64,000 bases of DNA from Tenacibaculum pelagium (GTDB taxonomy: Bacteria > Bacteroidota > Bacteroidia > Flavobacteriales > Flavobacteriaceae): positions 248,001 to 312,000 of the forward strand of contig NZ_JACGLS010000001.1 of NCBI RefSeq assembly GCF_014062345.1. The letters are read 5' to 3'. Position numbers and translations under genes: made by a program. Position 1 is the stretch's first letter; each line of letters opens with the position of its first letter. Of the stretch, positions 1 to 64,000 are shown piece by piece. The notes under the pieces are model-generated. The model saw only the letters and a list, made by a program, of their open reading frames with translations. It was not told where the DNA came from and searched no databases.

Positions 1-1
1 A

Positions 2-514
2 CAAAATGATTTAACTGTTGTTGTTTATAATTTTGTTGATATGCTTTCGCATGCTAAAACCGAAATGGAGGTAATTAAAGAACTTGCTGGAGACGATAAA
101 GCTTACAGATCATTAACAGTTAGTTGGTTTAAAAATTCTCCTTTATTCGATATTATTCAAAAGGCACAAAAGCTAGGTCAAAAATTAATTATAACTACCG
201 ATCATGGAACCATTAACTCTAAGAATCCTACAAAAGTAATTGGTGACAAAAACATCAGTTCTAACCTTCGTTATAAAACTGGCAGAAGCTTAAGTTATGA
301 GGATAAAGATGTGTATGCTATTAAAAATCCTAAAGACATATTTTTACCAACAATAGCTATAAATAGTCCATTCATTTTTGCTAAAGAGGATTTGTTTTTT
401 GCCTATCCAAACAACTATAATCATTTTGTTAAATATTATAAGAATACTTATCAGCATGGGGGTGTTTCTTTAGAAGAAATGATTATTCCATGTGCTGTAT
501 ATAATCCTAAGTAA
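2..514 (+). CDS. porX: PorX, PglZ-domain response regulator (3' end only)
   Basis: This is the C-terminal end of PorX, the response regulator with a PglZ/alkaline-phosphatase-like effector domain that controls type IX secretion genes in Bacteroidota. The reading frame is open from base 2, before any start codon, so the gene begins left of the window. The visible part holds the PglZ features: the metal-site run TTDHGTI, then NLRYKTG, and the conserved tail FFAYPNNYNHFVKYY followed by QHGGVSLEEMIIP. The receiver domain is not in the window. The stop overlaps the next start (TAATG), so the DUF1287 gene is co-transcribed. PorX directly ahead of tsaE and ald is an arrangement I recall from other flavobacteria, which supports the call. 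Confidence 0.88.
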   Translation, partial: QNDLTVVVYNFVDMLSHAKTEMEVIKELAGDDKAYRSLTVSWFKNSPLFDIIQKAQKLGQKLIITTDHGTINSKNPTKVIGDKNISSNLRYKTGRSLSYEDKDVYAIKNPKDIFLPTIAINSPFIFAKEDLFFAYPNNYNHFVKYYKNTYQHGGVSLEEMIIPCAVYNPK

Positions 515-1077
515 TGAGGTTTTTACTTTTCTTTTTATTAGTATCTCAACTTAGCTTTACTCAAGAGGACAAGTTAAGTTTAGCTGGTTTAGAATTAACA
601 CATCAAAAAGTAACTTATGATCCTAGTTATTTTTCAATTCCCTATCCTAATGGAGACGTACCAAAAAACAAAGGTGTATGTACAGATGTGGTAATTCGCG
701 CTTATCGAAAATTAGGAATTGATTTACAAAAAGAAGTTCATGAGGATATGAAGAAAAATTTCTCTTTATATCCTAAAATTTGGGGATTAAAAAGAACTGA
801 TAAAAATATTGATCATAGAAGAGTTCCTAATTTAATGACTTTTTTCAGTAGAAAAGGTATTGTAAAATCAAAAACTCAAAACACCAAAGATTATATTCCT
901 GGAGATATTGTTTGTTGGAATTTACAAGGTGGGATTACTCATATCGGTATTGTAGTCAATAAAAAGTCTAAAGATGGGTTACGATACATGATAGTTCACA
1001 ATATCGGCGCAGGTCAAGTAATTGAGGATTGTCTTTTCGATTTTAAAATCATTGGACATTACAGGTACAAAAACTAA
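514..1077 (+). CDS. DUF1287 family secreted protein
   Basis: A 187-residue protein with a short signal peptide (residues 1-16, cleaved near SFTQ). The rest matches the DUF1287 family, which has an NlpC/P60-like papain fold: the candidate catalytic cysteine is in KGVCTDVVIRAYR (near residue 56), and a histidine is in GGITHIGIVV, with a second in VHNIG. It probably acts in the periplasm, possibly as a peptidase or amidase, but no substrate is known to me. It overlaps the porX stop by one base (TAATG) and so depends on translation or transcription from porX. The family call is fairly sure; the activity is inference. Confidence 0.75.
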   Translation: MRFLLFFLLVSQLSFTQEDKLSLAGLELTHQKVTYDPSYFSIPYPNGDVPKNKGVCTDVVIRAYRKLGIDLQKEVHEDMKKNFSLYPKIWGLKRTDKNIDHRRVPNLMTFFSRKGIVKSKTQNTKDYIPGDIVCWNLQGGITHIGIVVNKKSKDGLRYMIVHNIGAGQVIEDCLFDFKIIGHYRYKN

Positions 1078-1102
1078 ATTTTCTTAACATTTTATAGTTC
1101 AT

Positions 1103-1110
1103 TATTTTTG
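1103..1110 (+). promoter_or_regulatory. -7 promoter element of tsaE
   Basis: TATTTTTG is a perfect match to the Bacteroidota -7 consensus TAnnTTTG. It ends only six bases before the ATG at 1117, so transcription should start at or next to the start codon. No good TTG -33 element is visible at the usual distance. Confidence 0.5.
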
Positions 1111-1116
1111 CATTCT

Positions 1117-1530
1117 ATGAACAAAAATTACTCTTTAAACGAATTAACTACAATAGCTCAAGAAGTTGTAAAAAAAGCTCAAAACAAAGTATTACTTTTT
1201 AATGGTGATATGGGGGTTGGTAAAACAACTTTAATAAAAGAGATTTGTAAAATTCTTGGTGTTGATGATGTTGCCCACTCTCCTACTTTTTCTTTAGTAA
1301 ATGAATATAAAACGAATGATAATGAGACTGTTTATCATTTTGATTTTTATAGAATTGAAGATGAAGAAGAAGCTTATGATATGGGAGTTGAAGACTATCT
1401 TTATAGCAATAATTGGTGTTTAATTGAATGGCCCGAAAACGTTAAAAATTTACTACCTTTAGATGCTGTTGAAGTAAAAATCATGCTTTTAGATGATGGT
1501 CAACGTAATATCCAACTAAAAACCAACTAA
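1117..1530 (+). CDS. tsaE: tRNA threonylcarbamoyladenosine biosynthesis ATPase TsaE
   Basis: A 137-residue P-loop ATPase of the TsaE (YjeE) family, needed with TsaB and TsaD to make the t6A modification at position 37 of ANN-decoding tRNAs in the cytoplasm. Walker A is GDMGVGKTTL; the family motifs SPTFSLVNEY and HFDFYRIEDEEEA, and the terminal LIEWPE block, are all present. The length is typical. I place the start at ATG 1117 and not at the in-frame TTG at 1108, because that TTG lies inside a perfect TAnnTTTG promoter element. The mRNA may be leaderless. TsaC, which makes the substrate for this pathway, is also in the window near 24.5 kb. Confidence 0.93.
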   Translation: MNKNYSLNELTTIAQEVVKKAQNKVLLFNGDMGVGKTTLIKEICKILGVDDVAHSPTFSLVNEYKTNDNETVYHFDFYRIEDEEEAYDMGVEDYLYSNNWCLIEWPENVKNLLPLDAVEVKIMLLDDGQRNIQLKTN

Positions 1531-1534
1531 TTAA

Positions 1535-2731
1535 ATGGGGTCTATCTCACCTTTTACCAAAGAACAGTTAATGCCACAGCCTGAAATGCTTGAAATACAA
1601 AAGCAAAAAGGTGAATTATTTATAGGGCTTCCAAAAGAAACTCATTTTGAAGAAAAACGTATTAGTTTATCTCCAGATGCTGTTTCAGCTTTAGTAGCTC
1701 ATGGTCATAGAATTGTTATTGAAACTGGTGCTGGTGACGGGGCAAATTATAGCGATAAGGAATATTCTGATGCAGGAGCAAAAATATCATATGATATAAA
1801 AGAAGCTTTTGCGTGTAATATTGTGCTTAAAGTTGAACCACCATCGTTAGATGAGATTGAAATGATAAACCCACAAGCAATTTTAATTTCTGCTTTACAG
1901 CTTAAAACTCAGGATAAAAAATACTTTGAAGCTCTAGCTAAAAAACGAATTACAGCTATTGCTTTTGATTATATAAAAGATGAACACGGTGTATACCCAA
2001 TTGTAAAATCATTAAGTGAAATAGCAGGTACTGCATCTATGCATATTGCAGCAGAACTGATGACTTCCTCTAATGGTGGAAATGGATTATTATTAGGTAA
2101 TATCGGTGGTGTTCCTCCTAGTGATGTAGTTATTTTAGGCGCAGGTACTGTTGGTGAATTCGCAGCTCGTTCTGCTATTGGCCTAGGTGCTCGTGTTAAA
2201 GTTTTTGACAATTCGATTACCAAGTTAAGGAAATTGCAACACTGTGTACATTCTCCTATTTACACTTCAACTGTACAGCCAAAAACATTAGCAAAAGCTT
2301 TAATGCGTTGTGATGTTGTTATTGGTGCTATTCGTGGTAAAGATCGTTCTCCTGTAATTGTTACCGAAGGAATGATCGAACAAATGAAAGATGGTGCTGT
2401 TATTGTTGATGTAAGTATTGATCGTGGTGGATGTTTCGAAACTTCAAAAGTTACTACACATAGTAAACCTACCTTTACCGAACATGGTGTAATTCATTAT
2501 TGTGTTCCTAATATACCGTCTAGATACGCACGTACAGCTTCAGTATCTATTAGTAATATTTTCACTCCTTATTTATTAAATATAGCAGAAGAAGGTGGAT
2601 TTGAAAATGCTGCTCGTTTTGATAAAAGTTTACGTAACGGTATGTATTTTTATCATGGTATATTGACAAATAAAACTGTAGCTGATTGGTTTGACATACC
2701 TTACAGAGATATTAATTTATTGATTTTATAA
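1535..2731 (+). CDS. ald: Alanine dehydrogenase
   Basis: A 398-residue NAD-dependent alanine dehydrogenase of the AlaDh/PNT family, which interconverts L-alanine and pyruvate plus ammonia. The N-terminal substrate domain has GLPKETHFEEKRISLSP with the conserved lysine and arginine positions; the central Rossmann motif is VVILGAGTVGEFAARSA (near residue 198), followed by the glycine-rich VIVDVSIDRGG block. There is an N-terminal extension of about 25 residues before the family's usual start, seen in other flavobacterial versions. It begins four bases after tsaE and is likely co-transcribed. I see no defect in the frame. Confidence 0.92.
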   Translation: MGSISPFTKEQLMPQPEMLEIQKQKGELFIGLPKETHFEEKRISLSPDAVSALVAHGHRIVIETGAGDGANYSDKEYSDAGAKISYDIKEAFACNIVLKVEPPSLDEIEMINPQAILISALQLKTQDKKYFEALAKKRITAIAFDYIKDEHGVYPIVKSLSEIAGTASMHIAAELMTSSNGGNGLLLGNIGGVPPSDVVILGAGTVGEFAARSAIGLGARVKVFDNSITKLRKLQHCVHSPIYTSTVQPKTLAKALMRCDVVIGAIRGKDRSPVIVTEGMIEQMKDGAVIVDVSIDRGGCFETSKVTTHSKPTFTEHGVIHYCVPNIPSRYARTASVSISNIFTPYLLNIAEEGGFENAARFDKSLRNGMYFYHGILTNKTVADWFDIPYRDINLLIL

Positions 2732-2752
2732 ACTCTTTTTTACTTACTTTTG
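2720..2752 (+). promoter_or_regulatory. Promoter of the DUF4258 gene
   Basis: TTG at 2720-2722, a 22-base spacer and TACTTTTG at 2745-2752 fit the flavobacterial consensus TTG-N17-23-TAnnTTTG. It lies 19 bases ahead of the ATG at 2772 and gives the small gene its own promoter. Confidence 0.55.
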
Positions 2753-2771
2753 CTCCTCTAAATTTTAAATT

Positions 2772-3143
2772 ATGCAGTGGTTAAAACGTTTTGGTATTTA
2801 CTTTATTGGTGTAGCATTAGGTACGCTTATTGTTGCCTTCTTTTGGAGTAAAAAGAAAGTTTCGTTTGATTATGGTATGGATGCACGTACACTAAAAACT
2901 ATTCGCATAAAAAAACGCTTATTTTCTGATAATGCTAAACAGATTATAGAAAATTCTCAGATAGATACAACTACTATAAATACTATTTTAAAGTTTGGGG
3001 ATGTTGATTTTGGAAAAAGTAAACCTCGAATAAAACCTTGCGCAGAGTATTTTATTACAGGAAAAGATAGTTTAAATCATATTGATTTATATGTAATACG
3101 TTGTGACTCTACTGCAACTATTGATAAAATTACAATAAACTAA
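2772..3143 (+). CDS. DUF4258 domain-containing membrane-anchored protein
   Basis: A 123-residue protein with one N-terminal membrane segment (about residues 7-25) and a soluble domain that resembles DUF4258, a small fold found near alanine dehydrogenase in flavobacteria. The visible pattern is the run of Ile/Thr-rich strands ending in HIDLYVIRCDSTATI, with two cysteines (in KPCAEYF and VIRCDS). No catalytic function is known. It has its own promoter (2720-2752) and its last four bases overlap the 3' end of the convergent gene at 3140-3730. Confidence 0.6.
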   Translation: MQWLKRFGIYFIGVALGTLIVAFFWSKKKVSFDYGMDARTLKTIRIKKRLFSDNAKQIIENSQIDTTTINTILKFGDVDFGKSKPRIKPCAEYFITGKDSLNHIDLYVIRCDSTATIDKITIN

Positions 3144-3730
3144 CAGTTTTTATATTTATCGTGTAACCCAACTCCATTTAAAATCATTGGGATAATTTTT
3201 TCTAATCTTTTTAATTTGGTAGCTTCTCGTTTTGCTTCAGTAATATGATCAGCAAATTCTCTTTTTTTACTTAAAGTAAATTTTTCAAAAGAAATTTTTA
3301 ATTTCTCATCATCAAATGCTGATTGTAATTCTGGTGGAATTATTAAAGGTTTTGTATTTCTTGTTGGCTTTAATTCTTTTCCTTCCTCAGAATTTTTAAT
3401 AGCTTCCAACGCATATTTCTTTACTAAATCAGGATTAATATCACTTAATTTATAAAACCTCCATTGACGCATAGCATTAGTTTTTCCTTCTTGAGCATTT
3501 TCTAAAACCTTTTCATCATCCTTTAAAAAACTCCCTTGAAAAAACCACATTCCACAATAGTTTTTAAAAGCTGCTATTCCTAAAATATTTTTCCCTTTAT
3601 AAACATATACAGGAGCACTCCATTTTATAGTTTCTTTTAAAGGAAGTTCTAACAAAACAGAACGCAAGAGGTTTAATTCTTGCGTCCATGTATTTTTATC
3701 GTTAATATATTGTGTTACTTCTGAGTTCAT
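3140..3730 (-). CDS. DUF1801/YdeI family protein
   Basis: A 196-residue protein with an N-terminal DUF1801 (YdhG-like) domain: the motif IKWSAPVYVYKGKNI followed by GMWFFQGSFLKDDEKVLENA is typical. The C-terminal third is the YdeI/OmdA region with helix-rich sequence around FEKFTLSKKREFADHITEAK. Members are soluble and often listed as bacteriocin-protection or OmpD-associated proteins, but their biochemical role is unknown. It lies 13 bases downstream of recQ on the same strand, so it is probably the second gene of that operon. The call to family is good; function is open. Confidence 0.75.
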   Translation of the reverse strand: MNSEVTQYINDKNTWTQELNLLRSVLLELPLKETIKWSAPVYVYKGKNILGIAAFKNYCGMWFFQGSFLKDDEKVLENAQEGKTNAMRQWRFYKLSDINPDLVKKYALEAIKNSEEGKELKPTRNTKPLIIPPELQSAFDDEKLKISFEKFTLSKKREFADHITEAKREATKLKRLEKIIPMILNGVGLHDKYKNC

Positions 3731-3743
3731 TAATTATGAATCT

Positions 3744-5942
3744 TTAGTTAGCTATTTCGCTTGTAAACTTAATACGCATTAAACGTAATTCATCGTCATC
3801 ATAATCACCGTCAAACTCATCTAAAGCTTCTTGAATTTTGTCGGTTTCAGCTTCCATAAAATACTCGTGAATTTCTTCTTGCTGATCTTCATCTAATAAA
3901 TCATCCACAGCATAATTTATATTCAATTTTGTACCAGAAAATACAATAGCTTCCATTTCTTTAATTAACTCTGGCATTTCTAGCCCTTTTGATTTTGCTA
4001 TATCATCTAAAGGTAATTTTCTATCCGTATTTTGAATGATAAACAGTTTCAATCCTGAATTTACACCAGTACTTTTAACAATTAAATCATCAGCACGCAT
4101 GATATCATTCTCATCAACATATCTAGAAATCAACTTTACAAAGTCTTTTCCGTACTTTCTTGCTTTACCTTCACCAACTCCATGAACCTTGGCTAATTCA
4201 TCTAAAGTTATAGGGTATTTGAGTGCCATATCATCTAACGAAGGATCTTGAAAAACCGCAAACGGAGGTACGCCTAAACGTTTACCTACACTTTTACGTA
4301 AATCTTTTAGCATTCCTACTAGCTTATCATCAACACTTGCACCCGATGATTTTTCATTAGTAATTATTGTTCCGTCATCATCTGTATCATACACATGATT
4401 TTCAGTCATCATAAACGGCTCAGGATTTTCAATGAATCTCTTTCCTTTCTCTGTTAGCTTTAAAACACCGTATTGCTCGATTTCTTTTTTTATCAAATCT
4501 ACCACCAACACCTGACGAATTAACGCCATCCAGTAGTGATTATCCTTTTCTTTACCAATTCCAAAAAAAGGTTGCTCGTTTGTTTTATGAGAGTTTAATA
4601 ATGCATTTTCTTTACCAATTATAGTATTTACCACCTCTTTCGGTTTATACATCTCAAGAGTATTTTTTATAACCGATAACAAAATAACTACTTCGTTTGT
4701 AGCTTCGTGCTTCTTTTTAGGATTACGCATATTGTCGTCCATATCAGCACCTTCTCCATTAACAGCATCAAACTCTTCTCCGAAGTAATGTAATATATAC
4801 TTACGCCTATTCATAGACGTTTCTGCATAACCAACAACTTCTTGTAATAAAGCATGGCCAACCTCCTGCTCTGCTACAGGTTTGTTAGCCATAAATTTTT
4901 CAAGCTTCTCAATATCTTTATAAGAATAGAACGTTAAGCAATATCCTTCACCTCCATCACGACCTGCTCTACCTGTTTCTTGATAATAACTTTCTAAACT
5001 TTTAGGAATATCATGGTGAATTACATAGCGAACATCTGGCTTATCGATTCCCATACCAAAAGCAATAGTTGCAACAATAACATCACAATCTTCCATCAAA
5101 AACATATCTTGATGTTTGGCTCTTGTTTTAGCATCCAATCCTGCATGATAAGGAAGTGCGTTAATTCCGTTTACTTGTAGTACTTGCGCTATTTCTTCAA
5201 CTTTCTTACGACTTAAACAGTAAATAATTCCTGTTTTTCCAATTCGTTTTTTTATAAAGCGAATAATATCTTTCTCTACATCTTTAGTTTTCGGACGAAC
5301 TTCGTAAAATAAATTTGCTCTATTAAAGGATGCTTTGAACACATTAGCATCACTCATTCCTAAAGTTTTTAAGATATCTTCTTGAACCTTTTCGGTTGCT
5401 GTAGCTGTTAAACCTATAATTGGCACATTATCTATTTGCTTGATAATGTTACGTAAGTTTCTATATTCTGGTCTAAAATCGTGCCCCCATTCAGAAATAC
5501 AATGTGCTTCATCAATAGCTACAAATGATATTTTTTGCTTTCTTAAAAACTCAACGTACTCTTCTTTTATTAAAGATTCTGGGGCTACATATAATAATTT
5601 GGTGATTCCTGACTCAATATCAGCCTTTACTTGTGCTACCTCAGACTTGTTTAAAGATGAGTTTAAAACATGCGCAATTCCATGATCTTCAGAAATACCT
5701 CTAATAGCATCTACTTGATTCTTCATCAAGGCTATTAAAGGAGATACAACAATCGCTGTTCCTTCTTTCATTAAGGCTGGTAATTGGTAACATAACGATT
5801 TACCTCCACCAGTTGGCATAATTACAAATGTATTTTCATTGTTTAAAATGCTGTTAACAACATCTTCTTGTAGACCTTTAAATTGGTTAAAACCAAATAT
5901 TTTTTTTAATGATCCATATAAATCCGACTGCTCTATATTCAT
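3744..5942 (-). CDS. recQ: ATP-dependent DNA helicase RecQ
   Basis: A 732-residue superfamily 2 3'-5' DNA helicase acting in recombination and stalled-fork repair. Walker A is MPTGGGKSLCYQLPAL (lysine 48), motif II is VAIDEAHCISEWGHDFRP, and the C-terminal helicase motif includes VIHHDIPKSLESYYQETGRAGRDG. A RecQ-Ct winged helix follows, and an HRDC domain is clear around residues 545-605 (KRLGVPPFAVFQDPSLDDMA). A further acidic C-terminal tail of about 120 residues is characteristic of flavobacterial RecQ. The gene reads away from the kdsD relic/tatC side. A 20-base upstream element is shared exactly with the AraC gene near 57.7 kb. Confidence 0.95.
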   Translation of the reverse strand: MNIEQSDLYGSLKKIFGFNQFKGLQEDVVNSILNNENTFVIMPTGGGKSLCYQLPALMKEGTAIVVSPLIALMKNQVDAIRGISEDHGIAHVLNSSLNKSEVAQVKADIESGITKLLYVAPESLIKEEYVEFLRKQKISFVAIDEAHCISEWGHDFRPEYRNLRNIIKQIDNVPIIGLTATATEKVQEDILKTLGMSDANVFKASFNRANLFYEVRPKTKDVEKDIIRFIKKRIGKTGIIYCLSRKKVEEIAQVLQVNGINALPYHAGLDAKTRAKHQDMFLMEDCDVIVATIAFGMGIDKPDVRYVIHHDIPKSLESYYQETGRAGRDGGEGYCLTFYSYKDIEKLEKFMANKPVAEQEVGHALLQEVVGYAETSMNRRKYILHYFGEEFDAVNGEGADMDDNMRNPKKKHEATNEVVILLSVIKNTLEMYKPKEVVNTIIGKENALLNSHKTNEQPFFGIGKEKDNHYWMALIRQVLVVDLIKKEIEQYGVLKLTEKGKRFIENPEPFMMTENHVYDTDDDGTIITNEKSSGASVDDKLVGMLKDLRKSVGKRLGVPPFAVFQDPSLDDMALKYPITLDELAKVHGVGEGKARKYGKDFVKLISRYVDENDIMRADDLIVKSTGVNSGLKLFIIQNTDRKLPLDDIAKSKGLEMPELIKEMEAIVFSGTKLNINYAVDDLLDEDQQEEIHEYFMEAETDKIQEALDEFDGDYDDDELRLMRIKFTSEIAN

Positions 5943-5967
5943 CTCCTAATATCAAAAATTAAAAATG

Positions 5968-5987
5968 CAAACTAAATTACAAAAAAA
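5968..5987 (-). promoter_or_regulatory. 20-base upstream element of recQ shared with the AraC gene
   Basis: The minus strand reads TTTTTTTGTAATTTAGTTTG here, starting 26 bases ahead of the recQ ATG. The identical 20 bases occur 29 bases ahead of the AraC-family gene (57745-57764). The TTTG ending is like a -7 element with imperfect spacing. Promoter function is inferred from position only. Confidence 0.35.
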
Positions 5988-6088
5988 CCTAATACAAATA
6001 GAAACAAACTTTCTTTTTATTAAAAAGATTTTCTTCTTAATTATTTCTATTTTTACACTTTAAAAATTACTTAAAACTTTTTATTAAA

Positions 6089-6289
6089 TTGAAAGACGCA
6101 AACGCAATTCTCTCAACAGCAAAAGAAACTATACTTTTAGAAAGTAATGCTATTGCTAATTTAGTAAATTTATTAAACACTTCTTTTATTGATACTGTAA
6201 AAATCATTTATAACTTAATTAAAAAAGTTATAACTAATTATTCTGGTTATCTTTATTTTAATAATTTAATTAACCTAAAAATATTTTAA
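6089..6289 (+). pseudogene. kdsD: 5' relic of D-arabinose 5-phosphate isomerase gene (kdsD/kpsF)
   Basis: The first 41 or so codons, from a TTG start, read like the N-terminus of the KpsF/GutQ/KdsD sugar-phosphate isomerases of flavobacteria (AILSTAKETILLESNAIANL, then VKIIYN). In those enzymes IIYN is followed by a SKGRV-ITGIGKSA block that opens the SIS domain; here the sequence runs into low-complexity AT-rich codons and stops one base ahead of tatC. The SIS and CBS domains, about 270 residues, are missing. I recall kdsD sitting between recQ and tatC in related genomes, so this looks like the deleted remains of that gene and not a new small protein. KdsD makes the precursor of Kdo for lipopolysaccharide, so a functional copy should exist elsewhere. 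Confidence 0.6.
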
Positions 6290-6290
6290 G

Positions 6291-7112
6291 ATGGCAGAGA
6301 AAGAAATGTCTTTTTTAGATCATCTTGAAGAGTTAAGGTGGCATTTAGTTAGAAGTTTTGCTGCAATATTTATTTTAGCAATTATCATTTTTGCAAACAT
6401 TAACTTTGTTTTTAATGATATCTTATTAGCACATTTAAAACCTGATTTTGCTACTTATAAATTCTTTTGCAATGTGTTTTCTTCAATAGGAATTGATAGT
6501 AGTTTTTGTAATATTAAATTTAAACAAACTCTACAAGCGCTTAACCCGACACAACAATTAATGACCGGTATTTGGTCTTCTCTAATTTTAGGCTTTGTTC
6601 TTGCTTTTCCATACGTATTATGGGAGTTTTGGCGTTTTATTGCTCCTGGGCTACATTCTAGTGAAAGAAAAAAATCTAGAGGATTTATTTTCACTTCTTC
6701 CTTATTGTTCTTTCTAGGTATTTTATTTAGTTATTATGTTATTTTACCAATGTCGGTATATTTCTTTTATAACTTTGAAATTTCTGATGCTATTGAAAAT
6801 AACTTTAAGTTAGAAGCATATATAAATTTAATTACAAACACACTGTTAGGTGTCGCTGTTTTTTTCGAACTACCTGTTGTTATATTTTTCTTAACTAAAA
6901 TAGGATTGGTTACTCCTGAGTTTTTAAAAAAATATAGAAAGCATGCTTTGGTCGTGGTTTTAATTTTATCAGCAATTATAACTCCTCCAGACATGGCTAG
7001 TCAAATAATTGTATCAGTACCCATTATGATTTTGTATGAATTAAGTATTCATGTATCAAAATTTGTATTAAAAAAACAACAAAAGAATGTCTCAAAAAGT
7101 CCAAGAGTTTAA
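6291..7112 (+). CDS. tatC: Twin-arginine translocase subunit TatC
   Basis: A 273-residue inner-membrane protein with six predicted membrane segments. The N-terminal motif MSFLDHLEELRWHLVRS is the conserved cytoplasmic TatC signature that contacts the twin-arginine signal; FWRFIAPGLHSSERK and the late SAIITPPDMASQ loop are also typical. TatC with TatA forms the Tat translocase for folded proteins. The start follows the kdsD relic by one base, and the last 26 bases overlap the start of the next gene, so translation of the two is probably linked. The region between TM1 and TM2 is longer than in enterobacteria, as is usual in Bacteroidota. Confidence 0.95.
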   Translation: MAEKEMSFLDHLEELRWHLVRSFAAIFILAIIIFANINFVFNDILLAHLKPDFATYKFFCNVFSSIGIDSSFCNIKFKQTLQALNPTQQLMTGIWSSLILGFVLAFPYVLWEFWRFIAPGLHSSERKKSRGFIFTSSLLFFLGILFSYYVILPMSVYFFYNFEISDAIENNFKLEAYINLITNTLLGVAVFFELPVVIFFLTKIGLVTPEFLKKYRKHALVVVLILSAIITPPDMASQIIVSVPIMILYELSIHVSKFVLKKQQKNVSKSPRV

Positions 7113-7437
7113 CGACTATAGAGCTAAAATGAATGATAAAATTTTAGCTTCTGACAATAAAATTGTTAAACGTATATTTAACTTAGACACGAATGCCTTT
7201 AAAGAAGGTCATTTACCTGTTAAAACCAAAGAGTTATTAGGTTTAGTAGCATCAGCTGTATTACGTTGCGATGATTGTATTGCTTACCATTTAGAAAGCT
7301 CTCATAAAAATGGAGTTACCAAAGAAGAAATGATGGAAACCATGAGTATTGCTACTTTAGTTGGTGGTACTATTGTAATCCCTCATTTACGTAGAGCTGT
7401 TGAATTTTGGGAAGCTTTAGAAGAAGAAAACAGTTAA
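7087..7437 (+). CDS. Carboxymuconolactone decarboxylase/AhpD-like protein
   Basis: A 116-residue all-helical protein of the CMD/AhpD family. The motif CDDCIAYHLESSHKNG carries a CxxC pair and the following histidine, as in the peroxidase-active AhpD-type proteins, so a thiol-based redox role is more likely than ring decarboxylation. EEMMETMSIATLVGGT is the usual second helix. It overlaps tatC by 26 bases, and this tatC-CMD-lptB order is one I recall from other flavobacteria. The substrate cannot be told from sequence. Confidence 0.85.
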   Translation: MSQKVQEFNDYRAKMNDKILASDNKIVKRIFNLDTNAFKEGHLPVKTKELLGLVASAVLRCDDCIAYHLESSHKNGVTKEEMMETMSIATLVGGTIVIPHLRRAVEFWEALEEENS

Positions 7438-7513
7438 CAGATAATTAAGTTATCAATTCATAGATTTATAGTAATTTCGTACTGCTATCAACTTGAAAAT
7501 TTAATCCACATTA

Positions 7514-8248
7514 ATGAAATTAAGAGCAGAAGACATACAAAAAGTTTACGGTAGTAGAAAAGTTGTAAAAGGAATTTCTTTAGAAGTAGAACAAGGAGAA
7601 ATTATTGGTTTACTAGGACCAAACGGAGCCGGAAAAACAACTTCTTTCTACATGATTGTTGGCATGGTAAAGCCTAATAACGGTCATATTTTTTTAGATG
7701 ATGAAGAAATTACCGATGATGCCATGTATAAACGTGCTCAAAAAGGTATTGGTTATTTAGCCCAAGAAGCATCTGTTTTTAGAAAATTATCAGTTGAAGA
7801 TAATATCATGTCTGTTCTAGAATTTACAGACAGAACAAAAGCTGAAAGAAAACAACGTTTAGAAGAGCTGATTGATGAGTTTAGTTTAGATCATGTTCGT
7901 AAAAACCGAGGAGATTTACTATCAGGTGGAGAGCGTCGTAGAACAGAAATTGCTCGTTGTTTGGCTTCTGACCCTAAATTCATTTTGCTAGACGAACCTT
8001 TTGCTGGAGTTGACCCTATTGCTGTCGAAGATATTCAAGGAATTGTAGCGCAACTTAAAAACAAGAACATTGGTATTTTAATTACCGATCATGATGTGCA
8101 AGCTACGCTAGCAATTACAGATAGAACTTATTTAATGTATAATGGAGGAATTTTAAAAGAAGGTACTCCTGAAGAATTAGCTGAAGATGAAACCGTACGT
8201 AGAGTATATCTTGGTAAAGATTTTGAATTGAAAAAGAAGAAGTTTTAA
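7514..8248 (+). CDS. lptB: LPS export ABC transporter ATPase LptB
   Basis: A 244-residue ABC ATPase. Walker A is [14 protein letters not shown], the signature is [17 protein letters not shown] and Walker B is [13 protein letters not shown]; these, including the GERRR signature and PFAGVDP, are the LptB form and distinguish it from other small ABC ATPases. LptB powers extraction of lipopolysaccharide from the inner membrane with LptF and LptG, which are not in the window. An imperfect -7 element (TAATTTCG at 7472-7479) stands 35 bases ahead of the ATG. Confidence 0.93.
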
Positions 8249-8353
8249 TCGCAAGGCGATAGTCTATATTTATTTTCAGATGCTTATCTAGCGTAGATTA
8301 CTTTCTTAAAATCTTAATTCCTATATTTAAGTTTTCTAACTAAACTTAAGATC

Positions 8354-9637
8354 ATGCCTAAAAAAATTGGTTTAAAAGAAGCAATGTCTATCGGTATTGG
8401 CGGAATGGTTGGTGGTGGAATCTTCGCTGTACTTGGATTAGCAGCTGCATTAGCTAAGGGAGGAACTCCTATTTCGTTTTTAATTGCTGGTTTAATTGCC
8501 TTAATTACTTCATATAGCTATGTAAAATTATCTTTAAAATATCCAGATAGCGGAGGGACTGTTAAGTTTATAAATCAAGGATTTGGAATAACTGTTTTTA
8601 GTGGAGGAATTAATAACCTACTATGGTTTAGTTATATTATCATGCTATCTCTATACGCTTCTGCTTTTGGTTCTTATGCTCCAAATTTATTTCAATTGAC
8701 GAGTGATAAGGTTATTGATTCTCATATTTATGCTACTGCTATTGTACTTATTGCTGCGTTTATTAATTATTACAGCATTGTTGTTGTTGGAAAAATAGAA
8801 TCTTACGCAGTTATTATTAAACTAATTATATTATTAGGTTTTGTTGGTTTCGGACTGTATGGCTTATTTGGAAATCCACACTTAGAACAATTATCTCCTG
8901 AACACTGGGAATCTCCCTTCAAACTATTAACCGCCGGAATGGTGATTTTTGTAGCTTACGAAGGCTTTGAATTAATTGCCAATGCTGCTCCTGATATAGA
9001 AAACCCTGAAAAGAACATTCCGAGAGCCTATTATTGGTCAGTAATTTTTGTAATCTTTTTATACATAATAATAGCAGCAATCACTGTCGGCTCATTAGCA
9101 TTTAGCGATATTGCTACAGCTCAAGACTATGTACTGGCAGAAGCAGCAAAACCTATGTTAGGTAAAGCAGGGTTTACCATTATTACCATTGCTGCATTAA
9201 TTTCTACATTCTCAGCGATTAATGCTTCGCTTTATGGAGGAAGTAAAGTTAATTATGAAATAGCCGAAGATGACGAATTACCAAAGCAATTTACTTGTCA
9301 ACTATGGAATCAGCCCATAGGTTTATTAATTACTACGATAGCAACAATAATTTTAGTAAATACTTTAGAGTTGGAAAGTATTTCAACAGCAGGAAGTGTT
9401 GGATTTTTACTAATTTTTTCTATTGTAAACTTTACTGGATTTAAATTATCAAAACAAATCAACGGAAAAAATAGCATTCCTATTATTGGAGCGATTTTAT
9501 GTTTTTTAGCTATGATTGCCTTATTAATACAACATTACTCGACAAGTAAAACTGATGTATTCATAGCTATTGGAATTATTGCTTTTAGTTTTTTAGTTGA
9601 ATTTATTTACAAAAAAACTGAAGAAAAAAAAGTTTAA
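8354..9637 (+). CDS. APC-family amino acid permease
   Basis: A 427-residue membrane protein with about 12 hydrophobic segments. The first, with SIGIGGMVGGGIFAVLGLA, is the helix-breaking motif of the amino acid-polyamine-organocation superfamily, and FVAYEGFELIANAAPDIENP is the conserved TM6 to loop stretch. It should import an amino acid or related amine by proton or sodium symport; the substrate cannot be assigned. The stop codon abuts the ATG of the MscS-like gene (TAA-ATG with no gap), and yihY follows with a one-base overlap, so these three form one operon. Confidence 0.88.
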   Translation: MPKKIGLKEAMSIGIGGMVGGGIFAVLGLAAALAKGGTPISFLIAGLIALITSYSYVKLSLKYPDSGGTVKFINQGFGITVFSGGINNLLWFSYIIMLSLYASAFGSYAPNLFQLTSDKVIDSHIYATAIVLIAAFINYYSIVVVGKIESYAVIIKLIILLGFVGFGLYGLFGNPHLEQLSPEHWESPFKLLTAGMVIFVAYEGFELIANAAPDIENPEKNIPRAYYWSVIFVIFLYIIIAAITVGSLAFSDIATAQDYVLAEAAKPMLGKAGFTIITIAALISTFSAINASLYGGSKVNYEIAEDDELPKQFTCQLWNQPIGLLITTIATIILVNTLELESISTAGSVGFLLIFSIVNFTGFKLSKQINGKNSIPIIGAILCFLAMIALLIQHYSTSKTDVFIAIGIIAFSFLVEFIYKKTEEKKV

Positions 9638-10528
9638 ATGAACGAAGGAATTAAAAATATCAACAAAACACTTTTACAATGGAAAGATGAAGCTATTAAT
9701 TACTTACCAAAGATATTATTGGCTATTGTAGTTTTTCTTACTTTCTACTTTCTTGCTAAGTTTATTAGAAAATTTAGCATTCGATTTTATCAAAAATTAT
9801 TTAAAAGTAAACCTGAAGCTGTAGGTCTTATATCTTCGATAATTTATTTTATCATCCTATTAATGGGCACTTTTTTAACGCTTGAAGTTTTAGGTTTAGA
9901 AAGTGTACTTACAAAATTACTTGCTGGTGCTGGAATTGTTGGTATAGTAGCTGGTTTTGCCTTTAAAGACATAGCTTCTAATGCTTTTGCTGGATTTTTA
10001 TTAAATGTACAGCGTCCATTTAAAATTGGTGATTGGGTATCTCTTGATGAAACCTTTGGTACTATTCTAGAAATTGGTATGATTACCACATCGGTGAAAA
10101 CTATTTCGGGACAAGAAGTCTTTGTTCCTAATCAACTTATTTATAATAATACCTTTACCAACTACTCCACTTTTGGCAAACGGCGTGTTATTTTTAAAAG
10201 TGGAGTGTCTTATGGAGATGATCTAGACTTAGTAAGACGGGCATCATTAGAAGAGGTAGATAAAATTGAAGCTGTGTTAAAAAATGAAGTAATTGATTTT
10301 TATTTTACTGAAATAGCGAGTTCTACTTATAATTTTGAAGTTCGTTTTTGGATTAAATTCAATTATCAAAAAGATTATTTAAATGCCATGAACGAAATTA
10401 TTATGCGTATTAAAAAGCGTTTTGAACAAGAAGATATTTCTTTAGCCTATGCAGTTACTACGTTAGACTTTGGTGTAAAAGGAGGCGTGAATATTTTTGA
10501 TAAACCCATTGTTACAAGAACAGAATAA
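9638..10528 (+). CDS. MscS-family mechanosensitive channel
   Basis: A 296-residue small-conductance mechanosensitive channel. There are three N-terminal membrane segments (about residues 22-42, 66-86 and 92-112); the third has the glycine/alanine-packed helix LLAGAGIVGIVAGFAFKDIASN that lines the pore, followed by the beta domain with FKIGDWVSLDETFGTILEIG and the QEVFVPNQLIYNNTFTNYS block. It protects the cell from osmotic downshock in the inner membrane. It sits tightly between the APC permease and yihY genes. Confidence 0.92.
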   Translation: MNEGIKNINKTLLQWKDEAINYLPKILLAIVVFLTFYFLAKFIRKFSIRFYQKLFKSKPEAVGLISSIIYFIILLMGTFLTLEVLGLESVLTKLLAGAGIVGIVAGFAFKDIASNAFAGFLLNVQRPFKIGDWVSLDETFGTILEIGMITTSVKTISGQEVFVPNQLIYNNTFTNYSTFGKRRVIFKSGVSYGDDLDLVRRASLEEVDKIEAVLKNEVIDFYFTEIASSTYNFEVRFWIKFNYQKDYLNAMNEIIMRIKKRFEQEDISLAYAVTTLDFGVKGGVNIFDKPIVTRTE

Positions 10529-11397
10529 TGCTAACATTTTTCAAAAAAGTAGTTGACCATTTTTTCAATAGTAATACTTTTCAAAAAGGAGCTGCTTTAG
10601 CGTATTATGCAGTGTTTTCTATATTCCCAATCATTATTATAGTTATTTCAATATTAGGAATTGTTTTTGGTAAACAAGCAGTAACAGGAGAAGTTTTTCA
10701 TCAACTTAAAGATATTCTAGGAACAGAAGGAGCTACTCAAATACAAAATATTATAAAACAACAGCATGTTAATCATAATTCTATCATAACTACAATTGTA
10801 GGGTTTGCTACTTTAATATTAAGTGCCTCTGGTATGTTTAGTCAAATACATAATGCTTTTAATAATATTTGGAATATTAAATCAAAACCTAAAAACAGCA
10901 TTATTCGTTATTTCACTAAGCATCTTTCTTCTTTTGGACTCTTAATGCTTTTGTTTTTTACGCTAATAGTAAGTACTTCTGTTAATGCTTTTTTAATGAA
11001 ACATTCCGATCGCTTACATAGTGATTATAGAATATCTTTTTTATATGAACATTTTTCCTCTTTTATCGTCATTGCTATTTTATTTGCAATTATGTTTAAG
11101 TTTTTAGGAGATGCTAAAGTTAATTGGAAACCTGCGATTTTAAGTGGTTTATTCACAGCATTCCTATTTATCTTAGGGAAAATTGGGATAGCAATAGTTA
11201 TTGGTAAAAGTCATTTATCTACAACTTTTGGGTCAGCAAGTATTTTAGCATTAATAATGCTTTGGGTGTATTACCTTTCACAGATTATATTTTTAGGAGC
11301 TTCTTTTTTAAAAGTTTTATGCGATAAAATGAAACTACCTATTTTACCTAATCAAGATGCTGTAAAAATTGTACAACAAGAAATAAATAATAGCTAG
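10528..11397 (+). CDS. YihY/UPF0761 family membrane protein
   Basis: A 289-residue inner-membrane protein with six membrane segments, of the YihY (once called BrkB or ribonuclease BN) family. The family marks are the N-terminal GAALAYYAVFSIFPIIIIVIS, the middle SASGMFSQIHNAFNNIWNIK, and the C-terminal FGSASILALIMLWVYYLSQIIFLGA. Its function is not firmly known. It overlaps the MscS gene by one base (TAATG) and is the last gene of this operon. Confidence 0.9.
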   Translation: MLTFFKKVVDHFFNSNTFQKGAALAYYAVFSIFPIIIIVISILGIVFGKQAVTGEVFHQLKDILGTEGATQIQNIIKQQHVNHNSIITTIVGFATLILSASGMFSQIHNAFNNIWNIKSKPKNSIIRYFTKHLSSFGLLMLLFFTLIVSTSVNAFLMKHSDRLHSDYRISFLYEHFSSFIVIAILFAIMFKFLGDAKVNWKPAILSGLFTAFLFILGKIGIAIVIGKSHLSTTFGSASILALIMLWVYYLSQIIFLGASFLKVLCDKMKLPILPNQDAVKIVQQEINNS

Positions 11398-11437
11398 AAG
11401 GTCTTATTCTTGATAAAAAATTAAAGTAAATAACTGT

Positions 11438-12187
11438 TTATACTTTCTTTAAATTATTAATCATTGATAATGCCACGTACATTATAATTATTAATGGAAT
11501 CGCTACAAATTTTAATACAACTAGTATTAAAATTGATATTAATAAAAACACATACTTTAAAACATTCTCTTTAAATCCGTAGGTTTTAAACTTTAAGGCA
11601 AATAAAGGAATTTCAGCATTCATTAAAAAAGTTAACAACACTGTTATTAGTATTAAAAAATACTGATTATGAATAATATCTAAATAAAATGATTGTGCTG
11701 AAAACTCAGCAATTAACGGTAACGAAATAACAAATAGAGTCATTGCTGGAGTTGGTATACCTATAAAAGAATCTGATTGGCGGGTATCAATATTAAAATT
11801 TGCTAATCGATAACAGGCTCCTAGAGTTAACAACAAGCCTATATATGGTAAGTAACTCCCTGTTGATTCGTACATATCAATTCCAAAATAACCTGCTGCA
11901 TCAATATTTAAAGCATTAACTAACAACTGCAACATAACAATACCAGGCACTACTCCACTAGTTACCATATCTGCTAAACTATCTAACTGTTTACCAAGCT
12001 CTCCTTGTACATTTAATATTCGAGCAGCAAAACCATCAAAAAAATCAAATCCTATACCTGTAGCTACTAAAATTGCTGTAGTAACAAAGTCTCCTTTTAT
12101 TGCAAAAATTATTGCAATTGTACCACACAATAAGTTTCCTAAGGTTAATAAATTAGGAATGTGTTTTTTAATATTCATAGTATTCAA
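11438..12187 (-). CDS. pssA: CDP-diacylglycerol--serine O-phosphatidyltransferase
   Basis: A 249-residue integral membrane enzyme of the CDP-alcohol phosphatidyltransferase family. The full catalytic motif DG-x2-AR-x8-G-x3-D-x3-D is present in DGFAARILNVQGELGKQLDS and the following LAD, near residues 51-74. The IPTPAMTLFVISLPL stretch and the length are typical of PssA of Bacteroidota, which makes phosphatidylserine, the precursor of phosphatidylethanolamine. A second in-frame ATG three codons in could be the true start. The minus strand reads TATTTTCG, a near-consensus -7 element, just upstream. Confidence 0.88.
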   Translation of the reverse strand: MNTMNIKKHIPNLLTLGNLLCGTIAIIFAIKGDFVTTAILVATGIGFDFFDGFAARILNVQGELGKQLDSLADMVTSGVVPGIVMLQLLVNALNIDAAGYFGIDMYESTGSYLPYIGLLLTLGACYRLANFNIDTRQSDSFIGIPTPAMTLFVISLPLIAEFSAQSFYLDIIHNQYFLILITVLLTFLMNAEIPLFALKFKTYGFKENVLKYVFLLISILILVVLKFVAIPLIIIMYVALSMINNLKKV

Positions 12188-12284
12188 TATTTGAAGCGAA
12201 AATAAGAAATCATTTTATGAGTTTTACATTTTAGGTATTTTTTGTCATATTTGTTATTAATCATACTAAATTTCAATTTTAAAT

Positions 12285-12674
12285 ATGACTTTCTCAACTT
12301 CTTTTATCAAAAAATTCTCTTGGTTTACAATTATAGTCGCTATTTTATATATTATTGGTGAAGGTTATTTTATGTTTCTATATGGACAACCTCATTTACA
12401 TACATTAGCTGACTTAATTGCTGTACTGTTATTATTTTTTGGAGGGATTATGACTTTAAAGTATAATAACTTAGGAATTATTTGTGGTGCTTGGGGATAT
12501 AGTTTTTGTATAAATTACAGAACTTGGGTTTGGAGGTATTACGCTAAAATTGAAGGAGTTTCAGATGCTAGTACAGATAATGTAGGTAATATTTTGTTTT
12601 TCCTGCTATTATTTTCTTTTATAGCTTTTTTAATTTCTATTTTATTAAATCTACCTAAAACAAAAATTAAATAA
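12285..12674 (+). CDS. Small four-helix membrane protein, unknown
   Basis: I do not recognise this 129-residue protein. It has four hydrophobic segments (about residues 12-32, 38-55, 61-75 and 103-122), a conserved-looking WGYSFCINYRTWVWRYY stretch between the third and fourth, and a lysine-rich tail, so it is an inner-membrane protein. Its stop overlaps the start of the YheT-like hydrolase gene (TAATG), which indicates one transcript. No function is proposed. Confidence 0.6.
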   Translation: MTFSTSFIKKFSWFTIIVAILYIIGEGYFMFLYGQPHLHTLADLIAVLLLFFGGIMTLKYNNLGIICGAWGYSFCINYRTWVWRYYAKIEGVSDASTDNVGNILFFLLLFSFIAFLISILLNLPKTKIK

Positions 12675-13648
12675 TGCCTATTTTAACTAGCGATTTTAAT
12701 CCAAGTTTGCCTTTTAAAAGTGCTCACTTTAATACAGTATATCGTCCTTTATTTATGAAGGATACGATTGATTATGAGCGAAAAAGAATTACAACTTGGG
12801 ATCATGATTTTATTGATTTAGATTTTTCATTTATAGGCTCAAATTCTATTGTATTATTGATTCATGGGTTAGAAGGAAGTTCACAATCTAATTATATGAT
12901 TACCAACGCTAACCATTTAAACAACTTAGGATTTGATACTGTTTGTATGAATTTAAGAGGTTGTAGCGGTGAGGATAATTTATTGTTAGAAACCTATCAT
13001 AGTGGAAAAACTGATGATGTTTATTTTATCGTAAATCATTTAATTTCAAATTATAAATATGATAATATTATCATGCTTGGATTTAGTTTAGGTGGTAACT
13101 TAACTTTAAAATATTTAGGCGAATACGATACACCTTCAGTTATAAAAGGAGGAATAGCGGTTTCAGTCCCTATTGATTTAACAACTTCCCAAGCTGAGTT
13201 AACGAAACTTAAAAACAAAGTATATCTTAATGAGTTTCTAAGAACTATGAAGCTTAAATTATTAGAAAAAGCTGAGAAATTTCCTGATTACAAACTAAAT
13301 AAAGATTTATTATTTAAAGCTACAAAATTCCGCCATTTAGAAAAACAATATACAGTTCCTGTTTTTGGTTTTGAAAGTTCAGAGGATTATTGGTTAAAGG
13401 CTAGCGCCAAACCTTTTATTCCAGAAATAACAGTTCCTACACTACTCATAAACGCTTTAGATGATAGTTTTTTATCAAAAGAATGCTTCCCTATAGAGGA
13501 AGCTAAAAACTTATCAAAATTCCATTTATTAACTCCAGATTATGGTGGACATGTTGGTTTTATGTCTTCATTTACAAATACAGAAAATTATTGGCTAGAA
13601 CAGAAAATTGGTCAGTTTATAAAACAGCAAATTGGAATTCAATTTTAA
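12674..13648 (+). CDS. YheT-family alpha/beta hydrolase
   Basis: A 324-residue alpha/beta hydrolase of the YheT/embryogenesis-associated EMB8-like family. The oxyanion region is LIHGLEGSSQSNYM, the nucleophile serine is in GFSLGGNLTLKYLGE, the acid is in LINALDDSFLS and the histidine in PDYGGHVGF. The family acts as carboxylesterase or lipase with unclear natural substrates. The protein has no signal peptide and should be cytoplasmic. It overlaps the small membrane protein gene by one base. Confidence 0.87.
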   Translation: MPILTSDFNPSLPFKSAHFNTVYRPLFMKDTIDYERKRITTWDHDFIDLDFSFIGSNSIVLLIHGLEGSSQSNYMITNANHLNNLGFDTVCMNLRGCSGEDNLLLETYHSGKTDDVYFIVNHLISNYKYDNIIMLGFSLGGNLTLKYLGEYDTPSVIKGGIAVSVPIDLTTSQAELTKLKNKVYLNEFLRTMKLKLLEKAEKFPDYKLNKDLLFKATKFRHLEKQYTVPVFGFESSEDYWLKASAKPFIPEITVPTLLINALDDSFLSKECFPIEEAKNLSKFHLLTPDYGGHVGFMSSFTNTENYWLEQKIGQFIKQQIGIQF

Positions 13649-13723
13649 AATATTAGTTCATAAAACTAATGAATTCTTAATTAAGATTTAGATATTTGTA
13701 AGCATCTAATTTAGATAACAATT

Positions 13724-14908
13724 ATGATTAAAAAACACATTACCTTATTAGTTTTAGTACTTTGGAGTATCTTATCTTTTTCTCAAACTTCAAGTACGCT
13801 AAGTTTATCTAAATTTTCACAAATAAGTATTATTACTTCGGGTCCTGGTGAAGCTTTGTATGAAAAATTTGGTCATACAGCTATTAGAGTTAAAGACCCT
13901 ATGCTGCAATTAGATTTAATCTATAATTATGGGATTATCAATTTTGAAAACCCTAATTTTTATATTGATTTTACTAAAGGTTTTATGAAATATAAGTTAG
14001 CTCGATATCCTTTTTATTTAGCCTTAAAAAGCTCACAAAAAGATAAACGTTGGGTTAAAGAACAAGTACTTAATCTAACTGAGAAGCAAAAAAATAAAGT
14101 TTTTCAATTTTTAGAAATAAATGCAGCTCCCAAAAACGCGAGTTATTTTTATGATCCTTTTTTTGATAATTGTGCAACTAAACCTCGTGATATTATTCAA
14201 AAAGTTTTAGGCAAAAACTTAGTTTTTAAAGATAGTTTTGTTAAAAATGACTTATCTATTAGACAATTAATGAATAGAGAAATTCACCCAAATACTTGGG
14301 GAAGTTTAGGTATAAACATTGCTTTAGGGAGTAAATTAGATAAAATTGCTTCACCTACCGAATATTTATATCTCCCAGATTATGTTTTTGAAGCTTTACA
14401 AGAATCAAAAGTTAAGAAGAATAATAAAGAAGAAAACTTAATTTCAAAAACGAATACTTTATTAGATTTTAAAGAAAAAGAATCTAACCCTGATTTAATA
14501 TCACCTTTCTGGGTAATTCTATTATTATCAATAATAGGAATATTTATAACTTATAAAGATTACACAAAGAATAAAAGAAGTAAATGGTTAGATTTTTTAA
14601 TTCTATTTATTACTGGGATATTTGGAGTCTTAATTCTATTTCTTTGGTTTTTCACCAATCACTCAACAGCGCCAAATAATTTTAATTTCTTATGGGCATT
14701 TGCCCCTAACCTAGTTATTTCTTTTGTTTTATTAAAGAGTAATTTACCAAAGTGGGTTAATTTATATTTTAAAATGACTCTTATTTTACTTTCTTTAATA
14801 CCTCTTATTTGGGTTGTTAAAATACAGTTATTCTCTTATACACTAATTCCTTTCTTTATTTTCTTAGGAATTCGTTATTGGTTTTTACAAAAAACTTTGA
14901 ATCGCTAA
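13724..14908 (+). CDS. DUF4105 (Lnb-type) membrane protein
   Basis: A 394-residue protein with a signal peptide (residues 1-20, ending SFSQ), a periplasmic DUF4105 domain (about residues 28-230) and five C-terminal membrane segments (from about residue 258). Marks of the domain are SIITSGPGEALYEKFGHTAIRV, with its histidine, and DPFFDNCATKPRDII, with its cysteine; in Lnb lipoprotein N-acyltransferases of Gram-positive bacteria a related domain carries the Cys-His active site. A role in lipoprotein or envelope acyl transfer is therefore possible but is inference. Its 3' end overlaps the convergent aroQ by 24 bases. Confidence 0.72.
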   Translation: MIKKHITLLVLVLWSILSFSQTSSTLSLSKFSQISIITSGPGEALYEKFGHTAIRVKDPMLQLDLIYNYGIINFENPNFYIDFTKGFMKYKLARYPFYLALKSSQKDKRWVKEQVLNLTEKQKNKVFQFLEINAAPKNASYFYDPFFDNCATKPRDIIQKVLGKNLVFKDSFVKNDLSIRQLMNREIHPNTWGSLGINIALGSKLDKIASPTEYLYLPDYVFEALQESKVKKNNKEENLISKTNTLLDFKEKESNPDLISPFWVILLLSIIGIFITYKDYTKNKRSKWLDFLILFITGIFGVLILFLWFFTNHSTAPNNFNFLWAFAPNLVISFVLLKSNLPKWVNLYFKMTLILLSLIPLIWVVKIQLFSYTLIPFFIFLGIRYWFLQKTLNR

Positions 14909-15301
14909 TTCATAGCTCTGCAAACCAAAACCAGTTATTACTCCTCTTGCATTTGGAGCAATATAACTTACATGACGAAATTCTTCTCGAGAATGTACAT
15001 TGGATATATGCACTTCTATAACAGGAGTTTCAATACCTTTAACAGCATCTCCTATGCCTACTGATGTATGCGTATAAGCAGCTGCATTTAAAATAACACC
15101 ATCGTAATCGAAACCAATTTCGTGTAATTTATCAATCAACTCTCCTTCAATATTAGATTGATAATATTCTAATTGAATATTAGTGTACTTATCTTTTAAT
15201 GCTTTAAAAAAGTCTTCAAAAGAATTAGCTCCGTAAATTTCGGGTTCTCTCTTACCTAATAAATTTAAGTTAGGTCCGTTGATTATAATCAGTTTCTTCA
15301 T
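14885..15301 (-). CDS. aroQ: Type II 3-dehydroquinate dehydratase
   Basis: A 138-residue type II dehydroquinase, the third enzyme of the shikimate pathway. The N-terminal IINGPNLNLLGKREPEIYG holds the catalytic-loop arginine and the tyrosine; ILNAAAYTHTSVGIGDA holds the key asparagine; and VIEVHISNVHSREEFRHVS holds the histidine pair. The length is standard. It ends inside the 3' end of the convergent DUF4105 gene, and xerD lies about 1.4 kb away behind two small outer-membrane protein genes. Confidence 0.95.
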   Translation of the reverse strand: MKKLIIINGPNLNLLGKREPEIYGANSFEDFFKALKDKYTNIQLEYYQSNIEGELIDKLHEIGFDYDGVILNAAAYTHTSVGIGDAVKGIETPVIEVHISNVHSREEFRHVSYIAPNARGVITGFGLQSYELAIQSFL

Positions 15302-15350
15302 ACTAGTTATTTCTGAAAAGTAAAAATACTGTTTTTAAATTTTAAGTATA

Positions 15351-15382
15351 AAAAAAAGGAAGCAATAAATTGCTTCCTTTTT
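15351..15382 (-). terminator. Terminator of the outer-membrane protein gene at 15403
   Basis: GGAAGCAAT at 15358-15366 pairs with ATTGCTTCC at 15369-15377, flanked by A and T runs. It lies about 20 bases beyond the stop of the minus-strand gene and reads into T residues on that strand. Confidence 0.75.
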
Positions 15383-15402
15383 CTCTTATTATCCTTATCA
15401 AT

Positions 15403-15906
15403 TTAAAAGTATAATGCAAAACCGATTAATCCTTGAAATAAACCTTCTTGACCATCTTCAATACCAACATTATATCTTACTGCTGGCTTAATACTAACAT
15501 TTTCTCCTAAAAAATAAACATAACCAGCCTGTAAACCTAACCAATTTACACTATTCCCATCAGATGAAGCTCCTGTAAAATCAATCCCTACTGGAAACTG
15601 ACCTCCTAAATAATACTCAGCTCCTACTTTATAAGTAAAAGTTCCTTTAGTAAAAGAAGAGTCTCCATACCCTAAACCTCCTTTAATTGCGAAGTTTTCT
15701 GCTATAAAATAACCTCCGTCTAAGCCTAAAGACCAAGCTGTATTTCCATCAGAAGATGCTAAAGAAAATGCTGTGCTTCCTCTTGTAGCTGACCCTGTAT
15801 TTGCTTCAATCACCCATTTTCCTTTTGCTGTTTGTCCATTAATCTCCTGTGCATTTGCACTAAAACCAAATGCTACCATAGCAATTACTAATAATATTTT
15901 TTTCAT
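15403..15906 (-). CDS. Small outer-membrane beta-barrel protein
   Basis: A 167-residue protein with a clear signal peptide (residues 1-19, ANA-QE). The mature part alternates hydrophobic and polar residues (AWSLGLDGGYFIAENFAIKG, KVGAEYYLGGQFPVGIDFTG) and ends in a phenylalanine, LIGFALYF, the usual C-terminal signal of outer-membrane barrels; eight strands are likely. It resembles OmpW/OmpX-like or porin-family small barrels in general, and I cannot name the family. A second barrel gene with an almost identical signal peptide lies directly upstream on the same strand; each has its own terminator. Confidence 0.7.
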   Translation of the reverse strand: MKKILLVIAMVAFGFSANAQEINGQTAKGKWVIEANTGSATRGSTAFSLASSDGNTAWSLGLDGGYFIAENFAIKGGLGYGDSSFTKGTFTYKVGAEYYLGGQFPVGIDFTGASSDGNSVNWLGLQAGYVYFLGENVSIKPAVRYNVGIEDGQEGLFQGLIGFALYF

Positions 15907-16027
15907 AATTTTTTATTTTATTACTACGAAAATAATTTAAAAACCCAATTACACAATGTTAATTATATACTTTATTTCTCCTAAAAAAACAATCATCTAA
16001 TTACCAAGTCGTTATATTATTTAATAA

Positions 16028-16057
16028 AAAAAGGAAACAATTTCTTGCTTCCTTTTT
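16028..16057 (-). terminator. Terminator of the outer-membrane protein gene at 16077
   Basis: Arms at 16028-16040 and 16045-16057 pair over 13 bases around a TTTC loop. On the plus strand there is one A.C mismatch, while on the minus strand the same position is a G.U pair, which points to use on the minus strand. Confidence 0.75.
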
Positions 16058-16076
16058 AAGTTATATTTTGATTTAA

Positions 16077-16607
16077 TTACCAAGCGTAACCTAAAGATAA
16101 ACCTAATTTAGGTAAGAAACCTTCAATACCAGTTGAAGATATAGAACCACTTGTAGAAATTGATGCATATTGAGCTCCAAAGTTTAAATCTAATGCAAAA
16201 CCAGAATCTCCTCCACCAAATACCCATTGGTATCCAGCAACTGCTCCAGCACCAAAGAAAGAAAAATCTCCAGACTCACCTGCAGAATCTAAAGAAGTTG
16301 TAGAGTAAGATACTACTGGTGCAGCATACCATCCTCTTGGAGTATTATCTGCAAAATAAAATTTATACTTTCCTTCAGCTCCGAAACCATTAGATTTAGC
16401 ATCAACCTGACCTCCTGTTGTATTAACTTTTAAACTTGAATAAGCAACAGCTAATTCAATCGAACTGTTATCAGAAACAACTCTTTCATAACCTACTTCA
16501 AAAGATCCAAAAGCTAAAGCTAAAGGGTTAGCTTTAATTACATTTTTTTGCGCATTTGCTGTAAAAGCTCCTGCTACCATAGCAACTACTAATAATAATT
16601 TTTTCAT
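16077..16607 (-). CDS. Small outer-membrane beta-barrel protein
   Basis: A 176-residue protein with a signal peptide (residues 1-19, ANA-QK) and a barrel-like mature part rich in glycine, serine and aromatic residues (GYERVVSDNSSIELAVAYSS, GWYAAPVVSYSTTS). It ends in LGLSLGYAW, a typical terminal strand with a final aromatic residue. It is probably an eight-stranded outer-membrane protein of the DUF3575-like or OmpA-barrel type; I cannot be more exact. The signal peptide matches that of the neighbouring gene at 15403 nearly residue for residue, but the mature parts differ, so if they come from a duplication it is old. Confidence 0.7.
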   Translation of the reverse strand: MKKLLLVVAMVAGAFTANAQKNVIKANPLALAFGSFEVGYERVVSDNSSIELAVAYSSLKVNTTGGQVDAKSNGFGAEGKYKFYFADNTPRGWYAAPVVSYSTTSLDSAGESGDFSFFGAGAVAGYQWVFGGGDSGFALDLNFGAQYASISTSGSISSTGIEGFLPKLGLSLGYAW

Positions 16608-16706
16608 GATTTTTTTTAATTTATAATTATAAGTTTGTTTTGCTAAAATAAATTTATTTTTAACTTCGGCATAAGTTTTTTTTAAAAAAAAAGCATATAA
16701 AAAATA

Positions 16707-17627
16707 ATGATCTGGAAATCAACCCTATATGATTACTCTAATTTTCTTAAACTAGAAAGAGGACTCTCTAAAAACTCTATTTCTAGTTACCAAAGAGATA
16801 TTAAAAAGCTAGTTTTATTCTTAGAATCTACAAATAATAATGTATCCCCTACTCATATCAATTCGGAAAACATTCAGCAATTCATTTATAACGCTAGTAA
16901 AAGTATTAATTCAAGAAGTCAGGCTCGTTTAATATCTGGATTGCGTAGTTTTTTTGATTATTTAGTTTTTGAAGATTATCGAAAAGATAACCCAACAGAT
17001 TTAATTGAAAGCCCTAACATAACTAGAAAATTACCAGATACACTTGAAAAGGAAGAAGTAGATAATTTAATAGCTGCTATCGATTTAAGCAACCCCCAAG
17101 GAGAACGCAACAAAACCATTATTGAAACTATTTACAGTTGTGGATTACGTGTAAGTGAACTAATTAATTTACAACTATCAGATTTATTTTTTGACGAAGG
17201 TTATATCCGTGTTTTAGGGAAAGGAAACAAATACCGTTTTGTACCTATACATATAACTACCATTCTTCGATTAAATTTTTATACCAGAGAAATTCGTTCT
17301 CGAATTACACCTAAAGAAAATGAAGAAGATATTGTTTTTTTAAACAGAAGAGGAAAACGACTAACTAGACAAATGATTTTTATAATTTTAAAAGAGTTAG
17401 CAATAAAAACCAACCTTAAAAAGAGTATTGGTCCACACACATTACGTCATTCTTTTGCTACCTATTTATTAAAAAACGGAGCAGATTTACGTGTAATTCA
17501 ACAATTGTTAGGTCATGAAAGTATAACAACAACAGAAATTTATGTGCATTTAGACACTAGTTATCTTCAAGAAGTTGTTGATATGCATCACCCTAGAAGT
17601 AGTTTAAATTTAAAAGAAGAAGAATAA
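16707..17627 (+). CDS. xerD: Tyrosine recombinase XerD
   Basis: A 306-residue site-specific recombinase that resolves chromosome dimers at dif with XerC and FtsK. The SAM-like core-binding domain is residues 1-95 and the catalytic domain follows, with Arg148 in CGLRVSEL, Lys172 in GKGNKYRF, His244 and Arg247 in HTLRHSFATY, His270 in LLGHESITTTEIY and the nucleophile Tyr279. All six catalytic residues are present. The length, and the position next to aroQ as in other flavobacteria, mark it as the housekeeping enzyme and not a mobile-element integrase; no attachment site or cargo is seen. Confidence 0.92.
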   Translation: MIWKSTLYDYSNFLKLERGLSKNSISSYQRDIKKLVLFLESTNNNVSPTHINSENIQQFIYNASKSINSRSQARLISGLRSFFDYLVFEDYRKDNPTDLIESPNITRKLPDTLEKEEVDNLIAAIDLSNPQGERNKTIIETIYSCGLRVSELINLQLSDLFFDEGYIRVLGKGNKYRFVPIHITTILRLNFYTREIRSRITPKENEEDIVFLNRRGKRLTRQMIFIILKELAIKTNLKKSIGPHTLRHSFATYLLKNGADLRVIQQLLGHESITTTEIYVHLDTSYLQEVVDMHHPRSSLNLKEEE

Positions 17628-17654
17628 TTTACGAAACTATCGGGTACAAAAAAA

Positions 17655-17750
17655 GGCAAGCTACCTACATCACACTGCTACAACCTAATACCCTTGCTGC
17701 GTTCCCGCCCTGGGGGATTCAAAGGGAGCTAGTTGTGTAGGACTTGCCGC
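17655..17750 (-). ncRNA. ffs: Signal recognition particle RNA (bacterial small type)
   Basis: The minus strand gives a roughly 96-base RNA beginning GGCAAGTCCTACACAAC, which pairs with GTTGTAG...TGTAGGTAGCTTGCC at the other end. At the tip is the SRP domain IV signature: CAGGGCGGGAACGCAGCAAGGG, that is, the GGAA tetraloop closed by GCG/CGC, the AGCA symmetric loop strand and the CAGG asymmetric loop that bind Ffh. A run of seven T residues follows the end on this strand and acts as terminator. There is no Alu domain, so it is the 4.5S form. It lies between xerD and the DUF4199 gene and is a strong, fixed-consensus promoter target (17753-17782). Confidence 0.88.
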
Positions 17751-17752
17751 TG

Positions 17753-17782
17753 CAAATTTACAGCCTTTTTTGAAAAAAACAA
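17753..17782 (-). promoter_or_regulatory. Promoter of the SRP RNA gene
   Basis: On the minus strand TTG (17782-17780), a 19-base spacer and TAAATTTG (17760-17753) match the flavobacterial consensus exactly. The start of the SRP RNA follows within a few bases. It is the cleanest promoter in the window. Confidence 0.75.
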
Positions 17783-17881
17783 CGAAAAAAATATAGTATT
17801 TTTTGTAACATTTTTAACTCTTTGAATACTAATGTATTGTTTGGTATTTTTTTATTATAAAATCTACAAAACAAAAAACTA

Positions 17882-17889
17882 TATATTTG
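17882..17889 (+). promoter_or_regulatory. -7 element of the DUF4199 gene
   Basis: TATATTTG is a perfect TAnnTTTG match, 22 bases ahead of the ATG at 17912. No TTG lies at the usual -33 distance. Confidence 0.45.
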
Positions 17890-17911
17890 TTAAACTAACT
17901 AAAATTAAACA

Positions 17912-18430
17912 ATGGAAAATCAAACAAACAGTAAAAGCATTATTTTAAATTATGGTCTATTAACAGGTGGAGTTGCTATTTTATTAGGTTTAGTAGCTTA
18001 TGCTATGGGGAATACATACAATCCAGGTGTTATACTTAGTATTTTAACCTATTTAGTCCCTATCGTTTTAATCGTTTTAGGAATTAAAAAATTCAAACAG
18101 AATAACAATGACTATTTAGCTTGGGGGCAAGCTGTTAAGATAGGTGTTGGTATTGCTTTAATATGGGGGTTATTAGCCGTTATTTTTGGTTACTTACTTG
18201 AAAATGTTATCGACCCGAATTTAATTGAACAAAAAATGATCGTTTTAAGAGAAGGCTTCGAAAAATGGGGTTTAGATGAGGATATGATTGAACAGCAATT
18301 GGAAGCACAACAAAATACAAATCCTCTTTTAGCGTCTTCTATGGCATTATTGTTTTTTGCTTTTATAGGCTTTGTAGTTTCTGCAATAGCAGGTGCAATT
18401 ATGAAAAAAACTGAAGAAAACGATTATTAA
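17912..18430 (+). CDS. DUF4199 domain-containing membrane protein
   Basis: A 172-residue inner-membrane protein of the DUF4199 family, common in Bacteroidota. It has four membrane segments (about residues 12-28, 37-56, 72-94 and 143-163) and a hydrophilic loop of about 45 residues rich in Glu and Gln between the third and fourth (MIEQQLEAQQNTNP). The order DUF4199 gene then GT2 glycosyltransferase gene is one I recall from other flavobacteria. The biochemical role is unknown. Confidence 0.78.
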   Translation: MENQTNSKSIILNYGLLTGGVAILLGLVAYAMGNTYNPGVILSILTYLVPIVLIVLGIKKFKQNNNDYLAWGQAVKIGVGIALIWGLLAVIFGYLLENVIDPNLIEQKMIVLREGFEKWGLDEDMIEQQLEAQQNTNPLLASSMALLFFAFIGFVVSAIAGAIMKKTEENDY

Positions 18431-18510
18431 GAATTGTTTAAGAAAGTAATGGTTATAATATCTGCCAAAGACTTCGTAACTTTACACTTTAAACATTTGG
18501 AATATATACT

Positions 18511-19467
18511 ATGGATATATCGGTAGTAATACCACTTCTTAACGAAGAAGAATCTTTACAAGAATTACACGATTGGATTGCAAAAGTTATGCAATCCAAT
18601 CGTTATTTATACGAACTTATTTTTATCGATGATGGTAGTACAGATACCTCTTGGGAAGTTATCGAACAGCTATCTTCAAAAAACAAGGCCGTAAAAGGAA
18701 TTCGTTTTCAAAAAAACTACGGAAAATCACAAGCTTTAGATGCTGGTTTTGGTTTAGCTCAAGGACGAGTTGTCATAACCATGGATGCCGATTTACAAGA
18801 TAGCCCTGATGAAATTCCTGAATTATATAACTTAATCGTTAACGATAATTTCGATTTAATTTCTGGATGGAAAAAGAAGCGTTACGATAATGTTGTTACC
18901 AAAAACATTCCTTCTAAACTCTTTAATTGGGCAGCTCGTAAAACATCAGGTTTAAAATTACATGATTTTAATTGTGGATTGAAAGCCTATAAAAATGAAG
19001 TAGTTAAAGCTGTAAAGGTTAGTGGCGAAATGCACCGTTACATTCCTGTTTTAGCAAAAAATGAAGGGTTTAATCGTATTGATGAAAAAGTTGTGCAACA
19101 TCAAGCACGTAAATACGGCGTAACCAAATTTGGAATGGATCGTTTTGTTAATGGTTTTTTAGATTTAATTACCATTTCATTCCTTTCAAAATTCGGGAAA
19201 CGCCCAATGCACTTTTTTGGTTTATGGGGTAGCTTAATGTTTATCTTTGGATTTTGCGCTGCTTTTTTTATTGGCGCAATGAAATTATACCGTTTATCTG
19301 CAGGTATAAAAACCATTTTAGTGACTAGTAATCCTTGGTTTTATATCGCACTAACTTCAATGGTTTTAGGTACTTTATTATTTTTAGCAGGCTTTTTAGG
19401 TGAGCTAATTATTAAAAGTAATCCGCAACAAAAACATTATAGTATTAAAGAGAAATTGAATTTTTAA
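18511..19467 (+). CDS. Family 2 glycosyltransferase (polyprenyl-phosphate type)
   Basis: A 318-residue GT2 enzyme of the DPM1/GtrB type. The GT-A domain has VVIPLLNEEESLQEL, then FIDDGSTDTSWE, and the DXD-containing MDADLQDSPDEIPEL, followed by GWKKKRYDN. Two membrane segments (about residues 232-255 and 272-298) anchor it. Such enzymes move a sugar from UDP or GDP to a polyprenyl phosphate carrier on the cytoplasmic face for later use in glycan or lipid modification. The exact sugar is not clear. It is followed 33 bases later by the phosphohexomutase gene. Confidence 0.87.
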   Translation: MDISVVIPLLNEEESLQELHDWIAKVMQSNRYLYELIFIDDGSTDTSWEVIEQLSSKNKAVKGIRFQKNYGKSQALDAGFGLAQGRVVITMDADLQDSPDEIPELYNLIVNDNFDLISGWKKKRYDNVVTKNIPSKLFNWAARKTSGLKLHDFNCGLKAYKNEVVKAVKVSGEMHRYIPVLAKNEGFNRIDEKVVQHQARKYGVTKFGMDRFVNGFLDLITISFLSKFGKRPMHFFGLWGSLMFIFGFCAAFFIGAMKLYRLSAGIKTILVTSNPWFYIALTSMVLGTLLFLAGFLGELIIKSNPQQKHYSIKEKLNF

Positions 19468-19473
19468 AACTCG

Positions 19474-19481
19474 TATCTTTG
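19474..19481 (+). promoter_or_regulatory. -7 element of the phosphohexomutase gene
   Basis: TATCTTTG matches TAnnTTTG, 19 bases ahead of the ATG at 19501. A TTG at 19456-19458 is 15 bases upstream, shorter than the preferred spacing. Confidence 0.45.
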
Positions 19482-19500
19482 TACGTTTTTAATTTGACAC

Positions 19501-21210
19501 ATGAAAGAGATCTTAAACAAGGCTAAACTATGGCTTTCTGATACATTTGATTCAGAAACAAGAAATGAAATTCAACAATTAATCGATACTAAATCTGATG
19601 ATTTAGCTGATCGTTTTTATAAAAATTTAGAGTTTGGTACTGGTGGTATGCGTGGTATAGTAGGTGCTGGTACTAATAGAATTAATAAATACACTTTAGG
19701 AAAAGCCACACAAGGCTTAAGTAACTACTTACTGCAATCCTTTCCAAATAAAGAATTAAAAGTTGCTATTGGTTACGATTGTCGTCATGACAGTAAATGG
19801 TTAGCAAAGGTTGTTGCTGATGTATTCTCTGCAAATAATATTAAAGTGTATCTTTTCGAAGATATGCGTCCTACACCAGAATTATCTTTTGCTGTAAACC
19901 ATTTAGGTTGTGATGCTGGTATCGTTTTAACTGCTTCTCACAATCCGCCAGAATACAACGGTTATAAAGTGTATTGGAACGATGGTGGGCAAATTGTACC
20001 TCCACAAGACCAAGAGATAATTAACGAAGTAAATTCTTTAGAGTATACAGATATTCACTTCAATGCTAATGAAAACTTAATTACTTCAATAGGAAGTGAA
20101 ATTGATGAAGCTTTTTGGAAAGCATCTATAGAAAACGGAACTTTTGATATAAAAGGAAGAAAAGATTTAAAAATTGTATTTACTTCTTTACACGGAACTT
20201 CTATCAAATTAATTCCTGAAGTTTTAAAACGTGCTGGTTATACTCAAGTACATATTGTAGAAGATCAAGCAACTCCTGATGGAGATTTCCCAACTGTGGC
20301 TTCTCCAAACCCTGAAGAACCTGCTGCATTAAAAATGGCTGTAGATTTAGCCAATGAATTAGATGCTGATATCGTTTTAGGAACCGATCCTGATTCAGAT
20401 AGAATTGGTATTGCTGTTCGTGATACTGATGGAAACATGAAATTGTTAAACGGAAATCAAACCATGGGTATGATGACCGATTTTCTAATCAATGATTGGA
20501 AAAAACAAGATAAATTAAACGGAAAACAATTTGTAGGTTCTACTATTGTTTCTTCTAATTTTGTAAATGAAATAGCTGATTCATACGGAGTAGAAACCAA
20601 AGTAGGTTTAACCGGTTTTAAATGGATTGCTAAAATGATTAAAGACCATCCTGAACTAAATTTCATAGGGGGTGGTGAAGAAAGTTTTGGTTATATGGTT
20701 GGCGATTTTGTTCGCGATAAAGATGCTGTAACCTCTGCCCTACTAGCTTGTGAAATTGCTGCAGACGCAAAAGCAAATAATAGCTCTTTTTATAAAGAAT
20801 TATTAAATTTATATACCAAAAATTACTTTTACAAAGAACATTTAATTTCTATAGTTAAAAAAGGAATGGATGGCGCAGCACAAATCAAACAAATGATGGT
20901 TGATTTACGTAACAATCCATTTACTGAAATTGATGGCTCTAAAGTTGAATTTTTATGTGATTATCAATCTTCGATAAAAAAGAATTTAATCACTGGAGAA
21001 GAATTTGTTATGGATATTCCAAAATCTAATGTGTTAATTTATCATACTGAAGATGGAACTAAAATAGCTGCTAGACCAAGTGGAACTGAACCTAAGATTA
21101 AATTCTATTTTAGCGTGAAAGCTCCTTTAAATAAAATAAGCGAAGCTGTTGAAGTTGAAAATAACTTAGATGCTAAAATCCAACGAATTATTAAAGAATT
21201 AAACTTATAA
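19501..21210 (+). CDS. Phospho-sugar mutase (phosphoglucomutase/phosphomannomutase)
   Basis: A 569-residue alpha-D-phosphohexomutase. All four family motifs are present: the phosphoserine loop TASHNPPEYNGYKVYW (near residue 146), the metal loop GTDPDSDRIGIAV, the sugar-binding loop GGGEESFGYMVGD and the phosphate-binding loop ARPSGTEPKIKFY. The length of about 570 residues and the HNPPEYNGYKVY form place it with the PgcA/PGM2-like group acting on glucose, mannose or pentose 1/6-phosphates. It supplies sugar-1-phosphates for glycan and nucleotide-sugar synthesis. Its stop overlaps the ABC exporter start (TAATG). Confidence 0.9.
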   Translation: MKEILNKAKLWLSDTFDSETRNEIQQLIDTKSDDLADRFYKNLEFGTGGMRGIVGAGTNRINKYTLGKATQGLSNYLLQSFPNKELKVAIGYDCRHDSKWLAKVVADVFSANNIKVYLFEDMRPTPELSFAVNHLGCDAGIVLTASHNPPEYNGYKVYWNDGGQIVPPQDQEIINEVNSLEYTDIHFNANENLITSIGSEIDEAFWKASIENGTFDIKGRKDLKIVFTSLHGTSIKLIPEVLKRAGYTQVHIVEDQATPDGDFPTVASPNPEEPAALKMAVDLANELDADIVLGTDPDSDRIGIAVRDTDGNMKLLNGNQTMGMMTDFLINDWKKQDKLNGKQFVGSTIVSSNFVNEIADSYGVETKVGLTGFKWIAKMIKDHPELNFIGGGEESFGYMVGDFVRDKDAVTSALLACEIAADAKANNSSFYKELLNLYTKNYFYKEHLISIVKKGMDGAAQIKQMMVDLRNNPFTEIDGSKVEFLCDYQSSIKKNLITGEEFVMDIPKSNVLIYHTEDGTKIAARPSGTEPKIKFYFSVKAPLNKISEAVEVENNLDAKIQRIIKELNL

Positions 21211-23039
21211 TGCAAAATTTTAAGCGAATATTAATATACACATATCCTTACAAAAAGTATGCTTTTCTAAACATACTTTTTAATATACTTTATGCCGTAT
21301 TTAACGTTTTATCTGTTCTAGCTTTTATTCCTGTACTAGGAATACTATTTAACACTAGTGAAAAAGTTAGTACACCACCAAAGTATGATGGATTTGAAAG
21401 CTTATCAAACTATACACAAGAAAGTTTAAATTATAAAGTTTCTCGACTAATTGAAAGCGGTGGAGCTGAAGATGCATTATTATTAGTTAGTGGGCTCACA
21501 TTATTTTTATTCTTTTTTAAAAATTTATTTAGATACTTAGCTTCTTATTTTATTGTCTTCTTACAAATGGAGACAATTCGTGATTTAAGAAACGTCTTAT
21601 TTCAAAAATACATTAATCTACCTTTACCATTTTTTTCTGAAAAACGTAAAGGTGACGCTATTTCGAGAATCACTGCTGACATTAATGAAATACAAGCCTC
21701 TTATTTATCAACCTTAGAAACTTTAGTTAGAGAGCCCTTAACTATTATTTTCACCTTGATTTCTATGTTTTTAATAAGTGCAAAACTTACACTATTTGTA
21801 TTTATTCTACTACCTGTTTCAGGATTAATCATTTCTTCAATTAGTAAAAAATTAAAAATGTCTTCTCTTTTATTACAAAGAGAAAATAGTAGTTTTCTTT
21901 CTATTATTGAAGAAAGTCTTTCTAGTTTAAAAATTATTAAAAGTTTTACTGCTGAAAATTTAATAATAAAAAAATATGAGAAAATAGTAGATAACCTATA
22001 CAGGCTCACGACCTCTGTATGGCAGAGAAAACTATTAGCTTCGCCTTTGAGTGAGTTTTTGGGGACAATTACTATTGTTGCTATTTTATGGTTTGGTGGA
22101 CGTTTAGTTCTTACAAATAACAGCGATTTACAACCCCAACAGTTTTTCGCCTATATAGGTTTATTTTATCTTATTTTAAATCCATCAAAAGCTATTTCAA
22201 CTGCTTTTTATGCTATTCAAAAAGGAAATGCTTCGGCAGAAAGAATACTTGAGATTTTAGATACAGAAAATCCTTTAAAAGATATTGATGCTGCTATTGA
22301 TAAAACTTCATTTGACTCGGAAATTAAAGTTGATAATATTTCTTTTAAATATGAAAACGATTATGTTTTAAAAGACTTCTCATTAACCATTCCTAAAGGT
22401 AAAATGATAGCCTTAGTTGGTCAATCTGGTAGTGGTAAATCTACTATTGCTAATTTATTAACTCGTTTTTACGACATAAATAAAGGAAGTATTTCAATTG
22501 ACGGAGTTGATATTAAAAACATTAAAAAACATTCCTTACGCCAGTTAGAAGGTTTAGTTACTCAAGATTCAATTTTATTTAACGATTCTATAAAAAATAA
22601 CATCACTTTAGGTATTGAGAATAAAACGGATGATGAAATTATTGAAGCTGCTAAAATAGCCAATGCTCACGAATTCATTAAGGACCTGCCTAACGGATAT
22701 GATACTAATATTGGTGATAGCGGAAATAAATTATCTGGAGGACAAAAACAACGTTTAAGTATTGCAAGAGCTGTACTTAAAAATCCACCAATAATGATTT
22801 TAGATGAAGCTACATCTGCTTTAGATACTGAATCTGAAAAATTAGTGCAAGATGCTCTAGAGAAAATGATGCAGAACAGAACATCTATTGTTATTGCACA
22901 TCGATTATCAACTATTCAAAAAGCTGATCTTATAGTTGTAATGCAAAAAGGACAAATTGTAGAGCAAGGCACACATGAAGAATTAATTTCTAAAAAAGGT
23001 ACTTATAAAAAGCTTGTAGAAATGCAGTCTTTAGGATAA
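21210..23039 (+). CDS. MsbA-like ABC exporter (fused permease and ATPase)
   Basis: A 609-residue half-transporter with a six-helix type 1 exporter domain (residues 1-330) and a nucleotide-binding domain: Walker A GQSGSGKSTIAN, Q-loop VTQDSILFND, signature LSGGQKQRLSIARA, Walker B PIMILDEATSALD and H-loop IAHRLST. Homologues flip lipid A or other lipids and drugs across the inner membrane. It is the final gene after the phosphohexomutase, and a strong bidirectional terminator follows immediately. MsbA is the best guess in this setting, but other lipid or drug exporters share these features. Confidence 0.85.
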   Translation: MQNFKRILIYTYPYKKYAFLNILFNILYAVFNVLSVLAFIPVLGILFNTSEKVSTPPKYDGFESLSNYTQESLNYKVSRLIESGGAEDALLLVSGLTLFLFFFKNLFRYLASYFIVFLQMETIRDLRNVLFQKYINLPLPFFSEKRKGDAISRITADINEIQASYLSTLETLVREPLTIIFTLISMFLISAKLTLFVFILLPVSGLIISSISKKLKMSSLLLQRENSSFLSIIEESLSSLKIIKSFTAENLIIKKYEKIVDNLYRLTTSVWQRKLLASPLSEFLGTITIVAILWFGGRLVLTNNSDLQPQQFFAYIGLFYLILNPSKAISTAFYAIQKGNASAERILEILDTENPLKDIDAAIDKTSFDSEIKVDNISFKYENDYVLKDFSLTIPKGKMIALVGQSGSGKSTIANLLTRFYDINKGSISIDGVDIKNIKKHSLRQLEGLVTQDSILFNDSIKNNITLGIENKTDDEIIEAAKIANAHEFIKDLPNGYDTNIGDSGNKLSGGQKQRLSIARAVLKNPPIMILDEATSALDTESEKLVQDALEKMMQNRTSIVIAHRLSTIQKADLIVVMQKGQIVEQGTHEELISKKGTYKKLVEMQSLG

Positions 23040-23041
23040 AT

Positions 23042-23074
23042 AAAAAAAGAGAAGTTTAAAACTTCTCTTTTTTT
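23042..23074. terminator. Bidirectional terminator between the ABC exporter and cca
   Basis: AAAAAAAGAGAAGTTT and AAACTTCTCTTTTTTT form a long stem with a very short loop. It lies between two convergent genes (stops at 23039 and 23077) and serves both strands. Confidence 0.85.
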
Positions 23075-23076
23075 AT

Positions 23077-24498
23077 TTATCCTATTTCTAACCCTAACTT
23101 CTTCCCCTTCTCAATCATAAATTGATAAGAAGCTTCATGCTCGTTAGGTATTTTACCATCTAAAATAGCTTCTTTTATAGCCTCTTTTATCTGACCAATT
23201 TCTCTACATGGTTTTAAGTTAAATGCCTTCATAATTTCTTCACCTGTAATTGGTGGCTGGAAATTACGCACTCTATCACGCTCTTCAACTTCTTTAATTT
23301 TTAAACGTACAAGTTCAAAATTCTTATGATAACGTTTAAATTTCTTTGGATTCTTAGTTGTAATATCCGCCTCACATAAAGTCATTAAACTTTCTACATC
23401 ATCTCCAGCATCAAATACTAAACGACGAACAGCTGAATCGGTAACTTCGCTTGCTAAAACAATAGGACGAGAACTTAATAAAACCATTTTTTGAACAAAT
23501 TTCATTTTATTGTTCAAAGGCATGCGTAAACGTTTAAATAGTTTAAACACCATTTTTGATCCTACAAATTCATGCGCATGGAAAGTCCAACCTATTTTTT
23601 TGTGATAACGTTTCGTAGGTGCTTTACCTATATCATGCAATAATGCAGCCCAACGTAACCAAACATCATCTGTGTTTTTAGCAATATTATCAACAACTTC
23701 TAAGGTATGATAAAAGTTATCTTTGTGTTTTTGTCCATCAACATCCTCTACTCCTTTTAAATCTGTTAATTCTGGCAATATCCTTTTTAACAAATTTGTT
23801 TTTTCAAGTAACAAAAACCCTATTGAAGGAGTATTTGATTCTAAAATCTTATTTAACTCAACAATGATACGCTCTTTGGTAATAATATCAAGTCTCGATG
23901 CATTTCTTGAAATTGCTTCTAAAGATTCTTGCTCTATTTTAAAATTTAACTGAGTAGCAAAACGAATTGCTCTCATCATTCGCAACGGGTCATCAGAATA
24001 CGTTATATCTGGGTTTAAAGGAGTTCTAATTACTTTATTATCTAAATCTTCTATTCCTCCAAAAGGATCTAACAATAATCCAAATGTATCTTTATTCAAG
24101 CTTAGTGCTAACGCATTGATTGTAAAATCACGTCTATTTTGGTCGTCTTGTAAAGTTCCTTCCGTTACTTCTGGATTTCTACTATCTTCAGTATAAGATT
24201 CTTTACGAGCTCCAACAAATTCCACTTCAATATCTTTTAAACGCAACATTGCAGTTCCGTAGGTTTTAAAAACCTGAACTTTGGGTTTATGAGGAAGTAA
24301 TTCTGCTACTTTTTGGGCTAATTCTATTCCACTGCCAATTGTTACAACATCAATATCTTTTGCTGTTCCTCTTTTTAAAATAAAATCACGAACAAAACCT
24401 CCTATTACATAACTTTCTAGTTGTAATTCTTCAGTTGCTTTAGATATATATTGAAATATTTCAGCTGAAATCGCTTCTTTGTAATATTGTTGTTGCAT
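23077..24498 (-). CDS. cca: CCA tRNA nucleotidyltransferase with HD domain
   Basis: A 473-residue class II nucleotidyltransferase that adds or repairs the 3' CCA of tRNA. The N-terminal nucleotidyltransferase core has YVIGGFVRDFILKRGTAKD and then DIDVVTIG with the two metal aspartates; RRDFTINALALSL and DPLRMMRAIRFATQLNF are the family blocks. An HD domain follows at about residues 285-400, with the pair in LLHDIGKAPTKRYH. It lies three bases downstream of tsaC, and both appear to be in one operon with the Stealth gene ahead of them. Confidence 0.9.
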   Translation of the reverse strand: MQQQYYKEAISAEIFQYISKATEELQLESYVIGGFVRDFILKRGTAKDIDVVTIGSGIELAQKVAELLPHKPKVQVFKTYGTAMLRLKDIEVEFVGARKESYTEDSRNPEVTEGTLQDDQNRRDFTINALALSLNKDTFGLLLDPFGGIEDLDNKVIRTPLNPDITYSDDPLRMMRAIRFATQLNFKIEQESLEAISRNASRLDIITKERIIVELNKILESNTPSIGFLLLEKTNLLKRILPELTDLKGVEDVDGQKHKDNFYHTLEVVDNIAKNTDDVWLRWAALLHDIGKAPTKRYHKKIGWTFHAHEFVGSKMVFKLFKRLRMPLNNKMKFVQKMVLLSSRPIVLASEVTDSAVRRLVFDAGDDVESLMTLCEADITTKNPKKFKRYHKNFELVRLKIKEVEERDRVRNFQPPITGEEIMKAFNLKPCREIGQIKEAIKEAILDGKIPNEHEASYQFMIEKGKKLGLEIG

Positions 24499-24501
24499 CG
24501 A

Positions 24502-25050
24502 TTATTCTCTTATCACAATCACAGAATCGCCATCTATTTTCAAAATTCTAGATGATTTTTCTGATTTCTTTTCCTGGTGCAAATCTACCACATAATCTAC
24601 ACTATTTAAAATAGCTTTACTTATTTCTGAAAATGATTTAGGGGTTGGTTCTCCACTAATATTAGCTGATGTAGAAACAATAGGTTTTCCAAATTCTTCA
24701 ATTAAATCAACACAAAACTCATCTTTAGGAATTCTAATTGCTATAGTATTATCCTTAGCAATAGTATTATCTGCTAAATTTTTAGGAGCATTGTATATGA
24801 TTGTTGTAGGTTTTGTTGCCTCTTTTAATATCTCTAAAGCTTTGTCAGAAACTTCGTTTAGATATTCTATCAACATTTCAATAGAAGAAACTAAAATGAT
24901 TAAACTCTTAGACTCTTCTCTATTTTTAATCTCATAGATTTTTTTTACAGCTTCTATATTAGTAGCATCACATCCTAAACCCCAAACAGTATCTGTTGGG
25001 TATAAAATCGTCTTACCTTCTTTTAGTTTATTTACTATTTCCTTTAACAT
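24502..25050 (-). CDS. tsaC: L-threonylcarbamoyladenylate synthase (YrdC/Sua5 family)
   Basis: A 182-residue YrdC-domain protein that makes threonylcarbamoyl-AMP from threonine, bicarbonate and ATP, the first step of t6A synthesis; TsaE at 1.1 kb acts later in the same pathway. The motifs LYPTDTVWGLGCDATN, KKIYEIKNREESKSLIILV and STSANISGEPTPKS are all present. It has only the YrdC domain and no C-terminal Sua5 domain. It sits three bases from the Stealth gene upstream and three from cca downstream, a compact operon in which two members serve tRNA maturation. Confidence 0.92.
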   Translation of the reverse strand: MLKEIVNKLKEGKTILYPTDTVWGLGCDATNIEAVKKIYEIKNREESKSLIILVSSIEMLIEYLNEVSDKALEILKEATKPTTIIYNAPKNLADNTIAKDNTIAIRIPKDEFCVDLIEEFGKPIVSTSANISGEPTPKSFSEISKAILNSVDYVVDLHQEKKSEKSSRILKIDGDSVIVIRE

Positions 25051-25053
25051 AAG

Positions 25054-26004
25054 TTATAAAATATATCTTTTATCAAGCCAATCCAAAAAGAATGTAAGTT
25101 TATCTTTCGGGCATTGATCTAAACTTTGTAAATTTAAAAACAACTTATTTGATTTATTTACCATTGTATTTAATTTATATTTAGATAAGAAAAAGAATTT
25201 ATCTCTATTTATATAAATCAATTGATAATCGTCTTTTAAAGTGCAGGTTTTGTTTTTAATTTCTATATGGTTTGCTAATCCTTGTGGAGTAAATTGATCA
25301 ACACTTCTAAATTTATATTTAATATTGTTTATTTCAATATCAGGATTATTTTCAAAAAAAGTTTTAAATGTTGATTTTCTTAGCGGAGCAGGAATATGTT
25401 GAAACTTATAAAACTTCTTTTTAAACCCTACTACTTCAGCAGCTTTTTGTTGTGCTCGCTTATGCTTAGGTTTAATTTTATCTTCTTCTGATGGAGGAAA
25501 AATTTTCTTACGAAGTTTTTCTTCTTCAAACTTTAACCATTTACCTCTTATTAATGGCTTTTTGTCTATAAAGAAATCAGAAACTTTAACTTCATTTAAT
25601 AAAAAGAAATCGTCATTAAAATAGATAAAATGTTCGGCTAATCCTGGTATGTTATATAATTTAGTTTCTACTGGTCTATTAGAAAACACTGGTAAATAGC
25701 TACTATGTTCTTTGAAAATATCTTTATGATCAATTATAAAAACATTCTCATATTCTCCCGCATTTTTGTTTTTAATAAAATTAGGAGTTTGATTATCAGT
25801 TACAATAAAAATATTTCTAATAAACTTAGCATATCTAAGTATTGAATTAACAGAATATTTTATCTCTTCTACTTGATCTAAACGAGTTCTAAATTCTTTA
25901 TTCTTAGTAATTTTTTTATCATTTAAATAAGGTAACATTTTTAACTGATGCTGTTCATCTTTACCATCAACCCAAGTAATTACTGCATCTATAGGATAAC
26001 TCAT
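25054..26004 (-). CDS. Stealth-family sugar-phosphate transferase
   Basis: A 316-residue protein of the Stealth family, the bacterial relatives of animal GlcNAc-1-phosphotransferase that build phosphate-linked capsule polymers. Conserved region 1 is PIDAVITWVDGKDEQ near the N-terminus; region 2 holds RTRLDQVEEIKYSVNSILRY and HFIYFNDDFFLL with the two aspartates; the HIPAPLRKSTF block follows as region 3. There is no signal or membrane segment. It transfers a hexose-1-phosphate from a nucleotide sugar. It is the first gene of an operon with tsaC and cca but reads divergently from pseB, so it belongs in function with the glycan locus on its other side. Confidence 0.82.
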   Translation of the reverse strand: MSYPIDAVITWVDGKDEQHQLKMLPYLNDKKITKNKEFRTRLDQVEEIKYSVNSILRYAKFIRNIFIVTDNQTPNFIKNKNAGEYENVFIIDHKDIFKEHSSYLPVFSNRPVETKLYNIPGLAEHFIYFNDDFFLLNEVKVSDFFIDKKPLIRGKWLKFEEEKLRKKIFPPSEEDKIKPKHKRAQQKAAEVVGFKKKFYKFQHIPAPLRKSTFKTFFENNPDIEINNIKYKFRSVDQFTPQGLANHIEIKNKTCTLKDDYQLIYINRDKFFFLSKYKLNTMVNKSNKLFLNLQSLDQCPKDKLTFFLDWLDKRYIL

Positions 26005-26174
26005 AGTATCTTATTATTATAAATTATAAAAACTCATGCATTATCATTTATTTATGCCTGTTATAAACAATAAGTTTTCACTGACAAATTTACCATAATT
26101 TATACCATTCAAAAATTGATTTTAGGGTTTCTTAAGTTCTACACTTTTAAAAGCTATAAAATATGTATTTTTAC

Positions 26175-26193
26175 AATCTATTTTAAATAGATT
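26175..26193. promoter_or_regulatory. Inverted repeat upstream of pseB
   Basis: AATCTATTT and AAATAGATT form a perfect 9-base inverted repeat around a single T. It lies 15 bases ahead of the pseB ATG and just downstream of a near-consensus -7 element (TATTTTTA at 26166-26173), so a protein binding here could block the start of transcription. The operator role is inference. Confidence 0.35.
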
Positions 26194-26208
26194 TAGAATT
26201 AAAAATTT

Positions 26209-27240
26209 ATGTTAAACTTAAATAACCAATCTGTTTTAATTACTGGTGGTACTGGTTCATTTGGTAAGATGTTTACCAAATTAATTTTAAGCAGATTTCC
26301 AGATGTTAAACGTCTTGTAATTTTATCTAGAGACGAGCAAAAACATTTTCAAATGGCTCAAGAGTTTCCTGAGTCTAAATATCCTCAAATTCGTTATTTC
26401 ATTGGTGATGTTAGAGATTTAAAACGATTAGAGAGCGCTTTTGAAGATATCGATATTGTAATTCATGCTGCTGCAATGAAGCACGTTCATTTGGCTGAAT
26501 ACAATCCAATGGAGTGTGTGAAAACTAATATTAATGGAGCTGAAAATGTTATAGATGCAGCTTTAAAATGTGGTGTGAAAAATGTGGTTGCCTTGTCTAC
26601 GGATAAAGCCGCTGCACCTATTAATTTATATGGTGCTACAAAATTAGCTTCTGATAAATTGTTTATTGCTGCCAATAACATAAAAGGAAAAAGAGACATT
26701 AAATTCTCTGTTGTTAGATATGGAAATGTGATGGGATCTAATGGTTCTGTAATGCCTTTCTTTTTAAATAAAAAGAAATCTGGAGCAGATTTTTTACCTA
26801 TTACGGATGCTGAAATGACACGATTCAACATCTCTTTAGAAGATGGATGTGAAATGGTTTTTTATGCTATTGCAGAAGCATGGGGAGGAGAAGTTTTTGT
26901 TCCTAAAATTCCTTCGTATAAAATTACTGATGTAGCAACTGCAATTGCACCTGAATTAGAACAAAAAACAATTGGAATAAGACCAGGTGAAAAGTTACAT
27001 GAAGAAATGATAACTTCTTCAGATTCATACAATACAGTAGATTTAGGAAGATATTATGCAATTTTACCACAACAATCTCCATACTCTACTTACACAAAAG
27101 AAGAGTATAAAAAAGCTTTTAATGCTGTGGATGTACCTAAAGGATTTTCATATGATTCGGGTAACAACGAGGATTGGGAAACTATTGATAGTTTAAGAGA
27201 ATTAGTAAAGAAACATGTAGATCCAAATTTTGAAGCTTAA
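26209..27240 (+). CDS. pseB: UDP-GlcNAc 4,6-dehydratase (inverting), PseB
   Basis: A 343-residue short-chain dehydrogenase of the extended family that starts pseudaminic acid synthesis by converting UDP-GlcNAc to UDP-2-acetamido-2,6-dideoxy-L-arabino-hexos-4-ulose. The NADP-binding loop is LITGGTGSFGKMFTKLIL; the PseB hallmark STDKAAAPINLYGATKLASD follows, with the lysine that replaces the usual catalytic tyrosine pattern. GYGN-type VRYGNVMGSNGSV and RPGEKLHEEMIT are also present. It opens the pse operon, and its stop overlaps the pseC start (TAATG). The gene has its own upstream inverted repeat. Confidence 0.93.
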   Translation: MLNLNNQSVLITGGTGSFGKMFTKLILSRFPDVKRLVILSRDEQKHFQMAQEFPESKYPQIRYFIGDVRDLKRLESAFEDIDIVIHAAAMKHVHLAEYNPMECVKTNINGAENVIDAALKCGVKNVVALSTDKAAAPINLYGATKLASDKLFIAANNIKGKRDIKFSVVRYGNVMGSNGSVMPFFLNKKKSGADFLPITDAEMTRFNISLEDGCEMVFYAIAEAWGGEVFVPKIPSYKITDVATAIAPELEQKTIGIRPGEKLHEEMITSSDSYNTVDLGRYYAILPQQSPYSTYTKEEYKKAFNAVDVPKGFSYDSGNNEDWETIDSLRELVKKHVDPNFEA

Positions 27241-28391
27241 TGAGTGATTTTAAAATCCCATATGGAAGACAAAATATTCAACAAGATGATATAAACGCTG
27301 TTGTTGAAACTTTACAAGCAGATTTTTTAACTCAAGGTCCAAAAGTTAGAGAATTTGAAGAGAAGTTCGCAGCTTATGTTGGTGCTAAATATGCTTTAGC
27401 AGTAAATAATGCTACTTCTGGTTTACATTTATCAGTTTTAGCAATGGGCTTAAAAGAAGGTGAACGTGTAATTACAACACCAATTACTTTTGCTGCTTCT
27501 GCTAACTGTGTTCGTTTTGCTGGTGGTGAAGTTTGGTTTGCAGATATAGATCCTGACACTTATTTATTATCAATAGAAAGTACTCGAAAACTTATTGAAA
27601 GTAAGCCAAAAGGATTTTTTAAAGGAATTATTCCTGTCGATTTTGCTGGTTTACCAGTAAACTTAGAAGAATTTAGAAAGTTAGCCAACGAGCATGATTT
27701 ATGGATTATTGAAGATGCTTGTCATGCTCCTGGTGGATATTTTGTAGACTCTAACAATCAAAAACAATATTGTGGAAACGGTAATTATGCAGATATTGGA
27801 GTATTTTCTTTTCACCCTGTAAAACATATTGCTTGTGGTGAAGGTGGAATGTTAACTACTAATTCCGAAGAAGTTTATAAAAAATTATCTCTATTAAGAA
27901 CTCATGGAATTACAAAAGAAAATATGAGTGAAAACCACGGAGGTTGGTTTTATGAAATGCAAGAACTTGGGTTTAATTATAGGTTAACCGATTTTCAATC
28001 GGCTTTAGGAATAACACAATTAGCAAAGAATAATGACGGAGTTATTAGAAGAAATCAAATTTCTGATACTTATAAAAAAGCTTTTCAAGGAAAAATAAAA
28101 TTTCAAAGTTTACCTGAAGGAAGTTATAACGCGCATCACTTATTTGTTATTGAAGTTGAAAATAGAAAAGAGTTATACGACTTTTTAAGAAGTCATAATA
28201 TTTTCGCTCAAATACATTATATCCCTGTTCATACATTACCATACTATAAAGAAATTGGTTATGGAAATGCTGATTTATCTAATGCAGAAAACTACTATGC
28301 TAAATGTATTAGTTTACCAATGTTTCCTAGTTTAACTGATAAAGAACAAGAATTTGTAATAGCTAAAGTTTTAGAATTTATTAATGACTAA
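27240..28391 (+). CDS. pseC: UDP-4-keto sugar aminotransferase PseC
   Basis: A 383-residue PLP-dependent aminotransferase of the DegT/DnrJ/EryC1 family. It adds the C4 amino group to the PseB product. IPYGRQNIQQDDINAVVETL with FLTQGPKVREFEEKFA is the standard N-terminus; EDACHAPGG is the cofactor aspartate block; and the Schiff-base lysine is in SFHPVKHIACGEGGM. It overlaps pseB by one base and pseF by eight bases. Length and motifs match PseC and not the Leg-type aminotransferase. Confidence 0.93.
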   Translation: MSDFKIPYGRQNIQQDDINAVVETLQADFLTQGPKVREFEEKFAAYVGAKYALAVNNATSGLHLSVLAMGLKEGERVITTPITFAASANCVRFAGGEVWFADIDPDTYLLSIESTRKLIESKPKGFFKGIIPVDFAGLPVNLEEFRKLANEHDLWIIEDACHAPGGYFVDSNNQKQYCGNGNYADIGVFSFHPVKHIACGEGGMLTTNSEEVYKKLSLLRTHGITKENMSENHGGWFYEMQELGFNYRLTDFQSALGITQLAKNNDGVIRRNQISDTYKKAFQGKIKFQSLPEGSYNAHHLFVIEVENRKELYDFLRSHNIFAQIHYIPVHTLPYYKEIGYGNADLSNAENYYAKCISLPMFPSLTDKEQEFVIAKVLEFIND

Positions 28392-29079
28392 AATTGCCAT
28401 TATACCAGCTAGAGGCGGAAGCAAGCGAATTCTAAAAAAGAACATTAAAGATTTTTTAGGAAAACCAATTATTGCTTATTCTATTGAAGCTGCAATAAAA
28501 AGTAATCTTTTTGATGAAGTTATAGTTTCTACTGATAGCGAAGAGATAGCAGAAATAGCAAAACAGTTTGGAGCTAAAACTCCTTTCTTAAGAAGTGAAA
28601 AAAACTCAGATGATTTCGCAACCACTTTTGATGTAATCAAAGAAGTTTTAGGATGGTATTCAGCCAATGATAAAAATATAGAAACAGCTAGTTGTATCTA
28701 TGCAACTGCGCCATTTATTACTAGTGATTTATTAAAACAAGCAGAACAAAACTTAACAACTAATCAATTTGACACTGTTTTTCCTGTCATTCGCTTTGGT
28801 TTCCCAATACAAAGAGCTATTAAGAAAACAAACGATGCGGGTAAAATGGATTTATTTCAACCTGAACATTTAAACAGTAGATCTCAAGATTTAGAGCCTG
28901 CTTTTCAAGATGCTGGACAATTTTACTTCTTTAAACCAAAGGAAGTTTTGAAAAAGAAAAAATTGTGGACCAATAATTCTGGTATTATTGAAATTGATGA
29001 ATTATTGGCTCAAGATATTGATACAGAAACCGATTGGAAATTAGCAGAACTTAAATATCAACTTGCTTTTGGAAAATAA
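28384..29079 (+). CDS. pseF: Pseudaminic acid cytidylyltransferase PseF
   Basis: A 231-residue CMP-sugar synthase that activates pseudaminic acid with CTP. IIPARGGSKRILKKNIKDF is the N-terminal nucleotide-binding block, and SIEAAIKSNLFDEVIVSTDS and RSQDLEPAFQDAGQFYFF are family-typical. It has no C-terminal hydrolase extension. It overlaps pseC by eight bases and its end overlaps the start of the double-acetyltransferase gene. Its presence shows that the locus makes an activated sugar ready for transfer. Confidence 0.9.
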   Translation: MTKIAIIPARGGSKRILKKNIKDFLGKPIIAYSIEAAIKSNLFDEVIVSTDSEEIAEIAKQFGAKTPFLRSEKNSDDFATTFDVIKEVLGWYSANDKNIETASCIYATAPFITSDLLKQAEQNLTTNQFDTVFPVIRFGFPIQRAIKKTNDAGKMDLFQPEHLNSRSQDLEPAFQDAGQFYFFKPKEVLKKKKLWTNNSGIIEIDELLAQDIDTETDWKLAELKYQLAFGK

Positions 29080-30103
29080 AAAAAACGCATATAAAGTTTT
29101 AGATACTCAATCTTTTTCAAAAGACCACTACTCTATTGTACCTATTCGTTTTGAGGATAGATTACAAATAATGAAATGGCGCAATGAACAAATGTATCAT
29201 CTACGTCAAGCTAAAATACTTACTGAGGAAGATCAAAATTCATATTTTAAAAACATCGTCTCAAAATTATTTGAGCAAGAAAAACCTAATCAGATTTTAT
29301 TCTCTTATTTAAAAGGAAATGAATGTATTGGTTATGGTGGTTTAGTTCACATTAATTGGATTGATAAAAATGCTGAAATCTCTTTTATCATGGATACATC
29401 TCTAGAAAAAGAGCATTTTAACTTTCATTGGAAAACGTATTTAAGTTTAGTAGAACAAGTTGCGTTTAATGAATTAGTCTTGCATAAAATATTTACTTAT
29501 GCATTTGATTTAAGACCTCATTTATATACTGCTTTAGAAGAAAGCAATTATAAAAGAGAAGCTATTTTAAAAGAGCATTGTTTTTATAATAATGAGTTTA
29601 AAGACGTTATTATTCATTCGAAAATAAACTACAACATCAATTTTAGAAAAGCTAAAAAAGAAGATGTTCGCTTATTATTTGATTGGTCTAATGATCCTTT
29701 AACACGTCAAAACTCATATCAGTCAGAAGAAATTAATTTTTATGATCATGAAAAATGGTTTCACAATAAAATCAATGATAAAAACTCTCTTTTACTAGTC
29801 GGAATAACTAACAATAAACCTGTAGGGTTGGTTAGATTTGATATAAAAAATGAAAATAGTACTATAGGTATAACTATTAATAAAAACTTTAGAGGTAAAA
29901 AATTAGCTCCAAAATTACTAATCGAGGCTAGTAAAATCTATTTTAAAGAATTTACAAAACCTGTTTTAGCTTATATTAAAAAGGAAAATATTGCTTCAGT
30001 AAAATCTTTCGAAAAAGCGAGTTTTTGTTATTATAAAGAAGAAAAAATTAATCAAATAGACAGTTACGTTTATAAATTAGAACAACATGATGCCATCAAA
30101 TAG
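29069..30103 (+). CDS. Tandem GNAT acetyltransferase of the Pse locus (PseH-like)
   Basis: About 344 residues with two acetyltransferase (GNAT) domains in one chain. Residues 15-170 form the first (IVPIRFEDRLQIMKWRNEQ, then ECIGYGGLVHINW, then the helical C-terminal half); residues 178-340 form the second (FRKAKKEDVRLLFDWSNDP and IGITINKNFRGKKLAPKLL). The second resembles the GNAT domains often fused to PseG or used as PseH, which N-acetylates the C4 amine. The gene has no ATG near its 5' end; I take TTG at 29069, though TTG at 29063 is possible. It overlaps pseF by 11 bases and pseI by 17. It may carry out two acylations, but that is inference. Confidence 0.72.
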   Translation: MENKKNAYKVLDTQSFSKDHYSIVPIRFEDRLQIMKWRNEQMYHLRQAKILTEEDQNSYFKNIVSKLFEQEKPNQILFSYLKGNECIGYGGLVHINWIDKNAEISFIMDTSLEKEHFNFHWKTYLSLVEQVAFNELVLHKIFTYAFDLRPHLYTALEESNYKREAILKEHCFYNNEFKDVIIHSKINYNINFRKAKKEDVRLLFDWSNDPLTRQNSYQSEEINFYDHEKWFHNKINDKNSLLLVGITNNKPVGLVRFDIKNENSTIGITINKNFRGKKLAPKLLIEASKIYFKEFTKPVLAYIKKENIASVKSFEKASFCYYKEEKINQIDSYVYKLEQHDAIK

Positions 30104-31106
30104 ATGTTTTATTATTGCTGAGCTATCAGCAAATCACAATGGAAGTAAAAAGGTAGCTATTGAAACAATTAAAGCTGCTAAAAGAGCTGGTGCTGATGCT
30201 ATTAAATTTCAAACTTATACAGCTGATACTATTACTTTAGATTCAAAAAAAGACGATTTTAAACTAAAACAGGGTACTATTTGGGATGGAATGTATTTAC
30301 ACGATTTATACAAACAAGCATATACGCCTTGGGAATGGTTTAAAGATTTATATAGAATTGCTAGAGAAGAAGGTTTAGAGGTTTTCTCTTCTCCTTTTGA
30401 TAAAACTGCTGTCGATTTATTAGAATCTTTAGATAATCCAATTTATAAAATTGCATCCTTTGAAATCACGGATATTCCGTTAATAGAATATTGTGCTAAA
30501 ACAATGAAACCTATTATAATTTCTACAGGAATTGCTACTGATGAAGATATTCAATTAGCAGTAGATACATGTAGAAATGTTGGAAATAACGATATTACTT
30601 TATTAAAATGTACATCATCTTACCCTGCTCCAATTGAAGAAGCTAATTTGGTAATGATAAAAGATTTAAAAGAAAAATTTGGAGTAAAACCTGGTCTTTC
30701 AGATCATACCATGGGAATTGTAACACCTGTAGTAGCTGTTACTTTAGGAGCTAAAGTAATTGAAAAACATTTTATTTTAAACAAAGAAATTGGTGGTCCT
30801 GATGCTTCTTTTTCTTTAGATGAAACTGAATTTACACAAATGGTAAATGCAGTGAGAGCTGCTGAAAAAGCTAGTGGAGAAATTAGTTATCAACTAACAG
30901 ATAAAATGAAAAGTGGTAGAGAATTTTCTCGATCATTATACATTACTGCTGATGTTAAAAAAGGAGATATTCTTACAGAAGAAAATATTCGTTCAGTTAG
31001 ACCAGGTTTCGGAATGCATCCAAAATATTATAATGATGCTTTAGGTAAAAAATTCAATAACGATTTTGAAAAAGGAACAGCTTTAAGCAAAGAATGTTTC
31101 GAATAA
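30087..31106 (+). CDS. pseI: Pseudaminic acid synthase PseI
   Basis: A 339-residue NeuB-family enzyme that condenses the 6-deoxy-AltdiNAc intermediate with phosphoenolpyruvate to give pseudaminic acid. The TIM-barrel N-terminal part has IIAELSANHNGSKKVAIETI and GADAIKFQTYTADTIT, the catalytic region has KCTSSYPAPIEEANL and GLSDHTMGIVTP, and the C-terminal SAF (antifreeze-like) domain includes KKGDILTEENIRSVRPGFGM. It overlaps the acetyltransferase gene by 17 bases and ends the operon before a strong terminator. A second ATG directly after the first could also start it. Confidence 0.93.
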   Translation: MMPSNRCFIIAELSANHNGSKKVAIETIKAAKRAGADAIKFQTYTADTITLDSKKDDFKLKQGTIWDGMYLHDLYKQAYTPWEWFKDLYRIAREEGLEVFSSPFDKTAVDLLESLDNPIYKIASFEITDIPLIEYCAKTMKPIIISTGIATDEDIQLAVDTCRNVGNNDITLLKCTSSYPAPIEEANLVMIKDLKEKFGVKPGLSDHTMGIVTPVVAVTLGAKVIEKHFILNKEIGGPDASFSLDETEFTQMVNAVRAAEKASGEISYQLTDKMKSGREFSRSLYITADVKKGDILTEENIRSVRPGFGMHPKYYNDALGKKFNNDFEKGTALSKECFE

Positions 31107-31129
31107 ATTAAGCTAGTTCTTAATAATTT

Positions 31130-31174
31130 ATAAAACCATCTTTCATTTTTAAAAGTAATGAAAGATGGTTTTAT
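31130..31174. terminator. Bidirectional terminator after pseI
   Basis: AAAACCATCTTTCATT at 31132-31147 pairs with AATGAAAGATGGTTTT at 31157-31172 as a perfect stem, and two more base pairs extend it. It lies between the convergent pseI and the DDG-motif transferase gene. Confidence 0.85.
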
Positions 31175-31222
31175 GCTTATGTTGGTTGATAAAATAATTT
31201 TGTTCAAAATATCTTATCACTT

Positions 31223-32236
31223 CTAATAATCTAACTTGTTATAGTTAATATATTTTTCTTGATATTTATAAACATCTATTATCACTTTCTTTTTATTTTC
31301 AATAATTTTAGTATCATCAAAATTAAAAAAGTCTATTATAGATTCTTTATATATACCTTTTAAAGTAATTAAGGCAGTACTAATAGTACCCGTAATGTGA
31401 GTTGGGTATTCATTATTTAACAAGAAATCTAACTCTATATTAAATTTATTTCTTCGGATTTTAAAACTAAGTTCTTTTTCTAAAATTTTCAATTCCTTAT
31501 TATCTTCTCTTTTATGAGGAATATATAAGATCTCTTTATCTTTATAAAATTCTGAAATTCTTTTTAAAGTCGTAAAATAATCTTCAAAAAGTAAAATTTT
31601 ACTATCTACAACAGCTGTTCCAATAAGATAAACCTTATTACTTTCCTCTTTTTTAGAGTCTTTTTTTAACGAATGCAACCAAGTAAAATCATTTTGAATG
31701 TATTCATGATTTTCATAATTGGGTAAATTATAAAACGTGAAGAAATTAACGTCGGTTACATCCTCATCAATTTTTATTTTATTTGAAGCATAAATTTTTT
31801 GAATTAAATCATATTTAAATCCAACTTTATTTTTTCCTTTAAATAATGAAAATCGTTTAGTTAAATTCCCTGTAGCTTTATATTCCTTAGCGATAGCAAT
31901 AGTTGCAGCACCATCGTCTAAAATATATAGTTTCTTATAATTAAGATTATTTACAAAATAAGACGCTATTGGAAAAGCACGAGTAAATAAATATTGATAT
32001 TTTTCTTTTTTTAATTTCTTTACCAACTTTAGCCAAGAAACACCATAAGAAGTCTTTTTTTTGGTTCTTATAATATTATTCCAATCTCCTGATTTTTCAA
32101 TCAAAAAATTTATAGTGCCATCTTCTCTTTTATTAGACTTAATAATTAGTAAAGTATCAGCTATTTTAAATTGTTTTCGTGCTTCAATTGCTCCTAACAT
32201 TTCAAGCGACGTTCTTATAAAAAAAACAGATTTCAT
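31223..32236 (-). CDS. Putative sialyltransferase-like glycosyltransferase (DDG motif)
   Basis: A 337-residue protein with no signal peptide. It has the D/E-D/E-G motif of bacterial sialyltransferase-type enzymes in LYILDDGAATI (near residue 105) and a downstream YIPHKREDN (near residue 245) where those families have an HP motif, followed by HITGTISTALITL. The order of these blocks fits GT52/GT38-like or polysialyltransferase-like folds. Being beside a complete-looking CMP-pseudaminic acid operon, it is a good candidate for the enzyme that moves pseudaminic acid onto a surface glycan. The family assignment is mine from motifs and is not confirmed; lysine replaces the usual second proline-adjacent residue. 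Confidence 0.5.
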   Translation of the reverse strand: MKSVFFIRTSLEMLGAIEARKQFKIADTLLIIKSNKREDGTINFLIEKSGDWNNIIRTKKKTSYGVSWLKLVKKLKKEKYQYLFTRAFPIASYFVNNLNYKKLYILDDGAATIAIAKEYKATGNLTKRFSLFKGKNKVGFKYDLIQKIYASNKIKIDEDVTDVNFFTFYNLPNYENHEYIQNDFTWLHSLKKDSKKEESNKVYLIGTAVVDSKILLFEDYFTTLKRISEFYKDKEILYIPHKREDNKELKILEKELSFKIRRNKFNIELDFLLNNEYPTHITGTISTALITLKGIYKESIIDFFNFDDTKIIENKKKVIIDVYKYQEKYINYNKLDY

Positions 32237-32344
32237 TTTTTGAATTATAGTTTCCCTTTTAAATGTTAGGCTAATCTTATTTATATAAATCTTATCTCAA
32301 CTACTACTCCAAGTAATAATCTCAGTGAATTGTTTAAAAATAAT

Positions 32345-33160
32345 CTATACCGCTACATCATACTCTCTAAGAGCATCATTTAACGAAGTTTTCTTATTAG
32401 TACTTTCTTTACGCTTACCTATAATCAATGCACAAGGAACTTGGTATTCACCTGCAGCAAATTTCTTCGTATAACTTCCAGGAATAACTACTGATCTTGC
32501 AGGAACTCTTCCTTTCATCTCTACTGGTTCGTCTCCAGTAACATCAATAATTTTTGTACTCATTGTTAATACTACATTAGCTCCTAATACAGCTTCCTTC
32601 TCTACTCTTACCCCTTCCACAACAATACAACGAGAACCAATAAAAGCTCCATCTTCTATAATCACAGGAGCAGCTTGTAAAGGCTCTAAAACTCCACCAA
32701 TACCAACACCTCCTGACAAATGCACATTCTTACCTATTTGAGCACAAGAACCAACTGTAGCCCAAGTATCAACCATTGTACCTTTATCTACATAAGCACC
32801 AATATTCACATAACTTGGCATTAAAATAGTACCTGCAGAAATATAAGCTCCATGACGTGCTACAGCGTTAGGAACCACACGAATTCCTTTAGCTTCGTAA
32901 TCTCTTTTTAATGGAATTTTATCGTGATATTCGAAAATACCAGCTTTTAGAGTTTCCATTTTTTGAATAGGAAAATATAAAACTACTCCTTTCTTAACCC
33001 ACTCGTTTACTTGCCATCCATCAGCTGTTGGTTCTGCTACACGTAACTCACCTGCATCTAATAAATCAACAACTTTTCTAATAGCATTAATTGTAGTTTC
33101 TTCTTTTAATAAATCGCGATTATCCCACGCTTTTTCTATAATTGATTGTAATTCAGTCAT
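32345..33160 (-). CDS. dapD: Tetrahydrodipicolinate N-succinyltransferase
   Basis: A 271-residue left-handed beta-helix acyltransferase of the succinylase branch of lysine and diaminopimelate synthesis. The N-terminal helical domain ends near residue 105; hexapeptide repeats follow (VARHGAYISAGTILMPSYVN, SCAQIGKNVHLSGGVGIGGV) and the C-terminal block is VVIPGSYTKKF. The sequence is standard. It is divergent from ruvX, and the minus strand carries TATATTTG at 33183-33176, 15 bases ahead of the start codon. Confidence 0.95.
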   Translation of the reverse strand: MTELQSIIEKAWDNRDLLKEETTINAIRKVVDLLDAGELRVAEPTADGWQVNEWVKKGVVLYFPIQKMETLKAGIFEYHDKIPLKRDYEAKGIRVVPNAVARHGAYISAGTILMPSYVNIGAYVDKGTMVDTWATVGSCAQIGKNVHLSGGVGIGGVLEPLQAAPVIIEDGAFIGSRCIVVEGVRVEKEAVLGANVVLTMSTKIIDVTGDEPVEMKGRVPARSVVIPGSYTKKFAAGEYQVPCALIIGKRKESTNKKTSLNDALREYDVAV

Positions 33161-33175
33161 TTCAATAATTTTCTA

Positions 33176-33183
33176 CAAATATA
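33176..33183 (-). promoter_or_regulatory. -7 element of dapD
   Basis: The minus strand reads TATATTTG, a perfect TAnnTTTG match, 15 bases upstream of the dapD ATG. The -33 element is not clear. Confidence 0.5.
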
Positions 33184-33231
33184 AAATCTCTATTTCAATA
33201 TAACGCGAAGATACATTTTTTAAACAGATGC

Positions 33232-33260
33232 TTGTACCATGTTTAAAATCCGTATTTTTG
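33232..33260 (+). promoter_or_regulatory. Promoter of ruvX
   Basis: TTG at 33232-33234, an 18-base spacer and TATTTTTG at 33253-33260 match the flavobacterial consensus. The promoter sits inside the apparent 5' extension of the ruvX frame, which shows that the real start codon is downstream. Confidence 0.65.
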
Positions 33261-33275
33261 CCAAAAACAAAGCAT

Positions 33276-33686
33276 GTGGGAAGAATTTTAGCCATCGATT
33301 TTGGAAAAAAAAGAACTGGTATTGCGGTTACTGATGAATTACAAATAATAGCATCAGGATTAACTACTGTAAATACTAAAGAGTTAATTCCTTTTTTAAA
33401 AGACTATGCTAAAAAAGAAAACGTAGAGCTTTTCATTATTGGTAAACCAAAACAAATGGATAATACTGATAGTGAGAGCGAAGAATTAATACTACTTTTT
33501 TTAAAAAAATTAGAAAAATCAATTCCTAATATTCCTATAAAAAGAGAAGATGAACGATTTACTTCTAAAATGGCTTTTCAAACAATGATTGATAGCGGTT
33601 TAAATAAGAAGCAACGCCAAAATAAAGCTTTGGTTGATGAAATCAGTGCTACCATCATCTTACAATCGTATTTATACAACAAATAA
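33276..33686 (+). CDS. ruvX: Holliday junction resolvase-like RuvX/YqgF
   Basis: A 136-residue YqgF-fold nuclease, proposed as a Holliday junction resolvase and as a 16S rRNA 5' processing factor. The N-terminal RILAIDFGKKRTGIAVTD carries the first metal aspartate; IGKPKQMDN, KREDERFTSKMA and the DEISATIILQSYL block give the other conserved positions. The frame is open further upstream with an ATG at 33228, but a full promoter lies between that ATG and the conserved start, so GTG 33276 is used. The extra 16 residues of the longer reading have no family counterpart. Confidence 0.9.
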   Translation: MGRILAIDFGKKRTGIAVTDELQIIASGLTTVNTKELIPFLKDYAKKENVELFIIGKPKQMDNTDSESEELILLFLKKLEKSIPNIPIKREDERFTSKMAFQTMIDSGLNKKQRQNKALVDEISATIILQSYLYNK

Positions 33687-33709
33687 TTTTCTAGCAAAAC
33701 CATTCTTTG

Positions 33710-33717
33710 TATTTTTG
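33710..33717 (+). promoter_or_regulatory. -7 element of def
   Basis: TATTTTTG matches TAnnTTTG, 23 bases ahead of the def ATG at 33741. There is no TTG at the usual -33 distance. Confidence 0.45.
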
Positions 33718-33740
33718 CACTCTTAAAAAATTAAAAATAC

Positions 33741-34328
33741 ATGATTTTACCAATTGTTGCTTACGGAGATCCCGTGTTACGTAAAGTAGGAACAGAAATC
33801 GATAAAGACTATCCGCAGTTAGAAAAGTTAATTGCTGATATGAAAGAAACGATGTACAATGCACAAGGTGTAGGTTTGGCTGCTCCACAAATTGGAAAAG
33901 CAATTCGTTTATTTTTAATTGATGCCTCTCCTTTTGCTGATGATGAAGATTTATCGGAAGAAGATAGAAAAGCTTTAGAAAACTTTAATCATGTATTTAT
34001 CAACGCTAAAATTGTTGAAGAAACTGGTGATGAATGGGCTTTTAACGAAGGATGTTTAAGTATTCCTGATGTTCGCGAAGATGTATTTCGTCAAGAAACT
34101 ATTACGATTGAATATCAAGATGAAAACTTCGAAAAGCATACGCAAACTTTAAGTGGATTAGCAGCTCGTGTTTTTCAACATGAATACGATCATATCGAAG
34201 GGGTTTTATTTACCGATAAATTATCTTCTTTAAAGAAAAGATTAATTAAAAAGAAATTAGAAAATATTTCTAAAGGAAAAGTAAACGCAGGATACAGAAT
34301 GCGTTTTCCTAACGCCAAAAGAAAATAA
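33741..34328 (+). CDS. def: Peptide deformylase
   Basis: A 195-residue metal-dependent deformylase that removes the formyl group from new proteins. The three motifs are intact: GVGLAAPQIGKAIRLF, EGCLSIPDVREDVF with the metal cysteine, and FQHEYDHIEGVLF with the HExxH. An insertion of about 15 acidic residues between motif I and the second domain (DEDLSEEDRKALENF) is usual in Bacteroidota. It is followed by the DUF5606 gene 27 bases later, probably on one transcript. Confidence 0.95.
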   Translation: MILPIVAYGDPVLRKVGTEIDKDYPQLEKLIADMKETMYNAQGVGLAAPQIGKAIRLFLIDASPFADDEDLSEEDRKALENFNHVFINAKIVEETGDEWAFNEGCLSIPDVREDVFRQETITIEYQDENFEKHTQTLSGLAARVFQHEYDHIEGVLFTDKLSSLKKRLIKKKLENISKGKVNAGYRMRFPNAKRK

Positions 34329-34355
34329 GTCTTTAAGACATTAAAATATTATAAT

Positions 34356-34775
34356 ATGGAATTTAACAAAATTATTGCCGTAACTGGTAGACCAGGTTTA
34401 TTTGAAATTTTATCTCAAACAAAAACAGGAGTAATCGTAAAATCTATCGTAGATGGTAAACGTTTTCCTATTACAGCTACACACAATGTTAGTTTATTAG
34501 AAAACATTGCTATTTATACGTACGAAACAGAAGTTCCTTTAGCTGAAGTTTTTAAAGCTATGGCAGATAAAACTGAAGGAAAAGAAGCTATTTCTCATAA
34601 AGAAAGTGGTAAAAAATTAGAAAGCTTTTTTGCTGAAGTTTTACCAGATTATGATAACGAAAGAGTATATACTTCTAACATTAAAAAAGTAGTACAGTGG
34701 TTTAATACTTTAGTAAAAGCTAATTTTGATTTTAGTACATTAGCTCAAGTAGCAACTACTGAAGAAGAAGAATAA
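34356..34775 (+). CDS. DUF5606 domain-containing protein
   Basis: A 139-residue protein that matches the Bacteroidota family DUF5606. The N-terminal half is an SH3-like small barrel (KIIAVTGRPGLFEILSQTK, then GVIVKSIVDGKRFPI), and the C-terminal half is helical and acidic. Members lie next to def and mazG, as here. The function is unknown; the small-barrel fold suggests RNA or protein binding, but nothing in the sequence proves it. Confidence 0.8.
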   Translation: MEFNKIIAVTGRPGLFEILSQTKTGVIVKSIVDGKRFPITATHNVSLLENIAIYTYETEVPLAEVFKAMADKTEGKEAISHKESGKKLESFFAEVLPDYDNERVYTSNIKKVVQWFNTLVKANFDFSTLAQVATTEEEE

Positions 34776-34869
34776 AACAGTTCCTGTTATAGTTAAAACT
34801 GACTTCTTTAAGTTTTAAAAAGTTTGTTTTCTAACTTTAACAATAGTTTTAAACATTACAATTCGTTAT

Positions 34870-35649
34870 ATGAATACTCGTAAGGAACAATTAGACGCTT
34901 TTAATCGTTTGTTAGATATTATGGACGAACTTCGTGAGAAGTGTCCGTGGGATAAAAAACAAACTTTAGAAAGCTTACGTCATTTAACAATTGAAGAGAC
35001 TTACGAATTAGCTGATGCTATTCTAGACAATGATTTAGAAGAAATAAAAAAAGAACTAGGCGATGTGCTTTTGCACATCGTCTTTTATGCTAAAATAGGA
35101 AGCGAAAAACAAGCTTTCGATATAGCCGATGTTGCCAATTCTATTTCAGATAAATTAATTGATCGTCACCCACATATTTACGGAGATGTTGTAGTTGAAA
35201 ACGAAGAAGAAGTAAAACAAAATTGGGAAAAATTAAAACTAAAAGAAGGTAAAAATTCTGTTTTAGAAGGAGTTCCTAAAAGTTTGCCTGCGGTTGTAAA
35301 AGCCAATCGTATTCAAGATAAGGTGGCTGGTGTAGGCTTCGATTGGGAAGAGCCACATCAAGTTTGGGAAAAGGTTCAAGAAGAACTTGATGAACTAAAT
35401 GAAGAAATAGAGAAAGGAAATCAAGAAAACATCGAAAAAGAGTTTGGTGATGTACTTTTCTCTATGATTAACTACGCACGTTTTATCAACGTAAACCCTG
35501 AAAATGCTTTAGAAAAAACGAATAAAAAATTTATCAATCGTTTTCAATACTTAGAAGAAGCTGCTAAAAAAGCAGGAAAAGATCTTTCTGATATGTCTTT
35601 AACAGAAATGGATGTTTTTTGGAATGAATCAAAAAAACTCTATAAGTAG
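34870..35649 (+). CDS. mazG: Nucleoside triphosphate pyrophosphohydrolase MazG
   Basis: A 259-residue tandem-domain MazG that hydrolyses non-canonical and canonical NTPs to NMP and pyrophosphate. Domain one has CPWDKKQTLESLRHLTIEE with the ExxE pair and EIKKELGDVLLHIVFYA; domain two, from about residue 155, has GFDWEEPHQVWEKVQEELDE and IEKEFGDVLFSMINYARF. Both ExxE and DxxD-like metal positions look intact. It follows the DUF5606 gene by 94 bases. Confidence 0.93.
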   Translation: MNTRKEQLDAFNRLLDIMDELREKCPWDKKQTLESLRHLTIEETYELADAILDNDLEEIKKELGDVLLHIVFYAKIGSEKQAFDIADVANSISDKLIDRHPHIYGDVVVENEEEVKQNWEKLKLKEGKNSVLEGVPKSLPAVVKANRIQDKVAGVGFDWEEPHQVWEKVQEELDELNEEIEKGNQENIEKEFGDVLFSMINYARFINVNPENALEKTNKKFINRFQYLEEAAKKAGKDLSDMSLTEMDVFWNESKKLYK

Positions 35650-35687
35650 ATACTAGCTTCAAAAACACTTTTTAGTACCTTTACTCT

Positions 35688-36413
35688 ATGAATATTATAA
35701 TAATTACAGGAGGAAGTAAAGGAATTGGCAAAGCATTAGCTGAAAAGTATGCTCAAGAAAACTACAAAGTATATTCTTTATCTAGAAGTATTGTAGACTT
35801 ACAAAACGTCACTCAAATTTCAGTTGATTTATCAGATACAAAAGCTACTCACAATACATTTAAAATGTTACTAGATGAAGTTAAAAAAAACGATATTTCA
35901 TCCATAACATTGATTAATAATGCTGGTAGATTAGGCACTATTGCTAATATTGAAAACATTTCTTCTGAAGACATCACCAAAAGCATTCAACTAAACACCA
36001 CCACTCCACTAATTTTATCTAGCTTATTTATTAAAGAAACACAACATTTAACATGTAAAAAACAGATTATCAATATATCTTCTGGCGCCGCAAAGAATCC
36101 TTACGAAGGTTGGTCTGTATATTGCACTTCTAAAGCAGCGATAGACATGATGACTAGAACCATATCCGCTGAACAAAATGAACTTAAAAATGGTATAAAA
36201 TGCAATGCTATTTATCCTGGAGTTGTAGACACCAATATGCAAACTAATATTCGTAATACAGATGAAAAAGACTTTAAAAACTTACAACGTTTTATCGATT
36301 TAAAGAAGAATAACGAATTATACACACCTGAATTTGTTGCTGAGTCTATATATACCATAGATACTCAAAATAAGCTTAATAATGGAGATATTGTGGATAT
36401 TAGAAGTTTTTAA
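35688..36413 (+). CDS. Short-chain dehydrogenase/reductase
   Basis: A 241-residue classical SDR. The cofactor loop is IITGGSKGIGKALAEKYA, the structural motif is INNAGRLG, the serine is in QIINISSGAAKNP and the YxxxK pair is in GWSVYCTSKAAIDMMTRT. The sequence is closest to the small group that includes benzil reductase/sepiapterin reductase-like proteins, but the substrate is not predictable. It starts 38 bases after mazG. A TACCTTTA sequence nine bases ahead of the ATG is close to the -7 consensus. Confidence 0.85.
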   Translation: MNIIIITGGSKGIGKALAEKYAQENYKVYSLSRSIVDLQNVTQISVDLSDTKATHNTFKMLLDEVKKNDISSITLINNAGRLGTIANIENISSEDITKSIQLNTTTPLILSSLFIKETQHLTCKKQIINISSGAAKNPYEGWSVYCTSKAAIDMMTRTISAEQNELKNGIKCNAIYPGVVDTNMQTNIRNTDEKDFKNLQRFIDLKKNNELYTPEFVAESIYTIDTQNKLNNGDIVDIRSF

Positions 36414-36475
36414 AAAGACATTATTAAAATTACCCATCCTAAGTTATTACTTAATTATGAATTAACTTTCTTTGA

Positions 36476-36535
36476 TTTGATTCTTAGCCTATTTTCTAAT
36501 ATCTTTCGCTAACAATTGAACATTAATCATTAAAA
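36476..36535 (+). repeat. Dispersed intergenic repeat, copy A
   Basis: This 60-base stretch shares three blocks in the same order with 55134-55191: TTTGATTCTTA[G/A]CC, CTTTCGCTAAC and ATTAATCATTAAAA, with variable bases between. It lies 97 bases ahead of the DUF3667 gene. Only two copies were seen in the window. Confidence 0.5.
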
Positions 36536-36632
36536 ACGGATTTACATTTTCAAACAAGTTGTGTGTAATTAAAAAATAATACATTCTAGAATGAAACATT
36601 GGACTAAACTAGAAATACTAAAACTGAATTAA

Positions 36633-37334
36633 ATGACTTGTATTTCTTGTAAAACTGAATTTAATACAAAATTTTGCCCTAATTGTGGAGAAAAATCTGA
36701 AATTAAAAAAATTACCTTAAAAACAATTTTTGAAGATGCTATTTCTTCTATTACAAATATGGATAAAGGATTTCTTTATAATTTAAAGACACTTTTCTTA
36801 AATCCTAAAAAAATATCAACCGATTATATTCTCGGGAAAAGAAAAGAAATACTTAACCCTATTTCTTTTTTAATTCTTTCTGTTTCAATTTATTTAATTG
36901 TAGAAGATTTATTACATATACCTAAAGAGAACACTGAAATTCATAATCTTCCTGAATTATACATTGGAAAAATAGCTTACGCTATGGGTAAATATATACA
37001 TGTATACCTTAAATACTTTTGGATATTATCTATTATACCATTATCTATATCTACTCAATTAATTTTTCGGAAATATAATTTTATAGAACATCTAGCTATT
37101 AACTCATTTATTATTGCACAAGCTACTATTATAGGAATAGTTACTTTCCTTATTCTAAGAATAGATTTACCTATTAATCCTTTCGTATATCTATCAATAT
37201 TATGGTTGGTTTATCAAGTATTTATGACAAAAAAAGATAAAATAGAAACATTTTTTATGTCATTTGCTGTCTTGGTAATATATATTTTATTGTTAATTAT
37301 AATTGGTATTGGAATTGGACTAATTATGGTATAA
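36633..37334 (+). CDS. DUF3667 zinc-ribbon membrane protein
   Basis: A 233-residue protein that begins with a zinc ribbon made of two CxxC pairs (CISC at residues 3-6 and CPNC at 15-18), then the conserved amphipathic region MDKGFLYNLKTLFLNPKK and five membrane segments from about residue 80. This layout is the DUF3667 family of Bacteroidota. The function is unknown. It stands alone, with a 219-base upstream gap that holds a dispersed repeat. Confidence 0.78.
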   Translation: MTCISCKTEFNTKFCPNCGEKSEIKKITLKTIFEDAISSITNMDKGFLYNLKTLFLNPKKISTDYILGKRKEILNPISFLILSVSIYLIVEDLLHIPKENTEIHNLPELYIGKIAYAMGKYIHVYLKYFWILSIIPLSISTQLIFRKYNFIEHLAINSFIIAQATIIGIVTFLILRIDLPINPFVYLSILWLVYQVFMTKKDKIETFFMSFAVLVIYILLLIIIGIGIGLIMV

Positions 37335-37394
37335 AATACTTTTGTTAAATCATTTACCTTGGCCACATAATTATGTCAAATAATTAAAGAATAA

Positions 37395-38003
37395 CTATCC
37401 CTCAATAGTTCTAAATGTTAAATTAATTCTTGGTTGGTGTTTCATTTTTGTAGGCGGTAAACGATGTAACCAATGAGTTTGTGTTTCATCTTTCATTACC
37501 AGTAAAGAACCATGTTCTAAAACTTTATAAACTGTTTCTTTTGTTTGTTTATGCTTAAATCCGAATTTACGTTCTGCTCCGAAACTTAATGAAGCTATTG
37601 CTCCATTTTCTTTTAAATCTTTTTCTCCATCCGAATGCCACGCCATTCCTTCTGAACCATCGTGATATAAGTTTAATAAACAGGAGTTATAAGTTTCGTT
37701 GGTTTCTTTTTCTACCAATGCTTTTAACTCTAATAATTCTTTGGTAAAAACTAGTGCTGTTTTTGTTCTGTTAGAATACGAGTATTCAAAAGGTTTTTCA
37801 GCATACCAAGCTACTTTACGTTTGGTGATTATTAGTTTTCCAAAAATAATTGCTTCATCATTTTTCCATTCGATATTATTTAAAAGATGCTCATAATAAT
37901 TATTTGCTTTTTGCTTAGATAAAACAATTCCATAATAATTTACAGTACCATCTTTAGGTAATAAATTTACAGGTGATTCAGAAAATTGTGAGAATAAATC
38001 CAT
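37395..38003 (-). CDS. AlkB-family 2-oxoglutarate dioxygenase
   Basis: A 202-residue Fe(II)/2-oxoglutarate dioxygenase of the AlkB family, of the ALKBH2/3-like short type. The metal triad is in MAWHSDGEKD (HxD) and in THWLHRLPPTK (distal His), and the 2-oxoglutarate arginines are in HQPRINLTFRTI. NLYHDGSEGM and FGAERKFGFKHK are family-typical. It should repair alkylated bases in DNA or RNA by oxidative demethylation. It is a single gene reading left. Confidence 0.92.
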   Translation of the reverse strand: MDLFSQFSESPVNLLPKDGTVNYYGIVLSKQKANNYYEHLLNNIEWKNDEAIIFGKLIITKRKVAWYAEKPFEYSYSNRTKTALVFTKELLELKALVEKETNETYNSCLLNLYHDGSEGMAWHSDGEKDLKENGAIASLSFGAERKFGFKHKQTKETVYKVLEHGSLLVMKDETQTHWLHRLPPTKMKHQPRINLTFRTIEG

Positions 38004-38016
38004 TATGATAAAAGTA

Positions 38017-38044
38017 AAAAACTCCTGCTATTTACAGGAGTTTT
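38017..38044 (-). terminator. Terminator of the lipoprotein gene at 38064
   Basis: ACTCCTG at 38021-38027 pairs with CAGGAGT at 38035-38041 around a seven-base loop, followed on the minus strand by T residues. It lies 20 bases past the stop of the minus-strand lipoprotein gene. Confidence 0.75.
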
Positions 38045-38063
38045 CTTACTTAATATTTAAATT

Positions 38064-39260
38064 TTAATTTCTAAACTTATTTCGTGTAATAATACGTTTG
38101 AGTTTTTCTTTTAAATCTCGTCCGGTATCATAGATCATTTGTTCGTTCGATGGAAAACGTTCTCGTCGTAATTGTGTTAAATTAAAAAACGAATCCTCTA
38201 GAGCTCTTCTATCGCCATCGTAATTTGCGTAAACATGTTCAAAAACAAATTCACTCTCTATTGGAAAACGTTCTAACAACTGATTATTTGCATTATTAAT
38301 ATATTTTACGACTCCAATGACCTTACTACTTTTAAACTGCGTAAATCGATAGAACTGACATCTTATCTTCTTAAACTTATCAACCTTAATCTTGTTACCT
38401 AAACTATCTTTTACAAATCCGCCATTATCATCTAATAAGTATTTATAACCGTCTTTAATTTGTTTCTCTTTAATGATTTCTTTTTCATGAATCTGTTCTG
38501 GCGAAACATCAATTCTTCTAAAGTTTAACTCCAAATCAAAATCATAACTAATTCGATTATCTCTTCTTGAATGATACTGTGTCCATAAATCATTTAAACC
38601 ATACGTATCAATCGCTAATAAATCGTCTTCTAACCTTCTTGGAATAACTTGATGTGTGTCGTTATTTACAGATACAAAAACAAAATCGATTCCTTTTTGG
38701 TGTGCTTCTTCTATTAAAACTCTTGTGTCTTTATAATTAGAATTGATTTTATTTAAATATTGAAACTCATCGAAAGCTCTTCTATAATTCATTTTATTAC
38801 GAGTTCCTTCTTTTAACAAGCTAACTGCATTTTCATATAAAGCTGCTGAATAATTTTCTTTAGCTTCTATAATTCTGTCATCGTAATTTACAATATCAAA
38901 ATCGGCATTTCTACCAGAACGTAAAATTTTTAAAGGTAATAAAGGTTTTATCTTTTCTTGTCGGTTATTTAAACGCTGATATAATGTATAAATAGCTTCT
39001 AAATTATCAGGATGATTTTCTTTTTCTAAAAATGAAACCTTGGCTAAATCTCTATCCGTTGCTTTTTTAAATGCATCTCTAAGCATTACCACATAAGGCT
39101 GATTCTTTTCTTTAAACTTATTTTTAGCTAAGTTTTTTACTGATAAAGAAATTGCCTTATCATAGTTACCTGAATTAATCGCTTTTTCGGTAGATTTTAC
39201 GCTACTACATGAAGAAATTATAATAGCAGTTAATAATAGTAGTAAAGTAGTTTTTCTCAT
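38064..39260 (-). CDS. Uncharacterised lipoprotein
   Basis: A 398-residue protein with a lipoprotein signal (ISSCSS, cysteine near residue 18). After it come helix pairs that look like tetratricopeptide-type repeats (INSGNYDKAISLSVKNL; NYRRAFDEFQYLNKINSNYK), then a mixed alpha/beta part with FDLELNFRRIDVSPEQIHEK. I do not recognise a named family, though similar lipoproteins are frequent in flavobacteria. It is probably in the periplasm or on the outer membrane. It has a good promoter (39298-39330) and its own terminator, so it forms a single-gene unit. Confidence 0.65.
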   Translation of the reverse strand: MRKTTLLLLLTAIIISSCSSVKSTEKAINSGNYDKAISLSVKNLAKNKFKEKNQPYVVMLRDAFKKATDRDLAKVSFLEKENHPDNLEAIYTLYQRLNNRQEKIKPLLPLKILRSGRNADFDIVNYDDRIIEAKENYSAALYENAVSLLKEGTRNKMNYRRAFDEFQYLNKINSNYKDTRVLIEEAHQKGIDFVFVSVNNDTHQVIPRRLEDDLLAIDTYGLNDLWTQYHSRRDNRISYDFDLELNFRRIDVSPEQIHEKEIIKEKQIKDGYKYLLDDNGGFVKDSLGNKIKVDKFKKIRCQFYRFTQFKSSKVIGVVKYINNANNQLLERFPIESEFVFEHVYANYDGDRRALEDSFFNLTQLRRERFPSNEQMIYDTGRDLKEKLKRIITRNKFRN

Positions 39261-39297
39261 GTTATTTTGGTTTCGATAGAAAAGACAAGTATTATGC

Positions 39298-39330
39298 CAA
39301 AACTAAGAATTCTATCACTTAAAAAATCAA
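39298..39330 (-). promoter_or_regulatory. Promoter of the lipoprotein gene at 38064-39260
   Basis: On the minus strand TTG (39330-39328), a 22-base spacer and TAGTTTTG (39305-39298) match the flavobacterial consensus. It begins just past the stop of the M1 aminopeptidase gene. Confidence 0.6.
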
Positions 39331-39346
39331 CTTTTATACTTTTAAT

Positions 39347-41785
39347 TTACTCAAGCAGTTTAGCCATTGCAGTCTTAACAATTTCTACATTTCTTGCTCT
39401 ATTTATAGGCTTAAATTCTTTTTGTTTTAAAACAATTTGGCGTAATAAATTTACACCTACCTGATCGAAATTATATTGCTTGTATTGAATTCCTTTAGAA
39501 ACAATATCATCTGCTAAATTTTGAATAGCTTCTGAATTATTACTCTTTGCAATCTTATCGAAAGCTTTTTTGTACAAAGATTGTATTTTTTTATTCTGAC
39601 TTAAAAACATTCCCGACATAACGTTACCTGCAATAAATGTTAGCTCATCATCATTTTTTTCTTCTAAATAAATACGAGTTAAAGGTGTAGCAATAATCTT
39701 TTTAACCTCAACTGGTAATGTTTTAGATTTTTGAATCGCTAATGCTTTATCTACATAATACATTCCCACTAACGACTTACCTAAAACCGAATATGATTTA
39801 CTTTGTAGTCCTTTTTCGAAAACTGGTTTTAACTCTGGATCAGTTAATTTTCCTAAAGTTTCAATAGCAGAAGCTTGTACTAATGTTTTAAGATCATTCA
39901 TTGCTATTTGTTTAATCTTAGCAATTACATTTTTCTTAGAATATTTATTTATTAAGTTGATGTTCTCTAAAGCTAAAATTCTGATTTTATAAAAATCATC
40001 ACTCATTGCATTTGCAATTGCATTAAACGCTTTTTTATCATCTTGTCTTTGTGCAACTTCTAACAAAGCTTCTTTTCTATGCGCGTAATTATCTGCATAT
40101 TTTAACTGATGAATATAATCGCTTAAAACTTTATTCTCTTTAATATCACATAGTAAAACACCATCAGCATTTACTTGAATTAAATTTGGTTGTTTTATAA
40201 ATGGAAAGGTAAATGACGCATCTTTTCCTTCTACAAAAACATTATGACGTGTACGTTTTCCATCTTCAAAAATATCAATAGCAAAAGGGAATTTAAATTC
40301 ATTTGCTTGATTTTGAATAACATTAACCGTTACTGTTTTTCTTAACTTATTATAATCGTAAGAAATCTCTAATTTAGGATGCCCGCTATTAAAATACCAT
40401 TGATTAAAAAACCAGTTTAAATCTTTTCCGCTTATTTCCTCAAAAGCCAAACGCAATTGATGTGCTTCTCCAGTACTATATTTATGGTCGGTTAAGTATT
40501 TATTTAAGCCTGCATAAAAAGCTTCATCACCTAAATAATTACGCAACATGTGTAAGATTGCTCCCCCTTTGTTGTAACTAACAGCATCGAACATATCTTC
40601 TTTATCATCATAATTAAAACGTACTAAGTGCTTGTCATAATTTTGTCCACTTTTGTAACCTTCTATATCTTCTAATAAATGAGCATCTGCATTATCTTTT
40701 CCGTATTTATATTCTCTCCATAAATACTCACTGTAGTTAGCAAAACTTTCGTTTACTGTTAGGTTACTCCAGCTTTCTGCAGTAACTAAATCTCCAAACC
40801 AATGATGGAAAATTTCATGCGCAATTGTATTTTCTTGTACATTATCATCAATTAATTCACCAGGCATTTGGTATGCTTGTTCACCATGAATAACCGCAGT
40901 CGTATTTTCCATCGCGCCACTTATATAATCACGACCAACAATTTGGGCATATTTATTCCATGGATATTCGATTCCTGTTATTTTTGAGAAAAATTGAAGC
41001 ATTTCTGGTGTATTACCAAAAATCTGTTTTGCAAAAGGTGCATACTTTTTCTCAACATAATAATCAACCGGAATATTCTTATAGGTATCTTTTACAATCT
41101 CATACTCTCCTACTCCCATAAAAAACAAATACGGAGCATGTTTTTGTGTAAAATTCCAATAATCAGTTCTTGTTCCGTTTGCATTTGCTGTTTGCTTCTC
41201 TAATTTTCCATTAGAAAGTGTTACAAACTTATTTGGAACAGTAATATAAATTTCTTGTGATGTTTTCTGATTTGGTGAATCTATTGTTGGAAACCAACAA
41301 CTACTTGCTTCTGTTTCTCCTTGTGTCCAAACCTGTGTTGGTTTGTTTTTATCTAAACCTGTTGGATTGATAAAATACAATCCTTTAGCTGATGTTATTG
41401 CAGCACTTCCTTTTTGTTTTACTTTTTCTGGACGTGCTGTATATTTAATATAAACCGTAAAATCTTCTGTTCGTTTATACTTACGTGGTAAATCAATAAT
41501 TAATTGAAAATCGTCATAATTATAATCTAAAGGCTGATTATTCATCGTTACTTTATGAATAATCATTGCTTTTGCATCTAAAGTTAATTTATCAGTTTCA
41601 TAAAAATGAGGACTAAGAGTAATCCACTCTTCACCATTCAATTGTTTTTCTTTAAAATTAAAATCAACTTTAAGTTTTGTGTGAATTATATCGTGGATTT
41701 TATCTTTCTCTGCTTTATAACTTTGAGAAAAAAGAGCTAGTGCAAAAAGACAAACTAATAGTGTAAGGGTTTTCTGAAACTTCAT
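39347..41785 (-). CDS. M1 family metallo-aminopeptidase
   Basis: An 812-residue secreted aminopeptidase with a signal peptide (about residues 1-20). The exopeptidase motif is ISGAMENTTAV, and the zinc site HEIFHHWFGDLVTAESW with the distal glutamate in LTVNE gives the full HExxH-x18-E. A tyrosine-bearing block and HEAT-like C-terminal repeats (residues 580-810) follow. It should cleave N-terminal residues from peptides in the periplasm or at the cell surface to feed amino acid uptake. TATTTTTG on the minus strand at 41813-41806 is its likely -7 element. Confidence 0.92.
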   Translation of the reverse strand: MKFQKTLTLLVCLFALALFSQSYKAEKDKIHDIIHTKLKVDFNFKEKQLNGEEWITLSPHFYETDKLTLDAKAMIIHKVTMNNQPLDYNYDDFQLIIDLPRKYKRTEDFTVYIKYTARPEKVKQKGSAAITSAKGLYFINPTGLDKNKPTQVWTQGETEASSCWFPTIDSPNQKTSQEIYITVPNKFVTLSNGKLEKQTANANGTRTDYWNFTQKHAPYLFFMGVGEYEIVKDTYKNIPVDYYVEKKYAPFAKQIFGNTPEMLQFFSKITGIEYPWNKYAQIVGRDYISGAMENTTAVIHGEQAYQMPGELIDDNVQENTIAHEIFHHWFGDLVTAESWSNLTVNESFANYSEYLWREYKYGKDNADAHLLEDIEGYKSGQNYDKHLVRFNYDDKEDMFDAVSYNKGGAILHMLRNYLGDEAFYAGLNKYLTDHKYSTGEAHQLRLAFEEISGKDLNWFFNQWYFNSGHPKLEISYDYNKLRKTVTVNVIQNQANEFKFPFAIDIFEDGKRTRHNVFVEGKDASFTFPFIKQPNLIQVNADGVLLCDIKENKVLSDYIHQLKYADNYAHRKEALLEVAQRQDDKKAFNAIANAMSDDFYKIRILALENINLINKYSKKNVIAKIKQIAMNDLKTLVQASAIETLGKLTDPELKPVFEKGLQSKSYSVLGKSLVGMYYVDKALAIQKSKTLPVEVKKIIATPLTRIYLEEKNDDELTFIAGNVMSGMFLSQNKKIQSLYKKAFDKIAKSNNSEAIQNLADDIVSKGIQYKQYNFDQVGVNLLRQIVLKQKEFKPINRARNVEIVKTAMAKLLE

Positions 41786-41805
41786 AAAATCTTTTCTTTA
41801 GGTTT

Positions 41806-41813
41806 CAAAAATA
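41806..41813 (-). promoter_or_regulatory. -7 element of the M1 aminopeptidase gene
   Basis: The minus strand reads TATTTTTG, a perfect TAnnTTTG match, 20 bases ahead of the ATG. No TTG stands at the right distance. Confidence 0.45.
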
Positions 41814-41850
41814 GGAAAATCTATCGGGAGGCTTGTTAATGAGGCGTTAA

Positions 41851-41880
41851 AAAGAAAAGCCATCGCATATGCGATGGCCT
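41851..41880 (-). terminator. Terminator of the ECF sigma/DUF4252 operon
   Basis: GCCATCGC at 41859-41866 pairs with GCGATGGC at 41871-41878 around an ATAT loop, and the minus strand runs on into TTTTCTTTTT. It lies 25 bases past the last gene of the operon. Confidence 0.85.
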
Positions 41881-41904
41881 AACATTATACTAAGTTTGCA
41901 CTTT

Positions 41905-42498
41905 TTAACTCTTAGGAGCTATCATTAGTGTATCTGTTTGCATTTCTTTTCTAAAAAAGTCTTTAATTTTTACTAATCCTTCTCCAGTTTCTTCTGTCTT
42001 CACCTTCTGTAACATCTCCATCATTTTACCAGGATTCATTTTATCACCTAAAACTCTTGCTACTCCAACTCCAAATTCTTTCATATAAACCACAGCAATT
42101 ACTTCTTTAATTGCATCTGCTTCACCCGAGTAATAAATTGTTCCTTTACCTCGCTTATCATTAACTCTCATCAATGGCTTATAATCGGTATTTTTCATTA
42201 CCTCCTTTATTTTTTTAGCTTCTGATTTCATTTCAGTTTCTGAAGCTTTATTTTGAGGTAAAAAAGCGATATTAATTTTCTTGATAGAATTAAATGCTTC
42301 TTTCTCTTCTACAGAAACATTGTCTTGTATATAAGAACTTAATAAGCTTGCTGATAAATCTAAACGGAAGAATTGTTTTTTTTCTTGCGTTTCTATTAAA
42401 TACCCTTGTAAGCTTTGTTCTTTTTTACAAGATGTAAAAAGAACAACTGCCATTAAAACGGTTAGTATGTATGCTTTTTTTATCATAGTTTGATTCAT
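41905..42498 (-). CDS. DUF4252 lipoprotein
   Basis: A 197-residue DUF4252 protein with a lipoprotein signal (FTSCKK, cysteine near residue 24). An alternative ATG four codons in would give a more usual signal length (MIKKAYILTVLMAV). DUF4252 proteins are small secreted proteins of Bacteroidota with no known activity. It is the last of four genes in an operon with an ECF sigma factor, an anti-sigma-like protein and another DUF4252 protein, so it is probably made in response to an envelope or redox signal. A stem-loop separates it from the previous gene. Confidence 0.78.
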   Translation of the reverse strand: MNQTMIKKAYILTVLMAVVLFTSCKKEQSLQGYLIETQEKKQFFRLDLSASLLSSYIQDNVSVEEKEAFNSIKKINIAFLPQNKASETEMKSEAKKIKEVMKNTDYKPLMRVNDKRGKGTIYYSGEADAIKEVIAVVYMKEFGVGVARVLGDKMNPGKMMEMLQKVKTEETGEGLVKIKDFFRKEMQTDTLMIAPKS

Positions 42499-42503
42499 AG
42501 AAA

Positions 42504-42533
42504 AAGTATAACCAAATTGCTTCGGTTATACTT
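42504..42533 (-). terminator. Stem-loop between the two DUF4252 genes
   Basis: AAGTATAACC and GGTTATACTT (arms 42504-42513 and 42524-42533) form a 10-base-pair stem with a 10-base loop, followed by T residues on the minus strand. It may partly end transcription and lower expression of the last operon gene. Confidence 0.6.
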
Positions 42534-42547
42534 ATGCTCTTTAATAA

Positions 42548-43051
42548 TTATTTTTTCTTTTCGTAGTCATTAGCGATTTCTGCTAACTCGTTCATATTAA
42601 TCTCTCCTAATAAGGATATTACTGTTGATGATGGCTTATCATCATTCTTGATAGATTTATTGCTTTTTACAAACATTAAAACTTCATTTACGATATCTTT
42701 ATTTTTAGAGGCTTTAATATAAATTTTCACTCTATTTCCTTTGTCTTTAACACGAACTAACTGTGTCATTTTACCACTCTTAATTGCTGAGTTCACCATT
42801 CTTTCCATATCAGAAGCAATAGACATATTTTCTGTTGAAAAAACCTTTAACTCTTTTAAGCCTTTTGCGGTGTTAAACACTTTCATGTCTTTAGACTGTG
42901 CGTCTGGGAATTTTCTTAATAAATCGAAGGCGTCTTTAGTTACTACTACTGCAGATACATCATCTAAATCTTCTAATTTATCAAACATTCCTTGTGCATT
43001 TGCTGCTATTGTCGATAACATTAATGCGAATATAAATACTACTTTTTTCAT
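42548..43051 (-). CDS. DUF4252 secreted protein
   Basis: A 167-residue DUF4252 protein with a clean signal peptide (residues 1-19, ANA-QG). The mature domain starts MFDKLEDLDDVSAVVVTKDA and ends with a lysine-rich tail. Unlike its partner at 41905, it has no lipobox and should be soluble in the periplasm. It starts 12 bases after the anti-sigma-like gene. Its function is unknown; the pairing of one lipid-anchored and one soluble DUF4252 protein is visible here and recalled from related genomes. Confidence 0.78.
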   Translation of the reverse strand: MKKVVFIFALMLSTIAANAQGMFDKLEDLDDVSAVVVTKDAFDLLRKFPDAQSKDMKVFNTAKGLKELKVFSTENMSIASDMERMVNSAIKSGKMTQLVRVKDKGNRVKIYIKASKNKDIVNEVLMFVKSNKSIKNDDKPSSTVISLLGEINMNELAEIANDYEKKK

Positions 43052-43063
43052 CTTACTTTGGTT

Positions 43064-43543
43064 TTACTTGTTTACGTTTAAAATTTCGTTTGCTTTACTA
43101 AATGTATTTGGTAATGTGTTTAATTGTTGTACAGCGTTGCTACCTTTTGAAATGTTGTTTGAAACTGCATATAATGCTTCGTTTCCTTTGTTTAAATTGA
43201 TTGAAACCATTTGCAATGCTTCTTTAATTTGTGCAAATTGTTTTCGTTGCTGATACTCTTTGTATTGTTCATTACCTATAAACACACTAAATAATAAGGC
43301 TACTGACGCTGCTACTGATAACCATTTCCAGTTCTTCTTAGTTTTCTCAGGTTTTAACTGAATGGTTTTAGTATAAGTTTCATCCTTACTTTGTTTAAAA
43401 TAGTTAAACATCATACTGTACTCTTGCAAATGCGGTGCCACATTGTTCGAAGTAAAATACTGTTGTAGTATTTGTTCTTCTTGTAGCGTAGTTTCAGCGT
43501 CTAGATATTTATCTACTAATTTTTCTATGTTAGCTAACTCCAT
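43064..43543 (-). CDS. Anti-sigma-factor-like membrane protein
   Basis: A 159-residue protein with a short cytoplasmic N-terminal helical region (ANIEKLVDKYLDAETTLQEE, like the zinc-free anti-sigma domains), one membrane segment at about residues 74-90 and a helical, coiled-coil-prone periplasmic part. It overlaps the sigma factor gene by 14 bases, the usual arrangement of an ECF sigma factor and its regulator. No typical HxxxCxxC zinc motif is present. The regulatory role is inferred from layout and position. Confidence 0.65.
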   Translation of the reverse strand: MELANIEKLVDKYLDAETTLQEEQILQQYFTSNNVAPHLQEYSMMFNYFKQSKDETYTKTIQLKPEKTKKNWKWLSVAASVALLFSVFIGNEQYKEYQQRKQFAQIKEALQMVSINLNKGNEALYAVSNNISKGSNAVQQLNTLPNTFSKANEILNVNK

Positions 43544-44039
43544 AGTTATGTTGTTTTATTAATTCTTGTCTTATTGTTTTTCTTGCTCTCGATAAAGCTA
43601 CTCTAACAGCGGTTGGTTTCATGTCCACCATTTTACATATCTCATCAAAATCGTATTGTTCTATATCTCTTAATTGAATAATTATTTTTTGCTGTTCTGG
43701 TAATTTTTCAATTAATTCATGTACTTTATTTACAGTATCATTATGTTCTACTTTCTTATCTAAAGACGTTTCTTTTTCTTTATAATTACTATGAACTAAA
43801 GTTAAATTACTTGCTTGCTTTGATTTTAATCGATCATAACAATAATTTTTTGTCATGGTCATAGCAAACGCTTCTACATTTCTATAGTCAGATAACTTCT
43901 CTTTACTTCTCCATAATTTAAATAACAATTCTTGCGTAGCATCTTCAGCTTCTTCTGTAGAAACTAAAAGTCTTTTTGCTAAACGAAAGACTTTGTCTTT
44001 AAATGGTAGTACAACTTTTAAAAAGTCTGATTGGTTCAT
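43530..44039 (-). CDS. ECF-type RNA polymerase sigma factor
   Basis: A 169-residue sigma-70 family ECF factor. Region 2 is DKVFRLAKRLLVSTEEAEDATQELLFKLW, split here as two blocks near residues 16-44, and region 4 has LPEQQKIIIQLRDIEQYDF then MVDMKPTAVRVALSRARKTI, the helix-turn-helix for the -35 element. It heads the four-gene operon that ends at 41905. Upstream are copies of AACTACG and an inverted repeat, possible self-regulation sites. Confidence 0.9.
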   Translation of the reverse strand: MNQSDFLKVVLPFKDKVFRLAKRLLVSTEEAEDATQELLFKLWRSKEKLSDYRNVEAFAMTMTKNYCYDRLKSKQASNLTLVHSNYKEKETSLDKKVEHNDTVNKVHELIEKLPEQQKIIIQLRDIEQYDFDEICKMVDMKPTAVRVALSRARKTIRQELIKQHNYGVS

Positions 44040-44074
44040 TGTTTAGTTGATTAATTTTGTAAACTTCATTTTAA

Positions 44075-44120
44075 AACTACGTCTTAATTATCAGGTTTAC
44101 ATAACTACGACGAAGTAGTT
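44075..44120 (-). promoter_or_regulatory. Repeated AACTACG motif upstream of the ECF sigma gene
   Basis: AACTACG occurs at 44075-44081 and again at 44103-44109, with a six-base inverted copy (GTAGTT) at 44115-44120. On the minus strand this gives GAAACTACTTCGTCGTAGTT, and GAAAC resembles the -35 half of ECF promoters. Autoregulation is inference. Confidence 0.35.
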
Positions 44121-44198
44121 TCAAGTTTGTTACATCAATTATAAAAAAAATAATATTATTGATTAAATTGCGTTGGTATTATTACTAATATATTCCTT

Positions 44199-45650
44199 AT
44201 GAAATTATTTAAAACAACTCTTATTTTATTTTTTTCAATATTAATTATTTCTTGCAGTAGTAAAGATGATACACCTGCTAATATTGAAGTACAGGATTTT
44301 GTTTGGAAAGGATTAAATGCATACTATTTGTGGCAAGATCAAATTCCTGATTTATCTGATAGACGTTTTAATAATGATCAAGAATTATATAGTTACTTAT
44401 CAGGTTTTAACGATCCAAATAATTTATTTAATAGTTTATTGGTTGCTAATGATACTTTATCTAGACTAGTTGATGATCTTAATACCATCACAACTCCAGT
44501 TATAAGAAATAGTACAACTAATGGTCTTGAATTTGGTATTATTGCCGAACCAGGAAATGTCGACAATGTAATTGGCTATGTAACTCATATTTTGCCAAAC
44601 TCTGATGCTTCAACCAAAAATATAGCTAGAGGTGAGTTTTTCTATGCCGTAGATAACACTCAATTAACAAGAGGAAATTTTGAATCTTTATTAATAAATG
44701 GCTCAAATAACTTTACGCTAAATATGGCTGATTTTAATGGAGTTACAATTACCCCAAATGCAAAAAATGTAGCTTTAGAAAAATTAAATCATGATTACTC
44801 TCCTATTTTTATGGAATCAGTAATTAATAATGGAGCGAACAATATCGCATATTTAATGTATAACAATGATTTTTCTACTAACTATTTAAATGATTTAAAT
44901 AATACTTTTTTAAATTTTAAAAATCAATCAGTAAATCAATTAGTTTTAGATTTAAGGTATAATATCGGAGGAGGTAGTTTTGCTAAAAACATCACCAAAA
45001 TTGGTTCGATGATTACAGGTCAATTTAAAGATGAAGTTTTTATAAGAGAACAATGGAATTCAAAAGCACAACCTTGGTTTGAAGCTAATCAACCTGACTC
45101 TCTATTAACTAAATTTACTGATAAATTAACACCTACTACTTTAATAAATAGTCTTAATTTAACTGATGTTTACATCATTTTAAACGGAAACAATTTTAGA
45201 GGCTCTTCTGCTATCGAACTTCTTGTTAATAGCTTAAAATCTCATATAAATGTGCATGTAATTGGAAATAACACAGCAGGACAAAACAAAGGATTAATTA
45301 CTCTATATAATTCGGAAGATTATAACTTTTTAAATAAAAACAACAACCATACGTTTGCTTTACAACCTGTTGCCTTAACATATTTTAATAAAGATAATCA
45401 AACATATAATGATGGTATTACTGTAAATATGTCTCTTTGCCAAAATGAAGATGCTTTAAATCTTGGTATTTTAGGAGATAATACAGATCCTATTTTAAAT
45501 AGAGTATTAAACTACATTACAACAGGAAGTGTTGGTGCAAATCCAACATGTAATGTCAATAATTTTGAATATTTATACAATTCAATAAGACCTCAAAGAG
45601 AAAACGATAGAGGTGTCTTTATTGAGCAAATACTACCTAATACTCATTAA
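44199..45650 (+). CDS. S41 peptidase-like lipoprotein
   Basis: A 483-residue lipoprotein (signal ending IISCSS, cysteine near residue 19) with an N-terminal helical part (DFVWKGLNAYYLWQDQIPDL), a PDZ-like segment around residues 110-200 and an S41 tail-protease fold (VLDLRYNIGGGSFAKNITKI). The serine region FRGSSAIELLVNSL keeps the SAxE shape. The next block, IGNNTAGQNKGLI, has GQ where active S41 enzymes have G-K, so the catalytic lysine is either shifted or missing. It overlaps the convergent DUF72 gene by four bases. Similar lipoproteins are usual in flavobacteria. Confidence 0.82.
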   Translation: MKLFKTTLILFFSILIISCSSKDDTPANIEVQDFVWKGLNAYYLWQDQIPDLSDRRFNNDQELYSYLSGFNDPNNLFNSLLVANDTLSRLVDDLNTITTPVIRNSTTNGLEFGIIAEPGNVDNVIGYVTHILPNSDASTKNIARGEFFYAVDNTQLTRGNFESLLINGSNNFTLNMADFNGVTITPNAKNVALEKLNHDYSPIFMESVINNGANNIAYLMYNNDFSTNYLNDLNNTFLNFKNQSVNQLVLDLRYNIGGGSFAKNITKIGSMITGQFKDEVFIREQWNSKAQPWFEANQPDSLLTKFTDKLTPTTLINSLNLTDVYIILNGNNFRGSSAIELLVNSLKSHINVHVIGNNTAGQNKGLITLYNSEDYNFLNKNNNHTFALQPVALTYFNKDNQTYNDGITVNMSLCQNEDALNLGILGDNTDPILNRVLNYITTGSVGANPTCNVNNFEYLYNSIRPQRENDRGVFIEQILPNTH

Positions 45651-46540
45651 AGTAAACTCATTTGTTGATTATTCTCTTCATTAGGTACTTTTAATTTAGT
45701 TCCTAACTCATTGTTTAGTTTTTTAATAAAGTATGCTGCCAATAAAGGAGATTCTACTTCTAAATTTTGATGGATAAAAAAATGAATGTTTTGCAAACCT
45801 AAATCTCTCCATTCTTTTAATCTCATAACCCAATCATCTAAACGAGTATAATCTGACGGATGATTAGCACCAACATAGCGTACAAAAGCTTCATTGTTTG
45901 TTAATCGCATATGTAACATATCTCTTCTTCCTGCTGTATCCACTAAAACATTTGCTATATTATTCTCTTCAAACAATTTAGTATAGTCGTTAAAAATTGC
46001 TTTATCCTCATACCAATCTTTATGTCTAAGTTCAATTGCTAAAGGAATTTCTTTAGGCCAACTCACTACAAAATTTTGAAGTGCATCAAAGTTTTTAGGG
46101 CCAAAATTAGAATGCATTTGTAAAAATATCGTTCCTAGTTTTTCTTGTAAGTGTGCAGAATTATCTAAATAAACATTTACAGTGTCTTGTACTCCTTGTA
46201 ATCGTTTCCAATGACTTATTTCCTGCCCTATTTTTGGAAAAAACTTAAAATTATCAGGAGTCTTTAATTTCCATTTTTCAAATTGTTCAGCCGGGAATTG
46301 ACGATAAAAAGTAGCATTCAACTCAATAGAGTTAAATTGTTTTGAATAATATTCTAATTCATCTTTTGTTCCTCTAGGATAAAATCCTTTTAAATCTGCT
46401 TTATTCCATTTAGCACAACCAACGTATACATTAGGAGCATCAACTTTATCATAAGAACTCAATAAATCAACAGTACTTTGATGAGTATTAGGTAACGAAA
46501 AATCTATTAATTCTGGATGATCTACTTTTCCAAATTTCAT
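45647..46540 (-). CDS. DUF72 family protein (YecE-like)
   Basis: A 297-residue TIM-barrel protein of the DUF72 family. Marks are VYVGCAKWNKADLKGFYPRG near residue 40, YYSKQFNSIELNATFYR, and later AIELRHKDWYED and MHMRLTNNEAFVRYVG-type strands. The function is not known, although an endonuclease-like fold has been proposed for the family. It begins four bases downstream of the patatin gene, so the two form an operon on the minus strand. Confidence 0.87.
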   Translation of the reverse strand: MKFGKVDHPELIDFSLPNTHQSTVDLLSSYDKVDAPNVYVGCAKWNKADLKGFYPRGTKDELEYYSKQFNSIELNATFYRQFPAEQFEKWKLKTPDNFKFFPKIGQEISHWKRLQGVQDTVNVYLDNSAHLQEKLGTIFLQMHSNFGPKNFDALQNFVVSWPKEIPLAIELRHKDWYEDKAIFNDYTKLFEENNIANVLVDTAGRRDMLHMRLTNNEAFVRYVGANHPSDYTRLDDWVMRLKEWRDLGLQNIHFFIHQNLEVESPLLAAYFIKKLNNELGTKLKVPNEENNQQMSLL

Positions 46541-46543
46541 ATA

Positions 46544-47497
46544 CTAAGCATTTTCTAGACCTTCTTCTATCTCTTGATTATCGATCATTTCTGGTCTAAA
46601 CTCACTCATCTTATCATCATTTAATTTTTTAGCATATTTATAACCAGATTTCCACCATTTTTTCATTTTCTCTTTTTCGAAAACTAATGAATTTGTGGTT
46701 AAAACTGTTGGTGTATAATATAGATTTAACTTAACATCGTTTTGTTTTGCTGATAACTTACCAATAGTAATATTATGTTTCTCAACATTTTCTAGCATAA
46801 AATCAAACGTATCCATCATTAAAGAAAACGGGTTCTTAGCTGGCAATCTATTAATTTGAGTTACCTCTGTGGCTAAAATAATAGCATCTACTTCTTTAGC
46901 TCCACGCAAAATAGCTTCACGAATTGGCACTAAACTTCCAAAACCACCATCGGCATATTGACAATGATTTTTCTCTAACAAACTCATAAAAGGAACATAA
47001 TTACACGAACCCCAAATCCAATCGCAAAAATCATCATAAGAACAATCTAAAATAGATTTATATTCTATTTGATTTGCCGTTAAATTAGATACCGTTACTA
47101 CAACATCTTTATTTGATTCTCTAATTCGGTTATACATTTTTTTAGTAACACTCTTTTTTATGAGTTTTCTTAGATTTTTACTTTCACCAAAAGTCTTACG
47201 TCCATTTAAAAAATTCCAAAAAGTATTTCTATGTCGAATAGAAATTACTTTAGCTCCATTTACTTTTTTTATCTTAAAAGGACTATTACTAAAAATTGCT
47301 TTTTGATCTACAGATGTATAAATTTCTTTTAATTCATCCACCATACCTAATGCCAAATGAGAAACCATTAAACTACCTGTTGAAGTTCCTAAAAACATGT
47401 CGTATTTCTTTCCTTTTTGCTTCATTAAATATTGAGCAACACCACCAGCAAATGCCCCTTTGCTTCCACCTCCAGAAATTACTAACGCTTTTTTCAT
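46544..47497 (-). CDS. Patatin-like phospholipase
   Basis: A 317-residue patatin-family lipid hydrolase with a Ser-Asp dyad. The oxyanion loop is VISGGGSKGAFAGGVA, the nucleophile elbow is FLGTSTGSLMV (GxSxG) and the catalytic aspartate is in CQYADGGFGSLVPI. No signal peptide is present, so it should act in the cytoplasm or on the inner membrane, cutting acyl groups from phospholipids. It is followed by the DUF72 gene with a four-base gap. Confidence 0.9.
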   Translation of the reverse strand: MKKALVISGGGSKGAFAGGVAQYLMKQKGKKYDMFLGTSTGSLMVSHLALGMVDELKEIYTSVDQKAIFSNSPFKIKKVNGAKVISIRHRNTFWNFLNGRKTFGESKNLRKLIKKSVTKKMYNRIRESNKDVVVTVSNLTANQIEYKSILDCSYDDFCDWIWGSCNYVPFMSLLEKNHCQYADGGFGSLVPIREAILRGAKEVDAIILATEVTQINRLPAKNPFSLMMDTFDFMLENVEKHNITIGKLSAKQNDVKLNLYYTPTVLTTNSLVFEKEKMKKWWKSGYKYAKKLNDDKMSEFRPEMIDNQEIEEGLENA

Positions 47498-47546
47498 GAA
47501 TTAAATTTGATTTACCTATTTTTAGTTCTGTAAAAATATCAAAAAA

Positions 47547-48590
47547 ATGAAGAGATTCTCACTTTTAATTTTAGTCGTAATTATTTCTTATTCCTGTAAA
47601 AAAGAATACCAACCTAGAAATATTGATTCCATTAAAATTATAGAATTTAAAAGAGATAGTTCTAGTATTAGAGCAATACATGTTATAAACTCAGATTCTA
47701 TTTATTATACAGGATCTAAAGGAGATTTTGGAGCTACTTTAAATGGAGGTAAAACTTGGGATAATTTTACAATTAAATATCAAGACTCTATACTTCCTCA
47801 CTTTAGAAGCATTGCTTATAGTAAAAATGGTGCCTATATTTTATCTATTTCAAATCCAGCTCTTTTGTACAATATAGGTTTTTATGGTCCCAAACTAGTT
47901 TACAAAGAAGAACACGAAAAAGTTTTTTATGATAGTATGAAATTCTTTCCTGATGGAGTTCGCGGAATTGCTGTTGGAGATCCTACCGAAAATTGTCCTT
48001 CAATTATTTTAACTTCTGATGGAGGAAACACGTGGAAAAAGCTATCATGTGATAAACTACCTCTATTTGAAGAAGGAGAAGCTTTTTTTGCTGCTAGTAA
48101 TACTAACATTGCTATTATTAATAAAACCGTGTGGATTGCTTCTGGTGGTAGTAAAGCAAGAATTTTAAAATCTACTGATTATGGTAATACTTGGGAGATT
48201 TATGATACTCCTATAATCCAAGGTGATGGTCCGCAAGGAATATACTCAATCGATTTTTATGATGAAAATAATGGAATTGCCATTGGAGGAAATTACGCAA
48301 AACCAAATGACAATTGTGCTAACAAAGCTATTACCAAAGATGGTGGTAAAACTTGGACTATTGTAGCCGATAATCAAAACCCTAATTACAAAAGCTGTGT
48401 CCAGTATGTTCCAAATACAAACGGAAAAGAAGTTTTTGCAGTTGGCAAAACAGGAGTTTCTTTCTCTAATGACGGAGGACATACTTGGAACGAAGTGAGT
48501 AATGACTCATATTATACAATTCAGTTTGTAGATAGTAACTCTGCTTGGTTATCTGGACATCAAAAAATTGGAAAACTGACACTTAAATAG
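47547..48590 (+). CDS. Asp-box repeat (beta-propeller) lipoprotein
   Basis: A 347-residue lipoprotein (signal ending SYSCKK) made of beta-propeller blades. Five Asp-box style motifs are visible: LNGGKTWDN, TSDGGNTWKK, STDYGNTWEI, TKDGGKTWTI and SNDGGHTWNE. Such propellers occur in sialidases and in YCF48-like assembly factors; the catalytic arginines of a sialidase are not recognisable, so I would not call it one. It should sit on the outer membrane or in the periplasm. Confidence 0.72.
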   Translation: MKRFSLLILVVIISYSCKKEYQPRNIDSIKIIEFKRDSSSIRAIHVINSDSIYYTGSKGDFGATLNGGKTWDNFTIKYQDSILPHFRSIAYSKNGAYILSISNPALLYNIGFYGPKLVYKEEHEKVFYDSMKFFPDGVRGIAVGDPTENCPSIILTSDGGNTWKKLSCDKLPLFEEGEAFFAASNTNIAIINKTVWIASGGSKARILKSTDYGNTWEIYDTPIIQGDGPQGIYSIDFYDENNGIAIGGNYAKPNDNCANKAITKDGGKTWTIVADNQNPNYKSCVQYVPNTNGKEVFAVGKTGVSFSNDGGHTWNEVSNDSYYTIQFVDSNSAWLSGHQKIGKLTLK

Positions 48591-48678
48591 TTCTTAATTA
48601 TTTGTTAAAATAAACGTCAATTCAGCACAAATAAATACCTTTAAAATACCTTTAAAAAAAATAATTAACCAACCTAAA

Positions 48679-51618
48679 ATGAAAAAAACACTCATACTAC
48701 TGTTATTGTGTGTATCCTCTATTTATTCGCAAGAATACTTTCCGAGTAATACAGGTGTAAAAACATCAAAAAACAAACTATATGCTTTTACAAACGCTAA
48801 AATTTATGTTAGCCCTAGTAAAATCATCAAAAAAGGAACTTTACTTATTAAAGATGGTAAAGTTGTAAATTCAGGTAAATCTGTAAATATTCCCAATGGT
48901 ACAGAAGTTATCGACCTAAAAGGAAAAACTATTTATCCATCTTTTGTTGATGCTTATTCAACTTTCGGAATCACTGCTCCTAAAAGAGAAAGTGGTCGTG
49001 GTAAAGGTCCTCAATACGATGCTAATAGAAAAGGATATTACTGGAACGATCATATAAGACCAGATGTTGATGCTTTCAACGATTTTAAATTTGATGCAAA
49101 AAAAGCAAAAGAATTATTAAGTCTTGGTTTCGGAACAGTAAATACACATTTAGAAGACGGAATTATGCAAGGTAATGGAGTTTTAGTTGCTTTAAATCCG
49201 AATACTACAGATGCTTATAGAGTATTAAATAAGCAATCAGGAAATTATCTTTCTTTTAGTAAAAGTAAAAAATCACGCCAATCCTACCCTACTTCTCGTA
49301 TGGGAGCTATGGCTTTGTTAAGACAAGCTTATATGGATGCTGATTGGTATGCTAAAGGTAATAGTAAGAATACTGATTTAGCATTAGAAGCTTTAAATAA
49401 TAAAAAAGATTTCCCTCAAATTTTTAGAGGCGGAAATTACTTAGATGATTTACGTGCTGATAAAGTTGGAGACGAATTCGGAATTCAATATACAATTGTT
49501 GGTGGCGGAGATGAATACCAACGTATAAATGACATTAAAAACACTAATGCAACTTTTATCATCCCAATCAATTATAGAAAAGCATACGATGTTAGCGATG
49601 CTTTTTTAGCTGATAAGATAGCATTAAGCGATATGCGTAAATGGAACCAAGAGCCAGCAAATCCTTCAATTTTAGCAAAAAACAATATTCCTTTTGCTTT
49701 AACAACTTATAAATTAAAAAAAGCAAAAGACTTTACAGGAAATTTACAGAAAGCTATTAAGTATGGTTTAACTAAAACCAAAGCATTAGAAGCTTTAACA
49801 ACCATTCCTGCAAATATTCTTAAAAACAATAAAATTGGTAATTTAAATGCAGGAAGTTATGCTAACTTCTTAATTACTTCTGGTGATATTTTTGATGCTA
49901 AAACGACTTTATATGAAAATTGGGTACAAGGTGATAAAAACATCATAAATCCAATGAATATTAAAGATATTACAGGAGATTATACTTTATCTATTAACGG
50001 AAAAACATATGATTTAGCTATTACTGGTAAAGGAGCAAAACAAACCGGATCAATAAAAAAAGGAGAAGAAAAAATAAATTCTAAGTTTACTTTTAAAGAT
50101 AATTGGGTTTCAATTACTTTAAGAGAAGGTGATGATTTTACACGTTTATCTGGTATTATCGAAAATAATCAGCTAAAAGGTACTGCTATTGATAATAACG
50201 GAAACGAATCTAACTGGTCAGCTGTTTTTAAATCTAAAAAAGATAAAAAGAAAGATGACAAAAAGAAAGGCGAAAAAACTCCAGAAATAGTTGCGGTTTC
50301 GTATCCAAACATAGGTTATGGTAACTTTAATAAACCACAACAAGAAACTATTTTAATTAAAAATGCTACAGTTTGGACTTCAGAAAATGGAGAAACTTTA
50401 AACAACACTGATGTTTTAATTAAAAATGGAAAAATTGCTCAAATCGGAAATAATCTTTCAAGTCGTGGAGCTAAGGTTATAGACGGTACAGGAAAGTACT
50501 TAACTACTGGTATTATTGATGAACACTCACATATTGCTACAACTGCAGTAAACGAAGCTGGTCATAACTCGACTGCAGAGGTTACTATTGAAGATGTTGT
50601 AGATCCTGACGATATTAATATTTATAGAAACATTGCTGGTGGTGTTACTTCTATTCAAGTTTTACACGGTTCTGCGAACCCTATTGGTGGTCGCTCTGCT
50701 ATTTTAAAATTAAAGTGGGGAGAAAATGCTGATGGGTTAATTTATAAAAACACACCTAAATTCATAAAGTTTGCTTTAGGTGAAAATGTAAAGCAATCTA
50801 ACTGGGGAGATATGCAAACAGTACGTTTTCCACAAACTCGTATGGGAGTTGAACAAGTTTATATCGATTACTTTCAAAGAGCAAAAGAATACGATGCTAA
50901 AAAGAAAAGTGGACAACCGTATCGTAAAGATATCGAGTTAGAAACTTTAGCTGAAATTATTAATAAAGAGCGTTTTATTTCTTGTCACTCTTACGTGCAA
51001 TCTGAAATAAACATGTTAATGAAAGTTGCTGAAAAATTCGGTTTTAACATCAATACATTTACCCATATTTTAGAGGGATATAAAGTAGCAGATAAAATGA
51101 AAAAACACGGAGTTGGTGGATCTACATTTGCCGATTGGTGGGCATATAAATACGAGGTTAACGATGCAATTCCTTATAACGCTGCAATTATGCACAATCA
51201 AGGAGTAACCGTTGCAATTAACTCTGATGATGCAGAAATGTCTCGTCGTTTAAACCAAGAAGCTGCAAAGTTGGTAAAATATGGCGACATGTCTGAACAA
51301 GATGCTTGGGCTACCGTAACTATAAATCCTGCAAAATTATTGCACCTAGATGATCGTACAGGTAGCATTAAAGTTGGTAAAGATGCTGATGTAGTTTTAT
51401 GGAGTGGTAATCCTTTATCAATCTATACAAAAGCGGAAAAAACAATTATTGATGGTACTGTTTATTTCGATATCGAAAAAGATAAAGAAAAGCGTAAAGC
51501 AATTAAATCAGAACGTTCTAAGCTGATTAATATGATGTTACAAGAAAAATTAAAAGGTGCTAAAACACAAGCTCCTGTAAAGAAAACTAAAAAATTATTC
51601 CACTGTGATACCGAATAA
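48679..51618 (+). CDS. Tandem amidohydrolase-fold secreted protein
   Basis: A 979-residue secreted protein (signal about residues 1-18) with two amidohydrolase-type halves. The first (about residues 30-440) has the entry strand YAFTNAKIYVSPSKIIKKG and KTIYPSFVDAYSTFG, but the metal motif HxH is absent. A charged linker (residues 515-535) leads to the second half, in which IIDEHSHIATTAV keeps the HxH, and ISCHSYVQSE, FTHILEGYKV and AINSDDAEMS give the other metal positions. The second half is likely the active imidazolonepropionase-like domain. The next gene, 51638-52933, is a paralogue of the first half. Confidence 0.82.
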   Translation: MKKTLILLLLCVSSIYSQEYFPSNTGVKTSKNKLYAFTNAKIYVSPSKIIKKGTLLIKDGKVVNSGKSVNIPNGTEVIDLKGKTIYPSFVDAYSTFGITAPKRESGRGKGPQYDANRKGYYWNDHIRPDVDAFNDFKFDAKKAKELLSLGFGTVNTHLEDGIMQGNGVLVALNPNTTDAYRVLNKQSGNYLSFSKSKKSRQSYPTSRMGAMALLRQAYMDADWYAKGNSKNTDLALEALNNKKDFPQIFRGGNYLDDLRADKVGDEFGIQYTIVGGGDEYQRINDIKNTNATFIIPINYRKAYDVSDAFLADKIALSDMRKWNQEPANPSILAKNNIPFALTTYKLKKAKDFTGNLQKAIKYGLTKTKALEALTTIPANILKNNKIGNLNAGSYANFLITSGDIFDAKTTLYENWVQGDKNIINPMNIKDITGDYTLSINGKTYDLAITGKGAKQTGSIKKGEEKINSKFTFKDNWVSITLREGDDFTRLSGIIENNQLKGTAIDNNGNESNWSAVFKSKKDKKKDDKKKGEKTPEIVAVSYPNIGYGNFNKPQQETILIKNATVWTSENGETLNNTDVLIKNGKIAQIGNNLSSRGAKVIDGTGKYLTTGIIDEHSHIATTAVNEAGHNSTAEVTIEDVVDPDDINIYRNIAGGVTSIQVLHGSANPIGGRSAILKLKWGENADGLIYKNTPKFIKFALGENVKQSNWGDMQTVRFPQTRMGVEQVYIDYFQRAKEYDAKKKSGQPYRKDIELETLAEIINKERFISCHSYVQSEINMLMKVAEKFGFNINTFTHILEGYKVADKMKKHGVGGSTFADWWAYKYEVNDAIPYNAAIMHNQGVTVAINSDDAEMSRRLNQEAAKLVKYGDMSEQDAWATVTINPAKLLHLDDRTGSIKVGKDADVVLWSGNPLSIYTKAEKTIIDGTVYFDIEKDKEKRKAIKSERSKLINMMLQEKLKGAKTQAPVKKTKKLFHCDTE

Positions 51619-51637
51619 AAATTTAAAAATATCAAAC

Positions 51638-52933
51638 ATGAAAATTAATTTAATTTATGGTTTATTATGTTTCTTATTTTTAGGAAACATCGTAGCACAA
51701 CAAACACCAGCTCCTAAGCAAACTCAAGATTATAGCATTGAAGGTGCTACTGCTCATTTAGGAAACGGACAAGTAATAGAAAACTCATTAATCATGTTTT
51801 CTAACGGAAAAATATCTTTCGTAGGAAATGCTAATATGAAAATTGCACGTCAAGGTACTGTTATCAATGCCAAAGAAAAACATGTCTACCCAGGATTTAT
51901 CGCAGCAAACTCTTCTTTAGGTTTAGCTGAAATTGATGCGGTACGTGCAACAAGAGATGTTGATGAAGTTGGTAGTATGTTACCTCATATTCGAAGTATT
52001 ATTGCTTATAATACTGAGAGTAAGGTAATCGAAAGTATGCGTCCTAACGGAGTATTTATGGCACAAATAACTCCAAGAGGAGGTGTTATTTCTGGTACTT
52101 CATCAGTAGTACAATTCGATGCTTGGAATTGGGAAGATGCTACTTTAAAAACTGATGACGGTGTTCATATGAATTGGCCTAATAGTTTTAGCCGTGGTCG
52201 CTGGTGGTTAGGAGAAGACCCTGGATTAAAACCTAACAAAAATTATCAAAAAGGTATTACTAAAATTAAGGAATACATTAATAATGCTAAAGCTTATTTA
52301 AAAGGTAATAAATCTTCTAAGATTTTACCTTATGATGCTTTAGAAGGAGTTTTAAACGGATCACAAAAAATGTTTGTTCATGTTGGTGGACAGAAAGGAA
52401 TTACTGATGCTGTAAATACTTTAAAAGAGTTAGGAATTAACAACATTGTTATTGTTCATGGTCAAGAAGCAGAAAAAGTAGCTGACTTATTAAAAAAGAA
52501 CAATATTCCTGTAATTTTAGAACGTGCACATCGTTTACCAAATACCGAGGATGAAGATTATGATTTACCATTCCGTTCTGCAAAAATATTGTCAGATGCT
52601 GGTATCTTAATTGGTTTAGGTATGGAAGGCGATATGGAACGTATGAGTACTCGTAATTTACCTTTCTATGCAGGTACTTATGCTGCTTATGGTTTAGGTA
52701 AAGAAAAAGCTTTGCAGTTAATCACTCAAAACAACGCGAAAATCTTAGGTATAGATGATAAAGTAGGAACTCTAGAAGTTGGTAAAGATGCAACACTATT
52801 TATCTCAAAAGGTGATGCTTTAGATATGCGAACTAATATTTTAACCGATGCATTTATACAAGGGAGAAAAATTAGTTTAGAAACGCATCAAACAAAACTT
52901 TGGAAGCGATATTCTAACAAGTATAAAAAATAA
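51638..52933 (+). CDS. Amidohydrolase-fold secreted protein lacking the HxH motif
   Basis: A 431-residue secreted protein. I use ATG 51638, where a good signal peptide begins (MKINLIYGLLCFLFLGNIVAQQ is 22 residues; the first 20 are MKINLIYGLLCFLFLGNIVA), and not the upstream in-frame GTG at 51605 that overlaps the previous gene. In the amidohydrolase fold the first strand ends HVYPGFIAANSSLGLAE, where an active enzyme would have DxHxH, and the late aspartate is in LGMEGDMERM. It is therefore probably a partner or a degenerate copy. It lies 19 bases after the larger amidohydrolase and ends at a strong terminator. Confidence 0.8.
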   Translation: MKINLIYGLLCFLFLGNIVAQQTPAPKQTQDYSIEGATAHLGNGQVIENSLIMFSNGKISFVGNANMKIARQGTVINAKEKHVYPGFIAANSSLGLAEIDAVRATRDVDEVGSMLPHIRSIIAYNTESKVIESMRPNGVFMAQITPRGGVISGTSSVVQFDAWNWEDATLKTDDGVHMNWPNSFSRGRWWLGEDPGLKPNKNYQKGITKIKEYINNAKAYLKGNKSSKILPYDALEGVLNGSQKMFVHVGGQKGITDAVNTLKELGINNIVIVHGQEAEKVADLLKKNNIPVILERAHRLPNTEDEDYDLPFRSAKILSDAGILIGLGMEGDMERMSTRNLPFYAGTYAAYGLGKEKALQLITQNNAKILGIDDKVGTLEVGKDATLFISKGDALDMRTNILTDAFIQGRKISLETHQTKLWKRYSNKYKK

Positions 52934-52935
52934 AT

Positions 52936-52966
52936 AAAAAGCTCGGTATAACTACCGAGCTTTTTT
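52936..52966 (+). terminator. Terminator of the amidohydrolase operon
   Basis: AAAAAGCTCGGT pairs with ACCGAGCTTTTTT (arms 52936-52947 and 52954-52966) around a six-base loop, with the T run on the plus strand. It starts three bases after the stop codon. Confidence 0.85.
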
Positions 52967-53093
52967 AATTCAAACAAATCTGTTAAAAATTATCCCCTTA
53001 CTTAACTTTTAATCACAAAGTTTAAATTATTAATACAATATTGTATTGCAAATATTAAACGAAAAACTATAAAATAAAATACCTAATATTGGG

Positions 53094-53101
53094 TATTTTT
53101 G
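53094..53101 (+). promoter_or_regulatory. -7 element of the TrmH-like gene
   Basis: TATTTTTG is a perfect TAnnTTTG match ending five bases before the ATG at 53107. The mRNA is therefore likely to have no leader. Confidence 0.5.
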
Positions 53102-53106
53102 TAGCT

Positions 53107-53898
53107 ATGAAACAAATTAGTAGTACACAGAATTCATATATAAAAGACCTATTAAAGCTTCAAGATAAATCTCGTGAAAGAAAAAAGAAAGGATTGTTTA
53201 TTATTGAAGGTCAACGTGAAATTTCTTTAGCTATAAAAGGGAATTATCAGATAGACACTATGCTGTTTGTTCCTGAAATGTTTTCTAAAGAAAATTTAAA
53301 TCAAATTCAGCAACACACTTCACAATGTATTGAAATTACCAAAGAAGTATATCAAAAACTAGCATATCGTGATACTACCGAAGGTGTTATTGCTGTTGTA
53401 AAATCTAAAAAATTTAGTTTAGATACTGTTAATTTTAACACCTCTACTCCACTTATTTTGGTATTAGAAGGAATTGAAAAGCCTGGAAATATTGGTGCTA
53501 TACTTCGTACTGCCGATGCTGCTAATGTAGATGCTGTTTTTATTGCTGACCCAAAATCCGATTTATTCAATCCTAATATTATCCGTTCAAGTGTTGGCTG
53601 CGTTTTCACTAATCAAATCGCTGTGGGTTCATCAGAAGAAATGATTGATTTTTTACAAGCTAAGAATATCAATATTTATAGTGCTACCCTGCAAAACTCA
53701 AATCAATATCATAAAAACGATTACACGCAAGCAACCGCTTTAGTAGTTGGTACAGAAGCTACTGGAATAACTCAAATTTGGCGAGATAAAGCCACTCAAA
53801 ACATCAACATACCTATGCAAGGAGAAATAGATTCTATGAATGTTTCGGTTGCTGCTGCTATTTTAACCTTTGAAGCAAAACGACAAAGAGGTTTTTAA
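53107..53898 (+). CDS. TrmH/SpoU-family RNA methyltransferase
   Basis: A 263-residue SPOUT methyltransferase that 2'-O-methylates a ribose in tRNA or rRNA. The N-terminal substrate-binding domain has KDLLKLQDKSRERKKKGLFI; the SPOUT motifs are LEGIEKPGNIGAILRTADAA, FIADPKSDLFNPNIIRSSVG and the knot VVGTEATGI with IPMQGEIDSMNVSVAAAI. The start is at ATG 53107: a longer reading from TTG 53089 runs through a promoter element. It is most like the rRNA-type (RlmB-like) branch, but the target base is not clear. Confidence 0.88.
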   Translation: MKQISSTQNSYIKDLLKLQDKSRERKKKGLFIIEGQREISLAIKGNYQIDTMLFVPEMFSKENLNQIQQHTSQCIEITKEVYQKLAYRDTTEGVIAVVKSKKFSLDTVNFNTSTPLILVLEGIEKPGNIGAILRTADAANVDAVFIADPKSDLFNPNIIRSSVGCVFTNQIAVGSSEEMIDFLQAKNINIYSATLQNSNQYHKNDYTQATALVVGTEATGITQIWRDKATQNINIPMQGEIDSMNVSVAAAILTFEAKRQRGF

Positions 53899-53912
53899 AT
53901 CACACATTTATT

Positions 53913-55127
53913 ATGAGATACTATATTACTTTTATCGTACTTGCTATTTTTATTTCGTGTACTAAACAACAACCTCGAACCTTAGAGTTAGGAACGTATA
54001 GAGCTGTTTTAAAAATTCAAGACAATCAAGAATTACCATTTATTTTTAATGTTAAGAATGATACTTTAATTGAAATTTATAATGCAGATGAGATTATCGA
54101 AGTAGATGAAATCACTTATAAAAACGATTCTATTTATATTCAAACTCCAGTTTTCGAGGGCTATATAGTAGCCAAAATTACAAACGAAGAATCTTTAAAT
54201 GGATATTTTATAAAGCCTAGTTTAAATAGAATAGTTCCTTTTAAAGCTGAAGGTCATGACAACACCAGATTTAAAATGAATAAAGATGCTTCTGTTAACA
54301 TTAATGGAAATTGGGAAACTGTTTTTAGTCCAAATTCAAAAGAAGATCGCTATATAGCCAAAGGTATTTTTAAACAGATTGAAAATAAAGTAACAGGAAC
54401 TTTTAGAACAACTACCGGTGATTACCGTTATTTAGAAGGTGTTGTTGATGGAGATTCTTTAAAGCTTTCAACTTTTGATGGTGCGCATGCATTCTTATTC
54501 ACTGCTAAAGTTACCGATTCTACCATGACGGGTAATTTTTATTCTGGTAATCATTGGAAAGAACCATTTGTAGCCAAACTAAATAATAGTTATGAGTTAC
54601 CAGATGAAAATAAATTAACTTCTTTAAACGAAGGATTTAAAACTTTTAATTTTTCATTTCCTGATGAATCTGGTAAGCTAGTTTCATATAGCGATGAACG
54701 TTTTAAAAACAAAGTAACTATTGTACAAATTATGGGAACTTGGTGCCCAAATTGTTTAGATGAAAGCAAATATTATGTGGAGTATTTGAAAAATAATCCT
54801 AACAAGAATATTGAATTTGTTGCTTTGGCTTTTGAAATAGATAAAACCCAAAAAAAAGCTTTCGAAAAAATTAATAGATTAAAAGATAGATTAGGCATTA
54901 ATTATCCAATACTATTAGCACAATACGGAGGTTCTGATAAAAAGGAAGCTGCTAAAAAGCTACCAATGCTAAATCATATTCTTTCCTATCCAACAACTAT
55001 ATTTATTGATAAAAAAGGAATTGTACGTAAAATACACACAGGCTTTAACGGACCAGCAACAGGACAAAAATATATTGGTTTTAAAAATGAGTTTGAAGCT
55101 TTTGTTAATCTATTAGCTAAAGAATAA
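53913..55127 (+). CDS. TlpA-like thioredoxin-fold lipoprotein
   Basis: A 404-residue lipoprotein (signal ending ISCTKQ, cysteine near residue 16). Residues 20-230 form a beta-rich DUF-type domain seen in many flavobacterial TlpA lipoproteins; the C-terminal thioredoxin domain (residues 240-400) has IMGTWCPNCLDESKYYVEYL with a CPNC active site and a cis-proline block LSYPTTIFIDKKG. It should reduce disulfides in periplasmic proteins. It begins 14 bases after the methyltransferase gene, so they may share a transcript. Confidence 0.88.
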   Translation: MRYYITFIVLAIFISCTKQQPRTLELGTYRAVLKIQDNQELPFIFNVKNDTLIEIYNADEIIEVDEITYKNDSIYIQTPVFEGYIVAKITNEESLNGYFIKPSLNRIVPFKAEGHDNTRFKMNKDASVNINGNWETVFSPNSKEDRYIAKGIFKQIENKVTGTFRTTTGDYRYLEGVVDGDSLKLSTFDGAHAFLFTAKVTDSTMTGNFYSGNHWKEPFVAKLNNSYELPDENKLTSLNEGFKTFNFSFPDESGKLVSYSDERFKNKVTIVQIMGTWCPNCLDESKYYVEYLKNNPNKNIEFVALAFEIDKTQKKAFEKINRLKDRLGINYPILLAQYGGSDKKEAAKKLPMLNHILSYPTTIFIDKKGIVRKIHTGFNGPATGQKYIGFKNEFEAFVNLLAKE

Positions 55128-55133
55128 GTTTAG

Positions 55134-55191
55134 TTTGATTCTTAACCAAAAACAAATAACTTTCGCTAACGTTAAATATTAATCATTAAAA
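55134..55191 (+). repeat. Dispersed intergenic repeat, copy B
   Basis: This copy shares TTTGATTCTTA[G/A]CC, CTTTCGCTAAC and ATTAATCATTAAAA, in order, with the copy at 36476-36535. It ends 13 bases ahead of the TTG start of the secreted protein gene at 55205. Downstream of that gene, at 55993-56010, another GCTAAC-bearing palindrome occurs. Confidence 0.5.
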
Positions 55192-55204
55192 CAACTCCGC
55201 CGTA

Positions 55205-55993
55205 TTGAAAAAAATATTTACACTTTTATTAATCTTTACCTTTTCGAGTTCTTATTCTCAAGAGAAAATAAAATTAGTTGAATACACTTCAAGTAAATGT
55301 GAAGAGATATACTTTGAAAACATTAATAAAGTTAACTCCAGAATAATTAATAAAGAATTAATTAATGATATTTTAAATATTAGTGTTTTAACAACAACTA
55401 GCTGTGATAATACTGAGATTGGAGAAATTGAAGTTAAAAACGATACTTTAAACCTAATTCATCATACAAAAAGAGATTTCATAGAACCAATTACAAAAAT
55501 TATTGTAAAAAATGATTCTATTCAAGTGATTGAAAAAGCCACTCATATTGAAGAAATTACAGAATGTGAGTGCGTATACAAACTCAACTATTTGATAAAA
55601 AACATTGAATTAGAGAAATTTATTGTGACTTTAAATAGTAAGATAATTGAAGAATCTGAACATCAATTTAAAATTAAAAGAGACAAAGCTACATTTGAAA
55701 TTGTAAAAGGAGACACTATAAATTTAATTGATATTTACGGACTAAAACAAAAATTACATATTAAATACAGAAAAGATGGAAAACTAATTTCTAAACTATA
55801 TTTTAAAGATGGAGAGAAAATTTCTGGTTTAGCAAGAGTCTTTTATGATTTTTTCGGTTTCGATAAAGCTGAAACTTATATAGAAAAAGGAAAGTTCACT
55901 AAGAGAAAATATTATAATAAAGGAAAACTAATAAAAACTTGTGATACAATGGGAGGATTTGAAGAAGACACTAAATGTGTATATCAAAAATAA
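55205..55993 (+). CDS. Secreted protein of unknown function
   Basis: I do not recognise this 262-residue protein. It has a signal peptide (residues 1-18, SYSQ) and is otherwise very rich in lysine, glutamate and isoleucine. A cysteine-bearing stretch ECECVYKLNYLI is near residue 120, and the C-terminal part contains short strands ending in glycine-lysine turns (YRKDGKLISKLYFKDGEK; YIEKGKFTKRKYYNKGKL), like degenerate YwqK/MORN-type repeats. The start is a TTG, since no in-frame ATG is near and the signal peptide follows directly. It stands alone between GCTAAC repeats, which may hint at a movable accessory gene. Confidence 0.5.
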   Translation: MKKIFTLLLIFTFSSSYSQEKIKLVEYTSSKCEEIYFENINKVNSRIINKELINDILNISVLTTTSCDNTEIGEIEVKNDTLNLIHHTKRDFIEPITKIIVKNDSIQVIEKATHIEEITECECVYKLNYLIKNIELEKFIVTLNSKIIEESEHQFKIKRDKATFEIVKGDTINLIDIYGLKQKLHIKYRKDGKLISKLYFKDGEKISGLARVFYDFFGFDKAETYIEKGKFTKRKYYNKGKLIKTCDTMGGFEEDTKCVYQK

Positions 55994-56010
55994 CTATTGC
56001 TAACAATAGC
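55993..56010 (+). repeat. GCTAAC palindrome after the secreted protein gene
   Basis: ACTATTGCTAACAATAGC contains TATTG-CTAA-CAATA, a small hairpin with the GCTAAC core also found in the dispersed repeats. It could act as a weak terminator, but there is no T run. Confidence 0.3.
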
Positions 56011-56169
56011 TATCGAAAACCCTTAATTTTTATTCCAAATTAACATTTATAACTTCTATAATATTTCACTAATTTCGAATTTCTAAATTGTATTACAAAT
56101 ACTTTAATTAATAATTACAGAGATGTAATATTTGTACTTAATTTATAAGTATTTAGATAATTAATAATT

Positions 56170-56181
56170 GTCCATATGGAC
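56170..56181. promoter_or_regulatory. 12-base palindrome ahead of the topB relic
   Basis: GTCCATATGGAC is a perfect palindrome ending eight bases before the ATG of the topB relic. It could be an operator, or a chance match. No further symmetry extends it. Confidence 0.3.
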
Positions 56182-56189
56182 TCCATATA

Positions 56190-56324
56190 ATGAAAGTTTG
56201 TATCGCCGAAAAGCCGAGTGTAGCTCGCGAAATAGCTAATATATTAGGTGCCAATACCAAACTAGATGGTTATTTCATAAAAAAGGGGCAGCAATTGCTA
56301 CCCCTTATAAATTTTGTTATATAA
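56190..56324 (+). pseudogene. topB: 5' relic of DNA topoisomerase III gene (topB)
   Basis: The first 29 codons, MKVCIAEKPSVAREIANILG and on to DGYF, are those of DNA topoisomerase III, with the conserved Toprim glutamate in AEKPSVA. After GYF the frame passes straight into the terminator hairpin of the convergent GlcG-like gene and ends at codon 45. The rest of the enzyme, about 700 residues, is gone. The breakpoint is exact: codons 1-29 are undamaged and no stop interrupts them. The usual codon choice of the first part looks like a working gene, so the loss may be recent, or the fragment may be a copy of the start of a full topB elsewhere. Confidence 0.72.
56279..56306 (-). terminator. Terminator of the GlcG-like gene
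   Basis: AAGGGGCAGCAA at 56283-56294 pairs with TTGCTACCCCTT at 56295-56306 with one plus-strand C.A mismatch that is a U.G pair on the minus strand; T residues follow on the minus strand. It lies inside the reading frame of the topB relic. Confidence 0.75.
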
Positions 56325-56723
56325 TTAGATTGCGTTTGCACCAGCTTCAGCTACAGTATGATCGTTCTCTACAGAACTACCACTTACCCCTACAGCACCA
56401 ATTACATTTCCGTTAGCATCTTTTAATGGTACACCTCCAGGAAAAGTAATTAATCCATTATTAGAGTGTTCTATATTATATAAAGCTCCTCCTGGTTGAG
56501 ATAACTCACCAATAACACCCGTATTCATATCAAAGAAGCGAGAAGTTTTTGCTTTTTTAATAGAGATATCTAACGAACCTAACCACGCTCCATCCATACG
56601 TGCAAAGGCTACTAAGTTTGCTCCTGAATCAACTACAGCAATGTTCATCTTCGTATTAATTTCTATTGATTTAGCTTTTGCAGCTACTATAATCTTTTCT
56701 GCTTGCTCTAATGTAATATTCAT
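56325..56723 (-). CDS. GlcG/HbpS family heme-binding protein
   Basis: A 132-residue protein of the GlcG/HbpS (DUF336) family: [34 protein letters not shown] and [20 protein letters not shown] are the hallmark blocks. Members bind heme or act in oxidative-stress sensing, and some accompany glycolate or corrinoid genes; the exact role here is open. It has a perfect -7 element upstream (56766-56759) and a terminator, and lies 159 bases from the AraC gene on the same strand, which may regulate it. Confidence 0.85.
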
Positions 56724-56758
56724 AATATTTTATTTTTATTGATTTATTAATGATACTG

Positions 56759-56766
56759 CAAATTTA
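56759..56766 (-). promoter_or_regulatory. -7 element of the GlcG-like gene
   Basis: The minus strand reads TAAATTTG, a perfect TAnnTTTG match, 35 bases ahead of the ATG. The flanking CAAACTAAATTTG shares a core with the element ahead of the AraC gene. Confidence 0.5.
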
Positions 56767-56882
56767 GTTTGACGATTCAGATAACGAGTTACTAGAAAAG
56801 CTCAATCAGTTATGAAAAAAGGTCAAACTAACTCAACATTCAATTTATCACCTGATTTTCAATAAAAATAAAATATTATTAT

Positions 56883-57716
56883 TTAGATTTCTGAGGGATT
56901 TACCCCAAATTTATTCTTAAAAGCACTACTAAAGTTAGATAAATTATTGTAGCCCAAATCAAAATACACCTCTGACGATTTTAAACCCTCTCTTAATATT
57001 AATTCTTTAGCTTTTAACAATCTTTTATCACGAAACCATCTACCGGGAGAAACTTCAAATTCTTTTATAAAATGTCTCTTAAAGGTTGAAAGGCTCATAT
57101 TACACAAAAAAGCAATTTCTTCTAACGTAAGTGAAGTATAAACGTTTTTCTCTACTACTTTTTTTAGTGGAGATTTTTCTTCTGTTATTAAGGACAATAA
57201 ATAGTTTTCAAACTTAACTCCATATTTATTAATTAAATATAATAAAAGCTCTTCGAACTTAACAGTTAATAAAGTATCCATAAAACCAACAGGAGCATCC
57301 ATTATAGTTGATAATGAATTTAGGTATGAATCGAAATACGAATCGTTTTCTATAACAAAATAAGAAATTGCTTCTTTATGTTCTTGATTCTCTTTTATAT
57401 GCTTTTGAATAAACTCTTTTAAGCGTTTTTCTGAAAAAAAGAAAAGTTTGCAGTAATATGTTTCTTCAGTATCTAACAGCTCACTCCAAAGGCAGTTTCC
57501 TTTTTTTAAAAGTAATGATTGACTATTATCTACTAAAACAGAAGTATCAGCAAAATGAACTTGTTTTTTTCCTGTTTGAAGAAAACTAAATATATGTCTA
57601 TTTAAATTGACCTTCGTTTTAATAATATCTTCGGTCATTTTAAAATCGTACACAAATAAATCAGGAATGCTTTCTTGATTTTTCATATACGATTCAGGAA
57701 TATTTTCTATAGCCAT
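56883..57716 (-). CDS. AraC-family transcriptional regulator
   Basis: A 277-residue regulator. The C-terminal DNA-binding domain, with two helix-turn-helix units, is clear: SLTLEEIAFLCNMSLSTFKR and then GLKSSEVYFDLGYNNLSNFS with SAFKNKFGVNPSEI. The N-terminal cupin-like domain (residues 1-180) should bind a small ligand or be involved in dimerisation, but gives no hint of the inducer. It may control the GlcG-like gene just downstream. Its upstream sequence shares a 20-base element with recQ. Confidence 0.9.
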   Translation of the reverse strand: MAIENIPESYMKNQESIPDLFVYDFKMTEDIIKTKVNLNRHIFSFLQTGKKQVHFADTSVLVDNSQSLLLKKGNCLWSELLDTEETYYCKLFFFSEKRLKEFIQKHIKENQEHKEAISYFVIENDSYFDSYLNSLSTIMDAPVGFMDTLLTVKFEELLLYLINKYGVKFENYLLSLITEEKSPLKKVVEKNVYTSLTLEEIAFLCNMSLSTFKRHFIKEFEVSPGRWFRDKRLLKAKELILREGLKSSEVYFDLGYNNLSNFSSAFKNKFGVNPSEI

Positions 57717-57744
57717 TTAGTTCTTTTAAATACAGTATTTACAT

Positions 57745-57764
57745 CAAACTAAATTACAAAAAAA
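57745..57764 (-). promoter_or_regulatory. 20-base upstream element of the AraC gene shared with recQ
   Basis: The minus strand reads TTTTTTTGTAATTTAGTTTG, identical to the sequence 26 bases ahead of recQ. Here it is 29 bases ahead of the ATG. Shared position and sequence suggest a promoter or operator. Confidence 0.35.
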
Positions 57765-57765
57765 A

Positions 57766-58761
57766 TTACTCTAAAAAGCCTTGTTCTTTCATCCAAGTGT
57801 CTGAATAAATTTTATCCATATAACGAATACCGTGGTCTGGTAAAATAACTACCACAAAACTATTTTCATTAAAAATACCTTTTTCTGCATATTGTTTTGT
57901 TGCTTGAATTACAGCTCCAGAAGTATAACCACAGAATAAACCTTCTTCTTGTACCAGCTCTCTTGAAGCTAAAGCGGCTTCTTTATCTGAAACTTTTTCA
58001 TATACATCTACAACATCAAAATCTGTTGCTCCTGGCACTAAATTTTTACCTAAACCTTCTATTTTATAAGGTGATATTTCGCTTTCATCAAGCTCACGAG
58101 TTTCATGGTATTTTTTAATTACCGAACCAATAGCATCAACTCCCAAAATTTGTATCTCTGGATTTTGTTCTTTTAAATACCTTCCAGTCCCAGAAATAGT
58201 TCCTCCGGTTCCACTAGCAACAATTATATGCGTTACCTTGCCTTGAGTTTGCTTCCAAATTTCAGGTCCTGTTGTATGGTAATGTGCTTCAATATTTAGC
58301 TCATTAAAATATTGATTAATATAAATAGAATTTGGAGTTTCTTTATGAATTCTCTTTGCTGTTTCGTAATACGAACGAGGATCATCTGCCGCAACATTTG
58401 CTGGACATACATGTACCTCAGCTCCCATTGTTTTTAAAACATCAATTTTATTTTGAGATGATTTATCACTTACAGCCAAAATACATTTATAACCTTTTAC
58501 TAAAGCGATCATAGCTAAACTAAATCCAGTATTACCCGAAGTCGTTTCTACAATAGTATCTCCAGGAGTAAGAATTCCTTTTTTCTCTGCATTTTCTACA
58601 ATATGTAATGCAATTCTATCTTTAGCAGAATGCCCAGGATTAAACGCTTCAACTTTTGCATAAAAATCACCTGGCAAATCTTTAGTTATTCTTTGTAGTT
58701 TAACAATTGGTGTTTGCCCTACTAAATCTAATATACTATTTGCTATATCCTGGTTTCTCAT
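57766..58761 (-). CDS. Cysteine synthase/cystathionine beta-synthase family enzyme
   Basis: A 331-residue PLP enzyme of fold type II. The Schiff-base lysine is in [16 protein letters not shown], the substrate loop is [18 protein letters not shown], and the phosphate loop is [20 protein letters not shown]. It has no C-terminal CBS domains, so it is either O-acetylserine sulfhydrylase or a short cystathionine beta-synthase. In Bacteroidota such a protein often carries the cystathionine beta-synthase name; I cannot settle it. The -7 element TATTTTTG at 58848-58841 gives a leader of about 75 bases. Confidence 0.85.
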
Positions 58762-58840
58762 TCTCTATTTTAATAAAAAGCATCATTTCAAAAAAGGATT
58801 ACTACATCAATCTTAAAATGACGTCTCCCTCAATCTAGGG

Positions 58841-58848
58841 CAAAAATA
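58841..58848 (-). promoter_or_regulatory. -7 element of the cysteine synthase-like gene
   Basis: The minus strand reads TATTTTTG just after the S9 peptidase stop codon (58852). It is a perfect TAnnTTTG match and gives the gene its own transcript. Confidence 0.5.
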
Positions 58849-58851
58849 TAA

Positions 58852-60948
58852 TTATTTATCTAACTTGTCTTCTAACATTAATAAGAAAGTATACTCTTCT
58901 GCAGTTTCTTTTAAGGCATCAAATCTACCAGAAGCTCCTCCATGACCTGCATCCATGTTTGTATGCAAAAACAATTTATTATTATCTGTTTTTACATCTC
59001 TTAATTTTGCAACCCATTTTGCAGGCTCCCAATATTGCACTTGACTATCATGTAAACCTGTTGTAATTAACATATTTGGATATGCTTTCGCTTCAACTTG
59101 ATCGTAAGGAGAATATGATTTAATATAATCATAATACTCTTTGTCATTCGGATTTCCCCATTCATCATATTCACCAGTAGTTAACGGAATACTATCATCT
59201 AACATGGTAGAAATTACATCTACAAATGGTACAGCTGCAATAATTCCGTTATATAATTCAGAGTTCATGTTAATAATTGCTCCCATTAATAATCCTCCTG
59301 CTGAACCTCCCATAGCATATAAATGCTCTGGTGAAGTATAATTGTTCTTAATTAGATATTTAGAACAATCAACAAAATCGTTAAAAGTATTTTTCTTGTT
59401 CAACATTTTCCCATCTTCGTACCAATCTCGTCCTAAGTATTGACTTCCACGAATATGCGCTAAAGCAAAAATAAATCCACGATCTAACAAACTTAAACGG
59501 GTAGTTGAAAATCCGTCGTTTACTGTATATCCATATGATCCATATGCATATTGTAAAATTGGCGTTGAATTATCTACTTTGGTTTCTTTATGACGTACAA
59601 TAGATAGGGCTACTTTTTTACCATCACGTGTTGGAACCCAAATACGTTCACTTACATAATTCTCTTTATTAAACTTCCCTCCTAAAACTTCTTGTTCCTT
59701 TTTAATTTCTTTAGATTGATCTTTCATATTAAAATCAATCACTGAACTTGGAGTAGTCATAGAATTGTATGAATAACGAATTATATCAGTATCAAACTCT
59801 GGGTTCGCATATACTCCTGCTGAATATGTTTCTTCATCAAACGGTAAATAATAATCTTCTGAATTATCCCAACGTTTAATTCTAATTTTATTCAACCCTT
59901 CATTCCTTTCTTCTAAAACTAAGTAATCTTTAAAAATTGAAAAATCTTCAAATAAAGTATCTTCTCTATGTGGAATTACATCTATCCAATTTTCTTTTGA
60001 AGTTTTATTTTCAGGAGTTTTCATCAACTTAAAGTTAGTTGCTCCGTCTTTATTGGTTTTAATATAAAAATGATCTCCATAATGAGCTATATCATATTCC
60101 AAATTGCGTTCACGTGGTTGAATCATTCTAAACTCACCTTCAGAATTATCAGCTTCTAATACTTGATATTCTGTAGATACAGTGTTATATGAACCGATTA
60201 CTATATATTTTTTAGACTTTGTTTTAGTAACAAAAGTTCCGAACGTTTCATCTTTTTCTTCAAAAACTAAAATATCTTCAGAAGCATCGGTACCTAAGAT
60301 ATGTTTGTAAATTTTTGAACTACGCAGAGTCTGCGGGTCTTGTTTTGTATAATAAATTGTTTTGTTATCATTCGCCCAAACAGAACCTCCTGTGGTATTT
60401 TCAATTTTATCTGCGTGAACTTTACCGTTTTCTAAATTTTTAATTTGAATCGTGTATTGACGACGACTAACAGTATCTACAGCAAATGTTGTTAATTTAT
60501 TATTTGGTGAAATTCCTAAACCTCCTAATTGAAAATACTCATATCCTTTCGCCTCATCATTTACGTTAAACATTATTTCCTCTTCAGCACTTAAACTTCC
60601 TTTTTTACGGCTATAAATCGGATACTGTTGCCCTTTTTCGAAACGAGTAATATAGAAATACCCATTCTTTTTATAAGGTACAGATTCATCATCTTCCTTA
60701 ATACGACCTTTCATTTCTTGAAATAATTGCTCTTGAAAATCTTTCGTTTCAGCAGTCATTTCATCATAAAATGTATTTTCGGCATTTAAGTAATCGTATA
60801 CTTTTTGCGTTTGCTCATCTTTTTCTTTAGCGTTTTTTTGCTTATCGGTTAAACGCATCCAAAAATAATTATCTGTACGTACATCACCGTGTTTCTCTAA
60901 AGTAATTGGTTGCTTTTCAGCTACTGGAGCTTTTATATCTTTCTTCAT
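58852..60948 (-). CDS. S9A prolyl oligopeptidase (oligopeptidase B-like)
   Basis: A 698-residue serine peptidase with an N-terminal beta-propeller (to about residue 420) and a C-terminal alpha/beta hydrolase domain: the nucleophile is in AMGGSAGGLLMGAI, the acid in TTGLHDSQVQYWEPAKW and the histidine in DAGHGGASGRFD. It cuts short peptides after basic residues or proline. Two codons upstream in the same frame is a TAA, and above that, an intact lipoprotein signal peptide (60955-61026). So the original protein was probably an outer-membrane or periplasmic lipoprotein, and the present start at ATG 60948 gives a cytoplasmic form. Whether the enzyme is still made is unclear. Confidence 0.85.
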   Translation of the reverse strand: MKKDIKAPVAEKQPITLEKHGDVRTDNYFWMRLTDKQKNAKEKDEQTQKVYDYLNAENTFYDEMTAETKDFQEQLFQEMKGRIKEDDESVPYKKNGYFYITRFEKGQQYPIYSRKKGSLSAEEEIMFNVNDEAKGYEYFQLGGLGISPNNKLTTFAVDTVSRRQYTIQIKNLENGKVHADKIENTTGGSVWANDNKTIYYTKQDPQTLRSSKIYKHILGTDASEDILVFEEKDETFGTFVTKTKSKKYIVIGSYNTVSTEYQVLEADNSEGEFRMIQPRERNLEYDIAHYGDHFYIKTNKDGATNFKLMKTPENKTSKENWIDVIPHREDTLFEDFSIFKDYLVLEERNEGLNKIRIKRWDNSEDYYLPFDEETYSAGVYANPEFDTDIIRYSYNSMTTPSSVIDFNMKDQSKEIKKEQEVLGGKFNKENYVSERIWVPTRDGKKVALSIVRHKETKVDNSTPILQYAYGSYGYTVNDGFSTTRLSLLDRGFIFALAHIRGSQYLGRDWYEDGKMLNKKNTFNDFVDCSKYLIKNNYTSPEHLYAMGGSAGGLLMGAIINMNSELYNGIIAAVPFVDVISTMLDDSIPLTTGEYDEWGNPNDKEYYDYIKSYSPYDQVEAKAYPNMLITTGLHDSQVQYWEPAKWVAKLRDVKTDNNKLFLHTNMDAGHGGASGRFDALKETAEEYTFLLMLEDKLDK

Positions 60949-60951
60949 TTC

Positions 60952-61026
60952 TTACTTTTTGCAGGATGCAAAAATAAGACTAAAAGCCATAGCAAAAAGC
61001 ATATTCTTTTTCATTTTATTAACCAT
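60952..61026 (-). pseudogene. Lipoprotein signal peptide cut off from the S9 peptidase by TAA
   Basis: Reading left from ATG 61026, 24 codons spell a standard lipoprotein signal (KKNMLFAMAFSLIFASCKK with the lipobox FASC), followed by TAA at 60954-60952, one further codon and then the ATG of the S9 peptidase in the same frame. A change of one base (for example CAA or AAA to TAA) would restore the fusion. The signal is otherwise undamaged, so the event is recent, an error in the sequence, or a functioning stop. Confidence 0.7.
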
Positions 61027-61049
61027 AACTAAATTCTTTGTGAAAATGC

Positions 61050-61057
61050 TATTTTTG
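61050..61057 (+). promoter_or_regulatory. -7 element of ybaB
   Basis: TATTTTTG is a perfect TAnnTTTG match, 29 bases ahead of the ATG at 61087. The region also carries the divergent 5' end of the S9 peptidase gene. Confidence 0.5.
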
Positions 61058-61086
61058 TTTTCAAATAAACTATAAATAAAAGATAA

Positions 61087-61410
61087 ATGTTTGGAGATAT
61101 TTCGGGTATGATGGGGAAATTACAAGAAGCCCAACAAAAAGTTGAAGAAACAAAAAAACGTTTAAATACTGTTTTAATTGATGAATCATCAGCTGGTGGA
61201 AAAATAAAAATTACAGTAACCGCTAATAGAGAAATTAAAGCTATTAACATAGATGAATCTTTATTAGAAGATAAAGAGGAATTAGAAGACTACTTAATTT
61301 TAACTTTAAACAAAGCTTTACAAAGAGCTGGTGAAATTAACGAACAAGAGTTAGCAGTAGCGGCCAAAGCTGGAATGCCAAATATTCCTGGAATGGATAT
61401 GTTTAAATAA
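61087..61410 (+). CDS. ybaB: YbaB/EbfC nucleoid-associated protein
   Basis: A 107-residue protein of the YbaB/EbfC family that binds DNA as a dimer and helps organise the nucleoid. The helix [20 protein letters not shown] precedes the strand-rich [20 protein letters not shown], and the end [14 protein letters not shown] is typical. It is the first gene of an operon with the DUF2752 and CCC-motif genes, with gaps of five and six bases. Confidence 0.92.
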
Positions 61411-61415
61411 CCAGT

Positions 61416-61709
61416 ATGTATATACAATTAGAAGACTATATGTTGCCTTGTTTAAATAAGAAACTCTTTGGAGTTGACTGTTTAGGTTGTGGTATGCAAA
61501 GAGCTTTAAATTTACTAATACATCGTGAGTTTATAGCCGCTTTTAAAATGTATCCTGCTATATATACACTGCTTTTATTAGCTCTTATTATCATTATAAA
61601 TTTCTTTTATAAAATAAAGTTCGCTCAAAAAATAATTTCTATTTTAGCTATAATTAACGTACTTATTATTGTAATAAGTTATGTTATAAAAATGAATCAA
61701 TTAATTTAA
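61416..61709 (+). CDS. DUF2752 membrane protein
   Basis: A 97-residue membrane protein of the DUF2752 family. The cysteine-rich N-terminus (MLPCLNKKLFGVDCLGCGMQ) with CxGCG is the family hallmark, and two or three membrane segments follow (about residues 32-50, 52-65 and 72-92). Family function is unknown. The start used is ATG 61416; an ATG at 61440 is possible but would remove an N-terminal part seen in related proteins. Confidence 0.8.
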   Translation: MYIQLEDYMLPCLNKKLFGVDCLGCGMQRALNLLIHREFIAAFKMYPAIYTLLLLALIIIINFFYKIKFAQKIISILAIINVLIIVISYVIKMNQLI

Positions 61710-61715
61710 AAAACT

Positions 61716-62045
61716 ATGGAAAAAGAGCAATTACCAAATTCAACAATTATAATTATTTTAGGGGTACTATCTATTTTAGGTTCTTGCTGTTTTGGTGGAG
61801 CTCTTGGTTTAATTATGGGAATTACAGCTTTAATTTTAGCTAAAAAGGCAAAAAACACTTATAATGAAACCCCTGAGCTTTACGAAGGATTAAGTAATGT
61901 AAACACAGGTAAGATTTTAGCTATTATTGGTATCATTTTGAGCCTTATTATTATTGCTATGGTGATTTTTATTGGAATGTATTTTGGATGGGACGTAATT
62001 AGTAATCCAGAGTTATTAAACGAGCGATTAGAAGATATGCAATAA
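61716..62045 (+). CDS. CCC-motif membrane protein
   Basis: A 109-residue protein with two membrane segments (about residues 10-40 and 62-90) and a Cys pair in LGSCCFGGALGLIMG. The pattern is that of the small 'CCC motif' or DUF4190-like membrane proteins of Bacteroidota; here the motif reads SCC in place of CCC. A short cytoplasmic loop with lysines (AKKAKNTYNET) lies between the helices. Function is unknown. It completes the ybaB operon. Confidence 0.72.
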   Translation: MEKEQLPNSTIIIILGVLSILGSCCFGGALGLIMGITALILAKKAKNTYNETPELYEGLSNVNTGKILAIIGIILSLIIIAMVIFIGMYFGWDVISNPELLNERLEDMQ

Positions 62046-62225
62046 TAAATTATTGGATAATACCTGTTTTACATTTATTTACAACTGCTATTTTACTGAA
62101 AATTAACCTACTGAATCTTCCGCTTAAAAATCGTTAATAAAAAGGATAAAAAAAATAACTCTTCAATTATTATATCCTCTATTTTAGTCCTCTTTTTATT
62201 CAAATTTAGGGGACAAGAATAAATC

Positions 62226-64000
62226 ATGAACAACGAAAAAAACTGGTTGCAATACTATAAAAATAGTTTATCAGATAGTGAAAATTTAGCTATCGATATT
62301 TCTAAAATTAAAAACTTATTTTATCAACAATCATCTGATTTAAGCAATGCACTTATTAACACTAAACAAGCTAATGAATTATTAGATGTTGAAGAACGAA
62401 GAATAAATCGTTTAAAAGGAATTACTAAAAAAGATAGTAATAAGTGGCATAAAGTAGAAGAAACCAAAATACTAATTGCACCTTTTTATTTAGAATATCA
62501 AACAGACAATACTAAGTTTAAACAACGTACTATTCATCCTTTTTGGTTAACAGCTGTTGTAAATCGTTCTGGGCAATTATCTGCTCCGAAAGATTTATTC
62601 CCACTTATTGTTCGCAATTACTTAACTCCGATTGCTGATGTTAAAAACGACTTTATTTTTTCATCTATCGACACCATTTTAAACGCGAAAGAATTAGAAA
62701 CTCCTTTTGCTCAATATGAAGATGAAACCATTTCTTGGGATGTGTATTGGAATTATATAAACGAAATATTTTCTGCAATAACCCATAATAGCATCTATCA
62801 TTATCGTGCAGAACGATACACTACAAAACATCAATTAACTTATTTTGCAATAAGTTCTAAAATATCTACCGCAAAAAGTATTCTTTTCTTATATGAAAAT
62901 CTATTAAAAAACGAAGAGGAACTACCTGTGCTTTCTAAAGTTATTAATCCACATACAAGAGAACGAAAAAATGCTATTACTGACAATGGTTTTTTAAGAA
63001 ATAATCATTTGCATTTAGGGCAGATGTCTAACGAGTTCCCGTTATCTATCAGTCAACGTAAAACTTTACTATCATACTTAACTGCAGAAGAAAATGCAGT
63101 AACTGCTGTAAACGGACCACCAGGAACCGGAAAAACAACCTTATTACAAAGTTTAGTAGCTACCGAATTTGTAAAAGCAGCTATTAAAGGAGAAGATGCT
63201 CCAGTAATTTTAGCTTGCTCAAACAACAATCAGGCGGTTACCAATATTATTGATAGTTTTATCAATTCTAAAAGTTCTATGGAAGGCTTATCAGAGCGAT
63301 GGATTCCTGATTTTAACGGATACGCTACTTACCTCCCCTCAAATTCTAAAAACACTAAAAAATTAAAAGACATTAATTTTTTAAAAGGAAATTTATTTGG
63401 TCATGAAGGTACTTTATGTGATTTAGAAGATGAAAAATACGTACAAGAGGCAGAATATTATTTTCTAACCAACTACTGTAACTACTTCAATACAGAAACA
63501 AATTCTTTAGAAGGTGTTTGTGAAGATTTACAAGAAAAAATTATTGAGATAGAAAATACTTTAATTGATGGAGTAAATTATTCTACCAATTATATTAATT
63601 CTATTAATTCTATTAATAAAATCCTTTTAAAAGAAAGTGATTATATTAAAAAAGATGCTTTTAAAATTGGTAATCTAAAAGAGTGGAGAACCATACTTAC
63701 AAACTTAAAAGCATCCATAAAAAAAATAGATTTTATAGAGCAAGTAAAGAAATATTTTAAAGTTAATTCTCTTACAAATATTGATAATCCAAATTGGATT
63801 TTTAAAATTACTGAAGAAGCCATTTCTAACGAAGAAAAAACCGCTTCTTTTATAAAAAAATGTCTTGCTGATTTAAACTTAGCCTTACAATCAAACTTAC
63901 AATTAAAAAACTGGAAGTTTGAAAATAACATTAAAGGATTCCCTTTCGCATCAGAAGAACAAATGTGGAAGTATGAGTATGAAAAAATAAACTCTAACGA
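62226..64000 (+). CDS. Large P-loop (SF1 helicase-like) protein, 5' part
   Basis: The frame opens at ATG 62226 and has no stop to the window edge, giving 591 codons of a longer protein. Residues 1-280 are helical and unlike named domains (DNSNxx-poor, with NEKNWLQYYKNSLSDSENLA at the start). At about residue 297 is Walker A, NGPPGTGKTTLLQSLVATEF, followed by VILACSNNNQAVTNIIDSF, the motif Ia of superfamily 1 helicases of the Dna2/NAM7-like group. A long helical insertion follows to the edge. Motifs II-VI would lie right of the window. A role in RNA or DNA processing or phage defence is possible, but the visible part does not decide. Confidence 0.75.
   Translation, partial: MNNEKNWLQYYKNSLSDSENLAIDISKIKNLFYQQSSDLSNALINTKQANELLDVEERRINRLKGITKKDSNKWHKVEETKILIAPFYLEYQTDNTKFKQRTIHPFWLTAVVNRSGQLSAPKDLFPLIVRNYLTPIADVKNDFIFSSIDTILNAKELETPFAQYEDETISWDVYWNYINEIFSAITHNSIYHYRAERYTTKHQLTYFAISSKISTAKSILFLYENLLKNEEELPVLSKVINPHTRERKNAITDNGFLRNNHLHLGQMSNEFPLSISQRKTLLSYLTAEENAVTAVNGPPGTGKTTLLQSLVATEFVKAAIKGEDAPVILACSNNNQAVTNIIDSFINSKSSMEGLSERWIPDFNGYATYLPSNSKNTKKLKDINFLKGNLFGHEGTLCDLEDEKYVQEAEYYFLTNYCNYFNTETNSLEGVCEDLQEKIIEIENTLIDGVNYSTNYINSINSINKILLKESDYIKKDAFKIGNLKEWRTILTNLKASIKKIDFIEQVKKYFKVNSLTNIDNPNWIFKITEEAISNEEKTASFIKKCLADLNLALQSNLQLKNWKFENNIKGFPFASEEQMWKYEYEKINSN

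Follow-up and report, generated by a model that had tools for sequence, protein, structure and literature searches.

An in-frame stop behind the lipobox of an oligopeptidase B gene in Tenacibaculum pelagium, and a predicted promoter box overprinted on the same signal-peptide codons

The window, by which we mean the whole stretch of 64,000 nucleotides of Tenacibaculum pelagium DNA that was analyzed (contig NZ_JACGLS010000001.1, positions 248,001 to 312,000; the genome is a draft of 30 contigs and 2.62 Mb), carries on its minus strand the gene of an oligopeptidase B (OpB) and, directly before it, a lipoprotein-type signal peptide (Table 1). Read in minus-strand order, an ATG is followed by 24 codons (MVNKMKKNMLFAMAFSLIFASCKK) ending in FASCKK, then by a TAA, the single codon GAA and the ATG of the 698-residue enzyme, all in one frame. 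This arrangement had been described in a first-pass annotation, and its coordinates were confirmed. The TAA thus keeps the signal peptide from being joined in frame to OpB. The start orthologous to that of the relatives is the second ATG within the former signal peptide, at 61014. On the plus strand a divergent open reading frame begins, the product of which is presumably YbaB/EbfC-like.

Table 1. Features at the OpB locus in the window, by position and strand.
Feature	Position	Strand	Basis
Oligopeptidase B (OpB, S9A), 698 aa	58852..60948	-	ATG 60948-60946
Leader (16 nt) predicted for the short mRNA, with +1 predicted at 60964	60949..60964	-	Inferred from box positions -12 to -5 in the available text of PMC6847099
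TAA between lipobox and OpB, within the 5' leader predicted for the short mRNA	60952..60954	-	+1 by F. johnsoniae -7 positions
Former lipoprotein signal peptide, 24 codons, lipobox FASC	60955..61026	-	ATG 61026-61024
Lipobox Cys codon	60961..60963	-	Sequence
TATTTTTG, predicted sigma-A -7 box over lipobox codons L-I-F-A	60969..60976	-	Exact TAnnTTTG match
Site of the weak TAnnTT element that lies upstream in most intact relatives; TA reads CA here	61043..61048	-	
TATTTTTG 29 nt before the ATG of the divergent gene, probably its -7 box	61050..61057	+	
Divergent ORF, 107 aa	61087..61410	+	

The enzyme had been described as a full-length S9A oligopeptidase with its features intact, and this held. 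Both S9 Pfam domains are present, and the motifs GGSAGG, GLHDSQ and GHGG, in which we place the catalytic Ser, Asp and His, are conserved in the alignment to oligopeptidase B of the PDB. Residues 7-692 align with the PDB entry 7ywp (E 5.4e-218), so that the sequence relation covers both the propeller and the catalytic domain; the window enzyme is like the known oligopeptidases B (MEROPS S9A; PDB 7ywp, 7ne7 and others) in near full-length alignment, domains and motifs. Against the NCBIfam equivalog NF007511, the sole family listed for the protein, it scores 728 bits, below the cut-off of 1313. The general label oligopeptidase B, as judged from sequence, rests on the PDB alignment; what the score denies is the narrower NCBI label alone. 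In the available text of PMC4522959 oligopeptidase B is described as a cytoplasmic enzyme, whereas most genus members studied here carry a predicted lipoprotein-type signal peptide; the lipoprotein form is therefore the unusual one. The same genome encodes a second S9 peptidase (L002, G000:C25:58157-60163; 27% identical) with an intact lipobox-like signal peptide of its own (MKKLILPILIASIAIVSCKK), and this second enzyme might make a loss of exported OpB easier to bear.

A strong OpB match was found in 160 of 166 genomes of the genus, the single genus code of the genome set covering both Tenacibaculum, which supplies the nearest relatives in the named collection, and Polaribacter, which supplies more distant ones. 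The upstream DNA was read for 149 of the 160, the other 11 being left out. A signal peptide was counted as intact when an n-region with K/R, a hydrophobic stretch and a lipobox Cys stood in frame with the enzyme; two loci (L010 and L183) were corrected to intact by eye. By this simple rule the signal peptide is intact in 107 of the 149 loci and broken in 40, and two loci have a TTG start. That the signal-peptide frame is no chance hydrophobic stretch is borne out by the 107 genomes in which it is intact and in frame with the enzyme. Stops, frameshifts, lost start codons and a lost lipobox Cys all occur among the breaks. A stop directly after the lipobox is also found in L111 and in L132 (Cellulophaga fucicola), the gap from stop to start being 3 nt in the window and in L111 and 12 nt in L132. 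Comparison with close relatives at the place of the TAA showed a glutamine codon in the nearest one, L032 (94% identical), the signal peptide of which is closely similar and differs from that of the window by two further amino-acid changes. Because so close a relative has the glutamine codon, export by the lipoprotein route was probably lost recently in this species.

On a quickly built tree of the genus, made from OpB coding DNA without the upstream region, signal-peptide status changes 20 times by parsimony (the two TTG-start loci taken as intact), and the window stop, as read from this one tree, is not an isolated oddity. Parsimony itself gives no direction; loss is suggested by decayed frames in which remnants of the lipobox persist. 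Over the twelve codons upstream of the box described below, pN/pS is 0.58 in intact loci (47 disjoint pairs, bootstrap 0.43-0.77) and 0.90 in broken loci (17 pairs, 0.65-1.25), the latter not different from 1; the broken value exceeds the intact one, but the intervals overlap. For the enzyme the values are 0.12 (intact loci) and 0.15 (broken loci). The start ATG of the signal peptide is kept at 0.97-0.99 per base in intact loci. The long form thus appears to be under selection where the signal peptide is intact, and relaxed selection is suggested where it is broken.

Absent from the first-pass annotation, as was the broken state of the signal peptide in 40 of the 149 genus loci, is the TATTTTTG in the lipobox codons (60976-60969), an exact match to the sigma-A -7 consensus of Bacteroidota. 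It stands 20 nt before the OpB ATG, a typical start-codon distance for a -7 box: in the species' own genome TAnnTTTG peaks 20-30 nt before the first ATGs of ORFs, with 91 occurrences observed and 7.2 in base shuffles (1044 genes). Among 187 distinct loci, drawn from the genus and from outside it, L002 (a paralogue) and L104 (the best alignment starts late) being set aside, the box was found in the right region in 173, and 156 of these 173 boxes lie 20-29 nt before the next in-frame ATG. Within the genus 103 of 107 intact, 37 of 40 broken and both TTG-start loci carry the exact box, counts which ignore relatedness, and 7 of 149 lack it in exact form. Dinucleotide-shuffled windows gave 2.7 of 39 broken loci (36 observed) and 9.4 of 101 intact loci (97 observed). 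The box lies entirely within signal-peptide codons in 101 of the 105 intact loci parsed, which do not include L010 and L183. When broken loci are aligned on their best box match, which favors the box, the six fixed bases show conservation of 1.00, 1.00, 1.00, 1.00, 0.97 and 0.95, and the signal-peptide ATG in the same box-anchored alignment drops to 0.72, 0.46 and 0.54 per base.

Outside the genus set the box is present in 30 of 37 loci. The seven without it are L107, L110, L295, L296, L297, L300 and L301, of which the last five make up the whole sample from three families of the order that are more distant; none of these five has an exact box. Among 50 further loci of the family (the 30 best matches plus 20 picked for short open frames) 45 have the box. 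In L292 it is retained in a different codon frame of the signal peptide, and in L116 (Lutibacter oceani), L119, L291, L293, L298 and L299 it stands 18-22 nt before the ATG with no intact signal peptide.

Several loci depart from this pattern. In L048, L079, L080, L110, L302 and L313 TATTTTAG replaces TATTTTTG and the lipobox has Leu instead of Phe; TATTTTAG may be either a -7 box variant that these loci share or the mark of weakened promoters. The broken genus locus L088/L172 (G158) has no near match to the box; in its place inspection by eye shows a hairpin with a T run behind it. Ten family members (L333, L337, L340-L342, L344 and L347-L350) have neither a signal peptide nor an ATG near the start of the domain; by eye their likely start codon is a TTG, which follows a TAnnTTTG box.

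In the protein the box reads [LVITAC]-[IT]-F-A of the lipobox. In the protein-anchored set of 105 intact signal peptides its first codon is CTT in 78, GTT in 12, ATT in 8, ACT and GCT in 3 each and TGT in 1, so that the codon supplying the first T of the box ends in T in 105 of 105 cases, whether it encodes Leu, Val, Ile, Thr, Ala or Cys. The free positions of the box do vary (ATT, ACA, ACT). The residue varies and the final T is constant: the constraint acts on nucleotides, not on amino acids. A control set of 88 lipoprotein-type signal peptides, collected by rule from 1.252 of the 2.622 Mb of the species' own genome, behaves differently. Leu at the first box codon is CTT in 78 of 78 cases vs 48 of 253 in the controls, and Phe in the box is TTT in 103 of 103 vs 98 of 125, relatedness being ignored in both comparisons. 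In none of the 88 controls does a TAnnTTTG start within the 40 nt that precede the Cys codon; in one it stands 7 nt behind that codon. A Met at most 10 codons after the Cys is found in all 105 intact OpB loci parsed vs 3 of the 88 controls. A like layout, with the box in the first 60 codons and an in-frame ATG 12-35 nt further on, was matched 15 times among 931 ORFs of at least 150 codons in the own genome; by eye many of these matches look like over-long first-ATG calls.

According to the available text of PMC6847099, the -7 box of Flavobacterium johnsoniae occupies positions -12 to -5 and the mean leader length is 33 nt; for F. psychrophilum that of PMC9723704 gives a median leader of 24 nt. 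Published consensus and leader lengths agree with the arrangement in the window. From the published box positions the start of a short mRNA would fall at about 60964, adjoining the Cys codon, with the TAA inside the leader, where it would be silent for the short mRNA. At the locus no -33 element can be seen; a -33 TTG was sought in 170 promoters of the own genome, and none is clear there either. In their exact box and its typical start-codon distance the OpB loci resemble the sigma-A(Bfr) promoters of Bacteroidota (TAnnTTTG/TAHHTTTG) as given in the available parts of PMC6847099, PMC9723704 and PMC7366714; unlike those promoters, the box here overlaps conserved protein-coding sequence.

For the long form, a same-strand TAnnTTTG before the signal-peptide ATG was not found as a rule (10 matches in 103 intact loci, 130 nt searched). 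Most intact relatives have a weaker TAnnTT element upstream, at a place where the window reads CA for TA. Where it can be placed, the element is present in 73 of 93 intact vs 7 of 37 broken loci, counted without the 17 loci in which it could not be placed and the 2 TTG-start loci; its association with intactness has weak support when relatedness is allowed for (about 7 to 1 pairs, median p 0.07). The proposed element overlaps the -7 box of the divergent gene. That box would overlap the expected start region of the relatives' long OpB transcript, and the two promoters may compete.

From these findings we propose, as the probable explanation, that the in-frame TAA ended the exported lipoprotein form of OpB and that the enzyme would now be made solely as a cytoplasmic protein, from a short mRNA driven by a promoter with its -7 box inside the lipobox codons. 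This mRNA would start next to the Cys codon and carry the TAA in its untranslated leader. Relatives with an intact signal peptide would make two products from the one gene, the lipoprotein from a longer transcript and the cytoplasmic enzyme from the embedded promoter; the ancestral gene would have had both, and this species would have retained the cytoplasmic one. With an embedded -7 box a stop in the signal peptide need not harm expression, and here it is probably harmless owing to the conserved promoter in the signal-peptide codons. Since the short form would be independent of the signal peptide, the exported form could be lost by single mutations and the enzyme kept.

Of the three options left by the first-pass annotation, a recent loss of export with the enzyme now cytoplasmic fits best, given the glutamine codon of L032. 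Read-through of the stop, with the lipoprotein still made at a low level, would make use of the frame that is continuous across the single stop; it would not mend the frameshifts, the start-codon loss and the Cys loss by which other relatives are broken, and we regard it as highly improbable. An error of sequencing or assembly, the species still making the lipoprotein, is quite unlikely. The TAA is indeed one base from a sense codon, as had been pointed out, the assembly is a 30-contig draft and the remainder of the signal peptide is nearly intact; against this, signal peptides are often broken in the genus, single-contig genomes included (L022, L173, L184, L188, L201 and L218, for example), and the window lineage also differs at the upstream TAnnTT element and departs from L032 at two further signal-peptide residues.

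Two other readings dispense with either the internal promoter or the long form. The ribosome could translate the signal-peptide minigene on a long mRNA, terminate at the TAA and resume at the ATG 3 nt further on, no internal promoter being involved. The short stop-to-start gaps in the window, L111 and L132 suit such a re-initiation, which leaves unexplained both the TAnnTTTG at near-equal distance in loci whose signal peptide is missing or frameshifted and the constraint on third codon positions; we consider it unlikely. Conversely, the signal peptide might never have been translated, the short cytoplasmic form alone having ever existed and the upstream frame being a chance reading of a T-rich promoter. 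Family members without signal peptide do exist, and a canonical promoter before the signal-peptide ATG is not the rule; the conservation of that ATG in intact loci and their pN/pS of 0.58 (bootstrap 0.43-0.77) speak against this reading, to which we give little probability.

Among known systems the proposed two-product gene is closest to the N-terminal proteoforms of Salmonella. In the available part of PMC11005335, which has the lipoprotein gene yfhG among its alternative-start examples, one gene likewise yields two forms, of which the longer has a targeting signal and the shorter lacks it. The Salmonella forms arise from alternative translation starts, whereas OpB, for which the evidence is that of sequence, has a conserved box in the signal-peptide codons and a targeting form that was repeatedly lost. 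For a superoxide dismutase of Cryptococcus the title of PMC7961099 names alternative localization of one gene's product by a transcription-factor route, which is likewise transcriptional; unlike the OpB case it concerns a eukaryote. The literature was searched for promoters within signal peptides, for start choices that yield a cytoplasmic form and for OpB as a lipoprotein or in these genera; no bacterial promoter within signal-peptide codons was recognized from the titles and abstract beginnings among the matches listed, a search whose scope did not extend to most subscription journals.

Of greater interest than the stop is the putative box overprinted on the lipobox codons, conserved across much of the family, together with what appears to be repeated loss of the exported product. 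We lean towards the wider reading that OpB genes of Flavobacteriaceae commonly have a core promoter in their signal-peptide codons, that the transcript start chooses between a lipoprotein and a cytoplasmic peptidase, and that the exported form was lost many times; as part of this joint reading, and held with the same slight preference, the window would be a loss of the exported form caught at one base. If this is true, a bacterial gene picks membrane or cytoplasm by which promoter fires, the second promoter being written over the very targeting signal. The repeated tolerance of an in-frame stop or a frameshift in the signal peptide would be explained, and the annotation of OpB start sites would be incomplete in many genomes. 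The genus would then offer a replicated natural series of localization changes of one enzyme.
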